Below, piece after piece: positions 1 through 64,000 of a stretch of 64,000 bases of DNA. The DNA is from Methyloversatilis sp. XJ19-49 (lineage in GTDB: Bacteria > Pseudomonadota > Gammaproteobacteria > Burkholderiales > Rhodocyclaceae): contig NZ_JANINI010000017.1 in NCBI RefSeq assembly GCF_024580145.1, positions 1-64,000 of the forward strand, written 5' to 3'. The position numbers and the translations under genes are program-made. The notes beneath the pieces were generated by a model. It was given only the letters and a program-made list of their open reading frames with translations, was not told the DNA's origin and did not search any database. The first letter of the stretch is position 1; every line of letters starts with the position of its first letter.

Positions 1-87
1 ATCGCGATGGAAGAAGGTCTGCGCTTTGCGATTCGCGAAGGCGGTCGTACGGTGGGCGCGGGCGTGGTTGCCAAGATCATCGCTTAA
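1..87 (+). CDS. tuf: Elongation factor Tu, C-terminal end (partial)
   Basis: The window opens inside a gene in frame 1 whose last 28 codons read RFAIREGGRTVGAGVVAKII-A, the highly conserved C-terminus of the third beta-barrel domain of EF-Tu. The protein delivers aminoacyl-tRNA to the ribosome. Only the final fragment is present. Its place directly upstream of rpsJ matches the usual str-to-S10 junction (fusA-tuf-rpsJ) of betaproteobacteria. Confidence 0.95.
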   Translation: MAMEEGLRFAIREGGRTVGAGVVAKIIA

Positions 88-153
88 GCAGGTTGATGTG
101 CCCCGGCCTGCGTGAGCCGGCCGGGGTCGCTCTTTCGCTCTTTAGGAAACAAA

Positions 154-465
154 ATGGCAAGCCAGAAAATCCGTATCCGTCTCAAAGCTTTCGACTACCG
201 TTTGATCGATCAGTCGGCTCTTGAAATCGTGGATACCGCAAAGCGTACCGGTGCCGTTGTCCGTGGCCCGGTGCCGTTGCCCACGCGCATTGAGCGTTTC
301 AACATCCTGCGCTCGCCGCACGTCAACAAGACGTCGCGTGACCAGTTCGAAATTCGCACCCATGTCCGTCTGATGGACATCATCGATCCGACCGACAAGA
401 CTGTTGACGCATTGATGAAGCTCGATTTGCCGGCTGGCGTTGATGTGGAAATCAAGCTTCAGTAA
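154..465 (+). CDS. rpsJ: 30S ribosomal protein S10
   Basis: The 103-residue protein begins [16 protein letters not shown] and contains the S10 signature [21 protein letters not shown]10 belongs to the 30S head and also acts as NusE in transcription antitermination. The start at 154 is preferred over an in-frame codon at 112 because it follows a purine-rich TTTAGGAAAC site and gives the family length. It is the first gene of the S10 operon, 66 bp after tuf. Confidence 0.98.
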
Positions 466-484
466 AAAGTAGTGCAGTCTTTTT

Positions 485-528
485 CCGGCGTTCTTTTTGC
501 CGGGCAAGGGTCACCGGAGGTTCCGGTG
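485..528 (+). other. Two tandem hairpins in the rpsJ-rplC spacer
   Basis: The 113-bp spacer between rpsJ and rplC holds two perfect short inverted repeats: CCGGC (485-489) with GCCGG (499-503), and CACCGG (512-517) with CCGGTG (523-528). Neither is followed by a long T run, so simple termination is unlikely. Attenuation or mRNA processing is possible, but this is inference. Confidence 0.4.
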
Positions 529-578
529 GCAGTTGAAACGAATCTCGGTCAATCGCAACCGGGATGAGGAGAATAAAC

Positions 579-1220
579 ATGACTTTAGGCCTTGTGGGTC
601 GCAAGGTCGGCATGACGCGCATTTTCACCGATGACGGACAGACCGTTCCGGTGACAGTGGTCGATGTGTCGAACAATCGCGTCACCCAGATCAAGACAGC
701 AGAAACCGACGGCTACTCGTCGGTGCAGGTTGCTTTCGGCAAGCGTCGCGCTACTCGCGTGAACAAGGCCGCAGCAGGCCACTTCGCCAAGGCAGGTGTC
801 GAAGCAGGACAGGTGCTGCGCGAGTTCCGCGTCGACGCAGCCCAACTCGAACAGTTCAAGGCGGGTGACACCATCAGCCCGGCAGCTGTGTTTGCTGTTG
901 GTCAAAAGGTGGACGTGACGGGTACGACGATCGGCAAAGGCTATGCAGGTGCCATCAAGCGTCACCACTTTTCATCAAACCGCGCGTCGCACGGCAATTC
1001 GGTCTCGCACAACTCTGCTGGCTCGATCGGCATGGCGCAAGATCCGGGTCGCGTGTTCCCAGGCAAGCGCATGGCCGGCCATCTGGGTGACGTCAAGCGC
1101 ACCCAACAGGGCCTCGAAGTCGTGCGTATCGACGAAGCCCGTCAGTTGCTGCTCATCAAGGGCGCAGTTCCGGGTTCCAAGGGTGGTGACGTAATCGTCC
1201 TGCCCGCGGTCAAGGGCTGA
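579..1220 (+). CDS. rplC: 50S ribosomal protein L3
   Basis: The 213-residue protein begins [16 protein letters not shown] and carries the typical L3 core [17 protein letters not shown] followed by [18 protein letters not shown]3 is an early-assembly protein near the peptidyl transferase centre. The ATG at 579 follows GATGAGGAGAATAAAC; an earlier in-frame start at 564 has no such site. It lies second in the S10 operon, with rplD 10 bp downstream. Confidence 0.98.
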
Positions 1221-1230
1221 GGAGAGCGCG

Positions 1231-1854
1231 ATGGCTGAATTGAAAGTACTGAATGATGCAGGTCAGCAGTCGTCGACGGTGCAGGCACCCGACGCGCTGT
1301 TTGCCCGCGAATACAACGAAGCACTGGTACATCAGGTGGTGGTGGCGTATCAAGCCAACGCACGCCAGGGCACGCGTGCCCAGAAAGACCGTACTCTGGT
1401 TAAGCACACGACCCGCAAGCCGTGGCGCCAGAAGGGAACTGGCCGTGCGCGCGCCGGTATGTCCTCAAGCCCGCTTTGGCGTGGGGGCGGTCGCATTTTC
1501 CCGAATTCGCCTGACGAGAATTTCTCGCAGAAGGTGAATCGCAAGATGTATCGCGCAGGTATCGCCGCGATCCTCTCCCAGTTGGCACGCGAAGATCGCG
1601 TAGCCGTGGTCGAGAGCTTCAGCATCGACGCGCCCAAGACCAAGCTGCTTTCGAGCAAGCTCAAGGACATGGGGCTTGATTCGGTTCTGGTGATCACGGA
1701 CGAGCTGGATGAGAACCTGTTCCTGTCGTCGCGCAACCTGCACAACGTGCTCGTGCTCGAGGCGCATGAAGCGGACCCGGTTTCGCTCATCCGTTTCGGC
1801 AAGGTGCTGATCACGCGCAACGCGATGAGCAAATTCGAGGAGATGTGGGCATGA
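1231..1854 (+). CDS. rplD: 50S ribosomal protein L4
   Basis: The 207-residue protein shows the L4 loop signature [14 protein letters not shown] followed by [14 protein letters not shown]. This is the extended loop that lines the exit tunnel. L4 is the autogenous repressor of the S10 operon in Escherichia coli; whether it is so here cannot be read from the sequence. The start follows GAGGAGAGCG. Its stop overlaps the rplW start (ATGA), suggesting coupled translation. Confidence 0.98.
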
Positions 1855-2177
1855 GCAACTTTTCGCAGGAAAGGCTGATGCAGGTACTGCTCGCGCCGCA
1901 GATTTCCGAGAAGGCAACCTTCATCGCCGACCGCAACAATCAGGTGGTGTTCAAGGTTGCATCCGATGCGACCAAGCCGGAAATCAAGGCGGCGGTTGAA
2001 TTGCTGTTCAGCAAGGGCGACAACAAGATCGAGGTGTTGTCGGTCCAGGTTCTGAACGTCAAGGGCAAGGTAAAGCGTTTCGGCCGCAGTTTCGGCCGGC
2101 GCAGTGACTGGAAGAAGGCATTCGTGTGCATAAAGCGCGGCCAGGACATCCAGTTTGCTGAAGGAGGAGTTGTCTGA
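1851..2177 (+). CDS. rplW: 50S ribosomal protein L23
   Basis: The 108-residue protein contains [15 protein letters not shown], the N-terminal L23 signature, and ends in a basic region followed by FAEGGVV. L23 sits at the tunnel exit and docks trigger factor and SRP. The ATG at 1851 overlaps the rplD stop by four bases, and the stop overlaps the rplB ATG (TGATG). Confidence 0.97.
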
Positions 2178-3004
2178 TGGCACTCGTCAAAGTCAAACCG
2201 ACGTCGGCCGGCCGCCGTGCCGTCGTCAAGGTCGTCAATTCGAGCCTGTACAAGGGCCGCCCACTGGATTCGCTGACCGAAAGTCAGAGCAAGACGGCTG
2301 GTCGCAACAATCACGGACACATCACTACCCGTCACAAAGGTGGTGGTCATCGTCAGCAGTATCGTGTGATTGATTTCCGTCGCAACAAGGACGGCATCCC
2401 GGCGAAGGTTGAGCGTATCGAATACGATCCGAATCGTTCGGCGCACATCGCGCTGCTGTGTTATGCAGATGGTGAGCGTCGTTACATCATTGCGCCTAAG
2501 GGTCTTGTCGTGGGGCAGCAGTTGCTCAGCGGTTCCGAAGCACCGATCAAGTCGGGCAACACATTGCCGCTGCGCAATATCCCTGTTGGCTCTACTGTGC
2601 ATTGCATCGAAATGATGCCGGGCAAGGGCGCGCAGATTGCGCGTGCTGCAGGCACCTCGGTCCAGTTGCTCGCGCGTGAAGGCAGTTATGCCCAGTTGCG
2701 GTTGCGCTCCGGTGAAATCCGTCGCGTGCATGTGGAATGTCGCGCTACGGTTGGTGAAGTCGGCAACGAAGAGAACAACCTTCGCAAACTCGGCAAGGCC
2801 GGCGCAACCCGTTGGCGCGGTGTCCGCCCGACTGTCCGCGGTACAGCAATGAATCCGATCGACCACCCGCACGGTGGTGGTGAAGGCCGTACCGGCGAAG
2901 GCCGTGTGCCGGTCAGTCCGTGGGGGCAGCCGACCAAGGGCTACCGTACCCGCAGCAACAAGCGCACGAGCAACATGATCGTGCAGCGCCGTTACAAGCG
3001 ATAA
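2177..3004 (+). CDS. rplB: 50S ribosomal protein L2
   Basis: The 275-residue protein has the L2 hallmarks [19 protein letters not shown] near residue 50 and a C-terminal [16 protein letters not shown] containing the conserved histidine loop close to the peptidyl transferase centre. Length equals the bacterial norm. It is coupled to rplW through a TGATG overlap and followed by rpsS after 10 bp. Confidence 0.98.
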
Positions 3005-3014
3005 GAGGTAGGCA

Positions 3015-3290
3015 ATGGCACGTTCAATCAAGAAGGGCCCGTTCGTCGATGCCCACCTGCTGGCCAAGGTGGATACGGCACGCTCCTCCAACGACAAGCG
3101 CCCGATCAAGACCTGGTCGCGTCGTTCGACGGTGCTGCCCGATTTCATCGGTCTGACCATCGCGGTACACAACGGTCGTCAGCACATTCCGGTCTATGTT
3201 TCGGAAAACATGGTCGGTCACAAGCTCGGCGAGTTCGCGCTGACCCGGACGTTCAAGGGTCACACCGCCGGCAAGAAAGCCAAGAAGTAA
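3015..3290 (+). CDS. rpsS: 30S ribosomal protein S19
   Basis: The 91-residue protein begins [16 protein letters not shown] and contains [19 protein letters not shown] and [12 protein letters not shown], all diagnostic for S19, a 30S head protein that forms an intersubunit bridge. The start follows AAGAGGTAGGCA. Family length is normal and the gene order is the standard S10 order. Confidence 0.98.
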
Positions 3291-3302
3291 GGAGCGATGA
3301 CT

Positions 3303-3632
3303 ATGGAAACCCGTGCAAATCTTCGCGGCGTGCGCCTGTCGGCGCAGAAAGGTCGGCTGGTTGCCGATCTCGTCCGCGGCAAACCGGTTGGTCAGGCTCT
3401 TAACATTCTGGCGTTCAGCCCGAAAAAGGGCGCCAAGATCATCAAGAAGGTCGTTGAGTCCGCAATCGCCAACGCTGAGCATAACGATGGCGCTGACATC
3501 GACAGCCTTAAAGTGAAGACCATCTACGTGGAAAAGGGCGCGGTGCTGAAGCGTTTCACCGCTCGTGCAAAGGGTCGCGGCAATCAGATCGTGAAGCAGA
3601 CCTGCCACGTGTTCGTCACGGTTGGAGACTGA
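3303..3632 (+). CDS. rplV: 50S ribosomal protein L22
   Basis: The protein is 109 residues when started at the METRAN methionine, and contains the L22 tunnel-loop region with [19 protein letters not shown]. Two ATGs are available: 3297 lies only 2 bases after the AAGGAG site, while 3303 lies 8 bases after it and matches the usual family N-terminus, so 3303 is preferred. Confidence 0.96.
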
Positions 3633-3637
3633 AGGTT

Positions 3638-4495
3638 ATGGGACAGAAGATTCATCCGACCGGCTTCCGTTTGGCGGTCACGCACAACTGGACGTCACGC
3701 TGGTTCGCTTCGAGCAAAGACTTCAGCCGCATGCTGAATCAGGACCTCGAAGTTCGCGCGTTCCTCAAGAAGAAGCTCGCGCACGCTTCGGTGGGCCGCG
3801 TCATCATTGAGCGTCCGGCAAAGAACGCCCGCATCACCGTCTTTTCGGCTCGCCCTGGGGTCGTGATTGGGAAGAAAGGTGAAGAGATCGAACTGATCAA
3901 GGCACAGCTCGCCAAGATGATGGGGGTGCCGGTACATGTGAACATCGAGGAGATCCGCAAGCCGGAAATTGATGCTCAACTGATCGCGGACTCAATCGCC
4001 CAGCAGCTCGAAAAGCGGATCATGTTCCGTCGCGCAATGAAGCGTGCGATGCAGAATGCGATGCGTCTCGGAGCCCAAGGCATCAAGATTATGTCGTCGG
4101 GTCGCCTGAACGGCATCGAGATCGCTCGTCGAGAGTGGTACCGCGAAGGTCGCGTGCCTCTGCACACCCTGCGCGCTGACATCGATTACGGTACGTCGGA
4201 AGCCAAGACGACCTACGGTGTCATCGGTATCAAGGTCTGGGTCTTCAAGGGCGAGATGCTCGCCCGTGGCGAAGCCCCGGCGGTTACCGAGGAGAACGAC
4301 AATGCACGCCGTCCGCGTCGTGATGGTCGCCGTCCGGAAGGCGATAACCGCCCGCCGGCAGGCCGTCGCCCGGCACGCGATGCCAAGCCCGAAGGTGCTG
4401 CCGCGCCGGCAGATGCCGACGTGAAGGGCACTTCGAAACGAGTCAGAAAGTCAGGAGCTAATAATGCTGCAGCCGGCGAGAAGGAAGTATCGTAA
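3638..4495 (+). CDS. rpsC: 30S ribosomal protein S3 with long charged C-terminal tail
   Basis: The 285-residue protein begins [12 protein letters not shown], contains the KH-domain motif [11 protein letters not shown] and the C-terminal S3 domain ending near [15 protein letters not shown] (about residue 208). S3 lies at the mRNA entry tunnel. The E. coli protein has 233 residues; here roughly 75 residues follow the conserved core, rich in Arg, Pro, Ala and Asp, and look disordered. The last 32 bases overlap rplP. Confidence 0.97.
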
Positions 4496-4877
4496 GGAGC
4501 AAAAGGGCCGCAACAAGGGCCTCGCCACCCGCGGCACGAAGGTTTCGTTCGGCGAGTATGGTCTCAAGGCAACTGCGCGCGGCCGTCTGACGGCTCGCCA
4601 GATCGAGGCGGCACGTCGCGCGATGACCCGCCACATCAAGCGGGGTGGTCGCATCTGGATCCGGATTTTCCCGGACAAGCCGATCTCGCAGAAGCCCGCC
4701 GAGGTTCGCATGGGTAACGGCAAGGGCAACCCGGAGTATTGGGTGGCCGAAATCCAGCCGGGCAAAGTGCTTTACGAGATGGATGGCGTCGACGAAGCCT
4801 TGGCGCGCGAGGCGTTCCGCCTCGCTGCGGCCAAGCTTCCGCTTGAAACCACCTTTGTCATACGACAACTGGGGTAA
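4464..4877 (+). CDS. rplP: 50S ribosomal protein L16
   Basis: The 137-residue protein begins [17 protein letters not shown], the standard L16 N-terminus, and contains [21 protein letters not shown]16 organises the tRNA sites of the 50S subunit. Its start lies within the end of rpsC, a 32-bp overlap in another frame, caused by the long S3 tail. rpmC follows after 3 bp. Confidence 0.97.
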
Positions 4878-4880
4878 GTG

Positions 4881-5075
4881 ATGAAAGCAAAGGATCTGCG
4901 GGTCAAAGACACCGCCGAATTGAATACGGAGCTGATCGAGCTTCTGAAGGCGCAGTTTTCCATGCGCATGCAGAAGGCCACCCAGCAGTTGACCAATACC
5001 AACCAGCTGAAGAACGTTCGCCGCGATATCGCTCGCGTGCGTACGCTGCTGCAGGAAAAGGCGAACGCGAAATGA
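4881..5075 (+). CDS. rpmC: 50S ribosomal protein L29
   Basis: A 64-residue all-helical protein beginning [18 protein letters not shown] and containing [20 protein letters not shown], typical of L29 at the tunnel exit. A GTG at 4878 is in frame immediately before, but the ATG at 4881 gives the family N-terminus. The stop overlaps the rpsQ start by four bases (ATGA). Confidence 0.96.
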
Positions 5076-5341
5076 GCGAGACCAATCAAAAGGTCAATCG
5101 CACGCTGGTCGGGCGTGTGGTCAGTGACAAAATGGAAAAGACCGTGACGGTCCTGGTCGAGCGCCGCGTCAAGCATCCGCTCTATGGCAAGGTCATCATG
5201 CGTTCGAAGAAGTATCACGCGCATGTCGAAGGCCTCGAGGCGCACGAGGGCGATCTGGTTCAGATCGTCGAGTGTCGTCCGATCAGCCGGACCAAGGCGT
5301 GGAAGGTGACACAGGTTATGGAAGTGGCACGAATCATCTGA
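5072..5341 (+). CDS. rpsQ: 30S ribosomal protein S17
   Basis: The 89-residue protein contains the S17 signature [19 protein letters not shown] followed by KKYHAHVE. S17 binds 16S rRNA early in 30S assembly. It is the last gene of the S10 operon; a 149-bp spacer with a strong hairpin separates it from rplN. Confidence 0.97.
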
Positions 5342-5348
5342 TTGGGCA

Positions 5349-5375
5349 CGGGAGGGGCTTGCTCGCCTCCTCCCG
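5349..5375 (+). other. Strong hairpin in the S10-spc spacer
   Basis: CGGGAGGGGC (5349-5358) pairs with GCCTCCTCCCG (5365-5375) around a 6-base loop, with one bulged A. No clear T run follows, so it is either a weak terminator or an mRNA-processing hairpin. The rest of the spacer (5376-5490) presumably carries the start of spc expression, but I see no convincing consensus promoter. Confidence 0.45.
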
Positions 5376-5490
5376 GCATGCTATTGTTGCGTGCTGTGCT
5401 TTATCGAGCCTTGAATCTGTTGGGCTCGTCCTAAACCCTGACGGGTCCAAGACTGACCGCTCTTTGAGCGGGATAAGTTGGAGAAATTAA

Positions 5491-5859
5491 ATGATCCAGA
5501 TGCAATCCATCCTGAACGTGGCCGACAACACGGGCGCGCGGTCGGTGATGTGTATCAAGGTGCTTGGGGGTTCCAAGCGCCGCTATGCGGGCATTGGCGA
5601 CGTGATCAAGGTCACGATCAAGGACGCAGCCCCCCGTGGTCGCGTAAAAAAGGGCGAAGTCTACAACGCTGTCGTCGTGCGCACCGCCAAGGGTGTCCGT
5701 CGCCCGGACGGTTCGCTTGTCAAGTTCGACAACAATGCTGCTGTGTTGTTGAACAACAAGCTTGAGCCGATCGGCACGCGCATTTTTGGGCCCGTCACGC
5801 GCGAGTTGCGTGGCGAGCGGTTCATGAAGATCGTGTCGCTGGCGCCAGAAGTCCTCTGA
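5491..5859 (+). CDS. rplN: 50S ribosomal protein L14
   Basis: The 122-residue protein begins [19 protein letters not shown] and contains [21 protein letters not shown]-type L14 sequence, ending [13 protein letters not shown]14 forms intersubunit bridges and is the binding site of silencing factor RsfS. It is the first gene of the spc operon, with its usual 122-residue length. Confidence 0.98.
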
Positions 5860-5878
5860 GGCCCGCGGGAGAATATTG

Positions 5879-6196
5879 ATGGAAAAGATTCGCAAGGGCG
5901 ACGAAGTTGTTGTGCTGGCCGGCAAGGATCGCGGACGTCGCGGAACCGTATTGCGCCGCGTTGATGAGCGTGCGGTGCTGGTCGAAGGCATCAACCGCGT
6001 CAAGAAGCATCAGCGTCCGAACCCGATGAAAGGCCAGCAGGGTGGCATCGTCGAGAAGGAAATGCCGATCGACATTTCCAACGTGGCGCTGTTCAACCCA
6101 GCCACCAGCAAGGGTGATCGGGTTGGTATCAAAACTCTTGAAGATGGTACGAAAGTGCGCTTCTTCAAGTCGAACGGCGAGTTGGTGAAGGCCTGA
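5879..6196 (+). CDS. rplX: 50S ribosomal protein L24
   Basis: A 105-residue KOW-domain protein starting [19 protein letters not shown], with [12 protein letters not shown] in the middle; this is L24, an initiator of 50S assembly. ATG at 5879 follows GGGAGAATATTG; a TTG directly upstream (5876) is ignored. Confidence 0.97.
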
Positions 6197-6233
6197 AGGC
6201 CTCTCCTCCGGCAGTCTGGGATAAGGAATGACG

Positions 6234-6773
6234 ATGGCGCGCTTGCAGCAGTATTACAAAGAAGCCGTGGTGAGTGAGTTGACGACCCGCTTCGGCTACA
6301 AATCGGTGATGGAAGTGCCGCGCATCACCAAGATCACGCTCAATATGGGCGTCGGTGAGGCGATTGGTGACAAGAAGGTGCTTGAGCACGCTGTGGGCGA
6401 TATGGTGAAGATAGCCGGACAAAAGCCGGTCATCACCAAAGCCCGCAAGGCGATCGCTGGTTTCAAGATTCGCCAGGGCTACCCGATCGGTTGCATGGTG
6501 ACGCTGCGCGGTCCGCGCATGTTCGAGTTTCTTGACCGACTGATAACTGTGGCAATGCCGCGTGTTCGCGACTTCCGTGGTGTGTCCGGCAAGGGTTTTG
6601 ATGGCCGCGGCAACTACAACGTGGGCGTCAAGGAACAGATCATTTTTCCCGAAATCGAGTACGACAAGATCGACGTGCTCCGCGGGATGAATATCAGCAT
6701 TACGACCACCGCCAAGACCGACGAAGAAGCCAAGGCTCTTCTCGCTGCATTCAAATTCCCGTTCAAGAATTGA
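6234..6773 (+). CDS. rplE: 50S ribosomal protein L5
   Basis: The 179-residue protein starts [13 protein letters not shown] and contains [16 protein letters not shown] and [17 protein letters not shown], diagnostic for L5, which contacts 5S rRNA and the P-site tRNA. The ATG at 6234 is chosen over 6228 because the AAGGA site ends right at 6227, leaving 6 bases to 6234, and the length then equals E. coli L5. Confidence 0.97.
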
Positions 6774-6780
6774 GGTTGCC

Positions 6781-7086
6781 ATGGCCAAGTTGTCATTGAT
6801 TAACCGCGAGAAAAAGCGTGAAAAGCTGGTCGCCAAGTTTGCCGCCAAGCGCGCTGCTCTCGAAGCAACCATTGCCGACATGTCGGCGAGCGATTCGGAT
6901 CATGCATCCGCGCGCCTCAAGCTGCAGGCGCTGCCGCGCAACGCGAATCCGACCCGTCTGCGCAACCGTTGCGAACAGACCGGTCGTCCGCGCGGGGTGT
7001 TTCGCAAGTTTGGTCTGTGTCGCATGAAGTTGCGTGAAGCGGCCTTCCGGGGTGAAGTGCCCGGGATGGTCAAGGCTAGTTGGTAA
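6781..7086 (+). CDS. rpsN: 30S ribosomal protein S14 (zinc-independent type)
   Basis: The 101-residue protein contains [20 protein letters not shown] and the C-terminal VPGMVKASW of S14. It is the long form without paired CxxC zinc ligands, as usual in proteobacteria. It lies 7 bp after rplE in the conserved spc order. Confidence 0.97.
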
Positions 7087-7098
7087 CAGGGGTACAAG

Positions 7099-7494
7099 AT
7101 GAGCATGAGTGATCCGATTGCGGACATGCTGACCCGCATCCGCAATGCACAAATGGCGCAGAAAGGCTCTGTTGTCATGCCTTCCTCGAAGATCAAGGTT
7201 GCGATCGCCGGGGTGCTGCAGTCCGAAGGCTACATTGAAGGTTTTTCCGTCCGTGCAAACGGTCAGAAGGCCGATCTTGAGTTGGTGCTCAAATATTACT
7301 CGGGGCGTCCGGTCATCGAACGCATCGAAAGAATAAGCCGCCCCGGTCTCCGCGTGTATCGCGGCTCCGATGATCTTCCGCGTGTCATGAATGGTCTTGG
7401 TGTGGCCATCGTTTCGACGCCGCGCGGTGTCATGACCGATCGCAAGGCACGCGCCGAGAAGGTCGGTGGCGAAGTGCTCTGCATCGTGGCTTGA
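7099..7494 (+). CDS. rpsH: 30S ribosomal protein S8
   Basis: The 131-residue protein begins [18 protein letters not shown] and ends with [19 protein letters not shown], both conserved S8 elements. S8 binds helix 21 of 16S rRNA; in E. coli it also represses the spc operon by binding its mRNA. Normal length and position. Confidence 0.98.
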
Positions 7495-7504
7495 GGAAAC
7501 TGAC

Positions 7505-8038
7505 ATGTCACGTATAGCGAAAAACCCGGTTGTCGTTCCTAAAGGTGTCACTGTTGCGCTGAATAACGGTGAGCTTTTGGTTAAGGGCCCGCTTGGGGAA
7601 ATCAGTCGAGTCATCAATCCGGCGGTCGCGGTGTCCGTCGATGCTGCCGAAGTCCGCTTCGCTCAGATTGAAGGCAGGGAAAACACAAAGGCACTGTCCG
7701 GCACCATGCGCGCACTCGTTGCAAACATGGTTCAGGGCGTGACGCAGGGCTTCGAGCGCAAGCTCATGCTGGTCGGTGTCGGCTACAAGGCACAGGCTCA
7801 AGGCGACAAACTCAATTTGTCGCTTGGCTTCTCGCACCCCGTTGTGCATGAGATGCCTGCCGGTATCAAGGTAGAGACGCCTGTCCAGACGGAAATACGC
7901 ATCAAGGGTATCGACAAGCAGCTGGTGGGTCAGGTTGCTGCCGAAATCAGGGCTTACCGCCAACCGGAGCCTTACAAGGGCAAGGGTGTCCGTTATTCGG
8001 ATGAGGTGGTGGTAATCAAAGAGACGAAGAAGAAGTAG
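7505..8038 (+). CDS. rplF: 50S ribosomal protein L6
   Basis: The 177-residue protein starts [15 protein letters not shown] and carries the second L6 domain with [18 protein letters not shown], the conserved L6 signature close to the C-terminus. The ATG at 7505 follows GAGGAAACTGAC. An earlier in-frame start at 7466 would lie inside rpsH and is rejected. Confidence 0.97.
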
Positions 8039-8049
8039 GGGTGACGAAC

Positions 8050-8403
8050 ATGGACAAGAATCAATCCCGTTTGCGTCGTTCCCGCCAGACTCGCGCACGG
8101 ATCGCGCAACTGAAGGCAGTTCGACTGTCGGTTCATCGCAGCAACAGCCACATTTACGCCCAAGTTTATTCGGGCTGCGGTACTCGCGTCATTGCAGCTG
8201 CATCGACTGTGGAAGAGTCGGTGCGCAAAGAGTTGAGCAGTGGCGGAAACGTACAGGCAGCAACGCTGGTGGGAAAGCTCATCGCCGAGCGCGCACGCGC
8301 CCAAGGTGTCGAGCAGGTTGCCTTCGACCGTGGTGGATTCAAGTATCACGGCCGTATCAAGGCGCTCGCTGAGGCCGCCCGCGAAGGCGGTCTTAAGTTC
8401 TAA
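8050..8403 (+). CDS. rplR: 50S ribosomal protein L18
   Basis: The 117-residue protein has a basic N-terminus followed by [15 protein letters not shown] and ends with [19 protein letters not shown], typical of L18, a 5S rRNA-binding protein. A GTG at 8041 is in frame, but the ATG at 8050 gives the standard length and follows GGGGTGAC. Confidence 0.97.
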
Positions 8404-8423
8404 CTGTTCAGGCAACTAAAGCG

Positions 8424-8948
8424 ATGGCTAAACCACAACGCAAGCAACACCAGGCCCAGGAAGAACGCGATGATGGCCTGCGTGAAAAAATGGTATCGAT
8501 CAACCGTGTCACGAAGGTGGTGAAGGGGGGTCGTATTCTCGGTTTCGCAGCTCTGACCGTCGTGGGCGACGGGGATGGCGGCATTGGCATGGGCAAAGGC
8601 AAGGCGCGTGAAGTGCCTGTTGCCGTCCAGAAGGCGATGGAAGAGGCGCGACGCAAGATGTCGCGCGTCAGTCTTCGCAATGGAAGTTTCCATCATCAGA
8701 TCATTGGGCACCACGGTGCTTCTACGGTACTGATTCAACCTGCTGCGCCCGGCACGGGCATCATCGCAGGCGGTCCGATGCGCGCCGTGTTTGAAGTCAT
8801 GGGCGTTACGGACGTGGTGGCGAAGTCGCTTGGTTCGTCCAATCCTTACAATCTTGTGCGTGCGACGCTGAATGGTCTTTCGCGCATGAGCACTCCGTCC
8901 GACATTGCTGCCAAGCGCGGCAAGACCGTTGCGGAAATTCTCGGCTGA
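8424..8948 (+). CDS. rpsE: 30S ribosomal protein S5
   Basis: The 174-residue protein contains [17 protein letters not shown] and [18 protein letters not shown], the S5 N-terminal signature, and ends [10 protein letters not shown]5 contributes to mRNA unwinding and translational accuracy. Normal length and order. Confidence 0.98.
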
Positions 8949-8956
8949 GGTCGCAC

Positions 8957-9139
8957 ATGGCTGAAAAAACTCTGAAGGTTACGCTGATCAAGAGCCTGAT
9001 CGGTCGCAAGCAGGATCACCGCGCAACGGTCCGCGGATTGGGCCTGCGTCGTATCAACCATACCGTCGTCCTTGAAGATACGCCTGCGGTTCGCGGCATG
9101 ATCAACAAGGTGGTCTATCTGCTGAAGCTCGAGGCGTAA
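8957..9139 (+). CDS. rpmD: 50S ribosomal protein L30
   Basis: A 60-residue protein with the L30 pattern [20 protein letters not shown] followed by [10 protein letters not shown]. Its stop codon directly abuts the rplO start, so the two are probably translationally coupled. Confidence 0.96.
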
Positions 9140-9574
9140 ATGGAACTGAACGATATCAAGCCCGCTGAGGGCTCCAAGCACGCCCGTCGCCGTGTTGGTC
9201 GCGGCATCGGCAGCGGTTTGGGCAAGACGTGTGGACGTGGTCACAAGGGCCAGAAGTCGCGCTCTGGCGGTTGGAAAAGCGTTGGTTTTGAAGGCGGTCA
9301 AATGCCTCTCCAGCGCCGTCTCCCGAAGCGTGGGTTCAAGTCGCTTACGCGGGCACGTAATGCTGAGGTGAACTTGTCTTCGCTGTCGCGCCTGCCGGTC
9401 GAAGAGATCGATCTGCTCGTACTGAAGCAATTCAATCTCGTGCCGCGTGATGCGCTGGCTGCAAAGGTTGTTCTGTCTGGCGAGATCACTCGGAAGGTTG
9501 CGCTGCGCGGAATTGGTGCGACGAAGGGCGCGCGGGCTGCTATTGAAGCGGCTGGCGGCCAGGTCGGGGAGTAA
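9140..9574 (+). CDS. rplO: 50S ribosomal protein L15
   Basis: The 144-residue protein begins [18 protein letters not shown] and has the glycine/arginine-rich L15 N-terminus [21 protein letters not shown]15 is a late-assembly 50S protein. It begins at the base after the rpmD stop; secY follows after 3 bp. Confidence 0.98.
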
Positions 9575-9577
9575 GTT

Positions 9578-10903
9578 TTGGTCACTGCCGCCCAGCAGCC
9601 TGGTCGTAGCGCAAAATTCGGAGACCTATGGCGTCGCCTGTGGTTTCTTGCAGGCGCGCTTATCGTCTACCGACTGGGCGCGCATATACCTGTTCCCGGC
9701 ATTGACCCTGCGCGTCTTGCAGAGTTGTTTCAGGGGCAGCAGGGCGGCATTCTTGGAGTGTTCAACCTGTTTTCCGGGGGCGCTCTTTCGCGATTCACGA
9801 TTTTCGCGCTGGGGATCATGCCGTACATTTCGGCGTCGATCATCATGCAATTGCTCACGGTTGCTGTTCCGACACTTGAAGCGCTCAAGAAGGAAGGCGA
9901 AGCGGGACGCAGGAAAATCACGCAATACACGCGTTACGGAACGCTGGTGCTCGCGTTGTTTCAGGCAATCGGGATTTCGATTGCGCTTGAGTCACAGCCG
10001 GGGTTGGTGCTCGACCCGGGCTTGATGTTCCGATTCGTGACGATCTCGACACTAGTAACCGGCACGATGTTTCTGATGTGGTTGGGCGAACAGATTACCG
10101 AACGCGGTGTTGGTAACGGGATCTCGATAATCATTTTTGCAGGAATCGCAGCTGGTCTGCCAGGTGCTATAGGCGGCTTGCTTGAATTGGTGAACACCGG
10201 GGCGATGCATGAACTGACGGCCTTGTTCATCGTGGCGCTCGTCATTGCGGTGACTGCTGTGGTGGTCTTTGTCGAACGTGGTCAGCGCAAGATTCTGGTC
10301 AACTACGCGAAGCGCCAGGTGGGGAACAAGGTATACGGCGGGCAGAGTTCGCATTTGCCTTTGAAGCTCAATATGGCGGGCGTCATACCGCCGATTTTTG
10401 CATCGTCGATCATTTTGTTCCCGGCGACGTTGGCTGGTTGGTTCGCCACGACTGAAAGCACGCGTTGGCTCAAGGACCTCGCGGCGACGCTTTCTCCCGG
10501 TCAGCCGGTGTATGTACTGTTGTACGCGGCTGCCATTGTGTTTTTCTGCTTCTTTTACACGGCGCTGGTTTTCAACGCCAAAGAGACTGCAGACAACTTG
10601 AAGAAGAGCGGCGCCTTTGTGCCCGGTATCCGTCCTGGTGAGCAGACTGCGCGCTACATCGACAAGATTCTTACGCGCCTTACGCTGGTGGGCGCGGTTT
10701 ACATAACGCTAGTGTGTCTGCTTCCGGAGTTTCTGATCCTTAAATGGAACGTGCCGTTTTATTTCGGCGGCACGTCGTTGCTGATCATCGTCGTGGTTAC
10801 GATGGATTTCATGTCGCAGGTTCAGGCCTACGTCATGTCGCATCAGTACGAAAGTTTGTTGAAGAAAGCAAATTTCCGCGGGACTGGATTCCCGACGCGC
10901 TAG
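9578..10903 (+). CDS. secY: Protein translocase subunit SecY
   Basis: The 441-residue inner-membrane protein is the core of the SecYEG channel. It contains [31 protein letters not shown] and the cytoplasmic loop [19 protein letters not shown], and about ten hydrophobic segments. The only plausible start is TTG at 9578, 6 bases after a GGGGAG site that overlaps the rplO stop. It sits in its conserved place between rplO and infA. Confidence 0.97.
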
Positions 10904-10909
10904 GTATTT

Positions 10910-11128
10910 ATGTCCAAGGAAGATGTCATTGAAATGCAGGGAGAAGTTGTTGAAACCCTGCCTAATGCGACGTTTCGCGTGAAGCTCGAAAATGGACACG
11001 TGGTTCTCGGGCATATTTCCGGAAAGATGAGGATGCATTACATCCGGATTCTTCCCGGAGACAAGGTAACGGTGCAGCTCACGCCTTATGACCTCACAAA
11101 AGGTCGCATCGTGTTTCGCGCCAAGTAA
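10910..11128 (+). CDS. infA: Translation initiation factor IF-1
   Basis: A 72-residue OB-fold protein beginning [18 protein letters not shown] and containing [22 protein letters not shown]-1 binds the 30S A site during initiation. Length is exactly the family norm, and secY-infA-rpmJ is the usual betaproteobacterial order. Confidence 0.97.
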
Positions 11129-11158
11129 GTCGGCGTTTGGTTCAGCTGGAGAAATAGG

Positions 11159-11272
11159 ATGAAAGTCCAAGCTTCTGTAAAGCGCGTTTGCCGCAAGTGC
11201 AAAGTGATTCGTCGCCACGGGGTTGTGCGTGTCATTTGCGCGGATCCACGTCACAAGCAGCGTCAAGGTTGA
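11159..11272 (+). CDS. rpmJ: 50S ribosomal protein L36 (zinc-binding form)
   Basis: A 37-residue protein beginning [16 protein letters not shown] and ending RHKQRQG. It keeps the CxxC pair, a further Cys and a His that bind zinc in the C+ type of L36. The start follows GGAGAAATAGG. It is short and easily missed, but the sequence matches the family throughout. Confidence 0.96.
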
Positions 11273-11298
11273 CGCCAGCTAGTGGTTTTTGATAAAAT
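11269..11298 (+). promoter_or_regulatory. Candidate sigma-70 promoter of the alpha operon
   Basis: TTGACG (11269-11274), overlapping the rpmJ stop, and TAAAAT (11293-11298) are separated by 18 bp, close to the housekeeping consensus. The first gene downstream is rpsM at 11327, so this would drive rpsM-rpsK-rpsD-rpoA-rplQ. Found by pattern only. Confidence 0.6.
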
Positions 11299-11326
11299 TT
11301 AAGGTTTCGCTTTTCGGGGTGACTGC

Positions 11327-11692
11327 ATGGCCCGTATCGCCGGCGTAAACATTCCTAACCACCAGCACACCGAGATCGCGCTCACCGCGATCTTCGGCGT
11401 CGGTCGGTCCCGCTCACAAAAGATCTGTGACGCTGCCGGGGTAACCCGCACCGCCAAGATCAAAGACCTCTCGGAGGCCGAAATGGATCGGCTGCGGGAA
11501 GAGGTCGGCAAGTTCACGATTGAAGGTGACCTTCGTCGCGAAGTGACGATGAACATCAAGCGCCTGATGGATCTCGGGTGCTACCGCGGTGTTCGTCATC
11601 GTCGCGGCCTGCCGCTTCGTGGTCAGCGTACCCGCACGAATGCACGTACCCGCAAGGGGCCGCGCAAGTCGATCTCCGGCGGCAAGAAGTAA
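11327..11692 (+). CDS. rpsM: 30S ribosomal protein S13
   Basis: The 121-residue protein begins [19 protein letters not shown], contains the helix-two-turn-helix [19 protein letters not shown], and ends with a basic tail. S13 bridges the 30S head to the 50S subunit. It is the first gene of the alpha operon. Confidence 0.98.
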
Positions 11693-11715
11693 GCGCCCGC
11701 TAACAGGACACGATC

Positions 11716-12105
11716 ATGGTCAAGAGTGCTGCAAAAGTAAGGAAGAAAGTCAAGAAGAACGTCGCGGAAGGGATCGCGCACATTCACGCTTCTTTCAATA
11801 ACACGATCATCACGATCACCGACCGCCAGGGCAATGCGCTGTCATGGGCAACTTCTGGCGGCGCTGGCTTCAAGGGCTCGCGCAAAAGTACACCTTTTGC
11901 AGCGCAGGTTGCTGCCGAAGCTGCTGGCAAGGTGGCCGTTGAGTGTGGCGTGAAGAATCTGGAAGTGCGCATCAAGGGGCCTGGCCCCGGCCGCGAGTCG
12001 GCTGTGCGTGCGCTCAATGCGCTCGGTATCAAGATTTCGTCGATTACCGATATCACGCCGATCCCGCACAACGGCTGCCGCCCGCCCAAGCGCCGGCGTA
12101 TCTGA
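11716..12105 (+). CDS. rpsK: 30S ribosomal protein S11
   Basis: The 129-residue protein has [19 protein letters not shown] and the C-terminal [18 protein letters not shown], diagnostic for S11 of the 30S platform, which contacts mRNA near the E site. Normal length; rpsD follows after 13 bp. Confidence 0.98.
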
Positions 12106-12118
12106 GAGGAAGTAGAGA

Positions 12119-12748
12119 ATGGCTCGTAATCTCGACCCGAAATGTCGTCAGTGCCGTCGTGAAGGCGAAAAGCTCTTCCTGAAGGGCGAAAAGTGCTTCA
12201 CCGACAAGTGCGCGATCGAACGTCGGTCCTATGCGCCCGGGCAGCACGGACAGAAATCTGGGCAGCGCCTGTCCGGTTTCGGTCAGCAGCTACGTGAAAA
12301 GCAGAAGATTCGCCGCATCTACGGCGTTCTCGAGCGCCAGTTCCGCCGCGTGTATGCAGAGGCCGTGCGTCGCAAGGGTCAGACTGGCGAAAATATGCTG
12401 CAGCTGCTGGAAAGCCGCTTGGACACCGTCGCCTATCGCATGGGTTTCGGCGCATCGCGTGCCGAATCGCGCCAGGTGGTGCGTCACAACGGTGTTCTGG
12501 TGAACGGCAAGCGCGTGAATATCCCGTCGTACGAAGTGCGTCCGGGCGACGTGGTCGAGTTGACCGAACGCGCCAAGGCCCACCTGCGTTCGAAGGGTGC
12601 GCTTGAAGCCCAGGCGTCGCGTGGCTTCCCGGACTGGATCGATGTCGATTCGAAGGCGGCTCGCGGCGTGTTCAAGGCTCTGCCGGCCCGCACCGACCTC
12701 CCGTCGACGATCAACGAAAGTTTGGTTGTCGAACTGTATTCCCGCTGA
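12119..12748 (+). CDS. rpsD: 30S ribosomal protein S4
   Basis: The 209-residue protein contains [20 protein letters not shown] at the N-terminus (a Cys-containing zinc-finger-like form), [12 protein letters not shown], and the S4 RNA-binding domain [21 protein letters not shown]4 nucleates 30S assembly; in E. coli it also represses the alpha operon. Length and order are standard. Confidence 0.97.
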
Positions 12749-12790
12749 TCGCGTGTGCGATCAGCTCGCTGACGTCACTGAGGACTGCAG

Positions 12791-13768
12791 ATGCAAAGCA
12801 ATGCTCTCTTGAAACCGCGCATCATTGACGTACAAAATCTTTCACCGGCTCACGCACGTGTTGTGATGGAGCCGTTCGAGCGCGGATTCGGGCACACGCT
12901 GGGCAACGCGCTCCGCCGCATTCTCCTGTCGTCCATGCCCGGCTTCGCGCCGACTGAAGTGCAGATTGAAGGTGTGCTGCACGAGTACTCGACGCTCGAT
13001 GGCGTTCGCGAGGATGTCGTCGACATCCTGCTGAACCTTAAGGGCGTCGTGCTCAAGCTGCACAATCGATCCGAAGCGTATCTTCGCCTGTCGAAAACGG
13101 GTGAGGGTGTCGTGACGGCGGGCGATATCGAAGTCACGCATGACGTCGAGATCGTCAATCCGGAACATGTCATCGCCCACGTTGCACCGGGTGGCAAGCT
13201 TGAGCTCCAGTTCAAGATTGAACAGGGCCGCGGCTATGTTCCTGGCACGCTGCGTCAGCACACGTCGGAAAGCAAGGCGATTGGCCATATCCTGCTGGAC
13301 GCGAGCTTCAGCCCGGTTCGCCGAGTGAGCTACTCGGTAGAATCGGCGCGTGTCGAACAGCGTACGGACCTTGATCGTTTGGTGATGGACGTCGAAACCA
13401 ACGGTGCGGTGGAGCCTGAAGAAGCGGTTCGCTATGCGGCACGTGTGCTGGTGGATCAGCTGTCGATCTTCGCTGAACTTGAAGGTACTGCGCCAGCTGT
13501 TGAAGCCCGTCGTCCGGCGCAGATCGATCCGATCCTGCTCCGCCCGGTTGATGATCTCGAATTGACGGTTCGCTCTGCCAACTGTCTGAAGGCCGAGAAC
13601 ATCTATTACATCGGCGATCTGATTCAGCGTACCGAGAATGAGTTGCTGAAGACCCCGAATCTGGGTCGCAAGTCGCTCAATGAAATCAAGGAAGTGCTCG
13701 CTTCGCGCGGCCTGACGCTTGGCATGAAGCTCGAGAACTGGCCGCCGGCGGGTCTCGATCGGGGTTAA
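12791..13768 (+). CDS. rpoA: RNA polymerase alpha subunit
   Basis: The 325-residue protein contains the N-terminal assembly domain with [20 protein letters not shown] and the C-terminal domain beginning around residue 250 with [20 protein letters not shown] and [16 protein letters not shown], which binds UP elements and activators. It begins 42 bp after rpsD and precedes rplQ, as usual. Confidence 0.98.
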
Positions 13769-13850
13769 GCCCCAGCCGGGTTTGCCCGGTCACAATATGA
13801 ACCGGCCACTTGCCTGACCCGCGGTGGCCGCATAATTTTACGGAGTCATC

Positions 13851-14243
13851 ATGCGTCATCGTAACGGTCTCAGAAAACTCAATCGCACCAGCTCGCATCG
13901 TGAAGCGATGTTTCGCAATATGGCAGTGTCGCTGCTTCGTCATGAAGCAATCAAGACCACTGTGCCGAAAGCCAAGGAACTGCGTCGCGTCGTTGAGCCG
14001 CTGATCAATCTCGGCAAGACACCCAATCTGTCGAACCGTCGTCTCGCTTTCTCGCGCCTGCGTGATCGCGAAGTCGTGTGCAAGATTTTCGACGTTTTCG
14101 GCCCGCGTTATGCAACCCGCAACGGTGGCTATCTCAGCATTCTGAAGATGGGGTTCCGCCAGGGCGACAACGCACCGATGGCGTTCGTTCAGTTGATGGA
14201 TCGTCCGGACGTCAGCGACGAGGCGGTTGAAGTCGCCGAGTAA
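13851..14243 (+). CDS. rplQ: 50S ribosomal protein L17
   Basis: The 130-residue protein begins [20 protein letters not shown] and continues with [19 protein letters not shown], typical of L17 at the tunnel exit. It is the last gene of the alpha operon and is followed within 20 bp by a strong terminator. Confidence 0.98.
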
Positions 14244-14257
14244 GTTGCATTTGTCGA

Positions 14258-14295
14258 AATAAAAAAAGCCTCGCTGTGCGAGGCTTTTTTATTTC
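14258..14295. terminator. Bidirectional rho-independent terminator
   Basis: AAAAAAGCCTCGC pairs with GCGAGGCTTTTTT around a short TGT loop, giving an A/T-flanked GC stem usable on both strands. It ends the alpha operon (+) and the converging sulfate-reduction operon (-). Confidence 0.9.
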
Positions 14296-14319
14296 TGTTC
14301 CGTTCCGTTTTTATACGAT

Positions 14320-15138
14320 TCAAGCGGAAGCTGCGTTCGGTGCATTCCGCGAAAGCGGTGCAAATTGATCTATCCGTTGTGCCAGTACTTCCCTGAACAC
14401 TTCGCCCAGCATGACCAGTACTGCGCCCTCGGGGGCGCCGTTCGTCCCAAGCAGTTCCGACACCGGTCGCTCCGCAAGGCTGGATAAGGTGGTCAAGCAT
14501 TCGCGTGACGACGGAAGACTGGCGTTTTCGATGAGTGCCACGGGCGTGTCTGAAGCTCGCCCGCAAGACAGCAGTTCGTGCGCGATGGCCATTGAGTCGT
14601 GCGACGCCATGTAGAGCGCCAATGTCGGCACGTCGGCATTCGCCCGCACAGCCTGCGAGGGACTTTCGCCTGCGCCAGCGCGCGGCGTGAGCAACGCGAC
14701 GGAGCGTGACAGGCCGCGCCGCGTCAAGGAAACCCGCAACTGGGCGCAGGCGGCACTCGCTGCCGTGATGCCGGGCACCACTTCGTAGTCGATGCCAGCT
14801 TCCGCGAGGGCATCCATCTCTTCATGGGCGCGGCCGAAAAGCATCGGATCGCCACCCTTCAGGCGAACAACAACGGAATGCGTGCGGGCGGCGTGTATCA
14901 GTTGCTGGTTGATGAATCGCTGTGCGGTCGAATGCCGACCGCAGCGTTTTCCAACTGAAATACGTTTTGCCCGGCTTGCGAGGGCCAGCACATCCTCACC
15001 GATGAGCGCGTCGTGCAGCACGACATCGGCCTCGGCAAGCAGCCTTGCGGCGCGCAGCGTCAGCAGATCGGCCGCACCGGGGCCCGCACCGACCAGCCAC
15101 ACCTTGCCGGCCAGTTTCGAGTCAGTCGCCTTTGACAT
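14320..15138 (-). CDS. cobA: Uroporphyrinogen-III C-methyltransferase (siroheme branch)
   Basis: The 272-residue protein begins MSKATDSKLAGKVWLVGAG and contains GPGAADLLTLRAARLL, VVRLKGGDPMLFGR and VVPGITAASA, the SAM-binding and active-site motifs of SUMT enzymes. These methylate uroporphyrinogen III at C2 and C7 to precorrin-2. It is the single-domain type, not the trifunctional CysG. The start at 15138 lies 17 bp inside cysH. Its place at the end of the cys operon fits siroheme supply for the CysI sulfite reductase. Confidence 0.93.
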   Translation of the reverse strand: MSKATDSKLAGKVWLVGAGPGAADLLTLRAARLLAEADVVLHDALIGEDVLALASRAKRISVGKRCGRHSTAQRFINQQLIHAARTHSVVVRLKGGDPMLFGRAHEEMDALAEAGIDYEVVPGITAASAACAQLRVSLTRRGLSRSVALLTPRAGAGESPSQAVRANADVPTLALYMASHDSMAIAHELLSCGRASDTPVALIENASLPSSRECLTTLSSLAERPVSELLGTNGAPEGAVLVMLGEVFREVLAQRIDQFAPLSRNAPNAASA

Positions 15139-15850
15139 GCAGACCGCACTCCTTGCTTTCCGGGTTCTCCCACCACCAGCGACCCGCGCGGATGTCCTCG
15201 CCGGGCGATATTGCACGCGTGCAGGGCTGGCAGCCGATGCTGGGGAAGAACTGTTCGTGCAGTGCGTTGTACGGCACGCCTTCGGTCTGGATGTAAACCC
15301 ACACCTCGCGCTCAGTCCAGTCGGAGAGCGGATTGAATTTCTCGATCCCATGCGCCTCGTCAAACTCGCGCAGCGGAAGGTCGGCGCGCGTGGTGGACTG
15401 CTGCGCCCGCATGCCGGTAATCCACGCCCTCTTGCCTGCCAACGCACGCTTCAGTGGTTCGACCTTGCGCATGCCGCAGCAGGCTTTGCGCAGTTCGACC
15501 GAGTCGTAGAAGGCGTTGATGCCGTGCTTGCGAGCGTATTCCTCCACTGCCTCATGGCGCGGAAACCAGATGGCCGGGTGTGCACCATAGTGCCTTTCGG
15601 CCTTTGCCATCAGGTCATAGGTTTCGGCAGGCAGCCGGCCGGTGTCGAGGGTGAAGATTTCGATGTTGATGTCGTGCCTCTGAATGAGGTCGGTCAGCAG
15701 CATGTCCTCGGCGCCCATGCTGCTCGCAAAGCCGATCGGCTGAAACTCGGCTGCGGCACGGCGCAGCCGGTCGATCGCTGCCGTGGTCTTTTCGGCCACC
15801 TTCACGCGCAACGCGTCGGTCACGTTCGGGTGGATCATCGGATTACTCAT
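15122..15850 (-). CDS. cysH: Adenylylsulfate (APS) reductase, iron-sulfur type
   Basis: The 242-residue protein reduces activated sulfate to sulfite. It has the PAPS reductase-family FASSMGAEDMLLTDL loop, a Cys pair at 124-125 (KACCGMRK), another at 207/210 (GCQPC), and the catalytic ECGLH near the C-terminus (Cys235). The four conserved Cys of two pairs are the 4Fe-4S ligands of the APS-using subclass, so APS rather than PAPS is the likely substrate. ATG overlaps the DUF934 stop by 4 bp. Confidence 0.92.
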   Translation of the reverse strand: MSNPMIHPNVTDALRVKVAEKTTAAIDRLRRAAAEFQPIGFASSMGAEDMLLTDLIQRHDINIEIFTLDTGRLPAETYDLMAKAERHYGAHPAIWFPRHEAVEEYARKHGINAFYDSVELRKACCGMRKVEPLKRALAGKRAWITGMRAQQSTTRADLPLREFDEAHGIEKFNPLSDWTEREVWVYIQTEGVPYNALHEQFFPSIGCQPCTRAISPGEDIRAGRWWWENPESKECGLHVKGD

Positions 15851-16461
15851 GCGTCAGCTCCCGGCGCTGCGCGCCGTCGAAACACCGGTGGCTGGCCGTC
15901 GGTCGAGGTCTGGTACGGCGCCGTGAAGTCCTTCAGTGCGCCGATGCAGCGTTCCGCCTTTTGATCGGCGCGCAGCAGATAGGCGTCAAAGCCGCAGCGA
16001 TGGAAGAAAAACATCTGGTCGCGCAGCACGTCGCCAAGCGCCCGCAACTCGTTCCGGTAGCCAAATCGGGTGCGCAGGATGAAGGCTATCGAGTATCCGC
16101 GGCCGTCGATGAACTTCGGGAAGTTCACGCCGATCAGCGGCAGTCTGTTCAAGTTCCCGCCCAGACTTTCTGCCAGCTCGGCAGGCTCCTCGTGGCTGTC
16201 GAGCCAGACGCCGATCTCGCCGTCGTCGGCGCGTGTGGCCAGTTCGTCGCGCCGGCGGAGCCACACCGACAGCGGCAGCAGTACTTTGCCAGCCGGAATG
16301 TCGCAGGCGGAAATCACGTCGTCCGACGCCGCCTTTTCGCCGGTGAGCTTGAACAGCACCACCTTGCCGGCCGACTTGCGCACGGGTTCCTGCGATTCGG
16401 GCAGCCGCACCCAGGTCCAGTCGTCGGCCACCACTTCCGTGCCGCGGATCAGTTCAGCCAT
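15847..16461 (-). CDS. DUF934 family protein of the sulfite-reduction operon
   Basis: The 204-residue protein begins MAELIRGTEVVADDWTWVRL and contains LIGVNFPKFIDGRGYSIAFI and LRDQMFFFHRCGFDAY, the conserved blocks of DUF934. The family regularly lies between cysI-type sulfite reductase and cysH in beta- and alphaproteobacteria and is often annotated as an oxidoreductase or electron-transfer accessory; its exact role is not established to my knowledge. It overlaps cysI by 8 bp and cysH by 4 bp, so it is made in step with both. Confidence 0.9.
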   Translation of the reverse strand: MAELIRGTEVVADDWTWVRLPESQEPVRKSAGKVVLFKLTGEKAASDDVISACDIPAGKVLLPLSVWLRRRDELATRADDGEIGVWLDSHEEPAELAESLGGNLNRLPLIGVNFPKFIDGRGYSIAFILRTRFGYRNELRALGDVLRDQMFFFHRCGFDAYLLRADQKAERCIGALKDFTAPYQTSTDGQPPVFRRRAAPGADA

Positions 16462-18136
16462 GAGTCACCTCGGCCTTCTTCGTGGATTCGCCGTAGACGC
16501 TTGCCTTGAACGGCGCCATGCCGAGGCGGCGCACGGTATCGATGAAGCGCTCTTCCGGGGTGCGTTGTTCGACGTAAGTTTCGACCAGCTTCTTGATGAC
16601 GCCAGGCACCTCTTCGGCCGCGAACGACGGGCCGATGACGTCGCCCAGCGAAGTCCGGTTGCCCTGCGAGCCGCCGATCGACACCTGGTACCACTCGGAC
16701 CCGGTCTTGTCGACGCCGAGAATGCCGATGTGGCCGACGTGATGATGGCCGCAGGAATTCATGCAGCCGGAAATGTTCAGTTCCAGGTCGCCGACGTCGT
16801 ACAGGTAGTCAAGATTCTCGAACGCTTCCTGGATCGCCTGCGCGATCGGGATAGACTTTGCGTTGGCCAGCGAGCAGAAATCACCACCCGGGCAGCAGAT
16901 GATGTCCGTCAGCAACCCGATGTTGGGCGTCGCGAGTCCGTGCGCGCGGGCGCCCAGCCAAAGTTCGTATAGGTCGGCCAGCGCGACATCGGCCAGCACC
17001 ACATTCTGTTCGTGCGACACACGCAGTTCGCCGAAGCCGTAACGGTCCGCCAGATCGGCCAGCGCGTCCATCTGCTCACAGGAAATATCACCCGGGGCGA
17101 TACCGGTCGGCTTCAACGACAGCGTCACCGCGCGGTAGCCCGGCCGCTTGTGCCCGCGCACGCAGCGCGATACCCAGCGGGCGAAAGCGGGATCGGACGC
17201 GAGTTTCGCGTCGAAGCCTGCGTCGGTTTCCGGGAGAACAGGTGCCTCCGGATCGGTGAATGCGGCGCGCGCGCGATCAAGTTCGGCCTGCGTCACGGTG
17301 GCGATGCCATCGCGCTCGAGCTGCCACTCTTCATCCACCTGGCGCGCGAACGCTTCGGCGCCGATGGCCTTCACCAGAATCTTGATGCGTGCCTTGTAGG
17401 CGTTGTCGCGACGACCATAGCGGTTGTACACGCGCAGAACAGCGTCGAGATAGGTCGGCAGGTGCTGCCAGGGCAGGGCTTCATGGATAACGCTGCCCAG
17501 TATCGGCGTGCGGCCCATGCCGCCGCCGACAATGACGCGGGCCAGCACATCACCCTTTTCGTCGCGGTACAACTGCAGGCCCACGTCGTGAGCGTAGGTC
17601 ACGGCACGGTCTTCAAGCGTACCGCTGACGGCAATCTTGAACTTGCGCGGCAGAAAGGCGAATTCCGGATGGAAGGTTGACCACTGGCGCAGCACTTCGC
17701 AGTACGGGCGCGGGTCGACGATCTCATCCGGCGCAACGCCGGCGAACGGGTCGGTCGTGATGTTGCGGATGCAGTTGCCCGAGGTCTGGATGGCGTGCAT
17801 TTCCACCGTGGCCAGTTCGGCGAGGATGTCGCCGGTGTCTTCGAGCTTCGGCCAGTTGAACTGCATGTTCTGCCGGGTCGAGAAATGGCCGTAGCCGCGG
17901 TCGTAGCGGCGACCGATGTCGGACAGCTTGCGCAACTGCATACTCGACAGCATGCCGTACGGGATGGCGACGCGCAGCATCGGCGCGTGACGTTGTATGT
18001 AGAGCCCATTCTGCAGGCGAAGCGGCCGGAACTCGTCGTCCGACAGTTCGCCGGCGAGGTTGCGCTGCAACTGGTCCCGGTACTGCGCGACACGCTCGAG
18101 CACCAGCGTGTGGTCATATTCGTCGTAGCGATACAT
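16454..18136 (-). CDS. cysI: Sulfite/nitrite reductase hemoprotein subunit
   Basis: The 560-residue protein has the paired ferredoxin-like repeats of the siroheme-Fe4S4 reductases, with ligands in CCPGGDFCSLANAKS and SGCMNSCGHHHVGHIG, and the N-terminal FSTRQNMQFNWPKLED segment. It most likely performs six-electron reduction of sulfite to sulfide. The start at 18136 (MYRYDEYDHTLVL) follows GGACGGAAG; an upstream in-frame start at 18190 is rejected. No separate CysJ flavoprotein gene is seen nearby. Confidence 0.9.
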   Translation of the reverse strand: MYRYDEYDHTLVLERVAQYRDQLQRNLAGELSDDEFRPLRLQNGLYIQRHAPMLRVAIPYGMLSSMQLRKLSDIGRRYDRGYGHFSTRQNMQFNWPKLEDTGDILAELATVEMHAIQTSGNCIRNITTDPFAGVAPDEIVDPRPYCEVLRQWSTFHPEFAFLPRKFKIAVSGTLEDRAVTYAHDVGLQLYRDEKGDVLARVIVGGGMGRTPILGSVIHEALPWQHLPTYLDAVLRVYNRYGRRDNAYKARIKILVKAIGAEAFARQVDEEWQLERDGIATVTQAELDRARAAFTDPEAPVLPETDAGFDAKLASDPAFARWVSRCVRGHKRPGYRAVTLSLKPTGIAPGDISCEQMDALADLADRYGFGELRVSHEQNVVLADVALADLYELWLGARAHGLATPNIGLLTDIICCPGGDFCSLANAKSIPIAQAIQEAFENLDYLYDVGDLELNISGCMNSCGHHHVGHIGILGVDKTGSEWYQVSIGGSQGNRTSLGDVIGPSFAAEEVPGVIKKLVETYVEQRTPEERFIDTVRRLGMAPFKASVYGESTKKAEVTHG

Positions 18137-18194
18137 GGATGCGATCTTCCGTCCGTCGGCGCCCGCCGGCAGGCCGGGTCGCCGTGTCAATGAT

Positions 18195-18980
18195 TCAGCC
18201 TAGAAGGTTCAGGCTCAGCTTGCCGCCAATGCCGAACAGCATGGTCGCCAGCAGCGGTCGAAGAAAACGCTCCGGCAAGCGTGCGGCCACCTGGCTGCCG
18301 ATCGCGATGCCGGGCAGCGATCCGATGAGCAGCGCTCCCAGCAGCGCCCAGTCGACGTTGCCGAGCCACCAATGCCCGAGCCCGGCAACCAGCGTGAGCG
18401 GCACGGCGTGGGCGATGTCGCTGCCGACAATGCGCACCGCCGACAGGCGTGGGTAGAGAAATACCAGTGCTGCTGTCCCCAGTGCGCCGGCGCCGACCGA
18501 AGAGATTGTGACCAGCACGCCGAGTATGGCGCCCGTAGCCACCGTCAGTGCATGCAGATTGCGCTCCCGCCATTCACGTATACCCGGCCTTTCGGCCACT
18601 GACTGCAGCCTCTTGCGAAACAGCAATGCAAAGGCCGTCAGCACAAGCGCGATTCCGAGCGTACCGCTGATGATCGATGCACTGCCATATGCGGAGCCGG
18701 AATGCGTCGATAACCACCACAGTGTCAATGCCGCCGCCGGTACGCTGCCGGAACCCAGCCCGGTCACGATGCGCCAGTCCACAGTCTGATTGCGCCCGTG
18801 CACCAGCGCGCCACCGGCCTTGGTCAGTGCTGCATACAGCAGGTCGGTGCCGACGGCTACCGCTGGGTGAATGCCGAACAGCAATACCAGCAGCGGCGTC
18901 ATCAGCGAGCCGCCGCCCACACCGGTCAGGCCGACGATGGCACCGACGAAAAAACCTGCAATGGAATAGCCGAACTCCAT
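18195..18980 (-). CDS. TauE/SafE-family membrane permease (probable sulfite/sulfur-anion export)
   Basis: The 261-residue protein is almost entirely hydrophobic, with seven to eight membrane segments and the family N-terminus VGAIVGLTGVGGGSLMTPLL; the second half repeats the pattern with SSVGAGALGTAAL. TauE/SafE proteins transport small anions such as sulfite or sulfoacetate. It is the first gene of the cys operon and may act in sulfite efflux or sulfate uptake; the direction is inferred only. Confidence 0.85.
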   Translation of the reverse strand: MEFGYSIAGFFVGAIVGLTGVGGGSLMTPLLVLLFGIHPAVAVGTDLLYAALTKAGGALVHGRNQTVDWRIVTGLGSGSVPAAALTLWWLSTHSGSAYGSASIISGTLGIALVLTAFALLFRKRLQSVAERPGIREWRERNLHALTVATGAILGVLVTISSVGAGALGTAALVFLYPRLSAVRIVGSDIAHAVPLTLVAGLGHWWLGNVDWALLGALLIGSLPGIAIGSQVAARLPERFLRPLLATMLFGIGGKLSLNLLG

Positions 18981-19098
18981 GGTGATGTATATCTAGAGTT
19001 TAGATGCGCGCGGAAAGGCTGCAGCTTAGTGGGATAGCAAGATAATCGGAAATGCTTTGAAGTAAGATTAAAATCACTTCCAGTGCTAAAGGCCGCCC
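18981..19098. promoter_or_regulatory. Divergent control region between tauE-cys operon and cysB-like gene
   Basis: This 118-bp AT-rich stretch separates two divergent transcripts. It includes TTGAAG and TTAAAAT close to the regulator (around 19054-19075), a possible promoter. A LysR-type regulator reading both directions from such a region is typical. I cannot assign individual CysB sites. Confidence 0.45.
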
Positions 19099-20022
19099 AT
19101 GAACCTGCAACAGTTGCGTTATGTCGCCGAAGTCGCCCAACGCAACCTGAATGTGTCGGAGGCAGCGCGGGCGCTGCACACCTCGCAGTCCGGCGTGTCT
19201 CGGCAGATCAGCTTGCTGGAATCAGAACTGGGTGTCGACGTGTTCATCCGGCAGGGCAAGCGGCTGGTGGCGATGACGCGCCCGGGCGAAGAAGTGGTGG
19301 CCATAGCGCGGCGCATGCTGCGCGACATTGGTGCCCTGCGGCAGGTGGGTGAAGAATACGCGGTCGGTGAGCGCGGTCGGCTGACCATCGCCATGACGCA
19401 CACGCAGGCGCGCTACGTGCTGCCGCGCATCCTGCCGGAGTTCATGCGTACCCACCCCGAAGTAAGGGTCGCGCTGCATCAGGGCAATCCGACGCAGTGC
19501 TGCGAATACGTGCTGTCCGGCGAGGCCGATCTGGCAATCGCGACCGAAGCGATCGACGAGTACGACCAACTGGTCAGCCTGCCCTGCTACCAGTGGAACC
19601 GCTGCCTGATTACGCCGCCGGGCCATCCGCTGCTCGATCAGACGCCGCTGACGCTGGCGGCCATCGCCGAGTGGCCCCTGATCACCTACGACTTCGCCTT
19701 CACCGGCGGTTCGACCGTCAATCGCGCCTTCGCCGCACAGTCGCTGTCGCCCAACATCATGCTCAGCGCCATCGATGCCGACATCATCAAGACCTATGTC
19801 TCACTCGGTCTGGGCGTCGGCATTGTTGCGCAGATGGCGTTCGACCCGGAGCAGGACCGCACCTTGCGCGGAATCGACTGTGCCCATCTTTTCGAGCCGA
19901 GCACCACCCGCATCGGCCTGCACCGCAACGCCTGGCTGCGCGGCTACACCTACGATTTCATCGAGCAGTTTGCGTCCGCGCTGAGCCGTGAAGTGGTCGA
20001 TCAGGCGCTCGGCCGCGGCTGA
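19099..20022 (+). CDS. cysB: CysB/Cbl-type LysR transcriptional regulator
   Basis: The 307-residue protein begins MNLQQLRYVAEVAQRNLNVS and carries the LysR winged helix HTSQSGVSRQISLLESELG, followed by a substrate-binding domain with the family segment GRLTIAMTHTQARYVLPRIL. CysB and Cbl regulate sulfur assimilation in response to N-acetylserine or APS/sulfate. Its divergent position to the cys operon strongly supports that role. Cbl rather than CysB cannot be excluded. Confidence 0.88.
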   Translation: MNLQQLRYVAEVAQRNLNVSEAARALHTSQSGVSRQISLLESELGVDVFIRQGKRLVAMTRPGEEVVAIARRMLRDIGALRQVGEEYAVGERGRLTIAMTHTQARYVLPRILPEFMRTHPEVRVALHQGNPTQCCEYVLSGEADLAIATEAIDEYDQLVSLPCYQWNRCLITPPGHPLLDQTPLTLAAIAEWPLITYDFAFTGGSTVNRAFAAQSLSPNIMLSAIDADIIKTYVSLGLGVGIVAQMAFDPEQDRTLRGIDCAHLFEPSTTRIGLHRNAWLRGYTYDFIEQFASALSREVVDQALGRG

Positions 20023-20088
20023 ATGCCTTCACGAGGCGGTAACCTCGGGCGGCGACAGTGCTGGCACCGACTTTCCGGGCTTGCCGCC

Positions 20089-20676
20089 ATGACCGAACTT
20101 CACGCAGATCCGCTTCATCCGCTGGTGCTCGATGCCGACACCGGTGTTGCCGAACTTGCAGGGGTGCGTTATCTCGCCAGTCAGCCGGTGCAGGCCAAGG
20201 ACGGTCGTACCGTGCTCTACCTGACCGAAGCATCTCGGCCGATGCACCTTTTCAAGTTCGTCGGTCCGGCCGCCTCCAGCGGTGCACTCCCCCACGGCAC
20301 GCTGTATGTTGCCAGCCTGGGTGGCGATGGCACATGCGAAGGGCACGGCCGGTGGCTGCCTCTGGTGCTGGCGCGCCATGGACTGTCGGTACGCGACGGC
20401 TACGACAGCCTGCAGGCAATCCTGGCCGACCCGGCCGATGCCGCCTGCCGTGCCGGTGCGTCGCGTATCGAAGGACTGTTTGCACCTCATGCACGCAACG
20501 ACGGCGGTGTCTTGCTGCAATGCGATCATGCGACACCGGCACTCGCCTGGCGCGAGGCGCTGGGTGACGCGGCAAGCCTCAGCTTTGCGTGGCACAGCGC
20601 GGCTGCAGAGGAAAGCGTCGCCACAAATCTTCACCTTCAGCGCATCGGCAGCGCTGCTGCGCGCTTGCGCGGTTAA
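20089..20676 (+). CDS. Truncated DUF839/PhoX-like protein fragment
   Basis: The 195-residue product contains GVRYLASQPVQAKDGRTVLY, HLFKFVGPAASSG and GTLYVASLGGDGTCEGHGRW, which resemble the central part of PhoX-type alkaline phosphatases (DUF839), where LFKFV and GTLYVARF-type strings are typical. Those enzymes usually exceed 500 residues with a Tat signal; here there is no signal and no full catalytic core, so function is doubtful. An in-frame ATG at 20023 directly abuts the cysB stop and could be the start instead. Confidence 0.55.
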   Translation: MTELHADPLHPLVLDADTGVAELAGVRYLASQPVQAKDGRTVLYLTEASRPMHLFKFVGPAASSGALPHGTLYVASLGGDGTCEGHGRWLPLVLARHGLSVRDGYDSLQAILADPADAACRAGASRIEGLFAPHARNDGGVLLQCDHATPALAWREALGDAASLSFAWHSAAAEESVATNLHLQRIGSAAARLRG

Positions 20677-20739
20677 GGCGGCTGCAGTCGGCCGTTTGCC
20701 CGCAGCCGCCGTGACATGGTCACGGTGCCGCCCGTCGGA

Positions 20740-20761
20740 CGACTTCTATAATCCGAAGTCG
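20740..20761 (+). promoter_or_regulatory. prsT promoter -10 inside a perfect palindrome
   Basis: TATAAT (20747-20752) lies inside the perfect inverted repeat CGACTTC (20740-20746) and GAAGTCG (20755-20761), 20 bp ahead of the prsT start. A further repeat, CCGTGAC-ATG-GTCACGG, lies at 20709-20725. An operator covering the -10 is likely, but the factor is unknown. Confidence 0.5.
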
Positions 20762-20780
20762 ATCCGCATTCCCGTATTCC

Positions 20781-23579
20781 ATGAAACGTCATCTCTGGTC
20801 ACTGATTGCATCGATCCTGTTTGCAGGCGCACTGGCAACTTCGACGGCCTATGCTGCTGATGAGGCCAGTCGCTATTACGAAGACGCTCTGGTGCGCTAC
20901 GAGCGCAAGGATGATGCCGGCGCGATCATCCAGCTGAAAAATGCGCTGAAGGCCGATCCCGGCCTGCTGTCCGCACACATGCTGATGGGCCGGGCAGCCC
21001 TGCGCAAGGGAGACTTCGCGTCGGCCGAGGTCGCGCTGCGCGAAGCCCAGCGCAGGGGCGCATCGCGCGCCGAATACATCGTTCCGCTGGCGAATGTGCT
21101 GCTGGCGATCGGCCAGCAGAAGGAACTGCTCGAAACCCTGCAGCCTGCTGATCTTCCCCCCGGCATCCGGTACGAACTGCTGCTGCTGCGCGCCCGGGCC
21201 CATCAGGAAACGAGCCAGTACGCGCAGGCCATCGCAGTCATCAATGAAGCGCGCGCGCTCAATCCGAACGCGGCGGCCGCGCCGGCGTTGCATTCGCGCA
21301 TGGCACTGGAGGCCGGGCGCGCCGAAGAGGCTGCGGCGCTCGCCGAACAGGCGACCAACCTCGGACCTGCCGATACCGATGCCTGGGCGGCGCGTGCCGC
21401 CGTTGCTTACGCCTCCAGTCAGCTGCAGGTGGCGCTCGAGCACTACGACCGTGCGTTGAAGCTTGCCCCCGACAACCGCGAAGCGCTTCTCGGTCGAAGT
21501 TCCGTGTTGATGGATCTCGGGCGCATGCCGGAAGCCAAGATTTCGCTGCTCGCATTGTCAAAGGCGGACGTGAACGAGCCGCGTTCCGCCTATCTGCGCG
21601 CCGTGATCGCAGATCTCGAAGGCGATCGAGATGGTGCCAGGAAGCTGCTCGGCGAAGTGGTGGGCCTGATTGATCCGTTGCCGCGCAGCGCATTGACCAG
21701 CCGCTCGCACCTCGCGCTGATCGCCGGACTGGCCCATCAGAGCCTGGGCGGAGCGGTCAAGGCGAAAGAATATTTCGAACTGCATGTCCGGTTCTTCCCG
21801 GCGCAGCCTGCCGCACGCAAGCCGCTGGCTTCGTTGCAGATCGCCGGCGGCGATCCGGCGTCGGCCATCGTGACACTCGAGCCGCTGGTGCGCAGCGGCA
21901 CCCGCGACCCGGAAGTGCTGGTGTTGATGGCCAGTGCCTACGGCAAGCTCAAGCGGCATGAACGCTCGACCGAACTGCTCGAAGAAGCGGCGAAGCTTGG
22001 CAAGTCGTCCGAGGTCCAGACCTCGCTCGGCCTGAGTCTGCTCGGGTCCAGGCAGACACAGGAGGGCCTTGCGCAGCTGCGCGATGCGCTCAAGCAGGAC
22101 CCGGGGCAGAGCCGGGCCAGCATGGCGCTTGCACTGACGGCACTGCGCGAGCAGCAGCCGAAGCGCGCAGCCGAACTGATGGAGGCTGTGGTCAAGCGCG
22201 AACCCGACAATCTTGCCGCCTTCAATGTACTGGGCGTCGCACGCGCCGCGGCTGGCGAATTTGCGGCGGCACGCAAGGCCTACGAAATGGCGCTGTCGAA
22301 GGACAGGAATTTCGACAGCGTCAAACTCAACCTGGTGAAGCTCGATCTCGCCGAGGGCAGGCCGGCCGACGCACGACGGCGGCTCGATGCACTGCTCAAG
22401 GAAAAGCCCGACCACGCTGCCGCATTGTTCGAGCGGGCGCAGCTCGATGCGCGGGAGAAGCGCTTCGCCGAGTCGATACGCGGCCTGGAAACGCTGCGCG
22501 ACAAGCACCGCAAGCACGTTGACGGTCAGATCGCCCTGATAGAGATGTATGTCCAGACCGGTGCGCTGGACAAGGCGCTTGAAGTGGCCAAGGACAGCAG
22601 TCCGAGTCAGCCGGGTTATCTCGCGGTGCAGGCGGCGCTGGCGCGTGTGCAACTGGCGCGCGGCGACGGGGCCGGTGCCCGCGCAACCCTGACTTCGATG
22701 ACGCGGGTGGCGGATTTCGATGCGGTCGCCCAGTTCCGGATTGCTCGCCTCCAACTTTTGGCGGGCAATCCGTCCGGCGCCGCGTACAGCATCGAAAAGG
22801 CGCTGCAGGGAAATCCGGATTTCGTGCCGGCGAAGATCATGCAGGCTGAACTGCTGTTGGGAGAAGGGGCGCTGGACAAGGCGGATGCGCTCGCGCAGGC
22901 GCTGGTCCGGGGCGCGAATGCCCCGCCGGATGCCTTCAAACTGGCCGGCGACGTGGCGTTCGCGCGCCGCCAGTGGCCGGACGCCATCGGCCACTACGGA
23001 ACGGCGCTCGCGCGTGGCGCGGGCGTCGCAGTCGCCGGACGTCTGTACGAGGCGCACCGCCGGGCCGGCAACGCGGCGCAGGCGAAAGCGTCGGTCGAAT
23101 CGCTGGTGCGCGCCCGACCGCGTGACCTGGAGATGAAATTGCTGCTGTCGCAGGCGCAGACCGACGCCGGTCAGTTGCGCGAAGCGAAGCTGACGCTGGA
23201 AACCGTGCTGAAGGCGGGTGAATCGGCACCCGTGCTGAACAATCTGGCCAATCTTCAGTGGCAGCTCAAGGATCCCGTTGCGCAGCAGACCGCCGAGCGC
23301 GCATTCAAGCTTGCGCCGGGTGATCCCCTGATACTCGATACGCTGGGCTGGATTCTGGTGCAGAAGGCGCAGCTCGATGCCGGTCTGCGTCATCTGCGCG
23401 AAGCGCGCCTGCGTGATCCCGCGAATCCTGAAATCCGTTACCACCTCGCCTGGGCGCTGGCCAAATCGGGGCGCAAGGCGGAAGCACGCCAGGAACTGGA
23501 AGCTGCGCTGCAGTCCGGCCGTTCATTCCCGGAGATCGAAAACGCGCGCGCGCTCAGGACTGAACTGGGTGCCTCCTGA
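20781..23579 (+). CDS. prsT: PEP-CTERM-system TPR-repeat protein PrsT
   Basis: The 932-residue secreted protein has an N-terminal signal peptide (LIASILFAGALATSTAYA) and more than a dozen tetratricopeptide repeats, beginning YYEDALVRYERKDDAGAIIQ and ending with DTLGWILVQKAQLDAGLRHL. Length and repeat pattern match the TPR protein of exosortase/PEP-CTERM exopolysaccharide systems. The family is often called a lipoprotein, but I see no lipobox Cys here, so it is probably periplasmic or soluble. No exosortase gene is in the window. A PEP-CTERM gene follows directly. Confidence 0.88.
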   Translation: MKRHLWSLIASILFAGALATSTAYAADEASRYYEDALVRYERKDDAGAIIQLKNALKADPGLLSAHMLMGRAALRKGDFASAEVALREAQRRGASRAEYIVPLANVLLAIGQQKELLETLQPADLPPGIRYELLLLRARAHQETSQYAQAIAVINEARALNPNAAAAPALHSRMALEAGRAEEAAALAEQATNLGPADTDAWAARAAVAYASSQLQVALEHYDRALKLAPDNREALLGRSSVLMDLGRMPEAKISLLALSKADVNEPRSAYLRAVIADLEGDRDGARKLLGEVVGLIDPLPRSALTSRSHLALIAGLAHQSLGGAVKAKEYFELHVRFFPAQPAARKPLASLQIAGGDPASAIVTLEPLVRSGTRDPEVLVLMASAYGKLKRHERSTELLEEAAKLGKSSEVQTSLGLSLLGSRQTQEGLAQLRDALKQDPGQSRASMALALTALREQQPKRAAELMEAVVKREPDNLAAFNVLGVARAAAGEFAAARKAYEMALSKDRNFDSVKLNLVKLDLAEGRPADARRRLDALLKEKPDHAAALFERAQLDAREKRFAESIRGLETLRDKHRKHVDGQIALIEMYVQTGALDKALEVAKDSSPSQPGYLAVQAALARVQLARGDGAGARATLTSMTRVADFDAVAQFRIARLQLLAGNPSGAAYSIEKALQGNPDFVPAKIMQAELLLGEGALDKADALAQALVRGANAPPDAFKLAGDVAFARRQWPDAIGHYGTALARGAGVAVAGRLYEAHRRAGNAAQAKASVESLVRARPRDLEMKLLLSQAQTDAGQLREAKLTLETVLKAGESAPVLNNLANLQWQLKDPVAQQTAERAFKLAPGDPLILDTLGWILVQKAQLDAGLRHLREARLRDPANPEIRYHLAWALAKSGRKAEARQELEAALQSGRSFPEIENARALRTELGAS

Positions 23580-23651
23580 ACGGTGTCGGATATATTTACA
23601 CCACACATTTTTGCAGTTATCAAGCTGTTGTTTTTATTGAGTATTTAAAAC

Positions 23652-23667
23652 TGGCCTCGATTTTGCT
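23652..23667 (+). promoter_or_regulatory. Candidate sigma-54 promoter of PEP-CTERM gene 1
   Basis: TGGCCT-N5-TTGCT keeps the GG-N10-GC spacing of -24/-12 promoters (GG at 23653-23654, GC at 23665-23666). The predicted start would be near 23678, about 38 bp before the ATG. The surrounding 23580-23712 stretch is AT-rich. Confidence 0.6.
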
Positions 23668-23715
23668 AAGAAGACGCTGACAGTCAGCCTAGTCAATGAC
23701 TTCCAAGGATCAATG

Positions 23716-24489
23716 ATGAACAAGAAAAGCCTGAACATCCTGAGCGCTGCACTTCTGATGGCTCTGAGTGGCGCTGTTTCGGCTGCCTCGACCAGCTGGT
23801 CATTCCAGTCGAACGCCACCTCGTCGGTTGCAGCCACCGGTTTTGCATCGAAGGTCGCCGAGTTCTCGTCGATGACCTACACCAACGGTGCAGGCAATTC
23901 GGTCACGATGAATGCGTTCGCGAATACTGCGACCAACGCGAAGATTGAAGCGGCCTATCTGAACTACCAGGGTTCGAGCGGTCTTGGCGTGACCAGCCGC
24001 GACAGCGGTTCGAATGATGAGGTAACGTCAACCGGTTACCTGAACAATCCGCAGCACTCGTTCGACAATCAGGGCGCGACGGAGTCCATCCTGTTCTCGT
24101 TCTCGTCGGACTTCACGCTGGAACAGCTCGACTTCGGATGGACGACGAATGACTCGGACGTGCAGGTCTATGCCTACACCAGCGCCACCGCCTTCAGCAC
24201 CGGCACCATCCTGACGAAGGATTACTCGACGCTGACCGGCTGGACCAAGGTCGGTGATTTCGCGAGTCCGTCGGATCCGCGCCTGACGACCAACTCCACG
24301 TACTCCCGTTACTGGCTCGTGACTCCGGGGCCCGCATCCGACAAGCTTGACTACATCAAGCTGGCAGGCGTGACCGGTTCCTACAAGCCGACCACGCCGC
24401 CGCCCGCGGTGCCCGAGCCGATGTCCCTGGCGCTCGTCGGTACGGCACTGGCAGGCATGATCGCAGTTCGCCGTCGCAAGGCTGCCTGA
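23716..24489 (+). CDS. PEP-CTERM sorting-domain surface protein
   Basis: The 257-residue exported protein has a signal peptide (LSAALLMALSGAVSAA), a Ser/Thr/Asn-rich body of beta-sheet character, and the C-terminal tripartite sorting signal: VPEP, a hydrophobic helix (ALVGTALAGMIAV) and RRRK. The tail is recognised by exosortase EpsH/XrtA elsewhere in the genome. ATG at 23716 is 6 bases from AAGGA; ATG at 23713 is possible. A strong terminator follows. Confidence 0.9.
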   Translation: MNKKSLNILSAALLMALSGAVSAASTSWSFQSNATSSVAATGFASKVAEFSSMTYTNGAGNSVTMNAFANTATNAKIEAAYLNYQGSSGLGVTSRDSGSNDEVTSTGYLNNPQHSFDNQGATESILFSFSSDFTLEQLDFGWTTNDSDVQVYAYTSATAFSTGTILTKDYSTLTGWTKVGDFASPSDPRLTTNSTYSRYWLVTPGPASDKLDYIKLAGVTGSYKPTTPPPAVPEPMSLALVGTALAGMIAVRRRKAA

Positions 24490-24505
24490 TCAGCAGCACG
24501 AAACG

Positions 24506-24535
24506 AAAAACCGCGCTTCGGCGCGGTTTTTTTCG
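24506..24535. terminator. Bidirectional rho-independent terminator
   Basis: AAAAACCGCGC and GCGCGGTTTTTTT form a stem with a TTCG tetraloop between the converging PEP-CTERM and ABC transporter genes. The A and T runs on either side let it serve both strands. Confidence 0.92.
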
Positions 24536-24559
24536 TCTGCCGCCAGCCCGGCAAAGATT

Positions 24560-26404
24560 TTACCCGGTCGGCTCGTCTTCTTCCTGTGCCTGCAGGGCCC
24601 ACATCTGCGCGTACGCGCCATCGAGCGCAATAAGTTCGGGATGCGAACCGCGTTCGACGATGCGTCCGGCGTCCATCACCAGTATCTGGTCGGCGTCCAT
24701 GATGGTGGACAGCCGGTGCGCGATGATCAGCGTGGTGTGCCCGCGCGCCACCTGTTCGAGCTGTGACTGGATGGCCTGTTCGGTCTTCGAGTCCAGCGCC
24801 GAGGTGGCTTCGTCGAATATCAGCACTGGCGGGTCCTTCAGCAGCGCGCGTGCAATGGCGACACGCTGCTTCTCGCCGCCGGACAGTTTCAGGCCTCGCT
24901 CGCCGACCTTGGTGTCGTAGCCGTCGGGCAGGCGGACGACGAAGTCGTGCAACTGCGCGGCGCGGCTCGCCGCTTCGACCTCTTCCGCCGAGGCGGTGAC
25001 CCGGCCGTACTGGATGTTGTAGTGAATGCTGTCATTGAACAGCACGGTGTCCTGCGGCACGATGCCGATTGCGGTGCGCAGGCTGTCCTGCGTGAGTTTG
25101 CGGATGTCGGTGCCATTGATCGTGATGCGTCCGCCGCCGTTGTCCACGTCATAGAAGCGGAACAGCAGTCGCGCCAGCGTCGATTTGCCGGAACCTGACT
25201 GGCCGACCACCGCGACCCGGCCGCCGGCCGGTATCGTGAAATCGACGTCGTGCAGGATCTGGCGCGCGGGGTCGTAGCTGAAGTTCACCTGCTGGAAGCG
25301 CACTTCGCACGGTCCCGGCGGCAGGGCTTTGGCGTCCCGGTCATCGGCGATCTCGCGGTGGGTGTCCATCAGGCCGAACATGCGCTCGATATCGGTCAGC
25401 GACTGGCGAATTTCGCGGTACAGCACGCCGAGGAAGTTCAGCGGAATGTAGAGCTGGATCATGAAGGCATTCACCAGCACGATGTCGCCCAGCGTCATGC
25501 GGCCTTCCGCCACGCCGACCGTGGCGCGCCACATCATCAGCGTGACGCCGATGGCGATGATGAAGGCCTGGCCGATGTTCAGATACGACAGCGAAACCTG
25601 GCTGCGCTCCTGCGCCCGCTGCCAGCGCGCCATCTGTTCATCGTAGCGGCGCGCTTCGAAGCCTTCGTTGTTGAAGTACTTCACCGTTTCGTAGTTCAGA
25701 AGGCTGTCGATGGCACGTGTGTTGGCCGCCGAATCCAGCTCGTTCACTTCGCGCCGCAGTTTGGTGCGCCAATTGGTGACGACCACGGTGAACGTGATGT
25801 AGATCGCCAGCGTGACCGCAGTGATCAACGCGAACGCCGCTTCGTACTTCACCGCGAGGATGCTCAGCACGAGGCCCATCTCCACCAGCGTCGGCAGGAT
25901 GGAATACAGCGTGTAGCTGATCAGCGAGCCGATGGCGCGGGTGCCGCGCTCGATATCGCGCGTCAGGCCGCCGGTCTGGCGTTCGAGGTGAAAGCGCAAC
26001 GACAGGGCGTGCAGGTGCTGGAACACCTGCATCGAAATGCGCCGCACCGCCTGCTGCGTCACGCGCGAAAACACGATTTCGCGCAGTTCGGTCAGCAACG
26101 AGGTCGAAAAGCGCAGTGCGCCATAGGCCGCAAGCAGGCCGAGCGGTACCAGCAGCGGTGCCGCTTCGAGCGCACTCTTCTGCATCGCGGCGGCTGGCGT
26201 CAGCGCGTCGATCAGTTGCTTGAAGATCAGGGGCACCGTCACGTTCGCACCCTTGGCGCCGATCAGGAAGGTGAGCGCGATCAGCACGCGCCACTTGTAG
26301 GCCCAGAGGTAAGGGAAAAGGCTTTTGAGGGTGTCGAGATCCCGGCGGCGGGTGCCGGGTGGAGCTTCGGGCGCGGGCAGGGGAGCAGCAGCGGAGTGTC
26401 TCAT
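24560..26404 (-). CDS. Atm1/HMT-type ABC exporter (fused permease-ATPase)
   Basis: The 614-residue half-transporter has an N-terminal six-helix membrane domain (from about residue 35) and a C-terminal ATPase with Walker A GQSGSGKST, signature LSGGEKQRVAIARALL and Walker B VLIFDEATSALDS. The segment NFLGVLYREIRQSLTDIERMF is typical of the Atm1 (mitochondrial iron-sulfur/glutathione exporter) subfamily, so export of glutathione conjugates or metal-thiol compounds is the best guess. Start at 26404 is preferred over 26551. Confidence 0.88.
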   Translation of the reverse strand: MRHSAAAPLPAPEAPPGTRRRDLDTLKSLFPYLWAYKWRVLIALTFLIGAKGANVTVPLIFKQLIDALTPAAAMQKSALEAAPLLVPLGLLAAYGALRFSTSLLTELREIVFSRVTQQAVRRISMQVFQHLHALSLRFHLERQTGGLTRDIERGTRAIGSLISYTLYSILPTLVEMGLVLSILAVKYEAAFALITAVTLAIYITFTVVVTNWRTKLRREVNELDSAANTRAIDSLLNYETVKYFNNEGFEARRYDEQMARWQRAQERSQVSLSYLNIGQAFIIAIGVTLMMWRATVGVAEGRMTLGDIVLVNAFMIQLYIPLNFLGVLYREIRQSLTDIERMFGLMDTHREIADDRDAKALPPGPCEVRFQQVNFSYDPARQILHDVDFTIPAGGRVAVVGQSGSGKSTLARLLFRFYDVDNGGGRITINGTDIRKLTQDSLRTAIGIVPQDTVLFNDSIHYNIQYGRVTASAEEVEAASRAAQLHDFVVRLPDGYDTKVGERGLKLSGGEKQRVAIARALLKDPPVLIFDEATSALDSKTEQAIQSQLEQVARGHTTLIIAHRLSTIMDADQILVMDAGRIVERGSHPELIALDGAYAQMWALQAQEEDEPTG

Positions 26405-26469
26405 CGCACAATTGTAAGGTACGGAGCGGGTGCCACACGGGCTGTCGGCACCGGTTTCGCGCGGATGGC

Positions 26470-27663
26470 CTATAGGTAGATCAGCAACGCCGACATGCCG
26501 AGTGCGACCATTACCGCTCCCAAGAGGCGCTTGCGATCGGCCGCCGACCACTGCGCGACTGCCTGGGCGTCCGGTTCTCGTGCCGAATGCGATGAGGCGG
26601 CCTTCAATGCGGCCTCGACCACCTCACGCGACACACCGACCGTGGCAGCGAGGCGATCCGGATCAGCCATCCCAGCTGATCGTGCCGCGAGCCGGATGGT
26701 GGCTTCCGTGGAGTCGAATTCGCGCGCCATTCCCCGTGAGACGGTCGCAGCGCCAGGCGCGGCTGATGATTCGGTGACAGCGCCAGTCGTACCGGGCGCC
26801 GACCGCACTTTCGCCGGCAGCTTGAAATCAGTGTCCGACGCGCATCGAAGGCGGCAGGCGCGCAGGTCGTCTGCAATGTCGGCAGCGTTCTGGTAGCGCG
26901 CGTCCGGTGATTTTGCCAGCGCCTTGGCCACGATGAGATCGACCAGCGCCGGCAATGCCGGATTCAGCACGCCCGGTGCCACCGGTATGTGGTGGATGAC
27001 CTGATACATCACCGACTGCACATCGCTGCCGATGAAGGGCGACCGGCCGGTCATCATTTCGTACAGGATGACGCCGAGCGAAAACAGGTCGACCCGCGTA
27101 TCCGGTGTGCGGCCCAGCACCTGCTCCGGCGACAGATAACGTGGCGACCCGAGCAGCAGGCCGGTCTGGGTGCGTGCGTCGGTACCATGCAGCCGCGCAA
27201 TGCCGAAGTCCGTGATCTTCACGCGCCCGTCGGCCAGCACCATGATGTTGCCCGGCTTCACATCGCGATGAATGACGCCGCGCGCGTGGGCATAGGCCAA
27301 CCCGTCGGCGATCCGCGCCGCCAGATCGAGGGCTTGATCGAAGCTCAGTTCGCCGCGGTTGATCAGGTCCTTCAGTTCGCGGCCGTCGAGGTATTCCATG
27401 GCCATGTAGGCCAGATCGCCACTGCGACCGATGTCGTGAATGGTGACGATGTTGGGGTGATTCAACCCGCCGGCCGCGCGCGCCTCGATCATGAAGCGCC
27501 GCTCGTAGAATTCGATGTCGTCCGGATCGAGCGCCATGTTGATGGTCTTGATCGCCACCGTGCGGTCGAGCAGCGGATCGAATGCACGATAGACCACGCC
27601 CATCGCGCCACGCCCGATCTCGGCGAGCACGTCGTAACGTCCGATATTCACGGGAAGACTCAT
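26470..27663 (-). CDS. Membrane-anchored Ser/Thr protein kinase
   Basis: The 397-residue protein has a complete Hanks-type kinase domain at residues 8-270: GRGAMGVVYRAFD glycine loop, VAIKTI lysine, HRDVKPGNIMV catalytic loop, DFGIARL, and SPRYLSPEQ. A linker of about 100 residues and a C-terminal hydrophobic helix (GAVMVALGMSALLIYL) follow, so the kinase domain faces the cytoplasm. It lies 10 bp after a lipoprotein gene and probably in one operon with a cyclase-like PEGA protein. Confidence 0.92.
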   Translation of the reverse strand: MSLPVNIGRYDVLAEIGRGAMGVVYRAFDPLLDRTVAIKTINMALDPDDIEFYERRFMIEARAAGGLNHPNIVTIHDIGRSGDLAYMAMEYLDGRELKDLINRGELSFDQALDLAARIADGLAYAHARGVIHRDVKPGNIMVLADGRVKITDFGIARLHGTDARTQTGLLLGSPRYLSPEQVLGRTPDTRVDLFSLGVILYEMMTGRSPFIGSDVQSVMYQVIHHIPVAPGVLNPALPALVDLIVAKALAKSPDARYQNAADIADDLRACRLRCASDTDFKLPAKVRSAPGTTGAVTESSAAPGAATVSRGMAREFDSTEATIRLAARSAGMADPDRLAATVGVSREVVEAALKAASSHSAREPDAQAVAQWSAADRKRLLGAVMVALGMSALLIYL

Positions 27664-27673
27664 GGCACCCGGA

Positions 27674-28207
27674 TCAGCGTGCGTCGGCGACGCTGCGATA
27701 GACCGGTCCCCACTTCGGATGTCCGGCTTCGGCGGGCGTCAGCGCAAACGCCGGGTCGGCGGCGAAGGCGCGGTAGAAAGACTGCCGGCAGGCGGCTGCA
27801 CGCTCGCTGATGCAATGGATGAAGGCCAGATACTTGTGCGCCCTTGCCTGACTGGTGCGGTTGCGCAGTCCCGCGCCCAGGCTGGACTTCAGCAGCTCGG
27901 CCGCTTCCGGGTAGCGCGCATCCTCATACTGCCTGACGCCGGCCGCCAGCAGTTCATCTGCCGATGTTGCGCGCGCCGGAGCGGCGGCCGGGGAGGCCGC
28001 CGGCTTCGGCGATGTCTTCGGTGCGTCGCCCGACGGCGCCTTCGGCTGCGCTGGCTGGCCCGACTTCGCTACCGGTTTCGCCCCGTCCTGATCGAATACC
28101 GACACGATGCCGTCGACACCCTTCTGCACCGTGGCACAGGCGGACAGCATCGAAATCACCGCGACGAGCGCCCAGCAGTGCAGCGCACGCTTACTGACGA
28201 AAATCAT
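27674..28207 (-). CDS. TPR-like lipoprotein in kinase operon
   Basis: The 177-residue protein has a lipoprotein signal (ALVAVISMLSACA) with the lipid-modified Cys, an Ala/Pro-rich linker, and a C-terminal helical domain (LLAAGVRQYEDARYPEAAEL; LAFIHCISERAAACRQSF; DPAFALTPAEAGHP) resembling a TPR unit. Similar lipoproteins accompany Ser/Thr kinases, and some are annotated as T6SS-associated (TssQ-like), but no T6SS gene is here, so that role is uncertain. Start at 28207 overlaps the upstream gene by 17 bp. Confidence 0.75.
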   Translation of the reverse strand: MIFVSKRALHCWALVAVISMLSACATVQKGVDGIVSVFDQDGAKPVAKSGQPAQPKAPSGDAPKTSPKPAASPAAAPARATSADELLAAGVRQYEDARYPEAAELLKSSLGAGLRNRTSQARAHKYLAFIHCISERAAACRQSFYRAFAADPAFALTPAEAGHPKWGPVYRSVADAR

Positions 28208-29210
28208 GTCTGATCCTGGTTTCCTCGCCGGCTCTGACTTCGACCCGCTGTGTATGCGGCGCAAACGCCGGATTGCGGATTTCGAGTACATGCACGCCGG
28301 GCGCCAGCATGAGGTTGCGCTCCGGCGGTGCCGCACCGTGGTGGGCGCCGGCCACGCTGACCTCGCCCCAGGGTAGTACATTCACCCTCAGGGTACCGAG
28401 CTGCAACGCATCTGCCGGCTCGCTGCCTTCGAAATCCCGAGAAAGGCGTTGCGGTGCCGCTATCGACGGTTGTACCACGCCTGCATGCCCGCCGTTCGCA
28501 GCCGTGGCGTCTTGTCCGGGCAGCGCGGCACGAATGACCAACGCTACAAGCAGGATGGCTGCCACAGCCAGCGCCGTCACCGCCGGCGGGCGCGAAAGCA
28601 CGCCAGCCAGCGGCGACTCAAGCAGCTTGCCCGATTCCGGACCACTGTTCGGCGGGCTGTCAGGGCGGTCCGGCAGCGGCCTGTCGGTCAGCAGGAACAA
28701 CTCGTGTTCGCGCAACTGCGCATCGGTGTGCATACCGGCCGGTTCGAACAACGGCCTGCACGCAGCTTGCCGACTCGCCAGTGCATCTACGAAGGAACGC
28801 GACGCGAACACCCTGCCGACGCCGGCAAAGCCGGCGACGCGTTGAGCCACCCCGAGACCGTCGCCGACCAGGTTGGGCGGCACCCCCGGTTCGCCGATCA
28901 GCATGACCGGGCCATGGTGGATCCCGCAGCGCAGCGCCAGCGCGTCATGGCCCGCCGCGACAGTCGCGGCGCGCACCCGGGCTGCAAAGCGAAGCCCGTC
29001 GTTCGGGGATTCGATGAACGTGATGGCGGCACCGTCTGCGGTGTCCAGCACGATGCGCGCCTCCGGACGCGCGTCGACCAGTGCCGTGCCCAGCACCTCG
29101 TTGAAGCGCGATCGCATCTGTGCCTGTTCGGCGACCGGCTTGTCCGGGTAGCCGATCATTTCGATCACGACGATGCTGCAGACCGCTGCGCTTGAGACTT
29201 CGTGGTTCAT
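28191..29210 (-). CDS. Degenerate class III cyclase-like protein with TM and PEGA domain
   Basis: The 339-residue protein starts with a nucleotide-cyclase-like fold (VVIEMIGYPD; DTADGAAITFIE; ALRCGIHHGPVMLIG; VVxRVAGFAGVGRVFAS-type block). The first metal Asp of the DxxGY motif is Glu here, so catalysis is doubtful. A membrane helix near residue 220 (VAAILLVALVIRAAL) and a C-terminal PEGA-type beta domain (LRVNVLPWGEVSVAG; GVHVLEIRNPAF) follow. It likely acts as a sensor or scaffold in the kinase operon. Confidence 0.75.
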   Translation of the reverse strand: MNHEVSSAAVCSIVVIEMIGYPDKPVAEQAQMRSRFNEVLGTALVDARPEARIVLDTADGAAITFIESPNDGLRFAARVRAATVAAGHDALALRCGIHHGPVMLIGEPGVPPNLVGDGLGVAQRVAGFAGVGRVFASRSFVDALASRQAACRPLFEPAGMHTDAQLREHELFLLTDRPLPDRPDSPPNSGPESGKLLESPLAGVLSRPPAVTALAVAAILLVALVIRAALPGQDATAANGGHAGVVQPSIAAPQRLSRDFEGSEPADALQLGTLRVNVLPWGEVSVAGAHHGAAPPERNLMLAPGVHVLEIRNPAFAPHTQRVEVRAGEETRIRHDFRQ

Positions 29211-29460
29211 GTCCGGAGAAACGGGGGAATGTCAGGCCCTTGAAGGACGCGCACAAATGGGGGGCGGCCAGTCACCGGCCGGTCGCACGTTCGCGTGCAG
29301 CGCGATGCATGCGTCAGACAGGGCGGGCGCAGGAACGACGGTATGTGATGGCAGGCATCCACCGGATGTTCCCCGACAGGCGCCTGAGTTGTCGGCGGCG
29401 CTGGCCGCAGCGCCTGGCGGCAGCCTGTGGCCGGATCGAAGCGGGCCCGGTGCGAGCCGT

Positions 29461-29667
29461 TCAACGCTGTACCGGAAAACCGCCTTCTTCAAGCACGCGG
29501 CAGATGTCGTCTTCCGACACCAGCGGGCTGTGCTCGATGCTGACCGTACCGGTTTCCGGCGACACGTCGACGCTGTCTATCCCCGGGAGCTCATGGACGA
29601 TGTTGACGATGTCGGCCGCACAGTCGGGACCTTCAATGCCTGATTCGATGATGACAGTGGTGTGCAT
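29461..29667 (-). CDS. HMA-fold protein lacking the second metal cysteine
   Basis: The 68-residue protein has the beta-alpha-beta-beta-alpha-beta pattern of copper-chaperone HMA domains (MHTTVIIESGIEGPDCAADI; SVDVSPETGTVSIEH; EDDICRVLEEGGFPV). The usual GMTCxxC becomes GPDCAAD, so one metal-binding Cys is Asp. Copper binding may be lost or changed. A clear GGAGATTTCACC ribosome site precedes the ATG, supporting it as a real gene. The neighbouring 29211-29460 stretch shows no gene. Confidence 0.72.
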   Translation of the reverse strand: MHTTVIIESGIEGPDCAADIVNIVHELPGIDSVDVSPETGTVSIEHSPLVSEDDICRVLEEGGFPVQR

Positions 29668-29888
29668 GGTGAAATCTCCAGCCAGTATCCAGTCTTCGTC
29701 GGGCCCGGATGAAACGCCGCAAGCGGTGGTTTCCTTTACCCCAGAAGTCCAGTGCGAAACAGAACTTCACGTGCAAAGTTCAGGAAATTGTTCACGAAGT
29801 GTCGGTAAATCTTACATGGCACGGTGCGCTTGATTCGGGCTGAATCTCAACGGGCTGAAAAAAAGGGTTTTTTCTTTTGATTCGTCAC

Positions 29889-29904
29889 TGGCGTAACACT
29901 AGCT
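29889..29904 (+). promoter_or_regulatory. Candidate sigma-54 promoter of PEP-CTERM gene 2
   Basis: TGGCGT-N5-TAGCT keeps GG-N10-GC spacing (GG 29890-29891, GC 29902-29903). The start would fall near 29915, about 29 bp before the ATG. It is weaker than the site before the first PEP-CTERM gene but in the same arrangement. Confidence 0.45.
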
Positions 29905-29943
29905 GCGCTTGACGTACAAAAACCCGCAGCGTCAGGAGCTTCC

Positions 29944-30671
29944 ATGAAGTACGCCTTCAACTCAGTCGCTGTACTCGTTGCATTGCCCAGCACTGCAGTC
30001 TTCGCTGCGCCCATCACGCCGTCTTCCACTGCACTGCAAGCCCAGCCGAGCGCCACATTTGCCGGTTCCGGCATTCCGAACACCGCCGTTCAGGTGCTTA
30101 CGCTCGATCCGACGGTGTCGGACGTGACCCTCGGCCTGACCGCTCACCAGCGTTTCACCGGCCCGAATCTGGCGAATAATGGCACGAGCACCTTCGATGC
30201 CGCGACGGGTGTGTCAGCGAACCCGCCGTCGTCGCCTGCCGATCCCTACGCACTGTGGAACTTCGCGTTCTACGTCGGTGGTGACGACATCTCGAATTAC
30301 GTGTTTCGGCTGTATTGCGACTTCGATCCGGCCAGCGGCACGGACGAAGCGAACCACGGCGTGATCGAGTTTCTCGGCTCGGCCCTTCAGGGTGCGGCGA
30401 TCCAGAACTCGTTGAACCTCGGGATGGACTTCCTCGCGATGAACGCAACCGGCATCACCGCGCCACTGGGTTCGTTCTCGCCCACGGTCGAAGGCGATAC
30501 AACTTCGCGCTGACTGCTGTTCTCGATCGCGCTGAAGTGGGTCGTGTGGCCATCCTGGTCGATGTCAATGCATCTGGCGATCCGGGTACCCCAATTCCGG
30601 AACCCGGCACCCTTGCGCTCGCCAGCCTTGCGTTGCTCGGTCTCGCCGGTCTGCGCCGCCGCTTCAGCTGA
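29944..30671 (+). pseudogene. PEP-CTERM protein gene broken by a frameshift
   Basis: Frame 1 from 29944 encodes a signal peptide and about 185 residues, then stops at 30513. The rest continues in frame 3 as YNFALTAVLDRAEVGRVAIL followed by a full PEP-CTERM tail (IPEP, ALASLALLGLAGL, RRRFS), ending at 30671. A single missing base near 30497 joins EG-D/E to YNFAL. The intact protein would be about 242 residues. It has an AGGAG site and its own terminator, so loss may be recent, phase-variable, or a sequencing error. Confidence 0.82.
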
Positions 30672-30712
30672 CAGCCGCCCCGCGTCTGTGCGCGGGTTGA
30701 CGGTAGTTTCAC

Positions 30713-30746
30713 GAAAAGCCCGACCGTAATGTCGGGCTTTTCTGTT
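30713..30746. terminator. Rho-independent terminator
   Basis: GAAAAGCCCGAC and GTCGGGCTTTTC form a 12-bp stem around CGTAAT, followed by TGTTT. It ends the frameshifted PEP-CTERM gene; the A/T flanks allow use on the other strand too. Confidence 0.88.
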
Positions 30747-30769
30747 TGCGGTGCGTTTCGTCCAGTTCC

Positions 30770-30822
30770 GGATGTTCCAGCGTTCCGGCGATCAGGTGCA
30801 GTGCGATGCCGCAGTCGTCGCG
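30770..30822 (-). pseudogene. Scrap of a second MocR-type regulator (C-terminus)
   Basis: These 53 bp match the last coding part of the intact MocR gene (31756-31808) at 46 of 53 positions without gaps. The minus-strand translation RDDCGIALHLIAGTLEHP corresponds to RDDCDNALRLIADTLEHP, 14 of 18 residues. Nothing else of the gene remains. Confidence 0.7.
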
Positions 30823-31324
30823 CCGCCGGGCGCGCGTGCTGCAACGGTCGACATTGATCCCGGACAACCTGTGAGGCTGGACAAGGTTGCACACTGTTCC
30901 TTGCAGTGGGTGCAGCCTGCCGCCGGCCGGCCATGGATTGCGCTAGCTTGTGCGGAGAATCGAAATGGACATCGTCATCAGAAGTCGAAGGGCGCGCGTC
31001 GGAGTGCTGGCAGCAGGCTGTCTGCTTGTGCTGGCGTGTCGCCGATGATCACAGTCCTGCCAGCCGTCCATGCATCTGAAGATGGCGGATACGGAGGGGG
31101 GAACGGGGCAGCGGGCATCGCGGCGGAAGTGAATCCGGCAGGACGGAACGAAGGCGCATGGCACCCGGTTTCGTCGCCACGGCCACCAAGCCGGGCAGCG
31201 TGGTACTCGGACTTCGCACGAGGCCCGTGCCGACCTGTCCGGGCGGCGGCGTGTTGACAAACGCTCGCACCACGCTGGACAACCCCACTCGTTGCTGCAA
31301 CGCAGGTTTTTTCCGGAGAACATC
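30823..31324. other. 502-bp stretch without a confident gene
   Basis: The only candidate is a 27-codon + strand ORF at 30965-31048 with a GGAGA site and a lipoprotein-signal-like sequence (VGVLAAGCLLVLAC) that stops just after the Cys. Longer ORFs here, on both strands, have biased composition and no recognisable domain. It may be the remains of deleted genes. Confidence 0.5.
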
Positions 31325-31699
31325 ATGACCCATCGGAAGCTCATCGGGAGCGCCGTGACGCTTGTCGGCGCACTTTTCATTGCAGTGACTGCAGGACAGT
31401 CGGTCGCTCAGGACACGGTGCGCGATCAAGTCCGCGAGACCACGCAGGAGCGGGCCCAGGAGCGCATCTACGGCAGCGAGTTGATGACGCAGCAGGAACA
31501 GGCGGAGCATCGTGAACGGATGCGCAACATGAAGAGCGCCGAGGAGAGGGAGGCCTATCAGCGCGAACATCATCAGCGCATGCAGGAACGCGCGACGCAG
31601 CGAGGTGCGACGCTTCCCGACAGCATGCCACCGCGCGGCGGCATGAGCGGGCCCGGTGGCATGGGCGGCGGCGGCGGTGGCGGCGGTCGCGGGCGATAA
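31325..31699 (+). CDS. Small secreted Glu/Arg-rich protein with glycine-rich tail
   Basis: The 124-residue protein has a signal peptide (VTLVGALFIAVTAGQSVAQ), a charged helical body (ELMTQQEQAEHRERMRNMKS; EREAYQREHHQRMQERATQR) and a tail of Gly/Met with eight glycines in a row. The body resembles small exported proteins of unknown function common in betaproteobacteria. The ATG at 31325 follows TTTTCCGGAGAACATC. I do not assign a function. Confidence 0.7.
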   Translation: MTHRKLIGSAVTLVGALFIAVTAGQSVAQDTVRDQVRETTQERAQERIYGSELMTQQEQAEHRERMRNMKSAEEREAYQREHHQRMQERATQRGATLPDSMPPRGGMSGPGGMGGGGGGGGRGR

Positions 31700-31727
31700 G
31701 TCTCGATCGGCGCGTTGAATCGGGGCC

Positions 31728-33119
31728 CTACATCACCGTCGAATGCGGCTGCAGAGGATGTTCCAGCGTGTCGGCGATCAGGCGCAGCGCATTGTCGCAG
31801 TCGTCGCGTGACATCGGCCCGCCGAGGCACACGCGCACCGCGTCCGGTGGTGTGCCGTCAGTGCTGAAGGCGGCGCTGGCGACCACGCCGACACCCTGCG
31901 CACGCAGGTAGGACGCAAACTCCACCATCGACCACTCCGACGACAGCGGCAGCCACAGGTGAAAGCCTTCCGTTTGCGCCCGCATCGCGTGGCGGCCCAG
32001 ATGACGTGCGGCCAGCGACTGGCGGAAAACGGATTCGCTTCGTATGGCGTCCAGCATCGCGTCGGCCGTGCCGTCGGTGATCCAGCGCGTGGCCAGCGCG
32101 TTGGTGACCGGCGAGCACATGACGGTGGTGGCGCGCAGCGCGCCGGCCAGTCGTTCCGCTTGGCGCGGGCCGGGTGCGTTCACGAAGGCCGAGCGGAGGC
32201 CGGCGCCGAAACACTTCGACAGGCCGGTGATGTAATAGGTGAGCGCCGGTGCCAGCGTGGCCAGCGGCGGCGGAGTGTCGCGCGGCAGCATGGCGTAGGC
32301 GTCGTCCTCGATGATGGGCACGGCGTAGCGCAGCGCAACGTCGGCCAGCGCCTCGCGCCGGGCACGTGTGATCGTCGCAGTGGTCGGGTTCAGCAATGTC
32401 GGGTTGCAGTACAGCGCACGCGGTTTCAGGGTCCGACACGCGTGTTCGAAGGCATCGGCGCTGGGGCCGTCGTCGTCCAGCGGCAGCGCGTGGAGTTGCA
32501 CACCGAGCTGGGCGGCGATGGCCTTGATGCCCGGATAGGTCAGCGACTCGACGCAGATCAGTTCGCCCGGTCGTGCCAGCAGCGACACCAGCGCGGTCAG
32601 CGCGGCGTGGATGCCCGGGCACACCAGCACCCGTTCGACCGCGCACAACGGCAGCCGGCGACGCAGCCACTGCACGCCGGCTGCGCGGTCGTCGCGCGTG
32701 CCACCGAAATCCTGGTAGCGCAGCAGGTCGTACCAGTCGGACTGCACCATCACCTGCGCCGCACTGTCGCGCAGGCGGGCAATCAGCGCCGGATCCTGCG
32801 GCTCAGGCGGCAGATTCATCGTCATTTCGGCGCCGCTGCCGCCGCGTAGCGTCAGGCCGGGCGTAGCCCCGCGCACGAAGGTTCCCATGCCGGCGCGCGA
32901 ATCGATCAGGCCGCGCTTGCGCGCCTCGGCATAGCCGCGCGCCACCGTCGTGTAGTTCAGTTCCAGGTAGTCGGCCAGTTCGCGCAGCGTGGGCAGACGG
33001 TCGCGCGCGGCCAGCCGGCCGCTGCGCACGTCTTCGGCGATCAGATCGGCAATCAGCAGATAGGCCGGCTTGTTGCTCGACCGGATGCGCTTGAGCCAGA
33101 TCTGCGAGGTCTTGTCCAT
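31728..33119 (-). CDS. MocR/GntR-type regulator with aminotransferase domain
   Basis: The 463-residue protein joins an N-terminal GntR winged helix (DRLPTLRELADYLELNYTTV, about residues 40-60) to a fold-type I aminotransferase domain with the PLP lysine in YYITGLSKCFGAGLRS. MocR proteins sense PLP or amino-type ligands and do not usually transaminate. Its ATG overlaps the stop of the hot-dog gene by one base (TGATG), so it is expressed with the Nit1C cluster and may control it. Confidence 0.88.
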   Translation of the reverse strand: MDKTSQIWLKRIRSSNKPAYLLIADLIAEDVRSGRLAARDRLPTLRELADYLELNYTTVARGYAEARKRGLIDSRAGMGTFVRGATPGLTLRGGSGAEMTMNLPPEPQDPALIARLRDSAAQVMVQSDWYDLLRYQDFGGTRDDRAAGVQWLRRRLPLCAVERVLVCPGIHAALTALVSLLARPGELICVESLTYPGIKAIAAQLGVQLHALPLDDDGPSADAFEHACRTLKPRALYCNPTLLNPTTATITRARREALADVALRYAVPIIEDDAYAMLPRDTPPPLATLAPALTYYITGLSKCFGAGLRSAFVNAPGPRQAERLAGALRATTVMCSPVTNALATRWITDGTADAMLDAIRSESVFRQSLAARHLGRHAMRAQTEGFHLWLPLSSEWSMVEFASYLRAQGVGVVASAAFSTDGTPPDAVRVCLGGPMSRDDCDNALRLIADTLEHPLQPHSTVM

Positions 33120-33979
33120 CAATCGGCCCTTCGGGAGAAGCGCTTGCGGGTGATCACGTCGGCGATGCAGAGGCCGTCGGCCCGGCGCACGATGCGGCAG
33201 CGATGATGAAAGCCGTCAGGCTCCGCTCCGGCATCCAGCAGTTCGACACGCACGGCTTCGCCCGGGTCGATGTTGCCGTGGAAGTACAGCGTGCGCTCGG
33301 CGGTGACCGCCGGGCGCAGGCCGTACCAGGCGAACTCGGCACGGTCGACCAGCGCCTGGAAGGTGGCGAAGTACAGGAAGCCGGCGCCGTTGAAATCGCT
33401 GTTCGGGCAGGGCGTGAAGTCGAAGCTGCGAATCATTTCACCCTCCAGCGCCGCGGTGCGGTGCGCCCGGCCGAGCGACTTCAGTTCGGCTGCGGCCGCC
33501 ATCAGCATGGCGTCGCCAGAGATCAGGTCTTCGTTGTCCGGCAGCATCCGCGCCTTCGCAACGCTGCGGTTGCCGCCACCCGGCGCGCGGCGCACCAGCG
33601 CCGACAGCAGCTCGAGGCGCGCCACGCGCCTGCTGCCCATGCGCACTGTCTGCGCGCTGTAATGCTGCGCGCGGCCATGCGGCACCAGCCGCGCCAGCAG
33701 CGCGAACGGTGCGTGTTCGGTCACCGCGTCGAGTTGCGCCTCGCGCAGCCGCACCGCGGTCAGCGCGGCATAGCTGCGGCAGCCGTCGATGTCGGCGAAA
33801 GCCGGTTCATCCTGCCCCTGCGCGCGCGCGATGGCCATCCAGTGCAGGTGGGCGCATTCCTTCAGCAGCCAGTTTTCCGACAGGCCGTACAGCGCCAGTT
33901 GCGGCATGCCGGTCTGATAATGCTGCAGCAAAGCCAATGTGGCGCGCGGCTGCAATTGGTTCGCGTCCTGCATCAGCAT
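33119..33979 (-). CDS. Hot-dog-fold, LnmK/Pnap_2097-like protein of the Nit1C cluster
   Basis: The 286-residue protein has paired segments suggestive of a double hot-dog fold (TEHAPFALLARLVPHGRAQH; FDFTPCPNSDFNGAGFLYFA; LYFHGNIDPGEAVRVELLD). The pattern NSDFNGAGFLYFATFQALVDRAE-type resembles the Pnap_2097/LnmK-N biosynthetic family, which acts on ACP/CoA thioesters. That family call is from memory, and function is inferred. GGAGGAGGCC precedes the ATG at 33979; the start overlaps nitH by 7 bp. Confidence 0.6.
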   Translation of the reverse strand: MLMQDANQLQPRATLALLQHYQTGMPQLALYGLSENWLLKECAHLHWMAIARAQGQDEPAFADIDGCRSYAALTAVRLREAQLDAVTEHAPFALLARLVPHGRAQHYSAQTVRMGSRRVARLELLSALVRRAPGGGNRSVAKARMLPDNEDLISGDAMLMAAAAELKSLGRAHRTAALEGEMIRSFDFTPCPNSDFNGAGFLYFATFQALVDRAEFAWYGLRPAVTAERTLYFHGNIDPGEAVRVELLDAGAEPDGFHHRCRIVRRADGLCIADVITRKRFSRRAD

Positions 33980-35247
33980 GTGACGGCCTCCTCCGGTTGA
34001 AGATGCCGGGGCGCGAAGTCGGTCACCTTCTCGGTCAGCCAGGCGGCATCGCGCGCCACGCCGGAAAAGCGGCCCGAGCCCCAGGTGTACAGCCAGGGCA
34101 GACCGAGGAAGTACAGGCCCGGTTGCTGTGTTACGCCGCGCGTGTGCACCGGATCGCCGCGGCCGTTGAATACCGGCGCGTCCAGCCAGCGGAAATCCGG
34201 GCTGAAGCCGATGCACCAGATGACGCTCGTGATGCCGCTCGACGACAGGTCGAGCGTCGTGCGCTCGGCCGCAGGCGCCCACACCGGTTCATAGACCGAC
34301 GGCGGCGGTGCGTCGATGCCGGCGCTGGCGATGTGCTTGTCGATCGCGGCATTGATGCCGTTGTAGATGCGGTCGGCGTGGTCGAGCGCGGCGCCCAGGC
34401 CCGGCTGGAACGCAAGTGTCGTACCGTCGAGATCCTGCAGCAGGCCGTACAGTTCCATGCCTTCGAGCGCGAAGCGGCGCAGGTCGATGTCGCGCCCGCC
34501 GTCGCGGCCGGTCACGTAGTGGTTGGTGTTGTCGCGCACGCCTTCGCGCAGCGGGTGCTCGGTGACCGGCATGTCGTAGTAATTCATGTCGGCCAGCCAG
34601 TCGACCACGTCGCGTCCGCGGTAGAAGCGCGCGCAGCGCGGCGCATCGCCCACCGCCAGATGCACCTTGCGCCCCGCCAGATGCAGATCTTCTGCAATCT
34701 GCGCGCCGGACTGCCCGGATCCGACCACCAGCACCTCGCCCTCGGGCAGCGCGGCCGCGCTGCGGTACTGCTCGGAATGCAGTTGCACGATGCCGGCTGG
34801 CAGACGCTCGGCCAGCCGCGGCACGATGGGCTGGTGATAGCCGCCGCTGGCCACCACGACCTGGTCGGCGGTCCATTCGCCGTCCGATGTGATCACGTCG
34901 AAACCACCCTGCGCGCGCGGGCTGACGCGGCGCACCGTCACGCCCTCGCGGATCGGCGGTGCGACCTTGCGGCGGAAGGCGGCCAGCCAGGCGTTGATTT
35001 CGTCCTTTTTCATGAAGCCGTGCGGGTCCGGACCGTCGTAAATATGACCGGGCAATGCGCACTGCCAGTTCGGCGTGACGAGGCAGAAGTTGTCCCAGCG
35101 CTGGGTGCGCCAGACATGCATCGCGCTGTGCTTTTCCAGCACCAGATGGTCGATGCCGGCCTGCTGCAGGCAGTGGCTCATCGACAGGCCGGCCTGGCCG
35201 CCGCCGACGATGATGACCGGCAGATGGGAAGGGGAGGATGGGGGCAT
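33973..35247 (-). CDS. nitH: NitH-type FAD-dependent oxidoreductase (MSMEG_0569 family)
   Basis: The 424-residue flavoprotein has the N-terminal FAD motif VIIVGGGQAGLSMS, a second dinucleotide site EVLVVGSGQSGAQIAEDL near residue 170, and the monooxygenase-like pattern of the MSMEG_0569 family (TPNWQCALPGHIYDG). It probably oxidises an intermediate of the pathway. The ATG at 35247 has a GGAG site; a GTG at 35268 overlaps the nitG stop (GTGA) and could be used instead. Confidence 0.85.
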   Translation of the reverse strand: MPPSSPSHLPVIIVGGGQAGLSMSHCLQQAGIDHLVLEKHSAMHVWRTQRWDNFCLVTPNWQCALPGHIYDGPDPHGFMKKDEINAWLAAFRRKVAPPIREGVTVRRVSPRAQGGFDVITSDGEWTADQVVVASGGYHQPIVPRLAERLPAGIVQLHSEQYRSAAALPEGEVLVVGSGQSGAQIAEDLHLAGRKVHLAVGDAPRCARFYRGRDVVDWLADMNYYDMPVTEHPLREGVRDNTNHYVTGRDGGRDIDLRRFALEGMELYGLLQDLDGTTLAFQPGLGAALDHADRIYNGINAAIDKHIASAGIDAPPPSVYEPVWAPAAERTTLDLSSSGITSVIWCIGFSPDFRWLDAPVFNGRGDPVHTRGVTQQPGLYFLGLPWLYTWGSGRFSGVARDAAWLTEKVTDFAPRHLQPEEAVTC

Positions 35248-35264
35248 GGCAGGGACTCCGTGGT

Positions 35265-35552
35265 TCACTCGTCGAAGGCGAGTACTTCGATCTGCGCATC
35301 GGGCTGCGTGGCCCAGCGCGCAGCGTGCTGCTCGATGTCGGCCAGTTGGTCCATCGCGGCCGAACAGGCGAATCCGTACTTCGCGCGGACCCGCTCGGAC
35401 GCGATGTGCAGCGCCTCGCGCACCGACGCCATGAATTCCGCCAGCGGGTAGCAGGTGCCCGGCGCGAAGTAGTCCTTGATCACCAGCGAGGGCGAATAGC
35501 AGCGGGTTTCGGTCTGGTCCGGCCAGCGGACCCGGAAGTGCATGGCGGGCAT
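35265..35552 (-). CDS. nitG: MSMEG_0570-type small protein (NitG)
   Basis: The 95-residue protein begins MPAMHFRVRWPDQTETRCYS and contains SPSLVIKDYFAPGTCYPLAE, the family pattern of the MSMEG_0570 nitrogen-starvation protein. The biochemical role is unknown. It starts 12 bp after the glycosyltransferase stop, and its own stop lies 17 bp before the nitH ATG, so it is embedded in the operon. Confidence 0.8.
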   Translation of the reverse strand: MPAMHFRVRWPDQTETRCYSPSLVIKDYFAPGTCYPLAEFMASVREALHIASERVRAKYGFACSAAMDQLADIEQHAARWATQPDAQIEVLAFDE

Positions 35553-35565
35553 GGTGCAGATCTCT

Positions 35566-36762
35566 CTATGTGGATGCAGGCGGATGCAGCGACGCCCGGT
35601 ACAGGTCGGCGTGACGCCGGGCGCTGGCCGGCCAGCTGAAGCGCCGGCATACCTCGGGCAGTTCGTAGCGCAACACCTCGGCGCGGCGCGGGTCGCAGGC
35701 GCGGCGCATGGCGCGGGCGATCGACTGGGCGTCCTGCGGGTCGGCCCAGCTGACGTCGGTGTCGCCCAGATATTCGGTGAAGGGCGCAATCGACGACACG
35801 ACGACCGGCGTGCCGCTGGCCAGCGCCTCGAGCACCACCAGGCCGAAGCCCTCACAGGTCGATGCCATGACGAGCACGTCGGCGAGGCGGAACAGCGCCG
35901 GCATGTCGGCATCGGCCAGCGTGCCGGCGATGACCACGTCGCGCGCGTAGCCCGCGGTCAGGCCGCTGTCGCGCAGGTCGGCCTGGAAGGCGCGCGCATA
36001 GCCGTCGTGGTCGAGCAGGCTGGCGCCGCCGGCGATCACCAGTTGCGCGCCCGGCAGATCGGCCTTGAGCAGCGCGAAGGCTTCGAGCACGCGCCGCGTG
36101 TTCTTGCGCTCCTCGACGCCGCCGACGGCGAGAAACACCGGGCCGCGCCCGGCGGCTTCGGTGATGCCCAGCCGATGCGCGAGGATGAGGTCGCCGTCGC
36201 CCGGCTGTGCCGAGTAGCGTTCGGCGTCGACGCCGTTGTTCACGCGCTGCGCGTCGATGCCGAAATCGTCGGCCAGCCGGTCGCGCCACAGATCGCTGAC
36301 GCACAGCACGGTGCGTGCGCACTGCACGCCACGCGCCTGCCAGGCGGCGAGCCGGCTGTCGTCGAACTCGTCGAGGTGGTGCACGGTGCGCACGAAGCCG
36401 TCGATCAGACCCTGATCTTCCAGTGCGGCCAGCGCGTTGGCGCTGATGCTGTCCTGCGCATGCAGGATGTCGAACGGCCGGGTCGCCAGACGCGGCGCGA
36501 GGTGGGCGACATACGCGCCGATGCGTTCGCTGACTATGTCGACCACGCCGCCGGCGGTGCCGGCCACCGGCACCGGTTCGAAGCTGCACGCCGGCGCGCG
36601 GAACAGGCGCTGCCCGGGTGCGGCCGGTGCGAACATCGTCACGTCGTGGCCGTCGCGCTGCAGCGCCTGCGCCAGCTCAAGCGTGTGCACCACGCCGCCT
36701 CGCGGATTGACCGAATGGGTCAGCAGCCCGATTTTCAGCCCCGCTTGCAGTGCATCAGCCAT
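35566..36762 (-). CDS. GT4-family glycosyltransferase (MSMEG_0565 type)
   Basis: The 398-residue GT-B enzyme begins MADALQAGLKIGLLTHSVNP, with the acceptor-domain GGVVHTLELAQALQRDGHDV and the donor-domain GGVEERKNTRRVLEAF and SSxxEGFGLVVLEALASGTP-type motif, here ASTCEGFGLVVLEALASG. It would transfer a nucleotide sugar to a cluster product. Its start overlaps the nitF stop by 8 bp. It is one of the genes that differ between Nit1C clusters. Confidence 0.88.
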   Translation of the reverse strand: MADALQAGLKIGLLTHSVNPRGGVVHTLELAQALQRDGHDVTMFAPAAPGQRLFRAPACSFEPVPVAGTAGGVVDIVSERIGAYVAHLAPRLATRPFDILHAQDSISANALAALEDQGLIDGFVRTVHHLDEFDDSRLAAWQARGVQCARTVLCVSDLWRDRLADDFGIDAQRVNNGVDAERYSAQPGDGDLILAHRLGITEAAGRGPVFLAVGGVEERKNTRRVLEAFALLKADLPGAQLVIAGGASLLDHDGYARAFQADLRDSGLTAGYARDVVIAGTLADADMPALFRLADVLVMASTCEGFGLVVLEALASGTPVVVSSIAPFTEYLGDTDVSWADPQDAQSIARAMRRACDPRRAEVLRYELPEVCRRFSWPASARRHADLYRASLHPPAST

Positions 36763-37768
36763 GCGCCGCCTCCACATCCGCATGTGCAGTCGTCGCCGCA
36801 AGAATGAAGGGCTGTTCAGCGACATTCCACAGCAGCGCGCGGTCGTGCTGCCGGATCAGCCACACCTCGGGCGATGCGGTGAGGTGGCCGATGCGCGCCG
36901 CGGCAATGTCGCGTTCGCCGAAGCGCGCGATGACGCGGTCGGCGTGGGCCGGGCGCACCGACAGCAGATAGCCGAAGCTGGGAAAGGACAGCAGCCAGCG
37001 CAGCAGCGGCACGCCGTCTGGGCGCGGCACCGCGTCAAGATCAATCGCCGCACCGACCTTCGAGCACTCGAGCAGCATCAGCGCAGTGCCGATCAGGCCG
37101 GCCATGCTGACGTCCTTGCCGGCGTCGCACAGGCCGGCTTCGGCCAGTTGCGGCAGCAATTCGATGTCGCCACGCAGGCGCTCGGCCGGTGCGCGGGTCG
37201 AGGCATTCCAGTACGGATAGGGTTCTTCGTACGCGCCGCGCAGGTCGACCGCCAGGATCAGGTCGTCGCCCGGCTGCGCATTGAAACTTGTGATCAGCCT
37301 TTTCGCGCGCCCGAGGATGGCGACCGCCAGCTGGCCGTGCGCCGCGCGGTGATTGCTGTGGCCGCCGACGATGGGCACACCGTAGCGCGCCGACGCCGCG
37401 GCCATGCCTTCGAGCACCGGCGACGAGGCGTCGGCGCCGTCGCTCCACAGCGCGTCGACCACCGCGATCGGCCGCCCGCCCATGGCGCAGATGTCGCTCA
37501 CATTAACCATGACGCCGCAGTAGCCGGCGAACCAGGGCATCCGTGACACGAACTGTTCGACCAGCCCTTCGATGGCGAACAGCAGCCAGCCCTCGCCCGA
37601 CGGGTCGGCGATGGCGGCACAGTCGTCGCCGATGGCCACGGCCTGAGCCATGTCCTGCATGCCACCGGGCAGTGCGCGGCCGAGAGCGTCCATCACGTCG
37701 CCGATGTCGCGCTTGTGCGCGAAGCCGGGGCTGCCGCGCAGCGCGTCGACGAGGGCGTGCAGATTCAC
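36755..37768 (-). CDS. nitF: AIR-synthase-like protein NitF (sll0787 family)
   Basis: The 337-residue protein resembles PurM/SelD-type ATP-using enzymes: VAIGDDCAAI, VMVNVSDICAMGGRPIAVVD and GGHSNHRAAHGQLAVAI. PurM-type enzymes activate a carbonyl with ATP, so NitF could activate an amide or related group. Translation starts at GTG 37768, overlapping the nitE stop (GTGA). Length matches the family. Confidence 0.85.
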   Translation of the reverse strand: MNLHALVDALRGSPGFAHKRDIGDVMDALGRALPGGMQDMAQAVAIGDDCAAIADPSGEGWLLFAIEGLVEQFVSRMPWFAGYCGVMVNVSDICAMGGRPIAVVDALWSDGADASSPVLEGMAAASARYGVPIVGGHSNHRAAHGQLAVAILGRAKRLITSFNAQPGDDLILAVDLRGAYEEPYPYWNASTRAPAERLRGDIELLPQLAEAGLCDAGKDVSMAGLIGTALMLLECSKVGAAIDLDAVPRPDGVPLLRWLLSFPSFGYLLSVRPAHADRVIARFGERDIAAARIGHLTASPEVWLIRQHDRALLWNVAEQPFILAATTAHADVEAAHG

Positions 37769-38355
37769 GCGGCGACTCCGCTGCGCGCCGCCGTCGAGCG
37801 CGTGACGAAGCCGCTGAACACGTCGAAACACGGCGGGTAGTGATCGAGTTCGGCCTGCATCAGCCAGTGCGCGCGGCCGTGCAGGGTTTCCGGCTGCAGC
37901 GGCTTCCAGTGCAGGCGGCGGAACAGCGGCAGGTTCTGCGCCTGCACGTGGGCGAGGAAGGTGTGGCAGCCGCGCGCATGCGCGCTGGTCACCGCGAGCC
38001 GGATCAGCGTCGCGCCCAGCTTGCCGTGGCTGCGGAATGCCGGCGCCACCGCGAGGCGCGAGCCCCACCACAGGCCGGGTTCGCCGCAGCGCCGGTCCTC
38101 GTGGATGCGCACCGTGCCGACCACCTGATCCGGCATGCCGCCGACCTGGGTCACCGCGACGATGAGCTGGGCGTACGCATCGATGGCGTCGATGTCGTCG
38201 CTGTCGAACACGCCCTGTTCCTCGCAGAACACCGCGCGCCGCAGGCGATGTGCTTCGCCGCGCTCCCACGCGCTGTCCGCCCACTTGATGCGGAATTCGC
38301 AGGGCGCGAAGTGCGCCGGCAGTTCGCAGTACCCGACCGGTTCAGCGTGCCGCAT
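37765..38355 (-). CDS. nitE: GNAT acetyltransferase NitE (MSMEG_0567 type)
   Basis: The 196-residue protein has the GNAT acetyl-CoA core (RLAVAPAFRSHGKLGATLIR, where the pyrophosphate loop is SHGKLG) after an N-terminal segment ahead of FCEEQGVFDSDDID. An N-acyltransferase is typical here in Nit1C clusters. Start 38355 is 13 bp inside nitD. Substrate is unknown. Confidence 0.85.
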   Translation of the reverse strand: MRHAEPVGYCELPAHFAPCEFRIKWADSAWERGEAHRLRRAVFCEEQGVFDSDDIDAIDAYAQLIVAVTQVGGMPDQVVGTVRIHEDRRCGEPGLWWGSRLAVAPAFRSHGKLGATLIRLAVTSAHARGCHTFLAHVQAQNLPLFRRLHWKPLQPETLHGRAHWLMQAELDHYPPCFDVFSGFVTRSTAARSGVAA

Positions 38356-39529
38356 GGTGAGTGTCCGGTTGGTGAGCGTCCTGCTTCTCGTACGACGACA
38401 AAGAGGAGCAGGCGCCGCACTTGCCGCAGCCGGCCTTGATGTCGGTGGAGCGCAGGCCGGCATCGGACAGCATCGCGCCCAGCGGTTCGAGAATGGACCG
38501 CATGAAGGCCGGGCTGGGCGCCGGGTGATCTTCCAGCGGCGTGCCGCTGATCGGCACGAAGGGCACGACGAAGGGATACACGCCCAGGCCGATCAGTTTC
38601 GCGCTGATGTCGAGGATGGCGTCCGTCGTGTCGCCCAGCCCGGCCAGGATGTAGGTGCTCACCTGGCCGCGGCCGAATACGGCGACCGCAGCTTCGAACG
38701 CCTCCATGTAGCGCTCCATGGACACGGCCGCCTTGCCCGGCATGATCTGTTCGCGCAGCGCCGGCGTGACCACTTCCAGGTGCATGCCCAGACTGTCGAT
38801 GCCGGCCGCCTTCATGCGGGCGAACCAGCGGTCATCGTCCGGCGGCTCGCACTGTGCCTGGATCGGCAGGTCGACCGCGGCGCGCACGGCAAAGGCGGAA
38901 TCGCACAGCACCTGCGCGCCGCGGTCCGGCGTGGCCGGCGTGCCGGTGGTCATGACCATGTGCTTCACGCCGTCGAGCAGCACCGCGGCGCGGGCGACTT
39001 CGGCCAGCTGTTCCGGGGTCTTGTGCGCAATGGTGCGACCGGCCGCCAGCGACTGGCCGATCGAGCAGAACTTGCACGACTTGCGCCGGCTTTCATACCG
39101 GATGCAGGTCTGCAGTACCGTGGTCGCCAGCACGTCGGCGCCGTGCAGCGTTGCGATGTGCGAGTAGGGCACGCCATCCAGTGTCTGCAGCGCGTAGAAG
39201 CGCGGCTGTTCAGGAAAGCGGATCTGCGCGATCGGAATGCTGCCGCGCCTCAACTGCACGCGGCCGTCGGCGTCCGGCGCTTCTGCGATGAACGGCGAGT
39301 TGAAGGCGGAGCCCGTATGCACCGGCACCATGATGGTCGTGCCGTCCACGGTCACCGCCTTGTGGTCCGACGGCCCGGCACCGCCGCGCCGGCTCGGTGC
39401 GCCGGCGCCCGGATCAGCCAGCCGCAAGCCGAACGACTGCAGTTCCGTCATCAGCGCCGTCGCCTGCTGACGGTCGGTCGAGTTGCGGTTCGATTCGCGG
39501 TTCGCTTCGAAAGTCGGTGGGGTGCTCAT
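38342..39529 (-). CDS. nitD: Radical SAM protein NitD (MSMEG_0568 family)
   Basis: The 395-residue protein has three clustered Cys at residues 142, 152 and 155 ([14 protein letters not shown]), a C-x9-C-x2-C pattern that departs from CxxxCxxC, then [20 protein letters not shown]. The tail adds a Cys-rich patch ([11 protein letters not shown]) that may hold a second cluster. It shares the rare spacing with other family members as I recall them. GGAGCACCTCC precedes ATG at 39529, which lies 116 bp inside nitC. Confidence 0.85.
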
Positions 39530-40493
39530 CGGAGGTGCTCCGGACAGGTTCTGAAGTGGATGCCATCGACACGACCGGACGTGCCGGGCGGTCGTTGATG
39601 GCGAGGCTGAGCAGTTCGGGCCGCGCGTAGTGGCCGACCGAATCCATCATGCGTTTGCGCTTGGTGACCAGCGCCATGTCCAGATCGGCGATCACCATGC
39701 CTTCGCCTTCGGTCAGTGGCGGCGCCAGATGCACGCCTTCGGGCGACACGATGGCGGTGCAGCATCCGCCGCGCAGCGCCTTCTGCAGGCCGGCGTCGGG
39801 CGTGATGGACTGGATCTGCGCGTCGCTCAGCCAGCCGGTGGAATTGATGACGAAGCAGCCCGCTTCGAGCGCGTGATGGCGGATCGTCACTTCCATCTGG
39901 TCGGCGAATATCTGGCCGACCATCGAACCGGGAAACTGCGCGCAGTGGATTTCCTCGTGCTGCGTCATCAGCGCGTAGCGCGCCAGCGGGTTGTAGTGCT
40001 CCCAGCAGGCCAGCGCGCCGACGCGACCGATGGCGGTGTCGACCACCTTCAGGCCGCTCGCGTCACCCTGACCCCACACCATGCGTTCGTGATAGGTCGG
40101 CGTGATCTTGCGGCGCTTCAGCGCCAGCGTGCCGTCGGCGTCGAACACCAGCTGCGTGTTGTACAGGCTGCCGTGGTCGCGCTCGTTCACGCCGAGTACC
40201 ACCACGACGCCGCGCGCTCGCGCCCGTTCGGCGACCGCCTGCGTCACCGGCCCGGGCACCACCACCGCCCGTTCGTACAGCTTCAGGTGCGCCGCGCCCA
40301 TCAGCACCGGCGGCTGCACGAAGGAGAAGTACGGGTAGTAGGGCAGGAAGGTTTCCGGGAACACCGCCAGCCGCGCGCCGCGGTCCGCCGCCTCGTCGAT
40401 CGCCGCCAGCACGCGCGCCAGCGTGCCGTCGGCCGATTCGAGGTCGGGCGCGATCTGGATCGCGGCGGCGCGGACGATGCGGGCGGAAGACAT
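39414..40493 (-). CDS. nitC: Nitrilase NitC (sll0784 family)
   Basis: The 359-residue protein is a carbon-nitrogen hydrolase with catalytic Glu47 ([12 protein letters not shown]), Lys129 ([13 protein letters not shown]) and Cys163 ([11 protein letters not shown]), the nitrilase triad. Family members hydrolyse nitriles such as 3-cyanoalanine, giving ammonia. Its ATG overlaps the nitB stop (TGATG). The last 38 or so codons run over the start of nitD in another frame. Confidence 0.92.
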
Positions 40494-40975
40494 CACAATG
40501 TCCAGGTGTCGAGGATGAAGGCGTTGTCCTTCCGGTGCAGCAGGATGATGTCGAGCACGTCGAGCGGGTTGATCGGCGTGATGCCTTCGATCAGCGACCC
40601 TTCACCATGGCCGTATAGCGCCTGCAGCGCGAAGCGGCACGCATAGACCTTGCCGCCTTCGGCGATGAACTTGGTGATCTGGTTGTTGAAGTTCTGGTGG
40701 CCGGGGAAGGCTTCATCGCCCAGCGTCGGGAAGCCGCGCTTGACGCCCAGCGTGACGCCCGGACCGTACAGCAGGATCGACGTGTCGAAGCCCTTGCGCT
40801 TCAGGCGGGTGGCCTGCAGCAGATTGACGAAGCCGATCGAGCCTTCGAAGGCGACGGTGTGGAAGGTGACCAGCGCCTTCTCGCCCGGCTCGGCTTTTAC
40901 GTCCTCGAACACCTTCTCTTCGTAATCGACGAGGAATTCACCTTTCTGATTGGCGGGCTTGGTAACTTTCGGCAT
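40493..40975 (-). CDS. nitB: NitB (MSMEG_0572/Sll0783 nitrogen-starvation protein)
   Basis: The 160-residue protein matches the Sll0783 family with [20 protein letters not shown] and [20 protein letters not shown], a DsrE-like fold. Its role is unknown, but it always leads the cluster. AGGAGAGTTCTC precedes the ATG, and a near-perfect sigma-54 promoter lies about 62 bp upstream. It is the first gene of the operon. Confidence 0.85.
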
Positions 40976-41036
40976 GAGAACTCTCCTGTGGGGTGGTCGA
41001 CCGGGTCAGTGCGCTCTGACGGCGCTCCCTGTCCTT

Positions 41037-41052
41037 TGCACGCTGCGTGCCA
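41037..41052 (-). promoter_or_regulatory. Sigma-54 promoter of the Nit1C cluster
   Basis: On the minus strand: TGGCAC-N5-GTGCA, perfect in the -24 element and 4 of 5 in the -12 element, with GG-N10-GC spacing. Transcription would start near 41026, giving a leader of about 51 bases before nitB. Known Nit1C clusters use a sigma-54-dependent activator (NitA), which fits. Confidence 0.78.
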
Positions 41053-41164
41053 TGCCGGCATCACCGTCTGCGATCAACATGCGATCAATGAACACACGCG
41101 CCCGTCGTGGCCGTTGACAGATTTTCACGGTCGCTGAAATGTCCTTTCCGGATCGGGGCTTAGG

Positions 41165-41180
41165 GGTGCCTTTACGCACC
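41165..41180. promoter_or_regulatory. Candidate upstream activator site
   Basis: GGTGC-N6-GCACC is a perfect inverted repeat about 140 bp upstream of the predicted sigma-54 start, the usual distance for an enhancer-binding protein. The binding factor is not in the window. Confidence 0.45.
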
Positions 41181-41221
41181 GCGATGGAGCATCCGCCATG
41201 CAATCAATGCACCCGATCATT

Positions 41222-41241
41222 CATCCGGATCGCACCGGATG
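41222..41241. repeat. Inverted repeat upstream of the MgtC/DUF4010 gene
   Basis: CATCCGG-N6-CCGGATG is a perfect 7-bp dyad 35 bp before the next ATG. It could be an operator for that gene or a short hairpin in its leader. A 300-bp non-coding interval (40976-41276) holds this site, the activator candidate and the sigma-54 promoter. Confidence 0.45.
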
Positions 41242-41276
41242 AGCGTCGGTGCCGCCTACCCGCGTATCGTTGAGGC

Positions 41277-42527
41277 ATGTCCGAATCCGTTGATCCCAGA
41301 CTGATCGGCCTTGCCGCCGCGCTCGGCATCGGCCTGCTGATCGGCATGGAGCGCGAGCGACGCAAGGGCGAAGGCCCGGCGCGTGCTGCAGCCGGTCTGC
41401 GCACCTTCACACTGGCCGCATTGCTCGGCGCGCTGGCCATGCTGCTCGGCGGCGGCCTGACCCTGGCGGTGCTGGCGGCCGGGGTCGGGCTGCTGGCCGT
41501 GGTGTCGTACCGCAAGTCAGCCGACGTCGATCCCGGCCTGACGACGGAAATCGCGCTGCTGCTGACGTTTACGCTCGGTGCGCTGGCGCAGGTCGATGCG
41601 CCGCTGGCGACCGGCATCGGCGTGCTGGTGGCCATCATGCTGGCCGCGCGCAGCCACCTGCACCGCTTCGTCGTGCGTGTCATGTCGGAGCAGGAACTGC
41701 ACGACGCCCTGCTGCTGGCTGCCGCGGCGCTGGTCATCCTGCCGCTGACGCCCGATCGCACGGTTGATCCGTTCGATGCGATCAATCCGCGCACCTTGTG
41801 GACGCTGGCCGTGCTGATGATGGCCATCAACGCCTGCGGCCACATCGCACTGCGCGCCGCCGGACCGGCGCTCGGCCTGTCTTTCGCCGGCTTCGCATCG
41901 GGCTTCGTGTCGAGCACCGCCACCATCGCGGCGATGGGCGCACAGGCCGTGCGCACCCCCGCGTTGCGCGCCGGCGCCGTGTCGGGGGCCGTGCTGTCGT
42001 CGCTGGCGACCGTGCTGCAACTGGTGCTGCTGCTCGCCGTGACCAGTACCGCCGTACTGCGCGAAATGGCGCTGCCGCTGCTGGCGGCCGGCGTTGCTGC
42101 ACTGGCGTACGGTCTGCTGGTCGCGTGGCGCAGTGTGCATGCCATGGAGGGCGAGACCGTGCCGCCCGGCCGCGCCTTCAATCCGCGCATTGCCGTGCTG
42201 TTCGCCGTCACGATGGGCGGCATGCTGCTGCTGACTTCACTGCTGCGTGAATACTTCGGCAATGCCGGCCTGAACCTGGCCGTGGGCCTGGCCGGTTTCG
42301 CCGACGCACATTCGTCTGCGGCAGCGGTCGCCGCCCTCCATGCCTCGGGCAAGATCGAGGCGACTCAGGCGGTGCTACCCATCCTGATCGGTTTCACCAC
42401 CAATGCGATCAGCAAGACCGTCGTCGCCGCCACAGCCGGCGACCGGGCGTTCGCCGGTCAGGTTGTGCCCGGTGTGCTGCTGTCGGTGGGCGCAGCGTGG
42501 ACGGTCTGGCTGCTGCGCGGAGGCTGA
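41277..42527 (+). CDS. MgtC/SapB-DUF4010 membrane protein
   Basis: The 416-residue protein has an MgtC-like N-terminus (LGIGLLIGMERERRKGEGPA with the RT-type AAAGLRTFTLAALLG) and then a DUF4010 region (SFAGFASGFVSSTATIAAMG; FADAHSSAAAVAALHASGKI), with ten or more membrane segments. Role unknown; members are linked to ion transport or membrane stress. It is divergent from Nit1C and 89 bp ahead of a TetR gene with its own promoter. Confidence 0.82.
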   Translation: MSESVDPRLIGLAAALGIGLLIGMERERRKGEGPARAAAGLRTFTLAALLGALAMLLGGGLTLAVLAAGVGLLAVVSYRKSADVDPGLTTEIALLLTFTLGALAQVDAPLATGIGVLVAIMLAARSHLHRFVVRVMSEQELHDALLLAAAALVILPLTPDRTVDPFDAINPRTLWTLAVLMMAINACGHIALRAAGPALGLSFAGFASGFVSSTATIAAMGAQAVRTPALRAGAVSGAVLSSLATVLQLVLLLAVTSTAVLREMALPLLAAGVAALAYGLLVAWRSVHAMEGETVPPGRAFNPRIAVLFAVTMGGMLLLTSLLREYFGNAGLNLAVGLAGFADAHSSAAAVAALHASGKIEATQAVLPILIGFTTNAISKTVVAATAGDRAFAGQVVPGVLLSVGAAWTVWLLRGG

Positions 42528-42555
42528 TGTCCGCACGCATCGGTGGTCAACATGC

Positions 42556-42598
42556 TTGACAGCGGCGCTTTCCCGGCTAGAATTTAAACGAACGTTTG
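42556..42598 (+). promoter_or_regulatory. Strong promoter with PsrA-like operator upstream of tetR
   Basis: TTGACA (42556-42561), 16 bp, TAGAAT (42578-42583) is a good sigma-70 promoter. Immediately downstream AAAC-GAAC-GTTT-G (42586-42598) matches the AAAC-N2-4-GTTT palindrome bound by PsrA-type fatty-acid-responsive TetR repressors. The start site would lie inside the palindrome, so autorepression is likely. Confidence 0.68.
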
Positions 42599-42616
42599 AA
42601 TGAAGGCTGTGCAGGC

Positions 42617-43300
42617 ATGGATGTCCGTCGCACCTCGCTGACCGCGCATGAAACCCGCAACCGCATTCTCGATGCGGCGCAGGCCCTGTTCGTGGCGCAC
42701 GGTTTCGAGGCGACATCGATGCGCATGATCACCGGCGACGCCGGCGTCAATCTTGCGGCGGTGAACTACCACTTCGGTTCGAAGGACGTGCTGGTGCGCG
42801 AGGTGCTGAAGCGTCACCTGCAGCCGTTGAACGCACAGCGCATGCAGGCACTCGATGCGGCCGAGGCCGAAGCCGGCGATCAGCCGGTGAAGCCCCACCG
42901 CATCGTCGATGCGTTCTTCAGCAGTTCGCTCGATCTGGCGTCGGGCAGTGCTGCCGGGCGCGAATTCATGCAGCTGCTCGGCCGCACCTTCACCGAACCG
43001 TCACCGACGGTGCGCGAATATCTCGCCACCGAATACGCGCCGGTGATCGGCCGTTACCGTGACGCATTCTGTCGTGCGCTGCCGACAGTGCCGGTCGAGG
43101 AAATCCTGTGGCGCCTGCATTTCATGCTCGGCGCCATGTCGTACGCGGTGTCGGGCATCGATTCGCTGCAGGTGCTGACCGGCGTGCGCATCGATGAACC
43201 GGATGCCATGCAGCGCATGCGACCGCGCCTGATGAGCTTCCTGCTCGGTGGCCTGCGGGCGCCACTGCCGGCCGGACAGGGCACGGACAACACGACATAG
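42617..43300 (+). CDS. TetR-family regulator of fatty-acid degradation (PsrA-like)
   Basis: The 227-residue protein has a TetR DNA-binding N-terminus (ETRNRILDAAQALFVAHGFE, HTH ending AVNYHFGSKDVLVREV) and a larger C-terminal ligand domain. It precedes a full beta-oxidation cluster, and its own promoter carries a PsrA-like site, so a long-chain acyl-CoA ligand is likely. ATG 42617 chosen; upstream TTG at 42596 has no ribosome site. Confidence 0.82.
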   Translation: MDVRRTSLTAHETRNRILDAAQALFVAHGFEATSMRMITGDAGVNLAAVNYHFGSKDVLVREVLKRHLQPLNAQRMQALDAAEAEAGDQPVKPHRIVDAFFSSSLDLASGSAAGREFMQLLGRTFTEPSPTVREYLATEYAPVIGRYRDAFCRALPTVPVEEILWRLHFMLGAMSYAVSGIDSLQVLTGVRIDEPDAMQRMRPRLMSFLLGGLRAPLPAGQGTDNTT

Positions 43301-43365
43301 CGGAACAGGGTGCAGCGGTCGAACGACGGCCCGTGCACCGAAGCGAAGCACCGGAGGAGAAAAGC

Positions 43366-45849
43366 ATGATGACCTGGATACTGTTGCTGCTGGTGCCGCT
43401 GGGCATCGTTCTGCTCGGCTACCTGCGCGCGCCGCTGCTCGTGTGCACCGCGGCCGCAGCCGCGTGGCTGGCGGCGGCCAGCCTGCATTTCGACTGGCCG
43501 ACCGCGGTGAATGTCGCGATCGCGCTGCTCGCCGGCATGCCGGCGTTGCTGCTGAACGTGACCGCGCTGCGCCGTGCGGTCATTTCGAAACCGCTGCTGA
43601 ACGTCTATCGCAACATTCTTCCGCCGATGTCCGACACCGAGCGCATCGCGCTGGAGGCCGGCACCGTGTGGTGGGAGGGCGAGCTGTTCCGCGGCCACCC
43701 GGACTGGAAGGTGCTGCACGCCTATCCGGAACCGACGCTGAGCGCGGAAGAGCAGGCCTTCCTCGACAACGAGGTCGAACAGCTGTGCCGCCTGTCCGAC
43801 GACTGGACCATTTCGCACGAACTGAAGGACCTGCCGCCTCAAGCCTGGCAATACATCAAGGACGCCGGTTTCCTTGGTCTCATCATTCCGAAGCAGTACG
43901 GCGGCAAGCAGTTCTCGGCGTGGGCGCATTCGCAGATCGTGACCAAGCTGTCGACCCGCTGCTCCGCCTCGGCGGTCACAGTGATGGTGCCCAACTCGCT
44001 CGGCCCGGCCGAACTGCTGCTGCATTACGGCACCGACGCGCAGAAGGATCACTATCTGCCGCGCCTGGCCAGGGGGCTGGAGATTCCGTGTTTCGCACTC
44101 ACCAGCCCGCAGGCCGGGTCGGACGCGGCGTCGATTCCGGACTTCGGCATCATCTGCAGGGGCGAATACCAGGGTCGCGAAGTGCTGGGCATGCGCGTCA
44201 CCTGGGACAAGCGCTACATCACGCTGGGCCCGGTGGCGACGCTGCTCGGCCTGGCGTTCCGGCTGTACGACCCGGACCACCTGTTGGGCGACACGGAAGA
44301 CATCGGCATCACCTGCGCGCTGATTCCGACCGATCACCCGGGCGTGGAAATCGGCCGCCGCCACTTCCCGCTGAACGCGGTGTTCCAGAACGGACCGAAC
44401 TGGGGCAAGGATGTGTTCATGCCGCTGGACTGGATCATCGGCGGCCCGGCGATGGCCGGTCAGGGCTGGCGCATGCTGATGGAGTGTCTCGCCGCCGGTC
44501 GCTCGATTTCGCTGCCGGCGTCGAACACCGGCATGGCCAAGCTCACGGCCCGCACGGTCGGCGGCTATGCGCGCGTGCGCAGCCAGTTCAAGACGGCAAT
44601 CGGCCGCTTCGAAGGCATCCAGGAGCCGCTGGCCCGCATCGGTGGCCATCTGTACATGATGGACGCCGCCCGCCGCATGACCGCTGGCGCGATCGATCTG
44701 GGCGAAAAGCCGTCGGTGGTGTCGGCCATCGTGAAGTACCACATCACCGAGCGCGCGCGCGTCGTCGTCAATGACGGGATGGACATCCTCGGCGGCAAGG
44801 GCATCTGCCTGGGTCCGTCGAACTTCCTCGGCCGCGCCTACCAGCAGATCCCGATCGGCATCACGGTCGAGGGCGCGAACATCCTGACGCGCAGCCTGAT
44901 CATCTTCGGCCAGGGCGCCATCCGCTGCCATCCGTACGTGCTGCGCGAAATGCGCGCCGCGCTGGCCGACGATACGCCGGCGGTACTCGCGGAATTCGAC
45001 GATGCGCTGTTTTCCCACATCGGCTACACCGCGAGCAATGCGATACGCGCGCTGGTGACCGGTCTGACCGGTTCGCACTGGGTCGGCGTGCCGAGCGGCG
45101 TGGCGCCGGAAACACGTCGCTACTACCAGCAGCTCACGCGCTTCTCGACCGCCTTCGCGTTCATTTCGGATGCCGCGATGCTCACCATGGGGGGCGATCT
45201 GAAGCGCAAGGAAAAGCTGTCGGCGCGGCTGGGCGACATCCTTTCGCAGATGTACCTGTGCTCAGCCACATTGAAGCGCTACGAAGCCGATGGCCGGCAG
45301 GCGGCCGACGCGCCGCTGATGCACTGGGCCATGTGGGACGCCATGTTCCATGCCCAGACCGCGTTCGAAGGCGTGATGTCCAACTTCCCGAACCGCGCCA
45401 TCGCCATCCTGCTGCGCCGGCTCATCTTCCCGCTCGGCCGGCCTTACGTCGTGCCGTCGGACCGGCTCGGCGGCGAGGTGGCGAAGCTGCTGATCGAACC
45501 ATCGGCAACACGCGACCGGCTGACCGCCGGCATGTACATCCCGGATGACGAGCACGATCCGGTCGGCGTCATCGAACATGCGCTGAACGCGACGATTGCC
45601 GCGGAAGCCATCGAGGCGCGCGTGCGTGCGGCGCAGAAGAAAGGCCTGCTGCAGGCGCGCGGTGCCGGCCTGATGCAGGCGGCGTTCGACGCCGGCCTGA
45701 TCGACGACGCCGAATTCGCGCTGATCCGTCGGCGCGACACCTTGCGTGACCGGGTCGTCCGGGTGGACGACTTTCCGCAGGATTTCGGTGTCGATGCGGC
45801 AAGCGCACCGCCGGCCGAATCGCACAACGTCACCGCGATCGCCGCCTGA
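43366..45849 (+). CDS. fadE: Acyl-CoA dehydrogenase FadE-type
   Basis: The 827-residue protein starts with two hydrophobic segments (ILLLLVPLGIVLLGYL and AGMPALLLN) that likely tether it to the inner membrane, then an acyl-CoA dehydrogenase core (GFLGLIIPKQYGGKQFSAWA; FALTSPQAGSDAASIP) and the FadE C-terminal extension (about residue 600 on). It performs the first step of fatty-acid beta-oxidation with FAD. GGAGGAG precedes the ATG. Confidence 0.9.
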   Translation: MMTWILLLLVPLGIVLLGYLRAPLLVCTAAAAAWLAAASLHFDWPTAVNVAIALLAGMPALLLNVTALRRAVISKPLLNVYRNILPPMSDTERIALEAGTVWWEGELFRGHPDWKVLHAYPEPTLSAEEQAFLDNEVEQLCRLSDDWTISHELKDLPPQAWQYIKDAGFLGLIIPKQYGGKQFSAWAHSQIVTKLSTRCSASAVTVMVPNSLGPAELLLHYGTDAQKDHYLPRLARGLEIPCFALTSPQAGSDAASIPDFGIICRGEYQGREVLGMRVTWDKRYITLGPVATLLGLAFRLYDPDHLLGDTEDIGITCALIPTDHPGVEIGRRHFPLNAVFQNGPNWGKDVFMPLDWIIGGPAMAGQGWRMLMECLAAGRSISLPASNTGMAKLTARTVGGYARVRSQFKTAIGRFEGIQEPLARIGGHLYMMDAARRMTAGAIDLGEKPSVVSAIVKYHITERARVVVNDGMDILGGKGICLGPSNFLGRAYQQIPIGITVEGANILTRSLIIFGQGAIRCHPYVLREMRAALADDTPAVLAEFDDALFSHIGYTASNAIRALVTGLTGSHWVGVPSGVAPETRRYYQQLTRFSTAFAFISDAAMLTMGGDLKRKEKLSARLGDILSQMYLCSATLKRYEADGRQAADAPLMHWAMWDAMFHAQTAFEGVMSNFPNRAIAILLRRLIFPLGRPYVVPSDRLGGEVAKLLIEPSATRDRLTAGMYIPDDEHDPVGVIEHALNATIAAEAIEARVRAAQKKGLLQARGAGLMQAAFDAGLIDDAEFALIRRRDTLRDRVVRVDDFPQDFGVDAASAPPAESHNVTAIAA

Positions 45850-47132
45850 TGACCTCACCCGACGTTTTCGTGGTCGATGGCGCGCGCACGCCCTTCCTGA
45901 AGTCGCGCAACGCGCCCGGCCCGTTCGCCGCGGCCGACCTCGCGGTGGCCGCCGGCAACGCGCTGCTGTCGCGCCAGCGTTTCCGGCCGGATCAGCTCGA
46001 CGAAGTCATCCTCGGTTGTGCCGCCCCTTCGGCCGACGAAGCGAACATCGGCCGCATCGCCGCGCTGCGCCTGGGCTGCGGCGACCGCGTGCCGGGCTGG
46101 ACCGTGATGCGCAACTGCGCCAGCGGCATGCAGGCACTCGATTCGGGCATTGCCAACATCCGGCTCGGACGCGCCGATCTGCTGCTGGCGGGCGGCGTCG
46201 ATGCGCTGTCGCGCGCTCACCTTCTGTATTCCGACGCCATGGTGCGCTGGCTGTCGCAGTGGTACGCGGCCAGAAGCTTCGGCGCGCGGGCGCAACTGCT
46301 GACGACATTCCGCCCGGGCATGCTGGTGCCGGTCATCGGACTGCTGAAAGGCCTGACCGATCCGGTCATCGGCATCAATATGGGGCAGACCGCCGAAAAC
46401 CTCGCCGCGCGCTTCGGCATCAGCCGCACGCAGATGGATTTCCACGCCATGCGCTCGCATCAGCGCACGGCCGCCGCGCTCGACGCCGGCCATTTCGATG
46501 AAATCGTACCGATCGCCGATGCCGGTGGACGTATATATATGGAGGACGACGGCATGCGGCGCGATTCGTCGGTGCCGCGGCTGGCAAAGCTGCGCCCGGT
46601 GTTCGATCGCGCTCACGGCCACATCACGGCCGGCAACAGTTCCCAGGTGACCGACGGTGCGGCCTGGCTGCTGCTGGCGTCGCGCAGGGCGGTGGAGGAA
46701 CACGGCCTGACGCCGCTCGGCCGCATCGTCGACACCGACTGGGCCGGACTGGATCCGGCACAGATGGGACTCGGGCCGGTGCATGCCGCCACACCCATCC
46801 TGCAGCGGCACGGTCTCGGGCTGAACGATCTCGATGCCTGGGAAATCAACGAAGCCTTCGCCGCCCAGGTCATCGGCTGCATCGAGGCGTGGAAAAGCGA
46901 CGACTACTGCCGCACCGAACTGGGTCTGCCCGGCGCGCTGGGTGCGCTCGACGAACGCCGGCTCAATGTCGACGGCGGTGCCATCGCGATCGGTCACCCG
47001 GTCGGCGCCAGCGGTGCGCGCATCGTGCTGCATCTGCTGCACGTGCTGCGCCGGCAGGGCGGCGGTCGCGGCATCGCGGCCATTTGCATCGGCGGCGGTC
47101 AGGGTGGCGCCATGCTGGTGGAAACGACGTGA
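45849..47132 (+). CDS. Thiolase (acetyl-CoA C-acyltransferase)
   Basis: The 427-residue protein has the nucleophilic Cys in RNCASGMQALDSG, then GNSSQVTDGAAWLLLASRR, NEAFAAQVIG and the C-terminal GHPVGASGAR and CIGGGQGGA blocks. It cleaves 3-ketoacyl-CoA in beta-oxidation and resembles the FadI branch in length. TGATG overlap with fadE and GTGA overlap with the next gene suggest coupling. Confidence 0.9.
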   Translation: MTSPDVFVVDGARTPFLKSRNAPGPFAAADLAVAAGNALLSRQRFRPDQLDEVILGCAAPSADEANIGRIAALRLGCGDRVPGWTVMRNCASGMQALDSGIANIRLGRADLLLAGGVDALSRAHLLYSDAMVRWLSQWYAARSFGARAQLLTTFRPGMLVPVIGLLKGLTDPVIGINMGQTAENLAARFGISRTQMDFHAMRSHQRTAAALDAGHFDEIVPIADAGGRIYMEDDGMRRDSSVPRLAKLRPVFDRAHGHITAGNSSQVTDGAAWLLLASRRAVEEHGLTPLGRIVDTDWAGLDPAQMGLGPVHAATPILQRHGLGLNDLDAWEINEAFAAQVIGCIEAWKSDDYCRTELGLPGALGALDERRLNVDGGAIAIGHPVGASGARIVLHLLHVLRRQGGGRGIAAICIGGGQGGAMLVETT

Positions 47133-49081
47133 GCGCCGAAATGACGCAAGGGCTAGAGCACTGGCGCCTCGAGCACGACGCCGAAGGCATCTCCTGGCTC
47201 ACTTTCGACCGGGCTGGCCAAAGCGTGAATACGCTGTCCGGCGAAGTCATGCGCGAACTGGCCGGTGTGCTCGACACATTGGACGCCGCGCCGCCGCGTG
47301 GGCTGGTGATCCAGTCCGGCAAGGCAAGCGGCTTCATCGCCGGCGCCGACATCGCCGAATTCGGACAGGTGAGCGATCTGGCCGGCGCGCGGGCGCTGAT
47401 AGAACGCGGCTGGAACCTGTTCAACCGGCTGGCGGGCGTGCGCTATCCGACCTGTGCGCTGGTGCGCGGCTTCTGCGTCGGCGGCGGCACCGAACTGGCG
47501 CTGGCCTGCGACCGCATCGTCGCGGTGGACGAACCCGGCACCCGCTTTTCGCTGCCCGAAGTGATGCTGGGCATCGTGCCCGGCTGGGGCGGCATGCTGC
47601 GCCTGCCGGCCCGCATCGGCGCACCGGCGGCGCTGGACATGATGCTGACCGGCCGTGCGCTCGACGTGCGCCGTGCTAAATCGCTCGGTCTGGTCGACGA
47701 CATCGCCCCGGCGCGGCTGATGCGCGAGCATGCGGCGGCCGCCGTGCTGTCGGGCGCGCCGCGCAAGCCGCTGCCGCTGCTGCAGCGCCTGCTGTCCGGG
47801 CCGCTGCGCAGTGTGGTGGCGAAGAAGGCGCTGGCCGGCGTGGCGAAGCGCGCCAGTCGCCGGCACTACCCGGCGCCGTACGCCATCATCGACATGTGGC
47901 GTGATTTCGGCGGCAATGCGCTGGCCGTGCCGGAAGGGCATCCGTCTTCGATGGGCGCACTGGTGGCCCATCCGACCACTGCCAACCTGCAGCGCGTCTA
48001 TCACCTGCGCGAGCGCCTGCGCGGCTTCGGCAAGCCGGAGGGCGTCGTACTCCCGGAGGTCCGGCACGTGCATGTGGTCGGCGCCGGTGTCATGGGGGGC
48101 GACATCGCCGCCTGGTGCGCGCTGCGCGGTTTCCGCGTGACGCTGCAGGACAGCAGCGCCGAACGCATCGCCCCGGCGCTGCAGCGCGCAGCGAAGGCGT
48201 GGGGCCGCAAGTTCCGGCGCGACCGGCGCGGTCTGCGCGCCGCGCTCGACCGGCTGGTGCCGGACGTGACCGGCGCGGGTATCGCGGGGGCTGACGTCAT
48301 CATCGAAGCCATCTACGAAGACCTCGACGCGAAGCAGGCGCTGTTTCGTGACATCGAGCGGCGCGCGAAGCCCGATGCGCTGATCGCCACCAACACCTCC
48401 AGCCTGCGCATCGAAGACATCGCTGCCTGCCTGCGCACGCCGTCGCGCCTGGTGGGCATCCATTTCTTCAATCCGGTGGCGCAGATGCCGCTGGTCGAAG
48501 TGGTGAGCGGTACGGCCAGCGATCCGCTGACCGTGCAACGCGCCGCGGCCTTCGTCGGCGCGCTCGACAAATTGGCGCTGCCGGTGGCCAGCAGTCCCGG
48601 TTTCCTGGTCAATGCGGTGCTCGGCCCCTACATGCTGGAAGCGATGAAGTGCGTCGATGAAGGCATCGCACCCGAAGTGGTTGACCGCGCGGCACAGGAT
48701 TTCGGCATGGCCATGGGGCCGGTCGAACTGATCGATACCGTCGGGCTCGACATCGCACTGGCGGCCGGTGCGCGGCTGGCCGGCAGCGCGCAGGCGCCTG
48801 CCTGCCTGCAGCGCCATGTCGATGCCGGCCAGCTCGGGCGCAAGACCGGCAGCGGCTTCTACGAGTGGGCCGAGGGCAAACCTCAACGTGGTGCGGTATC
48901 TTCCGTGCCCGACGGACTGACCGAACGCCTCGTTGCACCGCTGGTCGCCGTCACGCGGCGCTGCGTCGAACAGCAGGTGGTCGCCGATGCCGATCTGGCC
49001 GACGCCGGCCTGATCTTCGGCGCCGGCTTCGCGCCCTGGACCGGCGGCCCGCTGCACCATGTGCGCCTGAAACCTCACTGA
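47129..49081 (+). CDS. fadJ: FadJ/FadB-like enoyl-CoA hydratase-3-hydroxyacyl-CoA dehydrogenase
   Basis: The 650-residue fusion has an N-terminal crotonase domain (AGADIAEFGQVSDLAGARAL; RGFCVGGGTELALACDRIV) and a C-terminal dehydrogenase with the NAD motif HVVGAGVMGGDIAAW and TNTSSLRIEDIA. This order is that of FadB/FadJ. It hydrates enoyl-CoA and oxidises the 3-hydroxy product. Start GTG 47129 overlaps the thiolase stop; ATG at 47141 is possible. Confidence 0.88.
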   Translation: MSAEMTQGLEHWRLEHDAEGISWLTFDRAGQSVNTLSGEVMRELAGVLDTLDAAPPRGLVIQSGKASGFIAGADIAEFGQVSDLAGARALIERGWNLFNRLAGVRYPTCALVRGFCVGGGTELALACDRIVAVDEPGTRFSLPEVMLGIVPGWGGMLRLPARIGAPAALDMMLTGRALDVRRAKSLGLVDDIAPARLMREHAAAAVLSGAPRKPLPLLQRLLSGPLRSVVAKKALAGVAKRASRRHYPAPYAIIDMWRDFGGNALAVPEGHPSSMGALVAHPTTANLQRVYHLRERLRGFGKPEGVVLPEVRHVHVVGAGVMGGDIAAWCALRGFRVTLQDSSAERIAPALQRAAKAWGRKFRRDRRGLRAALDRLVPDVTGAGIAGADVIIEAIYEDLDAKQALFRDIERRAKPDALIATNTSSLRIEDIAACLRTPSRLVGIHFFNPVAQMPLVEVVSGTASDPLTVQRAAAFVGALDKLALPVASSPGFLVNAVLGPYMLEAMKCVDEGIAPEVVDRAAQDFGMAMGPVELIDTVGLDIALAAGARLAGSAQAPACLQRHVDAGQLGRKTGSGFYEWAEGKPQRGAVSSVPDGLTERLVAPLVAVTRRCVEQQVVADADLADAGLIFGAGFAPWTGGPLHHVRLKPH

Positions 49082-49103
49082 ACCCTTTTTTGAGCATCGA
49101 TCC

Positions 49104-49499
49104 ATGAATGATTCCGTACAGACCCTGCCCGATGACCAACCCGCGTTGCGCCTGCTGCCGATGCCGCGCGACCTCAACGCGGCGGGCGACATATTCGGCG
49201 GCTGGGTCATGTCGCAGGTCGATGTGGCCGGTTCGATCGCGGCGATGCGCCGCACCCGCTCGCGCGTGGTGACGGTGGCGGTCAATTCCTTCGTGTTCCT
49301 GCAGCCGATCACCACCCAGTACCTCGTGTCCTTCTATGCGTCGGTGGCGCGGGTCGGCACCACCTCGATCACCGTCGATGTGACGGTCTATGCGGAAACG
49401 GGTTACGAAAACATACAGATAAAGAAAGTGGCGGAGGCGACGTTGACCTATGTTGCAGTGGGCGAAGAAGGGCAGAAGTTGAATATTCCGAAAGATTGA
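49104..49499 (+). CDS. yciA: Acyl-CoA thioesterase (YciA-like hot-dog)
   Basis: The 131-residue protein has the hot-dog thioesterase motif LNAAGDIFGGWVMSQVDVAG and the strand VTVAVNSFVFLQPI. It hydrolyses acyl-CoA, releasing CoA, and probably prevents CoA trapping during fatty-acid use. Length is normal. The stop lies inside a large inverted repeat. Confidence 0.85.
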   Translation: MNDSVQTLPDDQPALRLLPMPRDLNAAGDIFGGWVMSQVDVAGSIAAMRRTRSRVVTVAVNSFVFLQPITTQYLVSFYASVARVGTTSITVDVTVYAETGYENIQIKKVAEATLTYVAVGEEGQKLNIPKD

Positions 49500-49524
49500 C
49501 CGTTACAGCGCTGTACGGTCAATC
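49494..49524. repeat. 31-bp inverted repeat across the yciA stop
   Basis: GATTGACCG (49494-49502) pairs with CGGTCAATC (49516-49524), flanking the palindrome TACAGCGCTGTA (49504-49515), with one unpaired T at 49503. Fifteen base pairs in all. No T run follows. Confidence 0.75.
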
Positions 49525-49526
49525 CA

Positions 49527-49552
49527 GCCCCACTTCAGCGGTGAAGCGGGGC
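49527..49552. repeat. Second inverted repeat before fadL
   Basis: GCCCCACTTCA (49527-49537) pairs with TGAAGCGGGGC (49542-49552) around a 4-base loop, with one A/C mismatch. Two tandem dyads thus fill the yciA-fadL spacer; termination or a double operator are both possible. Confidence 0.6.
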
Positions 49553-49583
49553 AGGGCAACGCATAACGAGGCGAGGAGCTGAA

Positions 49584-50876
49584 ATGTCATCACACAACAA
49601 ATTTGCAGGTTCCGATCTGCCGTTTGCACGTCTGGCCGTGCTGATCGGACTGACGGTGTCCGGTCAGGCCATGGCGGCCGGCTTTGCGGTGCAGAACCAG
49701 AACGGTGCCGGTACCGCCACCGCATTTGCCGGCGCTGCCGCGGTCGCGGACGACGCCAGCACGATCTACTTCAATCCGGCCGGCATGACCTATCTGCCGA
49801 TGGGGCACAGCATTTCGGTCGCCGGCACGCTGCTGCACCGGTCGCTGAAGTTCGACGACCGTGGTTCGAATGCGCTGGGCCCGTTCCCGCTCGGCGATGA
49901 GGGTGGTGAGGGCGGCGGCATGTCGCTGATTCCGGCCGGGTACTACAGTTACGCGATCAATGACCGCTTCCGCATCGGAGTCGGCGTGTCGGCCACCTTC
50001 GGCAACAAGACCGACTACAACACCACCTTCCTTGGCCGCTTCCAGGGCAACTATGTCGACCTGAAGGCGCTGAACATCAATCCGTCGGTGGCCTGGCGCG
50101 TCAATGACCAGTTGTCGATCGGCGCCGGCATCAGCTTCGTCAAACTCGAAGGCGACATCCAGCAGCAGTTGCCGGTATCACCCTTCCTTCCCAATGCACG
50201 CAACCGGCTCGAAGCCGACGACACGGCGATGGGATTCAACGTCGGCCTGATGTATCAGGTCACGCCGGCAATGCGCGTCGGCCTGTCGTATCGCTCGAAG
50301 ATCGACTTCCGGCTCAAGGGCGAGGCGACCGCGACCGAAGCCGGTCCGGCGACCGGTGTGACGCCGGCTTTCGCGAGGATCGAACTGCCCGATACCTTTT
50401 CGGTTGCCGTGCATCATCAGATCACCGACCGCTGGGAAGCCATGGGCGACTACACGTGGACCGGCTGGTCGTCCTTCAAGTCGCTCGACGTGCGCAATGA
50501 CACGACCGGTGCGCGCCTGACCAATCCGGAGTATGACTTCCGCGACAGTTGGCGCATCGGTTACGGCGCTGCCTACAAGTACACCGAGGCGCTGAAGCTG
50601 CGTTTCGGCGTTGCGTTCGACAAGTCGCCGGTGCATGACGAAACGACACGCACGCTGACGCTGCCTGACAGCGACCGCTACTGGGTGGCGATCGGGGCGC
50701 GCTACGCGCTGTCGCCGAAATCGACCATCGATGTCGGCTACGCGCACATCTTCTTCGACCGCGAAGGCATCGACCGGCGCACCATCGTCGGCACCACGCC
50801 AACCGGCCAGATCATTCGCGGCAAGTTCGACACCAGCGCCGACCTGCTGTCGGTGCAGTACAACCAGACCTTCTGA
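49584..50876 (+). CDS. fadL: FadL-family outer-membrane fatty-acid channel
   Basis: The 430-residue protein has a signal peptide ending VSGQAMA, the FadL N-terminal AGFAVQNQNGAGTATAFAGA and DDASTIYFNPAGMTYLP hatch region, and a beta-barrel with a terminal aromatic (NQTF). It imports long-chain fatty acids or other hydrophobic compounds. GGCGAGGAGCTGAA precedes the ATG. Placement amid beta-oxidation genes supports fatty-acid uptake. Confidence 0.9.
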   Translation: MSSHNKFAGSDLPFARLAVLIGLTVSGQAMAAGFAVQNQNGAGTATAFAGAAAVADDASTIYFNPAGMTYLPMGHSISVAGTLLHRSLKFDDRGSNALGPFPLGDEGGEGGGMSLIPAGYYSYAINDRFRIGVGVSATFGNKTDYNTTFLGRFQGNYVDLKALNINPSVAWRVNDQLSIGAGISFVKLEGDIQQQLPVSPFLPNARNRLEADDTAMGFNVGLMYQVTPAMRVGLSYRSKIDFRLKGEATATEAGPATGVTPAFARIELPDTFSVAVHHQITDRWEAMGDYTWTGWSSFKSLDVRNDTTGARLTNPEYDFRDSWRIGYGAAYKYTEALKLRFGVAFDKSPVHDETTRTLTLPDSDRYWVAIGARYALSPKSTIDVGYAHIFFDREGIDRRTIVGTTPTGQIIRGKFDTSADLLSVQYNQTF

Positions 50877-50938
50877 TGCCGCACCGGCCGGCGTCCGCAA
50901 GGCGCTGGCCGTCTTGCCGCTTCTGTCTTTTCGGTGAT

Positions 50939-50959
50939 CCGGCCGCATTTGGCGGCCGG
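50939..50959 (+). terminator. GC-rich hairpin between fadL and the next gene
   Basis: CCGGCCGC (50939-50946) and GCGGCCGG (50952-50959) form an 8-bp stem around ATTTG. No T run follows, so termination would be weak or partial; read-through to the next gene is likely. Confidence 0.35.
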
Positions 50960-50982
50960 CGTTCCGCTTCCGGGAGACCGCC

Positions 50983-53382
50983 ATGTCCCGTCCCATCCCC
51001 CTTCAGTTCCGGATCCGTCGTGTCGCCGTGCTCGGTGCCGGCGTCATGGGTGCGCAGATTGCCGCGCACTGCGCCAACGCGAATGTATCGGTCGTGCTGT
51101 TCGACCTTGCCGCGAAGGAAGGCGACCCGGACGGCATCGTCAGGCGCGCGCTCGACGGCCTGAAAAAGCTCGAACCGGCGCCGCTGGCTACTGCCGACCG
51201 GCTGGCGCTGATCGACATCGCCAACTACGACCGCGACCTCGCGCGGCTGGGCGAGTGCGATCTGGTGATCGAAGCCATTGCCGAACGCATGGACTGGAAG
51301 CACGGCCTGTACGCGAAAGTGGCGCCGCATCTGCGCCCCGACGCCATCTTCGCCAGCAACACGTCGGGCCTGTCGATCAACGCACTGGCCGACGGTTGCC
51401 CGGATAGCCTGCGCAGCCGCTTCTGCGGCGTGCACTTCTTCAATCCGCCGCGCTACATGTCACTGGTCGAACTGATTCCGTCGCGCGCGACCGACGCGGC
51501 CCTGCTCGACGCGCTGGAAACCTTCCTGACGACGACGCTGGGCAAAAGCGTGGTGCGCGCGCTCGACACGCCGAACTTCGTCGCCAACCGCGTCGGCGTG
51601 TTTTCGATGCTGGCGGCGATGCACCACACCGAACGCCTCGGCCTGGGTTTCGACGAGGTCGACGCGCTGACCGGCCCGGCGATCGGCCGGCCGAAGTCGG
51701 CCACCTATCGCACTTCCGACGTGGTCGGGCTGGACACCTTGCTGCACGTCGTGAAAACGATGACCGACCACCTGCCGGCCGACCCGTGGCACCGCTACTA
51801 CACCGCGCCGGCCTGGCTCTCCGCGCTGGTCGGCCGGGGCGCGCTGGGCCAGAAGACGAAGGCCGGCGTGTATCGCAAGGACGGTCGGCAGATCAAGGTG
51901 CTGGATCTGGCGACGCAGGATTACCGCGATGCGGCCGGCGCCGTGGCCGAGGAGGTGCAGGTCATCCTGGCCGAGCGCGATCCGCAGATGAAGCTGGCAG
52001 CGCTGCGTGCGTCGGCGCATCCGCAGGCGCAGTTCCTGTGGTCCGTCTTCCGTGACGTGTTCCATTACGTCGCCGTGCATCTGGGCGACATCGCCCACTG
52101 TGCGCGCGACGTCGATTTCGCGATGCGCTGGGGCTTCGGCTGGCAGGCCGGACCATTCGAAACCTGGCAGGCCGCCGGTTGGCAGCAGGTTTCCGGCTGG
52201 CTGCGCGAGGACATCGCCGCCGGTCGCACCATGAGTGAAGCTCCGTTGCCCGCCTGGGTGTTCGAGCGCCACGCGGCGCATGAGGCCGCCGGATCGTGGT
52301 CAGCGTCGGCCGCCACGCTGCTGCCGCGTGCATCCTTGCCGGCTCATGCGCGCCAGCTGTTTCCGGAACTCGTGCTAGGCGAGATGCCGCGTGCCACGCA
52401 CACGATCTGGGAAGGCGACGAGGTGCGGCTGTGGACGCTGGATGACGCCGATGGCGCGCGCGCCCCGGTGCTGTCGTTCAAGAGCCGCATGTCGGCCATC
52501 GGCCCGAAGGTGCTCGAAGGCGTGCGCGAAGCCATCGCCCGCGCCGAGCGCGACTTCGATGCACTGGTCATCTGGCAGCCGCAGGGGCCGTTCTCGGTCG
52601 GCGCCAACCTGAAGCAGATCCGCCCGGTTCTCGAGGCCGGCGACTTCAAGGCGCTGGATGGCGTCATCAACGACTTCCAGCAGGCGTCGCAGGCGATCAA
52701 GCACGCGCAGGTCCCGGTCGTCGCGGCGGTGCAGAACATGGCGCTGGGCGGCGGCTGCGAATTCGTCATGCATTCGCCGCGCGCCGTGGTGGCGCTGGAA
52801 AGTTACATCGGGCTGGTCGAAGCGGGTGTCGGGCTGATTCCGGCCGGCGGCGGCTGCAAGGAATTTGCATTGCGCGCCGCGCGGGCGGCCGAGGCATCGG
52901 CGACGAAGGACCCGATGAATTTCCTGCAGTCGGTGTTCCAGACCATCGCCATGGCGAATGTGTCGAAAAGCGCGCGCCACGCGCAGGAACTGGGCCTGCT
53001 CAAGTCCGATGACGTGGTCGTGATGCATGCGCACGAATTGCTGCATGTCGCGCGTCGCAACGCCATCGCCATGGCGGACAGCGCCTGGCGGCCGGCGCTG
53101 CAGGCGTCGAACATCATGGTGGCCGGACGCAGCGGCATCGCCACGCTGGAAATGATGCTGGTGAACATGCGCGAGGGCGGCCTGATTTCGGCGCACGACT
53201 ATCGCGTGGCGCGTGCCGCAGCCGTGGCGCTGTGCGGCGGCGAAATCGAAACCGGCTCGCGTGTGAGCGAACAGTGGCTGCTCGAAGTCGAACGCGCGGA
53301 ATTCGTCGCGCTGCTGCGAACGCCCGAAACCCAGGCGCGCATCGCGCACATGATGGACACCGGCAAACCCTTGCGGAACTGA
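50983..53382 (+). CDS. 3-Hydroxyacyl-CoA dehydrogenase-enoyl-CoA hydratase (FadN-like)
   Basis: The 799-residue fusion has the reverse order to the previous one: NAD-binding dehydrogenase first (RVAVLGAGVMGAQIAAHCAN; FASNTSGLSINALADG; SRFCGVHFFNPPRYM), then a C-terminal crotonase domain with SVGANLKQIRPVLEAGDF and NMALGGGCEFVMHS. This is the layout of the Bacillus FadN-type enzymes. It probably works with the downstream thiolase as a second beta-oxidation pair. Confidence 0.9.
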   Translation: MSRPIPLQFRIRRVAVLGAGVMGAQIAAHCANANVSVVLFDLAAKEGDPDGIVRRALDGLKKLEPAPLATADRLALIDIANYDRDLARLGECDLVIEAIAERMDWKHGLYAKVAPHLRPDAIFASNTSGLSINALADGCPDSLRSRFCGVHFFNPPRYMSLVELIPSRATDAALLDALETFLTTTLGKSVVRALDTPNFVANRVGVFSMLAAMHHTERLGLGFDEVDALTGPAIGRPKSATYRTSDVVGLDTLLHVVKTMTDHLPADPWHRYYTAPAWLSALVGRGALGQKTKAGVYRKDGRQIKVLDLATQDYRDAAGAVAEEVQVILAERDPQMKLAALRASAHPQAQFLWSVFRDVFHYVAVHLGDIAHCARDVDFAMRWGFGWQAGPFETWQAAGWQQVSGWLREDIAAGRTMSEAPLPAWVFERHAAHEAAGSWSASAATLLPRASLPAHARQLFPELVLGEMPRATHTIWEGDEVRLWTLDDADGARAPVLSFKSRMSAIGPKVLEGVREAIARAERDFDALVIWQPQGPFSVGANLKQIRPVLEAGDFKALDGVINDFQQASQAIKHAQVPVVAAVQNMALGGGCEFVMHSPRAVVALESYIGLVEAGVGLIPAGGGCKEFALRAARAAEASATKDPMNFLQSVFQTIAMANVSKSARHAQELGLLKSDDVVVMHAHELLHVARRNAIAMADSAWRPALQASNIMVAGRSGIATLEMMLVNMREGGLISAHDYRVARAAAVALCGGEIETGSRVSEQWLLEVERAEFVALLRTPETQARIAHMMDTGKPLRN

Positions 53383-53392
53383 GGAGACAGTC

Positions 53393-54592
53393 ATGACACG
53401 ACAGATCCAGGATGCCTACATCGTCGCCGCAAAACGCACGGCCGTGGCGCGCAAGAACGGTGCCTTCCGCCATGTGCGGCCGGACGACATGCTGGCGCAC
53501 GTGCTGCGCGGCACGGTCGACGCCGTGCCGGCCTTCGACCTGAACGACATCGGCGACGTGGTTGTCGGCTGCGCGATGCCGGAAGCGGAGCAGGGCATGA
53601 ATGTGGCGCGCATCGGCGTGCTGCTGGCCGGCTTTCCGGTGTCGGTGCCGGGCATCACGGTGAACCGTTTCTGCGCCAGCGGCCTGAATGCCGTGGCCGA
53701 TGCGGCGATGAAGATCATGACCGGCCAGTGCGACATCGCCATCGGCGCCGGCACCGAATCGATGACCGTCATGCCGACCATGATGGGCAACAAGGTCACC
53801 GTGAATCCGCGCGCCTTCGAGTCGGACGAGCACGTCGCCATCGCCTACGGCATGGGGCTCACCGCGGAAAAGGTGGTGCAGCAATACAAGGTGTCGCGCG
53901 AGGACCAGGACGCCTTCGCGCTGGCGTCGCACCACAAGGCACTGGCCGCGATCGCCGCCGGCCGCTTCCGCGACGAGGTGCTGCCCTACACCGTGCGCAG
54001 CCACCTGCCCGATCTCGCGAGCAACACGGTGCGCCTGACCGAGCGCGTTTTCGACACCGACGAAGGTCCGCGCGCCGATTCCAGCGCGGAAGCGCTGGCG
54101 AAGCTGCGTCCAGCGTTTTCGGCACGCGGCTCGGTGACCGCCGGCAACAGTTCGCAGATGTCGGATGGCGCGGCGGCCGTGCTGCTGATGTCTGAAGCCG
54201 CCATGCAGCGCACCGGTGCCGTGCCGATCGCGCGATTCCGCAGCTTCGCGGTGGCCGGCGTGCCGCCGGAAATCATGGGCATCGGCCCGGTCGAGGCGAT
54301 CCCGAAGGCGCTCAAGCTGGCCGGCCTCGCGCAGGACGACATCGACTGGATCGAACTGAACGAAGCCTTCGCGGCGCAGGCGCTGGCGGTGATGCGCACG
54401 CTGGGGCTGGATCCGGCGAAGGTGAATCCGATTGGCGGCGCCATCGCGCTCGGTCACCCGCTGGGTGCCACCGGCGCCATCCGCACCGCGACCGTCATTG
54501 CCGCCATGCAGCGCGGCGAGGCGCGTACCGGCATGGTGACGATGTGCATCGGCACCGGCATGGGCGCCGCGGGGATATTCGAGAAGATGTGA
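53393..54592 (+). CDS. fadA: Acetyl-CoA acyltransferase (thiolase, FadA-like)
   Basis: The 399-residue protein begins MTRQIQDAYIVAAKRTAVAR and has the thiolase Cys in VNRFCASGLNAVADA, then GNSSQMSDGAAAVLLMSE, NEAFAAQALAVMR, GHPLGATGAIR and MCIGTGMGAA. It completes beta-oxidation with the previous fusion. Length is the family norm. It starts 10 bp after the hydratase stop, with GAGGAG. Confidence 0.92.
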   Translation: MTRQIQDAYIVAAKRTAVARKNGAFRHVRPDDMLAHVLRGTVDAVPAFDLNDIGDVVVGCAMPEAEQGMNVARIGVLLAGFPVSVPGITVNRFCASGLNAVADAAMKIMTGQCDIAIGAGTESMTVMPTMMGNKVTVNPRAFESDEHVAIAYGMGLTAEKVVQQYKVSREDQDAFALASHHKALAAIAAGRFRDEVLPYTVRSHLPDLASNTVRLTERVFDTDEGPRADSSAEALAKLRPAFSARGSVTAGNSSQMSDGAAAVLLMSEAAMQRTGAVPIARFRSFAVAGVPPEIMGIGPVEAIPKALKLAGLAQDDIDWIELNEAFAAQALAVMRTLGLDPAKVNPIGGAIALGHPLGATGAIRTATVIAAMQRGEARTGMVTMCIGTGMGAAGIFEKM

Positions 54593-54614
54593 GCGCGCGT
54601 CAGCGCAGAGGGTC

Positions 54615-54637
54615 GGAACCGGCGCCATGCCGGTCCC
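54615..54637. terminator. Possible terminator hairpin between converging genes
   Basis: GGAACCGGC (54615-54623) and GCCGGTCCC (54629-54637) pair at 8 of 9 positions with a 5-base loop, between fadA (+) and dsbC (-). No T run is present, so this is weak. Confidence 0.35.
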
Positions 54638-54645
54638 GATCAGCC

Positions 54646-55365
54646 TTACTTGATGCCGGCCAGGCGCTTTTCGAGTTGCGCGACCGGCACATAACCCGGA
54701 ATACGCTCGCCCGTGCTGAGGAAGATGGTCGGCGTACCGCGTACGCGGTACTTCTCGCCCAGCGCCGCTGCTTTCTGGAAGCCGGCCATGTCGCACGATG
54801 CGGCCGCCGATGCCGGCGCAACATTCGTGGTCATCCAGTCACTCCACGCCTTCACGCGGTCGGGCGAGCACCAGATCGCTTCCGACTTCTTGACCGAATC
54901 CGGGCCGAGCACCGGCGTCAGGAAGGTGTAGACGGTCACGTTGTCCATCGTCAGCAGTTCCTTCGCCAACTTCTTGCAGTAGCCGCAGTTCGGGTCTTCG
55001 AAGGTGGCGATGACCCGCTTGCCGCTGCCCCGTACCTGCTTGATCGCGAGCTCGAGCGGCAGTTCGGCGAAGTTGATGCCTGACAGCTGATTCACCCGCT
55101 GCTGCGTGATGTTCTGGCGCGACTTCGCGTCAAGGATTTCGCCCAGGATGAGGTAATTCGCCTTCTCGTCGGTGTACAGGATTTCGCCGCCGATGCGGAC
55201 CTCATACAGGCCGAGGTAAGGCGTCTTGGTGACGCCTTCGACCTTTGAGCCGTTGCCGATGGCGGTTTCGACGGCGGTCTTGATCGAATCTTCAACCGGA
55301 CCCGCGAAGGCGACCGATGCGGCGGCGAGCGCGCACATCAGTGCGGCGGTGTGCTTGATGGACAT
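54646..55365 (-). CDS. dsbC: Thiol:disulfide interchange protein DsbC
   Basis: The 239-residue periplasmic protein has a signal peptide (AALMCALAAASVAFA), an N-terminal dimerisation domain and a thioredoxin domain with the active-site CGYC in FEDPNCGYCKKL and the cis-Pro loop RGTPTIFLS. It isomerises wrong disulfides in exported proteins and is kept reduced by DsbD. The start 55365 follows AGGAGTTTTC; the ORF can run upstream but the signal begins here. Confidence 0.93.
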   Translation of the reverse strand: MSIKHTAALMCALAAASVAFAGPVEDSIKTAVETAIGNGSKVEGVTKTPYLGLYEVRIGGEILYTDEKANYLILGEILDAKSRQNITQQRVNQLSGINFAELPLELAIKQVRGSGKRVIATFEDPNCGYCKKLAKELLTMDNVTVYTFLTPVLGPDSVKKSEAIWCSPDRVKAWSDWMTTNVAPASAAASCDMAGFQKAAALGEKYRVRGTPTIFLSTGERIPGYVPVAQLEKRLAGIK

Positions 55366-55440
55366 GAAAACTCCTGTTGGGGCGCTGTGTTGGCGGCCCC
55401 GATGGGCCAGATTCAGTGCGTGTGTTGTTTCGTGCGCCAA

Positions 55441-56607
55441 TTAACCGAGCGCGTAGCGTACCAGCGCATTGCGTAGGACAGGCATGCCCTGTGTCAGGTT
55501 CAGCCCGGTATTCCTGAGCCAGGCCAGCGCCGGCCACGCCGGGCGGAACAGTTCGTGCAGTGCATGCGTCGTCAGTTGCAGCGCCTGCACCTCTTCGGCC
55601 CGCTTGCGCTCGTAGCGGCGCAGCACGCGCACGTCGCCCAGCACGCTGCGATTGGTGTCGGCCAGCACGCTGGCGAGCACGCGGACGTCGGCAAAACCCA
55701 GATTTACGCCGTGACCCGACAACGGGTGGATGGCATGCGCCGCATCGCCGACCAGCGCCACGCCCGGTGCGATCACCTTCGGTACCTGCATCAGGCGCAG
55801 CGGAAAACCGGCTGCCGGCGTCACCAGCTCGAGTGCGCCGAGAACATGATCGCCCGCGGCCGCAACCTCGATCGCCAGTGTCGCCGCGTCATGTTGCAAC
55901 AGTTCGCGACCCCTGGCTTCGGGCGCCGACCACACCATGGACATGTGCTGATCCGGCAGCGGCAGGAAAGCCAGCACGCCATCCGGCCTGAACCATTGCC
56001 AGGCGCAGCCCAGATGCGGCTCTTCGCAGCGGAAATTGGCGATCACGCCCAGTTCGTTGTAATCGGTGAAGCGCGCGTCCAGCCCGACCTGCGTGCGCAC
56101 CCATGAATTGACGCCATCGGCGCCGACCACCAGTGCGGCATCGAGCGTGCGGCCATCTTCCAGCGTCAGCCGCGAGCGGCCGCGTTCGTGCGTCAGCGTC
56201 GCCGGCCGCGCCGGGCACAGCAAGGTGGAATTGGCCTGCCGCTTCACGCCCTCCCACAGCTCGCGCGCGATCAGGCTCGATTCGGCAATCCACGCCAGCT
56301 CACCCACGCCGACATCGAACGCCGAAAAGTCGAGCCGCGCACCGCGGTCGCCGAACACCTCAATGCGGGCGAGCGGCTGCATCCGCGCATGATCCAGATG
56401 CGCCCAGGCGCCCACCGATTCCAGAAAAGCCGCGCTCGACGGGCTGACCGCATACACCCGCGGGTCCCAGCTCCCGACCGGCCACTCCGGCATCCGTCCC
56501 TCGACCAGCGCCACCGACAGCTGCGCCCGGCGCAGCGCCGCACACAGCGCCAGCCCGGGCAGGCCGGCGCCAACGATGACCACGTCGAACTTGAAATCCT
56601 GCTGCAT
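55441..56607 (-). CDS. UbiH/UbiF/VisC-family flavin hydroxylase (ubiquinone synthesis)
   Basis: The 388-residue FAD monooxygenase has the nucleotide motif VVIVGAGLPGLALCAALRRA, the DG motif LVVGADGVNSWVR and the second FAD motif GVALVGDAAHAIHPLSGHGV. These hydroxylate the ubiquinone ring. Which carbon cannot be told from sequence alone. It starts at 56607; longer upstream starts have no family sequence. dsbC follows after 75 bp. Confidence 0.85.
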   Translation of the reverse strand: MQQDFKFDVVIVGAGLPGLALCAALRRAQLSVALVEGRMPEWPVGSWDPRVYAVSPSSAAFLESVGAWAHLDHARMQPLARIEVFGDRGARLDFSAFDVGVGELAWIAESSLIARELWEGVKRQANSTLLCPARPATLTHERGRSRLTLEDGRTLDAALVVGADGVNSWVRTQVGLDARFTDYNELGVIANFRCEEPHLGCAWQWFRPDGVLAFLPLPDQHMSMVWSAPEARGRELLQHDAATLAIEVAAAGDHVLGALELVTPAAGFPLRLMQVPKVIAPGVALVGDAAHAIHPLSGHGVNLGFADVRVLASVLADTNRSVLGDVRVLRRYERKRAEEVQALQLTTHALHELFRPAWPALAWLRNTGLNLTQGMPVLRNALVRYALG

Positions 56608-56708
56608 CGCGAAAGTGACCGCACGGATGAAAGACCCGCGATTGTCCGGCCGGGCCGCCATTCTTGACAAGAGCCGGTCGCTCCACGACAATCCACGGCC
56701 TTTCAAAG

Positions 56709-56785
56709 GGTGATGTAGCTCAGCTGGTTAGAGCGACGGATTCATAATCCGTAGGTCGAGGGTTCAAGTCCCCCCATCACCACCA
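56709..56785 (+). tRNA. tRNA-Met (CAT), elongator type
   Basis: A 77-nt cloverleaf: acceptor GGTGATG/CATCACC, D arm GCTC with AGCTGGTTA loop, anticodon stem ACGGA/TCCGT with loop TTCATAA (CAT at 56743-56745), T arm GAGGG-TTCAAGT-CCCCC, and encoded CCA. The first pair is G-C, unlike the C-A mismatch of initiator tRNA, so elongator Met is likely; Ile2 (lysidine) is less likely. Confidence 0.93.
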
Positions 56786-56799
56786 GGTTTCAGACATTC

Positions 56800-56830
56800 A
56801 GGCCAGCCTTTCGGGGCTGGCCTTTTGTTT
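56800..56830 (+). terminator. Rho-independent terminator after tRNA-Met
   Basis: AGGCCAGCC (56800-56808) and GGCTGGCCT (56815-56823) form a 9-bp stem followed by TTTGTTTT. It ends the tRNA transcript. Confidence 0.85.
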
Positions 56831-56860
56831 TCCGGTGTCGGGCTTGTTCATCCGCAAACC

Positions 56861-57526
56861 TCATTGCGGCGACGACAGGTAAAGCCAGATTTCATTGCGC
56901 CGCATGAACCAGGGTTTGAATGGCGCGTCGTAGCGCGAGAACACCGGGTCGCCGGTCCAAGCCATGTCGGCGGCGCGCAATGCTGACTGCAGTTTGCCCA
57001 GATGCTCGGTGTAGTTCGATTCTGACCAGAAGCCCGAGTAGCGGATGACGGCCACCTGACCTGGCGATACGTCGCGCAGCTGGATGCGCGCATCGAGGGG
57101 TTCCGGTGCGTCGGCTGCCGTCACGCCCTTGGGCAGCACGAACTGCACGAGGAAGCCGGCTTGCGACGCGGTCTGGGTGACCGGAGCGGTCATCGGCAGT
57201 TTCACGGACGCCGGGGCCTGCGTGACCGGTGCGGTCATCGCGAACTTCTTCTCGCCCTTGTTCTTGCCGAAGATGTATCCCGCCAGAATCGGGAAGGCCT
57301 GGCTGCCCGCTTCGTCCGCGGGTCCGGGTACCACGACCTCGGCCACCGAATAGTCGACGTACTGCCGCACCTCGAAATCGGCGAGTGTGCGGACGACCTG
57401 GTATTCGGGTTCTTCCGTGGCGTGGAGTGGCATGGAAAGGCCGATCAGCAAAAGTGTCGAGACCAGCAGCCTGCCCCAGGCGGGGACGCGCCGGGTTGGC
57501 ACGACGAAGGGCGGAACGGAATGCAT
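56861..57526 (-). CDS. SOUL-family heme-binding protein
   Basis: The 221-residue protein has an N-terminal signal-type helix (LLVSTLLLIGLSMPLHA) and the SOUL/HBP sequence YQVVRTLADFEVRQYVDYSV, then FGKNKGEKKFAMTAPVTQ and VAVIRYSGFWSESNY. SOUL proteins bind heme or porphyrins; the periplasmic role in bacteria is not established. It lies convergent with the tRNA gene. Start ATG is internal to a purine-poor region, so it is approximate. Confidence 0.85.
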   Translation of the reverse strand: MHSVPPFVVPTRRVPAWGRLLVSTLLLIGLSMPLHATEEPEYQVVRTLADFEVRQYVDYSVAEVVVPGPADEAGSQAFPILAGYIFGKNKGEKKFAMTAPVTQAPASVKLPMTAPVTQTASQAGFLVQFVLPKGVTAADAPEPLDARIQLRDVSPGQVAVIRYSGFWSESNYTEHLGKLQSALRAADMAWTGDPVFSRYDAPFKPWFMRRNEIWLYLSSPQ

Positions 57527-57717
57527 CGGAGCGGGCCCTCGTTGTGTGCGTGAGGCTGAGGCCGATTCGTTTCACCGGGAGTTCCATGATTGAGCATCCA
57601 GCGCAACCACGTAGTGCGTTACCGAACGGACGACAACAAGCCGCGTGAGCCGCATCGTGTCATGTTCTGCGTATCGATTGCCTCTCTGCCGTTGATCGAC
57701 GTTGCATGGCCACGTCC

Positions 57718-57929
57718 ATGACTGCTTGCAACGGCATCAGGATCTTCAGCCATGTCGTACTTGGCTTCACGGCGACAGGCATCGCATACGCCGCCTGGAT
57801 CGCCGTCAGCGAGAGGGCCTACTACGCCCCGATCTGACGAAGATTGCGCAGCACCGCGGCTCCGAGTACCTGAAGACCTACACGAAGGACCCGGCGAAGT
57901 TCTGCGACGAGCAGCGCACCGGCGGTTGA
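57718..57929 (+). pseudogene. Remnant of a small membrane-protein gene, frameshifted
   Basis: Frame 1 from 57718 gives about 39 residues with a membrane helix (SHVVLGFTATGIAYAAWIAV) and stops; frame 3 continues at about 57833 with DLTKIAQHRGSEYLKTYTKD and ends EQRTGG at 57929. One base change would join them into a protein of about 70 residues. I do not recognise the family. It lies just before the broken norD. Confidence 0.4.
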
Positions 57930-58031
57930 TGTCCAAGCAGGACCTGACCGATGTCGAGATTGCCGATCTGTCTCATTTCTCGACTGGGTAAGCAAGGTGG
58001 ATAACCAGGCCTGGCCGAGCACCGATCGATG

Positions 58032-58790
58032 CTGGATGCGATCCGGCACCGCTTCGAAATGCTGCGCGCGCAAAGCACGCTCTGCGCCGGCAATTCGATG
58101 GCGATGAACTCGATCTGGAGGCCTGCATCGATGCGCGGGCCGACCTGCACGCCGGGCATCCGATGACGCAGGCGCTGTACCGCTCGCAGAAGCGTACGAA
58201 GCGCGACATGGCCATCCTGCTGCTCGTCGATGTAAGCGGGTCGACCGACGGATGGGTGTCCAGCGGCCGCCGCGTCATCGATGTCGAACGCGAGGCGCTG
58301 CTCTTGGTGTGCATTGCCCTGGGTGCGATGGGTGAGCCGTACGCTGTGCAGGCGTTTTCCGGTCACGGTCCGCAGTCGGTCACTGTGCGCACCTTCAATC
58401 GCTTCGACGAACCGTACGGAAGCCCCGGTCGCCACGCGCATCGCAGCGCTCGAACCCGAACACTTCACCCGCGCAGGGGCTGCGATCCGCCATGCCAGCG
58501 CGACGCTGATGCGCGAGCCCGCGTCGCAACGTTTGCTGCTCCTGCTGTCCGACGGCAAACCTAAAAGTGTCGATGTCGAAGAGGGGCGTTACGGCGACGA
58601 AGACATGCGGGGTTCGATCGTCGAGGCGAAGCTGCAGGGCATCACACCCTTTTGCCTGACCGTGGATCGACATGCCGCCGGACAACTGCCCGGCGTCTTC
58701 GGTGCCCGCCAGTACGCGTTGCTTGCGAAGCTGTCGATGCTGCCGACCGTGTTGCTCGACTGGATGCATCGACTGGTCATGGCAGGCTAG
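58032..58790 (+). pseudogene. norD: Decayed norD (nitric oxide reductase activation protein)
   Basis: Three frames carry consecutive parts of a NorD-type C-terminus: LDAIRHRFEMLRAQ (frame 3, from 58032), then FDGDELDLEACIDARADLHA through the VWA motif LLVDVSGSTDG to RTFNRFDE (frame 2, 58094 to about 58415), then PVATRIAALEPEHFTRAGAA to the stop at 58790 (frame 3). Two shifts, near 58085 and 58418, break it. The N-terminal half is missing. NorD proteins help assemble NorCB. Confidence 0.8.
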
Positions 58791-58849
58791 GGTCTGTTCT
58801 CATTCGATAGCCTGAGCGGCGAATCGGGCACGACGGACTGCCTGCGCAG

Positions 58850-61072
<2,223 letters not shown>

Positions 61073-61115
61073 GATCAGGCTTGCGCGCAGGCGGTATGTC
61101 GAACGGGCACAGAAG

Positions 61116-61316
61116 TCACTTCTGCTTTCGCATCACAATCCACACCAGCAATCCGACGATCACGGCCAGAAGGACTGGAATCCACATTCCGCCGTAACCG
61201 CCCATCCACCCGCCCGTCCACCCGCTTCCGTTCATCATGTGCCCGTCCTGCCCGAGCACCTGGCCGGTAACCAGTGCGAGGGCCGCCGCCATTGCACGTT
61301 CGAATCTGAATTTCAT
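61116..61316 (-). CDS. Small membrane protein next to the copper pump
   Basis: The 66-residue protein has an N-terminal helix ([15 protein letters not shown]), a Gly/Trp/Met-rich middle ([15 protein letters not shown]) and a membrane helix ([16 protein letters not shown]) ending RKQK. The Met-rich loop may bind copper; small proteins of this kind often accompany copper pumps. AAGGAGGAAACCTC precedes the ATG at 61316. Confidence 0.75.
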
Positions 61317-61844
61317 GAGGTTTCCTCCTTCGAAATCGGTCGTGTCGAACACGACGTCAGGAGCGCAACGCTAGGCCGCGCCGCCGGGTCCATCTGTACG
61401 GAGGCGAACGCAACCCGATCTGTCACCCGCCGCCGGGCGCGTCGGCCGCCATCGCGGCAGGCTTTCGCCCTGGGCTGAACCCCGGCACGCTGGCTTGGCT
61501 GAGCGTGTCAGTACGAACACTGAAACCCAAACCGGTTGAACAACAGCCGGGGGTCAATTCCTGATGTCGCCGGACAAAGGTGCACGGCGCCGCCTCAACA
61601 TCCGGTGCGATCCATCGATGTATCGGCACTCAGCGGAAAATTGATCATCGCGATTCGTCCGTGAGCGAAGGTCGGTGGACGGCGGGCTGACATGCACGCG
61701 TGATTCAGCCCGCGCCGGACGACGTGTTCGGACATGCTTTTCACCGCCGGCAGGTCGGGGCGATGTGTCGGCGAATCTCGGCTCACGGCAAACGCCGCAC
61801 ATGGGATGCCTTGCAGGCAATGGATGCATCGGTCACCGACACAT
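61317..61844. other. 528-bp stretch without a confident gene
   Basis: No ORF here has a ribosome site with recognisable protein content on either strand, and no good terminator or promoter was found. It separates the copper genes from the large ATP-grasp-like gene. Confidence 0.5.
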
Positions 61845-63680
61845 TCATCCGGTGCTGTCTGCGGACCTGTGCAGGCAATCAGATTCAGTGATGCCGGTTT
61901 TCGCTGCTGTCGGGGATGCATCGGACGTCCCGGCATCGGCAAAAAGCAGTTCCCTGATTTGACCTCGTTCGGCAGCGGTGGGCCAAACGGCGTTTTCGAG
62001 CGTGGTGGCGTGTTTTTGCGCTGCGATGGCCGCGTGCGCCGGATCGATGCGTCCTTGCGCGTCGAAACCTACTAGGCTGTACGTCTCGTTGACGACGCTA
62101 TCCGGGGCATCGTCTTTCAGATTCACGTACCAGATGGCGAGACGCAAGGTCTGTCCCGCCATGGCATCAAGCTTCGCCTCGCCGCGCACCAGTGCAACGT
62201 ACAAGGCGTGGGGGACCGCATGGACACCCCTGCTTTCGTCGAGCAGGAAAACATAGGAAGCATGCGCAGCCTCGTCGGCTCCGGCAGTACCGGTGCAGGC
62301 CTGCACCGACCGGCCTGAAGCATCGGGCGAGCTGTACACCGGCGCAAAGCCACCACCCGGCGTGCGGAAGTTGGTGGTCTGTCCCTGGTACATCCGGGCC
62401 GCCACCCACTGTACTGCGCCGTTGTAAGCGTAGGCGCGAAGGTCGTACTTCATGGCCTTGGGGGCCCGCTGTGCCTCCGCCGCTCGCGGGTCGTCGATCA
62501 CCCGTTCCCCTGGCGCAACGATGGCCTGGGCTACGTATTCACCCGCCAGGATGTCATGCCAGACCCGCTTCGTCAGCTTGTCTCCCCGATAGGCCGCGCG
62601 GCCGCCGAAGCCGGCAACGGGTTTGAAGAACAGACTGCGGCGCGCGTCCCACAAGCGCTGCGCATCGCCGGCATCCACCACCTCGGTGTGCGGCACGTGC
62701 TCGAGCAGTATTTGCTGCGTGGCATGCGGTACGCCTAGGGCTTGCAGTCGCGCAGCGTCGCTGAACAGCGCGAGGAGCCGCTTGTCGGCGTACAGCGCAT
62801 GGGCCTGCGGGTGCGGTGTCAGCACCACGGCATGCTGCAGGTACGCTTCACGCAGTGCAGCGCTGCCCGGCTGCTCGAGGTAGAAATCGGTCAAGCGGTT
62901 ATAGACCAGATCAATGGCCAGGTCGCCGTGCCACAGCATGCCATCGCGCCATTCGAGCGCAGCCGGATCGGCGATTACCGTTCGCAGGCCATGGCGTTCG
63001 AACAATTGCTGGAACAACAGGAACTCGGGGTAGAGGTACTGATCCTGGGGTGCCACGTCGACGATGGCGATGCTGGCCAGTGCTTGCGTGCTTGCGGACA
63101 AGCAGCTCGTCTCATGCGCCAACGCCCACTCATGCCGGAACATGGCGACGATCTGCTGCTCGAAAAAAATGACGCTGGCCAGTGTCGGCACCATTGAATC
63201 GACTGCCGCGCAGCAGGCACGCTGCGCTCGTGCCAGCACGGCGTTGAGCATGGCCCCGCCAGCGTTGGTGTTGATTTCGATCAGTCCGAGATGCCCTTGG
63301 CTCAGATGGAAGTCATAGCCGAAGAAAGCACCTAGCGGCCCGCGCGCCCCCAGCCGTGCGATGGCTGGCGCCGCGCCCAGCACCTGCTCCCTGTAGGCCG
63401 GAAGCGCCACCACCGACTCAACGGCCTCCATCACCTGTGCCATTCGATGCAGCTGCGGCGTCGCAACGAATACGGGCAGGGCTGCGAAGAGAAACGGCGA
63501 GCGCTGCCGGACCATCTCGGCCAGCCCGGGCTGGCCCAGTTCCAGATCGAGGGCATGCGCCAGCGCCTTCCCGTCGAGGCTCAAGCAGAAGCAAGCACTG
63601 TTGAGCATGTCGACTGAGCTGCGGCGCGCCTCACGAGGGAGCTGTCGCAAGTTAGCGTTTTTGGTGTTGTCGGCGGTCAT
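61845..63680 (-). CDS. Large ATP-grasp-like protein of unknown function
   Basis: The 611-residue protein has ATP-grasp-type segments in the second half: LFFKPVAGFGGRAAYRGDKL (grasp lysine and glycine-rich loop), KYDLRAYAYNGAVQWVAARM and QTTNFRTPGGGFAPVY, and earlier GYDFHLSQGHLGLIEINTNA, which resembles the metal-binding end of the fold and suggests a circular permutation. This suggests a ligase of carboxylate-amine type. I do not recognise the family. ATG at 63680 has a weak ribosome site; ATG at 63608 is an alternative. Confidence 0.62.
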   Translation of the reverse strand: MTADNTKNANLRQLPREARRSSVDMLNSACFCLSLDGKALAHALDLELGQPGLAEMVRQRSPFLFAALPVFVATPQLHRMAQVMEAVESVVALPAYREQVLGAAPAIARLGARGPLGAFFGYDFHLSQGHLGLIEINTNAGGAMLNAVLARAQRACCAAVDSMVPTLASVIFFEQQIVAMFRHEWALAHETSCLSASTQALASIAIVDVAPQDQYLYPEFLLFQQLFERHGLRTVIADPAALEWRDGMLWHGDLAIDLVYNRLTDFYLEQPGSAALREAYLQHAVVLTPHPQAHALYADKRLLALFSDAARLQALGVPHATQQILLEHVPHTEVVDAGDAQRLWDARRSLFFKPVAGFGGRAAYRGDKLTKRVWHDILAGEYVAQAIVAPGERVIDDPRAAEAQRAPKAMKYDLRAYAYNGAVQWVAARMYQGQTTNFRTPGGGFAPVYSSPDASGRSVQACTGTAGADEAAHASYVFLLDESRGVHAVPHALYVALVRGEAKLDAMAGQTLRLAIWYVNLKDDAPDSVVNETYSLVGFDAQGRIDPAHAAIAAQKHATTLENAVWPTAAERGQIRELLFADAGTSDASPTAAKTGITESDCLHRSADSTG

Positions 63681-63731
63681 GTCCTCAGGCGGAGCGCGTT
63701 GGCGATTGACCATCGGCACACAGCGAGTCAA

Positions 63732-64000
63732 GGCGATTCAAGAAAATACCCGTTGCACCGCGGCTGTCGGTGCGCCGGCCCACCGATTCCACAATCGACA
63801 CGACGACCCGCAAGGTGAGCGACCGTGGCGTGCGGCAACGAACGGACACCCTCTCCCGGCAGGTGCAGCGTGGACGATTGAAACCAAATGTGCGAGTGCC
63901 GGAAAAGGTCGCCAAGTTGACGCCGACATCTACGCCACGTTTGCCGGCGATCGGCGTCCACCTCTCGTTCGGCACAGACCCGTACCGCGTTCGATCAGTG
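63732..64000. other. 269-bp upstream end without a confident gene
   Basis: Short minus-strand ORFs here have no recognisable domain. The stretch would hold the promoter of the ATP-grasp-like gene, but I see no clear -10/-35. Confidence 0.4.

Follow-up and report, generated by a model that had tools for sequence, protein, structure and literature searches.

A conserved sigma-54 element, and boxes of a probable MocR-type regulator, at the nit1C promoter of Methyloversatilis sp. XJ19-49

The nit1C operon and the region upstream of nitB

The window, by which we mean the whole stretch of 64,000 nucleotides of Methyloversatilis sp. XJ19-49 that was analysed (contig NZ_JANINI010000017.1), carries a nit1C operon for cyanide and nitrile assimilation on its minus strand, the genes of which were assigned with NCBIfam models. 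The stretch upstream of nitB is the control region of this operon. According to the available portions of two papers, cyanide assimilation is tied to the Nit1C cluster in Pseudomonas (PMC11049912, PMC6368324). A NitB scan of genome contigs placed Methyloversatilis records nearest to the NitB of the window among those with names. In the order of transcription, the genes are:

40493..40975, minus strand: nitB, MSMEG_0572/Sll0783 family (TIGR04044), the first gene of the operon, with its ATG at 40975
39414..40496 (start approximate), minus strand: nitC, Nit6803-family nitrilase (TIGR04048)
38342..39529 (start approximate), minus strand: nitD, MSMEG_0568 radical SAM protein (TIGR04043)
37765..38463 (start approximate), minus strand: nitE, N-acetyltransferase (TIGR04045)
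36755..37816 (start approximate), minus strand: nitF, AIR-synthase-like protein (TIGR04049)
35566..36825 (start approximate), minus strand: MSMEG_0565 glycosyltransferase (TIGR04047)
35265..35630 (start approximate), minus strand: nitG, MSMEG_0570 family (TIGR04042)
33973..35268 (start approximate), minus strand: nitH, flavin-dependent oxidoreductase (TIGR04046)
33119..33991 (start codon approximate), minus strand: Pnap_2097 family gene between nitH and mocR (TIGR04099, 277.3 bits against a cut-off of 125)
31728..33119, minus strand: MocR-type regulator of 463 aa, with a GntR winged helix-turn-helix and an aminotransferase I/II domain (PF00392 and PF00155)

Both domains of the MocR protein at the tail of the operon score over their cut-offs (PF00392, GntR, 40.6 bits; PF00155, Aminotran_1_2, 81.6 bits). 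The start of its gene overlaps the stop of the preceding Pnap_2097-family gene, so that mocR is probably co-transcribed with the operon and autoregulated. In the genome of the window, it is the one strong match to nit1C MocR proteins (568 bits), with the next at 60. The nearest NCBIfam model is that of EhuR (NF052286), which it matches with 386.3 bits, below the cut-off of 480.

Five features upstream of nitB are considered below. Neither of the two conserved TTGATYGCA pairs (41199-41220 and 41069-41088) figured in an earlier note on this DNA.

41037..41052, minus strand: predicted sigma-54 (-24/-12) promoter element, TGGCACGCAGCGTGCA, with a predicted start near 41026
41069..41088, minus strand: proximal TTGATYGCA pair, TTGATCGCATGTTGATCGCA, with an 11-bp period, at about -62 to -43; probable MocR operator
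41165..41180, plus strand: GGTGC-N6-GCACC dyad, GGTGCCTTTACGCACC, not conserved as a dyad
41175..41191, minus strand: NtrC-like site, TGCTCCATCGCGGTGCG, agreeing at 10 of 12 consensus positions, at about -165 to -149; moderate support
41199..41220, minus strand: distal TTGATYGCA pair, ATGATCGGGTGCATTGATTGCA, with a 13-bp period, at about -194 to -173; probable MocR operator

Two sets of loci were used for comparison. The named sample consists of the best 80 loci from one NitB scan of genome contigs, all of them named, and a set of 92 loci adds the window and 11 plasmid loci. NitB relatives are also encoded on plasmids, in 515 records of which 374 are from Klebsiella and 30 from Escherichia. 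One Klebsiella plasmid copy (L133, NZ_CP011596.1) has a MocR gene, a sigma-54 site and TTGATTGCA boxes, with an AMP-binding gene after nitH. On plasmid pTB101 of Aquabacterium olei, a ccoG gene lies downstream of nit1C (L134, 19992-21434); an orthologue of ccoG is also present in the mpaR region of Pseudomonas aeruginosa, as the available part of PMC10790758 describes.

The sigma-54 element, the TTGATYGCA boxes and MocR across nit1C loci

Positions 41052..41037 of the minus strand read TGGCAC-GCAGC-GTGCA with GG-N10-GC, and the element ends 62 positions before the nitB ATG. The letters and the spacing are those that the earlier note had given for a sigma-54 promoter. This is the single site in the window with one mismatch to TGGCACN5TTGCA. 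As sites with at most two mismatches are no more frequent than expected (19 found, 25.3 expected in the window), the sequence match alone is weak evidence. What makes the element convincing is that it is conserved at the same place in 70 of the best 80 named nit1C loci, where a counterpart had to have GG-N10-GC, to differ from TGGCACGNNNNTTGCA at no more than 4 of 12 positions and to lie between -130 and -35. Methylobacter L103 and nine cyanobacteria make up the ten named loci that lack it. When the window and the plasmid loci are included, the element is found in 76 of 92 loci; the 16 without it are the same ten, Rhodococcus L148 and the plasmid loci L144, L146, L147, L150 and L151. All 47 dereplicated loci with a box or a MocR gene have the element, compared with a mean of 5.7 in shuffled sequences (47 against 2.1 at up to three mismatches), although this test is not independent, as the set was drawn with knowledge of where sites occurred. 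In the window's own genome, TGGCACN6TGCW has 56 exact matches and the reversed control pattern 29, and there is one rpoN match (Sigma54_DBD, 221.7 bits). On this evidence, TGGCACGCAGCGTGCA is very probably a sigma-54 promoter.

Upstream of the element, an alignment of six upstream regions revealed an invariant block around TGATCGGGTGCATTGATYGCA together with proximal TTGAT-type boxes. The box TTGATYGCA has a strong strand bias. In 74 loci, a set without the cyanobacteria, seven of the 11 plasmid loci, L084 and L103, the 400 bp upstream of nitB contain 160 copies in the orientation of nitB and 11 in the opposite one, and the 400 bp with which nitB begins contain none. Of these 74 loci, 63 have one sense copy or more and 48 have two or more. 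After dereplication to 47 loci, 96 sense and 8 antisense boxes remain, with at least one sense copy in 38 loci and at least two in 30. The boxes are degenerate in alphaproteobacteria, and 16 of 71 loci with a linked MocR gene and a sigma-54 site fail the strict box rule.

Upstream of TGGCAC, exact boxes are frequent at distances of 25-26 and 36-37 bp and then recur from 119 bp onwards. Between 110 and 210 bp, the 28 dereplicated boxes keep in phase with the helix (R 0.66 at 10.5 bp, p ~5e-6), and the phasing is still seen when only their 19 distinct distances are counted (R 0.54, p 0.004). The exact proximal pair is unique in the 4.1-Mb genome, where one other place has it with one mismatch. 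The 13-bp pair pattern has two matches with one mismatch, one being the distal pair and the other lying in a reading frame; as judged from reading frames, the other pair matches in this genome apparently lie in coding sequence.

Patterns of other regulators were also counted upstream of the 75 non-cyanobacterial loci. IHF sites with at most one mismatch are not enriched (17 against 16.4 in shuffles), and neither are NifA or NorR patterns. The ANR-type pattern TTGATN4ATCAA occurs five times with at most one mismatch, against 1.8 in shuffles. Among the papers listed by a literature search for the letters of the box, none looked related. MocR operators are commonly direct repeats that lie one or more helix turns apart, as stated in the available text of PMC5320631, and the TTGATYGCA repeats and their phasing agree with putative operators of this kind.

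A MocR gene is linked to nit1C in 66 of the best 80 named loci (tblastn), in 61 of them divergent from nitB and in five downstream of the operon. The five are the Methyloversatilis-type named loci, which thus resemble the window. This relocation of mocR to the tail of the operon could make the regulator self-regulated. In annotated plasmid copies of nit1C, a PLP-dependent aminotransferase family protein adjoins nitB. The 14 named loci without a linked MocR gene are nine cyanobacteria, L084, L103 and three from Rhizobium. Each of the Rhizobium loci has at least one exact box and an unlinked MocR orthologue with 51% identity, the next full-length paralogue having at most 36%. L084 and L103 have no exact box, and the best MocR matches in their genomes reach 91 and 44 bits. 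Overall, the exact box is absent where there is no close MocR, as in the cyanobacteria, Rhodococcus L148, L084, L103 and L145.

The five plasmid loci L144, L146, L147, L150 and L151 have neither a sigma-54 site by our rule nor a TTGATYGCA box. Their MocR proteins are diverged, with 37-42% identity to three query proteins where those of sigma-54 loci have at least 44%, although looser identity labels put two of the five in the closer class. Four of these five loci have TTGTATG repeats. As they have no sigma-54 site, a MocR protein alone does not need sigma-54. The type of sigma factor that serves the nit1C operon seems to have been switched in these plasmid loci.

To place these proteins, we used a tree of 88 MocR rows. 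All 83 nit1C-associated rows, which comprise the linked proteins and the three unlinked ones from Rhizobium (L077, with a stop in its row, was dropped), are separated from five paralogue rows by a branch with support of 100/98; long branches were flagged at L144, L151 and the paralogues. Among the labelled rows, the absence of sigma-54 requires three changes. This makes more than one gain or loss of the element probable, although the long branches leave this unsure. At least 97% of the 88 aligned rows have K302, which, from its place in the aminotransferase domain, may be the lysine that binds PLP. Together, we consider it probable, with good confidence, that the MocR-type protein acts on the TTGATYGCA boxes, and we propose it as the regulator of the nit1C operon and of its own gene.

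A proposed mechanism and its alternatives

Sigma-54 polymerase requires an AAA+ ATPase, and AAA+ activators classically serve sigma-54 promoters. As MocR proteins have no AAA+ domain, sigma-54 needs another activator here. NtrC scored over the cut-off in all 14 nit1C genomes tested, but because NtrC is so common, its presence merely permits such a role. Among 16 of the 56 sigma-54-like matches in the window's own genome that were examined, three carry a TGCACYN5RGTGCA site, placed between -102 and -122 relative to TGGCAC. These three sites are exact at a porin gene and a nitrate-type transporter and have one mismatch at glnA (genes named by eye); upstream regions of P-II genes yielded no useful NtrC sites. 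The NtrC-like site of nit1C has two mismatches and lies at -139 from TGGCAC. The left arm of the dyad forms its right half.

Across loci, NtrC-like sites with at most two mismatches are found in 35 of the 75 non-cyanobacterial upstream regions, compared with 5.0 in shuffles. With up to three mismatches, they are scattered from about -240 to -130 from TGGCAC, and their place differs by lineage. An RGTGCR box follows the distal pair in 16 of the 22 dereplicated loci that have this pair. The left NtrC half is complete at nine of these 16 boxes, against 1 of 14 and 0 of 14 at two other RGTGCR boxes, by a half-site rule that was chosen after some of the sequences had been seen. Tistrella L149 has no NtrC-like site (five mismatches at best), the site is indistinct in several alphaproteobacteria, and the best one of Klebsiella L133 has three mismatches and lies at another distance. 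Support for NtrC stays moderate, because the rule was set post hoc and several lineages show no clear site. The GGTGCR repeats could belong to MocR instead, and the protein L002, described below, could replace NtrC as the sigma-54 partner of MocR. We slightly favour NtrC as the activator at the nit1C promoter.

In the mechanism that we propose, sigma-54 RNA polymerase would wait at TGGCACGCAGCGTGCA (41037-41052) while MocR holds the same-strand TTGATYGCA pairs, one just upstream of the polymerase and one about 120 bp further up and in phase with it. With PLP on K302, MocR would sense cyanide or an amine derived from a nitrile. The ATP-driven activator would be supplied in trans, most likely by NtrC at the adjacent degenerate site, so that NtrC would signal nitrogen shortage and MocR the substrate. 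Such a combination of a sigma-54 start, MocR on two box pairs and an activator in trans, with NtrC as the leading candidate, appears likely to us. The conservation of the element, the co-occurrence of boxes and MocR and the helical phasing are observed, and binding by MocR is what they suggest.

At sigma-54 promoters, IHF often occupies the DNA between enhancer and polymerase. MocR might bend or loop this DNA between NtrC by the distal pair and the polymerase, although we regard a bending role as speculative. Equally speculative is a fuller version, in which MocR is a substrate-gated bender that replaces IHF, nit1C is switched on solely under nitrogen shortage with cyanide or its adduct bound, and the same family runs the operon without a sigma-54 site in other lineages.

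MocR might instead be a repressor that sits on the boxes when cyanide is absent, blocks the contact between activator and polymerase and is freed by its ligand. This is a real possibility, if a less probable one. In P. pseudoalcaligenes, a MocR protein encoded upstream of the cio cluster is reported to repress it, with Nit4 and other cio proteins being constitutive in the mutant (PMC8567248, which cites unpublished work for this). EnuR, which belongs to the family that NCBIfam scores place closest to the MocR of the window, also acts as a repressor (PMC8739950). However, the boxes are clear of the -24/-12 element, with the proximal pair at about -62 to -43, unlike the operators of EnuR. Moreover, MpaR is needed for the cyanide-responsive ccoN4, and its putative site, 61-62 bp upstream of the start in the available portion of PMC10790758, is near the position of the proximal pair.

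A further alternative is that an unlinked enhancer-binding protein binds TTGATYGCA, with MocR a mere neighbour. The position of the distal boxes would suit an enhancer, and the window's own genome has 18 strong candidates. However, Fis-type activators usually bind dyads, whereas the boxes are repeats on the same strand. Boxes and close MocR orthologues also co-occur when unlinked, as in Rhizobium, and the diverged MocR proteins pair with another repeat, TTGTATG, in four of five loci. We consider this alternative improbable.

The earlier note had proposed that the operon is under nitrogen-status control by an enhancer-binding protein such as NitA, encoded outside the window, and had pointed to the dyad as a control site. 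The letters of this perfect dyad are present, starting about 190 bp from nitB; its distance above the sigma-54 element is about 112 bp and not about 140 bp. There are three such dyads in the window where 0.26 are expected, the two others, also perfect, being at 21887-21902 and 62292-62307. An intact dyad is found in only two of eight Methyloversatilis-type loci (the window and L128). These loci are not all independent, as L031 and L129 are apparently a single record. The dyad is broken in L024 and L025, where NitB is identical and the right arm reads CCACC. Among the 75 non-cyanobacterial upstream regions, the exact dyad occurs in 2 (0.2 in shuffles) and a dyad with at most one mismatch in 11 (2.4 in shuffles), a mild excess that we attribute to conserved GGTGC arms. 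The left arm, GGTGCG (41180-41175), is kept in all eight Methyloversatilis-type loci and is the only arm conserved in the genus; it fits the NtrC-like site better than the dyad. We therefore rejected the dyad as a conserved operator, and it is not supported as a control site of the nit operon.

In favour of a NitA-type protein, NitA of Pseudomonas is described as a sigma-54-dependent regulator encoded divergently from nitB (PMC11049912). On the Acinetobacter plasmid L145, a gene of this kind, for a PAS-type sigma-54 activator, is likewise divergent from nitB, and a sigma-54 site is present. A palindromic TATGAAATTTCATA between this gene and nitB is a possible NitA operator. Genes for enhancer-binding proteins near nit1C were found in 2 of 86 stretches, some of them short (L049 and L084), and no AAA+ activator gene was found in eight further stretches, some also short. 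The gene of L049 is several kb off, beside a MocR gene, and that of L084 is adjacent. The two loci in which an activator adjoins nitB, L145 and L084, have no TTGATYGCA boxes.

The genome of the window has 22 Sigma54_activat (PF00158) matches, 18 of them over 200 bits and none on the contig of the window. Ten of the 18 strong ones were scanned with NCBIfam and include NtrC (L004, 698.1 bits) and NifA (L001). To look for a NitA orthologue, the L145 and L084 proteins served as queries in place of Pseudomonas NitA itself. Against the 18 strong activators, the N-terminal 315 residues of the NitA-like L145 protein had two chance matches of 20-21 residues (E at least 0.33), and none was found with the first 250 residues of the L084 activator. 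The best match of both whole proteins is L002, with 50% identity over 307 residues to L145 and 47% over 352 residues to L084, covering the AAA+ and C-terminal part up to the L084 C-terminus. L002 has no Pfam domain before the AAA+ part, and its N-terminal 300 residues had no match in the 14 nit1C genomes, in a search without a positive control. An unlinked NitA-like partner such as L002 thus seems unlikely in this genome, and activation of the promoter through the dyad by a NitA-type protein from outside the window has little probability in our view.

Of the proposed nitrogen-status control, the link to sigma-54 and nitrogen holds up, through the conservation, the one rpoN match and, with moderate support, the NtrC-like site. 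The part assigned to NitA does not: the promoter has TTGATYGCA boxes, which go with a MocR gene that is in the window, and among the 18 strong activators of the genome, the N-terminal parts of the L145 and L084 proteins have no match beyond chance stretches. Finally, TGGCAC-N5-GTGCA could be part of a MocR operator rather than a promoter, as it is nearly palindromic (GCACG-CAG-CGTGC) in some betaproteobacteria, but this is very improbable, as GG-N10-GC is kept and the palindrome is not, and as the element is present without MocR beside an adjacent enhancer-binding protein (L145, L084). Overall, sigma-54 control is well supported, the dyad can be dismissed as the operator, a role of NitA is unlikely here, and the gene of the probable specific regulator lies in the window.

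Comparison with known systems

In the literature examined, the linked regulator of nit1C is NitA of Pseudomonas. Our comparison suggests that the majority of the proteobacterial copies sampled, 66 of the best 80 named loci (69 with the unlinked cases from Rhizobium), go with a PLP-based regulator at a sigma-54 promoter. We found no account of MocR at a sigma-54 or nit1C promoter, so that the combination of MocR and sigma-54 is without a precedent that we could find; subscription literature was largely beyond the search, and an account may exist in print. A conserved array for a regulator that is not an AAA+ protein offers a tractable case of a co-regulator at a sigma-54 promoter. The natural variants, with MocR in the presence or absence of sigma-54 or with an enhancer-binding protein in place of MocR, make the question directly testable.

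The system closest in gene content is nit1C/NitA of Pseudomonas pseudoalcaligenes (oleovorans) CECT 5344, which has the same operon genes and for which a regulator of sigma-54 type was proposed. Its linked regulator belongs to the Fis-family sigma-54 activators and is encoded divergently from nitB, whereas the window has a MocR-type protein at the operon tail. MpaR of Pseudomonas aeruginosa shares the MocR architecture, the cyanide context and a putative site 61-62 bp upstream of the start; its promoter is a predicted -35/-10 one and its site contains a short palindrome, ATCTGAT, in contrast to the sigma-54 element and the TTGATYGCA repeats found here. The ectoine regulators EhuR and EnuR provide the nearest NCBIfam model, which the MocR of the window matches below the cut-off, and the EnuR half-site ATTGT (available text of PMC8739950) resembles the TTGTATG repeats of four of the five diverged nit1C MocR loci. 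Unlike nit1C of the window, these regulators act at a sigma-70 promoter with overlapping operators and on ectoine genes. Within the same genome, the NtrC-type promoter of glnA (named by eye) shares the -24/-12 element and an upstream GGTGC-type dyad with nit1C. The NtrC-like site of nit1C is degenerate and 17 bp further up than the best site of glnA, and the MocR boxes are added.
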